In this document: positions 1-10,251 of the stretch, piece by piece
How the letters are laid out: each line of letters opens with the position of its first letter
Numbering within the stretch: the first letter of the stretch is position 1
DNA from: Sphingomonadales bacterium
Lineage (GTDB): Bacteria; Pseudomonadota; Alphaproteobacteria; Sphingomonadales; Sphingomonadaceae
NCBI GenBank assembly: GCA_020200935.1
Contig: JAIVHR010000201.1
Span: forward strand, 1-10,251
Length of the DNA stretch: 10,251 nucleotides
Reading direction: 5' to 3'
The notes under the pieces: generated by a model
Told to the model about the DNA's origin: nothing
The model's database searches: none
What the model saw: the letters and a program-made list of their open reading frames with translations, nothing else
Program-made: the position numbers and the translations under genes

Positions 1-1111
1 GAATATCGCCGGCGACCCGGTGATCGCCGATCTCGCGCCGATGCCGCATCTGCTCGTCGCGGGGACCACCGGATCGGGCAAGTCGGTCGGCCTCAACTGC
101 ATGATCCTGTCGCTGCTCTACCGGATGACGCCCGAGGAATGCCGGCTGATCCTGATCGACCCCAAGATGCTCGAGCTCAGCATCTATGACGATATCCCGC
201 ATCTGCTCTCGCCCGTCGTCACCGAGCCGGGCAAGGCGATCCGGGCGCTCAAATGGACGGTCGAGCAGATGGAGGACCGCTACCGGATGATGGCGTCGCT
301 CTCGGTGCGTTCGCTGCAGGGCTTCAACGACAAGATCCGCCAGGCCAAGGCCAAGGGCAAGCCGCTCGGGCGGCGCGTCCAGACCGGCTATGACAGCGAC
401 AGCGGCCAGCCGATCTACGAGGAGGAGCAGCTCGATTACGAGCCGCTGCCGCAGATCGTCGTCGTCGTCGACGAGCTCGCCGATCTGATGATGACCGCCG
501 GCAAGGAGGTCGAATTCCTGATCCAGCGGCTGGCGCAGAAGGCGCGCGCGGCGGGCATCCACCTGATCATGGCGACCCAGCGGCCTTCGGTCGACGTCAT
601 CACCGGCGTCATCAAGGCGAACCTGCCGACGCGGATCAGCTACCAGGTCACCTCGAAGATCGATTCGCGGACCATCCTCGGCGAGCAGGGCGCCGAGCAG
701 CTGCTCGGCAAGGGCGACATGCTCTATATGCCCGGCGGCAAGCAGATCGCCCGCGTCCATTGCCCCTTCGTCTCCGACGAGGAGGTGCGCCGCGTCGCCG
801 ATCACTGGCGCGATCAGGGCACGCCCGAATATATCATGGAGGTCACCGAGGAGCCCGAGGACGGCGGCTGGACGATCGACGGCCAGCCGACCGGCGAGGA
901 TTCCGAAGAAGACAAGCTCTACAGCCGCGCCTGCCAGATCGTCGCCGAGAGCCAGAAGGCTTCGACCAGCTATCTCCAGCGCCAGCTGCGCGTCGGCTAC
1001 AACAATGCCGCGCGGCTGATCGAGCGGATGGAGGCCCAGGGCAAGGTTTCCGCCGCCGATCATGTCGGCCGCCGCGAAGTGCTGATCGATACCGAGGGTA
1101 ATCCGGTTTAA
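1..1111 (+). CDS. ftsK: DNA translocase FtsK, C-terminal part (5' end outside window)
   Basis: Membrane-anchored, ATP-driven DNA pump that clears the terminus region from the closing septum and activates XerCD recombination. Only the motor and the DNA-reading domain are in the window; the reading frame is open from base 2, so the N-terminal membrane segments lie upstream. Visible motifs are Walker A GTTGSGKS (bases 62-85), the segment [15 protein letters not shown] typical of FtsK/SpoIIIE, Walker [14 protein letters not shown] with its Asp-Glu at about 470-475, the [12 protein letters not shown] motif and [19 protein letters not shown]. After an acidic linker, the last 60 residues (about bases 908-1090) form the winged-helix gamma domain that reads polar KOPS sites ([20 protein letters not shown] onward). 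The end is complete, with a TAA stop. A GTG at base 20 opens an in-frame ORF but is not the real start, because the matching protein begins before it. lolA follows in the same direction, as in other sphingomonads. Confidence 0.97.
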
Positions 1112-1115
1112 CGGC

Positions 1116-1193
1116 GTGCTCCTGCGCAGGCAGGAGCCTAGAGCGGCCAAACACATCGCTTGAGGCCCTGGGCTCCTGCCTGCGCAGGAGCAC
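1116..1193. repeat. Perfect 23-bp inverted repeat (hairpin element) after ftsK
   Basis: Bases 1116-1138 are exactly reverse-complementary to 1171-1193, with a 32-base spacer. The arm core is CTCCTGCGCAGGCAGGAGCC and is itself partly self-complementary (CCTGCGCAGG). It starts five bases after the ftsK stop. It is not followed by a run of T, so it is not a standard intrinsic terminator, although such a stem could still stabilise or end the ftsK transcript. The form fits a dispersed intergenic repeat; that it is multicopy in the genome is inference. Confidence 0.85.
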
Positions 1194-1198
1194 AACTA

Positions 1199-1258
1199 AA
1201 CTGAACCGCAGGGAACATTGCAGTTCAGTTCGCATTCAATGGCAGTGCCGCATATATC
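1199..1258 (+). promoter_or_regulatory. Possible lolA control region: inverted and direct repeats plus weak -10
   Basis: AACTGAAC (1199-1206) is inversely repeated as GTTCAGTT (1223-1230). Two TTCA blocks (1224-1227 and 1235-1238) sit 11 bases apart, about one helical turn, as in tandem sites for response regulators. A weak -10-like TATATC follows at 1253-1258, about 30 bases before the lolA start, with no good -35. An activator-dependent promoter is one reading. No known operator is recognised. Confidence 0.3.
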
Positions 1259-1286
1259 GGCGCATCCACTGAAAGACGGAGTTCCC

Positions 1287-1916
1287 ATGAATCGCATTGC
1301 CGCCCTCGCGCTGGCCGCCGCGCCGCTCGGCCTGGCCGCCGGCCTCCTCCCGGCCGCGCCGGTCGCCGCGCAAGCCGACGCGCTCTCCCAGGTCGAGCGT
1401 CATCTCGACGCGGTCGGCACGATGCGCGCGAATTTCGTCGAAACCAACCGCGCCGGCCGTTCGGTGCGCGGCGTCATGTATCTCAAGCGCCCCGGCAAGA
1501 TCCGTTTCGAATATGAGGAAGGCGTCAACATGCTGGTCGTCTCGGACGGCCGCGCGCTGACCTTCGTCGATTACGATGTCAATCAGGTGCAGCGCTGGCC
1601 GATCGGCGATTCGCCGCTTTCGATCCTGCTCAACCCGAACCGCAACCTGTCGCGCTATGCCAGCGTCGTCTCGAACAGCTCGGGCGAGCTGCGCATCCGC
1701 GCGCGCGATCCCGATCATCCCGAATATGGCACGATCACCATCGATTTCCGCCGCAGCTCAGGCGCCCCGGGCGGCCTCATGCTGACCGGCTGGACGGTGC
1801 TCGATTCGCAGAACAACCTGACCCGCATAGCTTTGTCGGGCCAGCGCTTCGGCGTCTCGATCGCCGAATCGACCTTCCGCTATCGCGATCCCCGGCCGCA
1901 GCGGCGCAGGCGGTAA
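1287..1916 (+). CDS. lolA: Outer-membrane lipoprotein carrier protein LolA (periplasmic)
   Basis: Periplasmic chaperone that takes lipoproteins from the LolCDE complex in the inner membrane and passes them to the outer-membrane receptor. The product is 209 residues. A signal peptide occupies about residues 1-30 (MNRIAALALAAAPLGLAAGL and on, cleavage near APVAAQA). The mature part carries the family pattern MRANFVETNRAGRSVRGVMY (46-65) followed by LKRPGKIRFEY (66-76), then alternating beta-strand segments that would form the open LolA barrel. The start at 1287 was chosen because it gives a clean signal peptide and has an ACGGAG Shine-Dalgarno sequence a few bases upstream; an in-frame start at 1218 would place 23 unrelated residues before the signal. 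The C-terminus ends in an unusual Arg-rich tail (PQRRRR). Transcription probably stops at the terminator at 2101-2142. Confidence 0.93.
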   Translation: MNRIAALALAAAPLGLAAGLLPAAPVAAQADALSQVERHLDAVGTMRANFVETNRAGRSVRGVMYLKRPGKIRFEYEEGVNMLVVSDGRALTFVDYDVNQVQRWPIGDSPLSILLNPNRNLSRYASVVSNSSGELRIRARDPDHPEYGTITIDFRRSSGAPGGLMLTGWTVLDSQNNLTRIALSGQRFGVSIAESTFRYRDPRPQRRRR

Positions 1917-2100
1917 CATCCGAGGCTCCATCGACGAACCGCCGGCTCTCTACGACCAACGACACAAGGCCATTCATCTGCGCGACAGCAAGACGAAATT
2001 AAGGTTGGAATTGCGAAAGGGCATCAAGGGCTCTCCGGGATTTCCCCTGTTGCCCGGCTTACGCCCGCCCTCTCGTCCAGCGTGACGAACGCTTGGTTCC
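1917..2100. other. Non-coding stretch after lolA, no gene seen
   Basis: These 184 bases separate the lolA stop from the terminator stem. No convincing ORF is seen on either strand; the overlapping minus-strand ORF is a shadow that runs into xthA. It is probably the lolA 3' untranslated region. A small RNA ending at the downstream terminator is possible, but no clear promoter supports it. Confidence 0.5.
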
Positions 2101-2142
2101 GGCCCCCGCTCCAATGCCCCCGGAGCGGGGGCCATTCTTTTT
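2101..2142 (+). terminator. Strong intrinsic terminator between lolA and xthA
   Basis: GGCCCCCGCTCC (2101-2112) pairs perfectly with GGAGCGGGGGCC (2122-2133) across a 9-base loop and is followed by ATTCTTTTT (2134-2142). This is a textbook rho-independent terminator on the plus strand. It ends 58 bases before the xthA start, so it separates lolA transcription from xthA-ribA. Confidence 0.85.
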
Positions 2143-2156
2143 GGAAGCTCGCCCGT

Positions 2157-2177
2157 CCGGGCGGTGGCGCCGCCCGG
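2157..2177 (+). other. GC-rich hairpin just upstream of xthA
   Basis: CCGGGCGG (2157-2164) pairs perfectly with CCGCCCGG (2170-2177) over a 5-base loop, 23 bases before the xthA start. A competing shorter stem, CGCCC (2150-2154) with GGGCG (2159-2163), shares its bases. No T-run follows. It may be a leader structure of the xthA transcript, or simply GC-rich chance. Confidence 0.35.
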
Positions 2178-2200
2178 TCGGCATGGCTACATGGAGCGGC

Positions 2201-2790
2201 ATGGCTTCGACCCTCAAAATCGCTACCTGGAACATCAATTCGATTCGCTTCCGGCTCGATATCGTCAAACGTTTCCTCGAAGAGGAGGCGCCCGATATCC
2301 TCTGCCTGCAGGAAACCAAGACCGTCGACGATGCCTTTCCCGGCGGTCCGCTGCGCGAGATCGGCTATCGTCATCAGATGATCTGCGGCCAGCCCGCCTA
2401 TCACGGCGTGGCGATCGTCTCGAAGGTGCCGCTCAGGGATCGCGAATGTTTCGACTGGCAGGCCAATGGCGAGGCGCGGCATGTTGCCTGCCGGCTCGAT
2501 TGCGGCTTTCGGCTCCACAATGTCTATGTGCCGGCCGGCGGCGAAGGAAGGCCGCGCATCGCTGGGTCGATCTCGGCCGCAAGTTCGTTCCCGCGCCCGA
2601 ACGCTATTACAGCTGGTGGAGCTATCGCTCGTCCGATTGGACCAAGAACGATCGCGGCCGCCGGCTCGATCATATGTGGGCGAGCCCCGATCTCGCCGAG
2701 AAGGCGGTCGACCACGTAATTCACGAACCCTGCCGATCCTGGATCAAGCCGTCCGACCATGTGCCGCTGGTGACCGAATTCCGTGTCTGA
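2201..2790 (+). pseudogene. xthA: Exodeoxyribonuclease III, broken by an internal frameshifting deletion
   Basis: Exonuclease III is an AP endonuclease and 3' exonuclease of base-excision repair. Residues 1-114 are intact from MASTLKIATWNINSIRFR (start at 2201, with GGAG five bases upstream), including the metal-binding Glu of LCLQETK (Glu38) and the Tyr of NVYVPAGG. That frame is lost at about 2543-2559. The C-terminal part resumes in another frame with HRWVDLGRKFVPAPERYYSW, then RRLDHMW and the catalytic His of [12 protein letters not shown], ending at the TGA at 2788-2790. About 190 residues are encoded against the usual 260 or so, so about 70 are missing. They include the GDFN motif that carries catalytic Asp and Asn. 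As written, translation leaves frame and stops at 2719, and no active enzyme is made. Both flanks show no other decay, so a sequencing or assembly error is as likely as a true mutation. ribA overlaps the end. Confidence 0.9.
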
Positions 2791-3868
2791 TCGGGCGCCC
2801 CCCGACGGCCGCCGCGCGGCACAGGCGATCGACGCGTTTCGGCGCGGCTGGCCGGTCGGGATTGCCGGAGACGCGGGTGCGGTCCGGGTGCTGGCGGTCG
2901 AGAATGCCGATCCGGCCGGGCTTGCCGCATTCGACGGCGAGGCTCGGGCCGATATCGTCATCACCGCCGGCCGAGCCCAGACGCTGAAGCTCGCCAACCA
3001 GAAGGAGGCGGCGACGCCGGGCACGCCGGTGCGAATCCGCCGCGAAGACTGGCACGATCTGGCCGCGGCCCAAGCCATCGCCGATCCGGCCTTCGATCTG
3101 CGGTACCCGCTCAAGGGCCCGTTCCATGCCTTGCCCGCCGAACCCGGCGACGCGTTCGCCGCGGCGCTCGAACTGGCGCGGTTGGCCAACCTGCTGCCGG
3201 CGATGTTCGTGAGCGAGGGCGAGGCCGGGGGCGAAACCATCGGCGCCGTCACCCCGGCCGATATCGCCGCCTATGAGGACCCGGCCGACCTCGCCATCGC
3301 CGCCCGGGCGCGGCTGCCGGTCGCCGCCGCCGAACAGGGCGAGATCGTCGCCTTCCGCCACCGCGCCGACGCCGCCGAACATGTCGCGCTGCTGATCGGC
3401 GCGCCGACCGGCGAGCCGCCGCTCGTGCGCCTCCACAGCGAATGCCTGACCGGCGACGTGCTGGCCTCGCTCAAATGCGATTGCGGGCCGCAGCTGGCGG
3501 GCGCGCTCGCCGAGATCGCCGCCGTCGGCTGGGGCATCCTGCTCTATCTGCGCCAGGAAGGGCGCGGCATCGGGCTGGTCAACAAGATCCGCGCCTATGC
3601 GCTGCAGGATGGCGGTTTCGACACGGTCGAGGCGAATATGCGGCTCGGCTTCGAGAGCGACGCGCGCGATTTCGGTATCGCCGCGCGGATGCTCGAATTG
3701 CTCGGCCAGCCGCGGGTACGGCTGCTGACCAACAATCCCGCCAAGGTGTCGGGGCTCGAAGCCGCCGGCATCGCGGTCACCGAACGCGTCGCGCACCGCC
3801 ACGGCGAGAACCCGCACAATGAGGCCTATCTGGCGACCAAGCGCGAGAAGAGCGGGCATCAGCTGTAG
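2783..3868 (+). CDS. ribA: GTP cyclohydrolase II, long form with N-terminal extension
   Basis: Catalyses the first step of riboflavin synthesis, opening GTP to a diaminopyrimidine with release of formate and pyrophosphate. The product is 361 residues. The catalytic domain spans about 180-361 and closely follows the E. coli enzyme: LHSECLTGD (218-225) and KCDCG (231-235) supply the three zinc cysteines (221, 232, 234). [20 protein letters not shown] (255-274), TVEAN and [10 protein letters not shown] (313-322) follow. The first 180 residues are an extra domain of the type seen in many alphaproteobacterial RibA proteins; no DHBP-synthase signature (RibB) is visible there, so I do not call it bifunctional. 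The GTG start at 2783 overlaps the xthA end by 8 bases, which implies translational coupling in the intact operon. No strong ribosome binding site is seen. The xthA frameshift would end upstream translation at 2719 and could weaken ribA expression. Confidence 0.95.
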
Positions 3869-3890
3869 CTGAAGGGAATCGGCGCAGCAC

Positions 3891-4042
3891 TTCTCCTTCT
3901 CCGCTTGTGGGAGAAGGTCGGGAAGAGGGGTGCGGTCGCGAAGGCTCGATGCCTGAGCGTCCGCTTTGCGGTTGGACAGAGTCTTTTCGGCCGCAGACGC
4001 GGCCGGCCCCTCACCCAACCCTCTCCCACAAGGGGAGAGGGC
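3891..4042. repeat. Imperfect inverted repeat between convergent ribA and HAD gene
   Basis: The left arm (about 3891-3931, core GCTTGTGGGAGAAGGTCGGG) and the right arm (about 4007-4042, core CCCAACCCTCTCCCACAAGG) are imperfect reverse complements of roughly 38 bases flanking about 75 bases. The right arm is the well-known dispersed motif CTCTCCCACAAGGGGAGAGG, itself a hairpin. The element fills most of the gap between two genes that end toward each other and may act as a bidirectional terminator. Its inner sequence (with ATG ORFs) shows no recognisable gene. Confidence 0.7.
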
Positions 4043-4064
4043 TATGTTGGCGACCCATCAATAC

Positions 4065-4733
4065 TCATTCCTCGAGCTCGCTGATCAGCCTGTCGAGCGC
4101 GGCATAATCCTCGACGAGATGATGCGCGCCGGTGTCGCGCAGCCGTTCGCCATGGCCGTCGCGTATGTGGCTGCCGCCGAGGAAGCCGACCACCGTCATC
4201 CCCGCCGCGACCCCGGCGGCGACACCGGTCGGGCTGTCCTCGATGACGAGCGTGCGTTCGGGGTGGACCGCGAGCCTGTCGGCGGCGTGGAGATAGATGT
4301 CGGGATGCGGCTTGCCGCGGTCGATCTCGGCGGCGCTGTAGACGTGGGTGCCGAAATGATGGTCGATGCCGAAACGGGCGAGGCTGTCGAACAGCCATGC
4401 GGATGCGCTCGACGAGGCGATCGCGCGGCCGCGATGGCGATGGCTTTCGATGAAATCGGCGACCCCGCCGATCAGCTCGGTCTCGGCCGCGAGCCGCAAC
4501 ACGGCTTCGTCGACCAGGCTCTCGACGAAGCCGTCGGGCAGCTTGCGGCCGAGCTGCGCCTCGATCAGCGCCGTGCAGTCGGTCCAGCGCTTGCCGCAAT
4601 AACGTTCGAGCGCCTGATCGACCGTGGTCGGGCTGCCGAGCCTGGTCAGCGTTTCGGCGAGCGCGCTGTTCGAGACGATCTCGCTATCGACGATGACGCC
4701 GTCGAAATCGAAGATGATGGCATCGAATTTCAT
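4065..4733 (-). CDS. HAD-superfamily hydrolase, beta-phosphoglucomutase-like subgroup
   Basis: Cytoplasmic phosphatase or phosphomutase of the haloacid dehalogenase superfamily, 222 residues. All four HAD motifs are present. Motif I is FDFDGVIVDSE with nucleophile Asp9 and acid/base Asp11. Motif II is the Ser run in AIASSSAS (about 105-111), motif III is Lys141 of RGKPHPDIYL, and motif IV is VIEDSPTGVAAGVAAGM (163-179). An alpha-helical cap lies between motifs I and II, which places it in subfamily I near YniC, YqaB and beta-phosphoglucomutase. Substrate cannot be read from the sequence; a sugar phosphate is the usual guess. The start at 4733 was chosen because motif I begins a few residues later; an in-frame ATG at 4790 only adds unrelated residues. 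It lies downstream of yggS on the same strand, separated by the repeat at 4795-4886, so co-transcription is possible. Confidence 0.88.
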   Translation of the reverse strand: MKFDAIIFDFDGVIVDSEIVSNSALAETLTRLGSPTTVDQALERYCGKRWTDCTALIEAQLGRKLPDGFVESLVDEAVLRLAAETELIGGVADFIESHRHRGRAIASSSASAWLFDSLARFGIDHHFGTHVYSAAEIDRGKPHPDIYLHAADRLAVHPERTLVIEDSPTGVAAGVAAGMTVVGFLGGSHIRDGHGERLRDTGAHHLVEDYAALDRLISELEE

Positions 4734-4794
4734 GGCGACAATCCGGGGGATCGTGGTGATTCGATGCCGTCGTGGAAGCGCATGCCCCAACTAA

Positions 4795-4886
4795 CCCGTT
4801 CGGGCTGAGCTTGTCGAAGCCCTGCCTTTGCTTTCTCCACATGAGAAGAACAAGGACAGCCCTTCGACAGGCTCAGGGCGAACGGG
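4795..4886. repeat. CCGTTCGGG-family inverted repeat, copy 1 (yggS / HAD gap)
   Basis: The left arm 4795-4824 (CCCGTTCGGGCTGAGCTTGT and on) pairs with the right arm 4857-4886 (CAGCCCTTCGACAGGCTCAG and on) with about 5 mismatches in 30, around a 32-base spacer. It begins two bases after the yggS stop codon and ends 61 bases before the HAD gene start, so it lies in the likely yggS-HAD transcript. Further copies are at 6147-6234 and 9913-9993, with a fragment at 9393-9416. The wording (GGCTGAGCTTGTCGAAG) is a familiar sphingomonad dispersed repeat. Confidence 0.88.
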
Positions 4887-4888
4887 AG

Positions 4889-5563
4889 TTACTCGCCACG
4901 TTCGCCGAACAGCGCCGTCCCCACCCGCACATGGGTCGCGCCGCACATCACCGCCGTCTCGAAATCGCCCGACATGCCCATCGAGAGCGCCGCGAGGCCG
5001 TGTTCCTTCGCCAGCCTGCCGAGCAAGGCGAAATAGGGGGCGGGCTCGGTGTCGATCGGCGGGATGCACATCAGCCCGGCGATCGCGAGATCGCGGTCGC
5101 GGCAGCGTTCGAGCAGGCCCGGCAGATCGCCGATCGCGCAGCCGCCCTTCTGATCCTCCTCGCCGATATCGACCTGGACGAACAGCGCCGGGCGGCGATC
5201 GGTCTTTTCGAAAGCCTTGGCCAGCGCCTTGACCAAAGAGGGCCGGTCGACGGTGTGGATGGCATCGAACAGGGCGACCGCATCCTCGGCCTTGTTCGAC
5301 TGGAGACTGCCGACCATGTGCAGTTCGATATCGGCGACCTCCTCGCGCAGCGCCGGCCACTTGTCCTGCGCCTCCTGCACGCGATTCTCGCCGAAGACGC
5401 GCTGGCTGGCGGCGATCAGCGGGCGGATCGCTTCGGGTCCCCAGGTCTTGGAAATCGCGATCAGGCTGACATCGTCCGCCTTGCGCCCGGCCTTGCCGGA
5501 CGCTTTCGCGATCCTTTCGCGAACCTCGGAAAGCCGAACTGCGGGATTGTCGCCGTCGCTCAT
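4889..5563 (-). CDS. yggS: YggS/PROSC-family pyridoxal-phosphate homeostasis protein
   Basis: Small cytoplasmic protein that binds pyridoxal 5'-phosphate and keeps free PLP and related amino-acid pools in balance; no robust enzyme activity is known for the family. The product is 224 residues and resembles the N-terminal barrel of alanine racemase. Visible signatures are LIAISKTW with the PLP lysine Lys39, FGENRVQEAQDKW (57-69), HMVGSLQSNK (82-91), IHTVDRPSL, SMGMSGDFE (194-202) and HVRVGTALFGER (211-222), the last two forming the phosphate-binding part. The start at 5563 matches the family length; the longer ORF from 5668 runs into the divergent gene. No Shine-Dalgarno sequence precedes the ATG, but TATAGC lies 7 bases upstream, which suggests a leaderless mRNA. 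It diverges from the ThiE-like gene, with only 22 bases between the starts. Confidence 0.95.
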   Translation of the reverse strand: MSDGDNPAVRLSEVRERIAKASGKAGRKADDVSLIAISKTWGPEAIRPLIAASQRVFGENRVQEAQDKWPALREEVADIELHMVGSLQSNKAEDAVALFDAIHTVDRPSLVKALAKAFEKTDRRPALFVQVDIGEEDQKGGCAIGDLPGLLERCRDRDLAIAGLMCIPPIDTEPAPYFALLGRLAKEHGLAALSMGMSGDFETAVMCGATHVRVGTALFGERGE

Positions 5564-5588
5564 GCCGCTTGCTATAGGAAGCGCCGTG
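5561..5588. promoter_or_regulatory. Symmetric divergent promoter with shared TATA, yggS / thiE-like
   Basis: The 22-base gap between the two start codons centres on one TATA (5573-5576). Plus strand: TATAGG, then AAGCGCC, then GTG at 5586. Minus strand: TATAGC, then AAGCGGC, then ATG at 5563. The 12-base arms match in 9 positions. Each -10-like hexamer lies 7 bases from its start codon, so both transcripts may be leaderless. No clear -35 is seen on either side. On the plus strand AGGAAG (5576-5581) could instead serve as a Shine-Dalgarno sequence if transcription starts further upstream. Confidence 0.5.
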
Positions 5589-6134
5589 CGACGCGGCCAC
5601 CCTCTCCCACGGCTCTGGTTGATGAGCGACGAGCGGCAGGGCGAGGCGCTGTGGCCGGCGCTCGACAATCTGCCGGCGGGAAGCGGCGTCGTCGTCCGGC
5701 ATTATTCGCTCGCCCGCGCCGAGCGCCGTACGCTCATTGATCGCGTGCGCGAGATCGCCCGGCCTCGCGGCCTGGTGTTGATCGTCGCTGGACCGCCGGA
5801 TCTCGCCACCGCCTGCGGGGCCGACGGATTTCATGAACGGTCCGAGCGTATCGGGCCGCCCGAGCTGCTGCGGACCATGTCGGCGCATGACGCGGCCGAG
5901 ATCGAGACGGCCGAACGCGTCGGCGCCGATCTGGTTTTCGTGTCCCCGGTCTTCGCCACCCGCAGCCATACGGAGGCGCCGGCGCTCGGCCGCGCGAAAT
6001 TCACTTCGCTCGTCGGGCAGACCGATTTGCCCGTGGTCGCTCTCGGCGGCATGGATGCCGAACGAGCGCACAGCCTCGCCGGGACGGGGATGCATGGATG
6101 GGCGGCGATCGGCGCGCTGACGCCGACGAATTGA
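5586..6134 (+). CDS. Thiamine-phosphate-synthase-like protein (ThiE/TenI family), divergent active site
   Basis: TIM-barrel protein of the ThiE/TenI family, 182 residues from the GTG at 5586. That start is preferred over the ATG at 5622 because the residues RLWLMSDER look like the first barrel strand and AGGAAG lies 4 bases upstream. Family marks are DLATACGADGFHE (72-84), GADLVFVSPVFATRSH (113-128), PVVALGGM (149-156) and GWAAIGAL (171-178). ThiE joins the pyrimidine and thiazole halves of thiamine. However, residues that bind Mg-pyrophosphate in classical ThiE (the Asn-Asp of the xNDxxDLA strand, the Asp after HxGQED, and a Lys after the PVFxT loop) are not visible: the positions read VAGPPDLA, FHERSE and FATRSHTE. 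It may be a TenI-like or reassigned relative. It diverges from yggS and converges on the beta-barrel gene. Confidence 0.8.
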   Translation: MRRGHPLPRLWLMSDERQGEALWPALDNLPAGSGVVVRHYSLARAERRTLIDRVREIARPRGLVLIVAGPPDLATACGADGFHERSERIGPPELLRTMSAHDAAEIETAERVGADLVFVSPVFATRSHTEAPALGRAKFTSLVGQTDLPVVALGGMDAERAHSLAGTGMHGWAAIGALTPTN

Positions 6135-6146
6135 CGCAACCTCTTG

Positions 6147-6234
6147 CCGTTCGGGCTGAGCCGTCGAAACCCTGCTTTCCTTTTTCTCTCGGGCAAGAAG
6201 AAGCGCAGCCCTTCGACAAGCTCAGGGCGAACGG
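6147..6234. repeat. CCGTTCGGG-family inverted repeat, copy 2 (convergent gap)
   Basis: The left arm 6147-6174 (CCGTTCGGGCTGAGC, then CGTCGAAACCCTG, two bases shorter than the other copies) pairs with the right arm 6206-6234 (CAGCCCTTCGACAAGCTCAG and on). It lies between the 3' ends of two convergent genes, only 12 bases past the ThiE-like stop and 17 bases from the beta-barrel stop. A role as a two-way terminator is plausible. The left arm is the more degraded one. Confidence 0.87.
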
Positions 6235-6251
6235 AAAGGCTTCAGCCGAAA

Positions 6252-6977
6252 CTAGAAGCGGAAGGCGGTGCCGACATAGACCGCCTGGCTGTCGCGCTCA
6301 TCGTCGGGCAGCGGCGCGAGCCGGTGCTGACGCTGATAGCGGACGCCGCCGGTGATATCGATATTGCGCGCGATCGAATAGGAGCCGCCGACATCGAGCG
6401 CGACGCGCTCGTCATTGTCGATCGCGCTCGGCGCGCTGTCGTCGGCGGGGCGATCGGCCGAAAGCTGGACCCGGGTCGCCCAGCCGCGGCCATTATAGCT
6501 GACCCCGACATTCGCCGATTCGCGGCTGCGGCCGGGGACGATCCCGTTATCGACTCGGCCGACATCGCCCGAAATCGCGAAACGCCGCCATCCGACCGAC
6601 ACGCCGAGATCGTAGGCCGACGGCGTGACGGCGGCGAGCGAGCCTTGCGAGGAGGAAGCCATGGCGATTTCGGCATCGCGATCCGATTGGCGCGGCGCCG
6701 AATTGCGCGCCCGGACGGCCACCGTCACCGGACGGTCGCCCTGGCGCGATCCCGAGGGCGTGAAACGCATGCCGCGGCTCGAAATACCGGCGCGGCGCAG
6801 CGCCCGGGCCATCTCCGGATCCGCCGAAGCCGGCGTGAAGGTGCCCATCGAGGAAGGACGCATCGACAGCGAGCGCGCCTGCGACTCGGCGTCGCCGGGC
6901 ACGAGCGTGACGCCGGCGCCGACCAGGGCCGTGCCGAGCAATGCTGCCGTGAGAATGCGTCCACGCATGCGGTTCAT
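6252..6977 (-). CDS. Predicted small outer-membrane beta-barrel protein, function unknown
   Basis: The 241-residue product starts with a signal peptide (MNRMRGRILTAALLGTALVG, likely cleaved near AESQA at about 31-35). Next comes a Ser/Arg-rich linker (about 36-117) with no recognised domain. The last 120 residues show alternating polar and hydrophobic strands with Gly and aromatic residues: LGVSVGWRRFAISGDVG, ANVGVSYNGRGWATRVQLSA, VALDVGGSYSIARNIDITGG and VRYQRQHRL. The protein ends in AVYVGTAFRF, and a terminal Phe is the usual signal for insertion by the BAM complex. This fits a small porin-like barrel of roughly 8 strands. I do not recognise the family or its ligand. The start at 6977 has GGGAG close upstream; Met3 (6971) is a possible alternative with better spacing. 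It is divergent from the DUF3576 lipoprotein gene. Confidence 0.75.
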   Translation of the reverse strand: MNRMRGRILTAALLGTALVGAGVTLVPGDAESQARSLSMRPSSMGTFTPASADPEMARALRRAGISSRGMRFTPSGSRQGDRPVTVAVRARNSAPRQSDRDAEIAMASSSQGSLAAVTPSAYDLGVSVGWRRFAISGDVGRVDNGIVPGRSRESANVGVSYNGRGWATRVQLSADRPADDSAPSAIDNDERVALDVGGSYSIARNIDITGGVRYQRQHRLAPLPDDERDSQAVYVGTAFRF

Positions 6978-7098
6978 ATACTCCCTGCAGAGTGGCCCTA
7001 GCATGAAGCGCGCGAGTCCTGCCATAGTTGCATGCGCGATTCGGCGGCGGTGTTGCCGACTCTCCACAGGCCTTCCGAAGGCTCGCCGAAAAGGCCGC

Positions 7099-7126
7099 TT
7101 GCGGGCCGGCATCGAGACTCTATAAG
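7099..7126 (+). promoter_or_regulatory. Sigma-70-type promoter for the DUF3576 lipoprotein gene
   Basis: TTGCGG (7099-7104) and TATAAG (7121-7126) are separated by 16 bases, a good housekeeping spacing. The gene start is 40 bases further on and has its own AAGGTGAG Shine-Dalgarno sequence. The 188-base gap must also hold the promoter of the minus-strand beta-barrel gene, for which no clear element is seen. Confidence 0.5.
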
Positions 7127-7165
7127 CTGGGCGCAACATCCTGCTTCCTGGTGAAGGTGAGTATC

Positions 7166-7600
7166 ATGATCCGCCGTTTCAAGATTGCGCTCGTTCCCGC
7201 GCTTGCCGCCTCGCTGGCCGCCTGCGGCGGCGGCGACGACCGGCCCGCCCAGGGCCTGGCGCCGACCCAGACGACGACGATCGGGGTCAACACCTATCTC
7301 TGGCGCGCCGCGCTCGACACCTTGTCCTTCATGCCGATGGGCCAGGTCGATTCGAGCGGCGGCGTTATCGTCACCGACTGGTACGCCAATCCGGCCGCGC
7401 CGACCGAGCGAATGAAGCTGACGGTGACCATCCTCGATTCCGATCTGCGCGCCGATGCGCTGCGCGTCGCGGCGTCGCGCCAGCTCTATAACGGCTCGCA
7501 ATGGCTCGAGGCGCCGGTCCAGGCGGCGACCGTCCAGCGGCTCGAAGAGCTGATCCTCACCCGCGCCCGGGAAATCCGCCGCAACACCCTTGTCGGCTGA
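7166..7600 (+). CDS. DUF3576 lipoprotein, upstream of leuS
   Basis: The 144-residue predicted lipoprotein begins with a short positive N-terminus, a hydrophobic stretch and the lipobox SLAAC (lipidated Cys20), followed by GGGDD. From about residue 38 to the end it matches the alphaproteobacterial DUF3576 family: IGVNTYLWRAALDTLSFMPM (39-58), GGVIVTDWYANP (65-76), LRADALRVAASRQ (94-106) and LEELILTRAREIR (126-138). The family has no established biochemical role. An Asp after +1 is absent (+2 is Gly), so the Lol system should carry it to the outer membrane. The start at 7166 has AAGGTGAG four to five bases upstream and gives a proper signal; an ORF from 7028 only adds unrelated residues. The position before leuS and lptE is the usual one in sphingomonads, which points to a shared transcript. 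Confidence 0.9.
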   Translation: MIRRFKIALVPALAASLAACGGGDDRPAQGLAPTQTTTIGVNTYLWRAALDTLSFMPMGQVDSSGGVIVTDWYANPAAPTERMKLTVTILDSDLRADALRVAASRQLYNGSQWLEAPVQAATVQRLEELILTRAREIRRNTLVG

Positions 7601-7615
7601 CCGATATTCGAATTC

Positions 7616-7700
7616 CGTCATGCCGGGCTTGATCCGGCATCCAGAGCAGGGGAAGAAGACGCCCGCGGCTCTGGACTCCGGATCAGGTCCGGAGTGACGA
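7616..7700. repeat. Inverted repeat of the TGCCGG-CTTGATCCGGCA type, in the leuS leader
   Basis: The left arm 7616-7647 (CATGCCGGGCTTGATCCGGC within it) pairs imperfectly with the right arm 7668-7700 (CTCCGGATCAGGTCCGGAGT within it) over a 20-base spacer. This is the familiar alphaproteobacterial dispersed repeat and belongs to a different family from the CCGTTCGGG copies. It lies between the DUF3576 stop and the leuS start, 31 bases from the latter, so it would form a long stem in the leuS leader or operon mRNA. Confidence 0.85.
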
Positions 7701-7731
7701 GGAGCTTTTGCGAGATGGGCTTGTTACGACG

Positions 7732-9892
7732 ATGACTTCGCGCTTCAACCCGAAAGCGGCCGACGCGCGCTGGCAGAAAGTCTGGGACGAATCGGGCACG
7801 TTCGAGGCCGATACCGCCGCGCCCAAGCCCAAAAGCTACGTGCTCGAGATGTTCCCCTATCCTTCGGGGCGCATCCATATGGGCCATGTCCGCAACTATA
7901 CGATGGGCGACGTGCTCGCCCGCTTCCGGCGGATGCAAGGCCATGAGGTGCTCCACCCGATGGGCTGGGACGCCTTCGGCATGCCGGCCGAAAATGCGGC
8001 GATGGAAAAGAAGGTCCATCCCGGCGAATGGACGCGCGCCAATATCGCCGCGATGCGCGACCAGCTCAAGCGGCTCGGATTCGCGCTCGACTGGAGCCGC
8101 GAGCTCGCGACCTGCGAACCCGATTATTACGGCCACGAACAGGCGCTGTTCCTCGATCTCCACGAGGCTGGCCTCGTCTATCGCAAGGGCCGCGCAATTC
8201 GTCAAGCAATGCCAGGCCGGCGGCACTTCGGCGGCCGATATCGAGACGGCCGAGAAGCTGGGCTACGATACCGGCCTGACCGCGCGTCACCCGTTCGAGC
8301 CCGAATGGGAACTGCCGCTCTACATCGCCAATTTCGTGCTGATGGATTACGGCACCGGCGCGATTTTCGGCGTCCCGGCGCACGACCAGCGCGACCTCGA
8401 TTTCGCGCGCAAATACGGGCTGCCGGTTCGCCGCGTCATCGCCGACGGGGAGGAGGCCGATCCCGAATTTGCCGGCGGCGAAGCCTTTTCGGGCGACGGC
8501 GCGCTGGTTAATTCGCGCTTCCTCGACGGCATGGAGATCGAGACCGCCAAATCCGCGGTCATCTCCCGCGCCGAGGAGGAGGGTTGGGGCGAAGGGACGA
8601 CGGTCTGGCGGCTGCGCGACTGGGGCGTCTCGCGCCAGCGTTACTGGGGCACGCCGATCCCGATGATCCATTGCGCCGAATGCGGCGCGGTCCCGGTTCC
8701 GCGCGACCAGTTGCCGATCATACTGCCCGAGGACGTCGATTTCGAGACCCCGGGCAACCCGCTCGACCGGCATCCGGACTGGAAGCATGTCGCCTGCCCG
8801 CAATGCGGCGGCGAGGCGGAGCGCGAGACCGACACGCTCGACACCTTCGTCGACAGCAGCTGGTATTTCATCCGCTTCGCCAGCCAGCCCGGGGACAAGC
8901 CCTTCGACGCGGCGGCGGCCGACGCATGGCTTCCGGTCGGCCAGTATATCGGCGGTGTCGAGCATGCGATCCTCCATCTGCTCTATGCGCGTTTCATGAC
9001 GCGGGCGCTCAACCGGATGGGTCGGATCGGCGTCAAGGAGCCCTTCGCCGGGCTCTTCACCCAGGGCATGGTGACGCACGAGACCTACGAGGCCGGCGAC
9101 GGCAGCTGGCTATCGCCCGACGAGGTGACCAGGGACGGCGACGACTGGGTGCGGGTCGCGGACGGCAGTCCGGTGACTCCGGGCCGCATCGAAAAGATGT
9201 CGAAATCGAAGAAGAACACCGTCGATCCCGATCCAATCGTCGACCAGTATGGGGCCGATGCGGTGCGCTGGTTCATGCTTTCCGACAGCCCGCCCGAGCG
9301 CGATCTCGAATGGAGCGAGGCGGGGATCGAGGGCGCCTGGCGCTTCGTCCAGCGGCTCTGGCGGCTGGTCGCCGACGATAAAAGCGGGACGGGCCCTTCG
9401 ACTGAGCTCAGGACAGGCGAAGATGCTGATCTCGACCGCAGGCTGCACCGGACGATCGCCGGGGTGGCCGAGGATATCGAAGCGCTCGGCTTCAACAAGG
9501 CGGTCGCCAAGATCCACGAGCTCGCCAATGCGATCGAGAAGGCCGAACCCTCGGCGAGCCGCGCCGAGGCGGTGCGCACGCTGATCCGGCTCGTCGCGCC
9601 GATGGTGCCGCATCTCGCCGAGGAGGCCTGGGCGAAGATCGGCGGCGAAGGCCTCGTCGCGGACGCCCCCTGGCCCGAGCTCGACGAGAGCCTGCTGGTC
9701 GAAGAGGAGGTGACGATCGCGATCCAGGTCAACGGCAAGCTGCGCGATACGCTGACCGCCGCCAAGGGCGCGTCGAAGCCCGATCTCGAAAAGCTGGCGC
9801 TGGCTTCGGAGAAAGTCGCGCGTCAGCTCGACGGCAGCGCGCCGAAAAAGGTCATCGTCGTCCCCGACCGTCTCGTGAACATCGTCGCATGA
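7732..9892 (+). pseudogene. leuS: Leucyl-tRNA synthetase, broken by an internal frameshifting deletion
   Basis: Class I aminoacyl-tRNA synthetase that charges tRNA-Leu. Residues 1-152 are intact from [15 protein letters not shown], with the HIGH-type motif HMGH (49-52) and [13 protein letters not shown], up to LVYRK. At about 8187-8199 the frame changes. The rest resumes at [13 protein letters not shown] in another frame and runs to the stop at 9892. It contains the end of the editing domain ([20 protein letters not shown]), [11 protein letters not shown], cysteine pairs CAECG and CPQCG, KMSKS (9194-9208) and the C-terminal VNGKLRD. About 720 residues are encoded against roughly 840-860 normally. 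The missing 125 or so cover the NWDPVD and NWIG regions and the editing-site TTRPDT motif. As written the upstream frame stops at 8511. Because the gene is usually essential and single-copy, an assembly error is the first suspicion. Confidence 0.92.
9393..9416 (+). repeat. Fragment of the CCGTTCGGG-family repeat inside the leuS reading frame
   Basis: GCCCTTCGACTGAGCTCAGG resembles the right arm of the intergenic copies (CCCTTCGACAAGCTCAGG). It includes the perfect 10-base palindrome CTGAGCTCAG (9402-9411). It is translated in frame as [10 protein letters not shown], in the linker between the catalytic core (VADDKS) and the anticodon-binding helices ([10 protein letters not shown]). Confidence 0.65.
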
Positions 9893-9912
9893 GGCACGCG
9901 GCCCCCCCACTC

Positions 9913-9993
9913 CCCGTTCGGGCCGAGCTTGTCGAAGCCCTGCCCTTCTTCTTGAAGAAAATGACAACCCTTCGACAAGCTCAGCCCGAACGG
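9913..9993. repeat. CCGTTCGGG-family inverted repeat, copy 3 (leuS / lptE)
   Basis: The left arm 9913-9942 (CCCGTTCGGGCCGAGCTTGT and on) pairs with the right arm 9965-9993 (ACCCTTCGACAAGCTCAGCC and on) over a 22-base spacer. In this copy the CCCGAACGG end pairs perfectly with the left arm, unlike copies 1 and 2. The element starts 20 bases after the leuS stop, and the lptE start codon at 9961 lies in its spacer. Confidence 0.88.
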
Positions 9994-10251
9994 AATTGGC
10001 TGGCGCTGACGCTGATCCTCCTCCTCGCCCTCCCCCTTCTCGCCTCCTGCGGCTTACGCCCGCTTTACGGCAATGCCGGCAGCCCGGCCGTCCGGACGCT
10101 CGGCGCGGTCGCGGTCGGGCCGATCGAGGGCCGCGCCGGCTATCTGATGCGCGGCGCGCTCGAACAGCGGCTCGGCGCGGTCGGCGAGCGCGAGCCGCGC
10201 TACCGGCTCGAAGTGGTGCTCGATGACGAGATCACCGGCTTCGGCGTCCGC
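9961..10251 (+). CDS. lptE: LPS-assembly lipoprotein LptE, N-terminal part (3' end outside window)
   Basis: LptE is the outer-membrane lipoprotein that plugs the LptD barrel and helps deliver lipopolysaccharide to the cell surface. The 97 codons visible show a lipoprotein signal with a hydrophobic stretch LALTLILLLALPLLASC (residues 14-30) and a lipobox LASC (Cys30), followed by GLRPLYG, the typical first motif of LptE. Next come VAVGPIEGRAGYLMRGALEQ and RYRLEVVLDDEITGFGVR, which fit the family's first strand and helix; the frame is open at the window edge. The only in-frame ATG before the signal core is at 9961, inside the dispersed repeat, so residues 4-11 (LRQAQPER) are encoded by the repeat's right arm. 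The ribosome binding site is weak (GAAG a few bases upstream). leuS lies 68 bases before it; in related genomes holA follows. Confidence 0.88.
   Translation, partial: MTTLRQAQPERNWLALTLILLLALPLLASCGLRPLYGNAGSPAVRTLGAVAVGPIEGRAGYLMRGALEQRLGAVGEREPRYRLEVVLDDEITGFGVR

Follow-up and report, generated by a model that had tools for sequence, protein, structure and literature searches.

The break in the LeuRS gene (leuS) of this sphingomonad draft genome is very probably an artefact of assembly, contigs having been joined over an unsequenced gap that was set at zero, and neither a pseudogene nor a new LeuRS. The leuS gene is an essential housekeeping gene. The window, by which is meant the whole stretch of 10,251 nucleotides that was analysed, is one entire contig (C279); the assembly to which it belongs has 343 contigs with 2,107,072 bases in all and is 66% complete. 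The closest named protein relatives of the strain belong to Parasphingopyxis.

In the window, leuS lies in two pieces that occupy different frames (Table 1). The first frame is open over 7732-8187, which amounts to 152 codons ending in ...EAGLVYRK, and the second is open from 8189 to the stop codon at 9890-9892. This confirms an earlier, sequence-only reading, according to which the N-terminal frame runs cleanly to LVYRK and breaks, with a C-terminal frame resuming beyond it. The same reading had put the loss at about 375 bases and at a length that is not a multiple of three; the frameshifting loss stands, and the size proves slightly larger. In alignments to sphingomonad LeuS, a check that the reading had itself proposed, exactly 383 bp (3 x 127 + 2) are absent in comparison with all seven same-genus relatives aligned, both by HSP coordinates and by alignment, and an exact count against four relatives with longer stretches gives 383 bp again. 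Against two relatives of other genera the loss is 374 and 371 bp, because these relatives are themselves 9 and 12 bases shorter there. The N-terminal piece aligns ungapped with four same-genus relatives at 86-89% DNA identity. The position of the join, 8188/8189, is good to within a few bases either way, since the strain's own lost bases are not seen.

Table 1. Pieces and joins of the two interrupted genes in the window.
Feature	Position	Strand	Evidence
leuS N-terminal piece with HMGHVRNY signature, to LVYRK	7732..8188	+	TIGR00396 positions 2-148 of 843, 230.7 bits
leuS join, 383 bp absent	8188..8189	+	HSP coordinates and alignment (seven same-genus relatives), exact count (four relatives)
leuS C-terminal piece, other frame: distal editing domain, KMSKS loop, anticodon-binding domain	8189..9892	+	TIGR00396 positions 276-841, 581.3 bits against a cut-off of 548.4; PF13603 positions 59-184 of 185
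xth N-terminal piece	2201..2544	+	TIGR00633 positions 1-121 of 255; start codon is the author's reading
xth join, 205 bp absent, frame broken	2544..2545	+	four same-genus relatives
xth C-terminal piece, other frame	2545..2790	+	TIGR00633 positions 185-254 of 255; Pfam PF03372 positions 173-225

The content of the missing segment is also as the sequence-only reading had it, namely the part with NWDPVD, NWIG and TTRPDT, since all three motifs are present in the corresponding segment of six relatives. Both pieces match the bacterial LeuRS family TIGR00396, and the gene differs from that family in the loss of 127 codons and of the frame at the join. The C-terminal piece passes the family cut-off alone, the N-terminal piece falls below it, and positions about 149-275 of the family model are in neither. 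A regular member of the family would have a single continuous frame and a complete PF13603 editing domain; here there are two frames with 383 bp absent, and the editing domain is incomplete. In the two intact relatives scanned with Pfam, PF13603 is matched over positions 1-184. Here the break splits the domain, of which positions 1-58 are absent and 59-184 are kept, and it therefore lies off any domain edge.

The same contig carries a second break, in the exonuclease III gene (xth), 5.6 kb from the break in leuS. The loss is exactly 205 bp compared to all four same-genus relatives examined there. This break, at 2544-2545, does not appear in the sequence-only reading. A dispersed repeat of about 80-90 bp lies elsewhere in the window, at 6147-6234 and 9914-9999, and matches, in either orientation, one stretch of a relative (L045).

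Clean losses of the same sort are found on three other contigs of the assembly. A PfkB-like kinase gene on C98 has lost 244 bp and an M3-peptidase-like gene on C107 has lost 302/303 bp, with the frame broken and two relatives in agreement in each case. An Amt-like transporter gene on C29 has lost 183 bp and a Sir2-like gene on C107 has lost 90 bp, both multiples of three and both with three relatives in agreement. (The four gene names are the author's reading of the open frames and carry no library matches.) With leuS and xth included, four contigs carry six N-free cuts in total, and in four of the six the frame is broken. The 183- and 90-bp cuts, which keep the frame, could be of natural origin and were counted against the artefact reading. 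At C340 (L057), 38 consecutive N fill a place that in three relatives is occupied by 161 bp; therefore at least that gap estimate is 123 bp too short. An underestimated gap, as an assembly join would predict, is thus seen at the sole gap measured. The internal N runs that were met number five, with 38, 47, 3, 104 and 17 bases.

These results come from eight other stretches of the strain's own assembly compared over their full length (L048, L049, L050, L051, L052, L057, L158 and L166). N-free cuts were seen in three of the eight (L048, L051 and L158) and the short N gap in L057, and no cut was seen in the other four (L049, L050, L052 and L166), a point against the artefact reading. L054 was compared only partly, and L053, L055, L056, L058 and 18 of the 20 in another batch were left out. 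The partners were two relatives in one search and three in the others, with 40 candidates scored per genome. Within L050 (contig C194, 2309-5784), a block at about 4874-5784 follows a block at 2309-4798, while three relatives have the two in reversed order; this is either a true rearrangement or a further misjoin. N is the only letter in six contigs 2.7-2.8 kb long (L154, L155 and L162-L165, on C103, C104 and C111-C114).

A loss was called a cut when the strain's own gap was -20 to 60 bp, the relative had 60-1500 bp extra, and the length was equal within 3 bp in at least two loci. The criterion was applied to six of the strain's own stretches and, as control queries, to 21 distinct loci of relatives. 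Two agreed events came from the controls, one of 155/156 bp (L047) and one of 402/403 bp (L064). Both are read as intergenic, the one in L047 lying directly before the likely start codon of xth. Clean cuts in unrelated genes, six of them N-free and on four contigs, are thus a property of this assembly and not of its relatives, which is what assembly joins would leave behind. Which loci of the relatives entered the fine comparison was decided after inspection of the rows, and this biases the sample toward sites of cuts. A loss was excluded from the count if it appeared against a single relative or if its length was unequal between relatives (the window, L048 and L158 each had one such loss, and L050 had five rows); at least 12 unagreed losses in the controls were excluded likewise.

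The assembly artefact probably came about as follows. Two contigs that both ended inside leuS would have been set side by side over an unsequenced gap of about 383 bp. With an estimate of zero or below for this gap, or with its N's dropped later, the ends would have been abutted without a mark. Joining of this kind would also have affected xth and several further genes of the assembly. Gap estimates at or below zero would give joins that lack both N's and a few hundred bases, as observed. The joining step itself we infer. The sequence-only reading had offered an assembly or consensus error as one explanation, and this now has strong support from the clean cuts in xth and on three other contigs and from the C340 gap that is too short. 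Its other suggestion, a second leuS elsewhere, is unsupported, since a search across the 2.1 Mb assembled (66% complete) gave none besides the two pieces. Three further matches, of 50.3, 22 and 21.8 bits on C340 and C31, were read as other synthetases and set aside.

A search with a relative's copy of the missing segment gave, among the best 40 of 213 candidates in the assembly that were scored, a best E-value of 0.005 over 27 bases. Matches this short were ascribed to chance, and among the candidates scored the segment was thus not found on another contig, which speaks against the artefact reading. An intact leuS of the same species was also sought among proteins, and the best was 84% identical (8000 candidates scored and 120 listed, of about 5.8 billion). 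The best record for the same species in a genome collection, which may omit this or a near-identical genome, was 80% identical; neither search thus yielded the intact gene of the species.

Artefactual pseudogenes have been described in bacterial draft genomes, and the likely causes named in the abstract of one study are the assembler, the platform and the coverage (Cooley and Wright 2024, PMC11017572). Like the pseudogenes treated there (PMC11017572), the genes here look broken through assembly and not through evolution. Unlike them, since the abstract deals with frameshifts and internal stops in general (PMC11017572), the genes here have lost whole segments of 90-383 bp at clean joins.

One could consider instead a real and recent deletion, by which leuS became a pseudogene while its work is done by another leuS, located in the third of the genome that is unassembled. 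We give this a small chance. With 66% of the genome assembled, a second copy could be missing, and a clean cut with the remainder of leuS intact is what such a deletion would leave. The dN/dS values are 0.105-0.162 for the N-terminal piece and 0.130-0.223 for the C-terminal piece, compared to 0.098-0.195 between relatives for the latter. As judged from these ratios, both pieces show purifying selection, with the C-terminal piece at or slightly above the range of the relatives, and sequence decay of leuS was rejected on this indication of constraint. Three of the six values for the strain's own C-terminal piece (0.200, 0.206 and 0.223) exceed the maximum of 15 pairs of relatives (0.195), and this position at or above the upper edge speaks for the pseudogene. 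A leuS match over the family cut-off was found in 37 of the 39 relatives searched, the exceptions being G007 (83% complete) and G016, whose leuS is in three pieces. Against the pseudogene, two such matches were found in none of the 39 relatives among the matches listed, which were sorted by E-value. Also, a pseudogene would account for none of the other five cuts, and those in xth and on the three further contigs would require several independent recent deletions. The three pieces of leuS in G016 lie on one contig (C1, about 1244794-1247205) and none is over the cut-off; this one-contig genome is 86% complete and 7% contaminated, and small indel errors are perhaps behind its three-piece leuS.

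A deletion between repeats would be expected to leave a likeness between the break ends, which was examined in the ends of the relatives and not in the bases lost by the strain of the window. At +-10 bases, 2 of 18 comparisons showed a likeness reached by less than 5% of shifted positions, one for leuS and one for C29, and at +-15 bases none of the 18 stood out. The ends of leuS have 10 of 20 matches in one of four relatives (0.029 of shifted positions, with 0.26-0.98 in the other three), and those of C29 have 12 of 20 in one of three (0.027). A real deletion between short repeats could explain these two cases. As a general account, repeat-mediated deletion was rejected since the break ends are not consistently alike. 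The 9-mer GGCCGCGCA, which stands just after both joins in the window (leuS and xth), has 10 occurrences in 128 kb when both strands are counted, and was put down to chance.

Slightly less probable than the pseudogene is a chimeric origin, in which molecules or reads produced by, for example, whole-genome amplification or PCR left out the segment and misled the assembler. Unrelated genes would then also show clean cuts, free of N and a few hundred bases long. They would leave the explicit gap at C340, 123 bp too short, unexplained, however. Template switching usually uses short homology, and such homology is not consistently seen at the break ends.

It is very improbable that all the cuts are real and that the genome of this lineage has entered an early, rapid stage of decay through clean deletions 90-400 bp in length, an unassembled copy or a host providing the function of leuS.

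Hardly any weight falls on a LeuRS variant that would function without part of the editing domain and would be made by a frameshift or from two pieces, even though both frames are open and conserved: the break shifts the frame and ignores the domain edge, and a like cut is present in xth. Some precedents can be compared. Aquifex aeolicus LeuRS consists of two subunits that together hold the whole protein. As with these subunits, the protein encoded by leuS here is divided between two frames within the CP1 region; unlike in Aquifex, 127 codons are absent, and the full protein that a split LeuRS of this type would hold cannot be put together from the two frames. Another precedent, and one that speaks for a variant, is the LeuRS of Mycoplasma mobile, in which CP1 is naturally absent (PMC3834818). 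The loss in leuS here is likewise in the CP1 region, but it takes the first third of the editing domain and the sequence preceding it, out of frame, unlike the enzyme described there (PMC3834818). A LeuRS of that kind would lack the whole of CP1 and keep its frame, whereas here the frame is lost and the greater part of the editing domain is still present.

The artefact reading carries a practical warning: in this draft, clean frame-breaking losses inside genes are probably hidden joins. Therefore, gene absences, pseudogenes and truncated proteins from the draft should not be trusted at face value. Exact missing lengths, compared over several relatives, are a cheap test for such joins that works without reads. 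The break in leuS is no biological novelty; in the living organism, a sphingomonad resembling Parasphingopyxis, the gene is most likely intact and ordinary.
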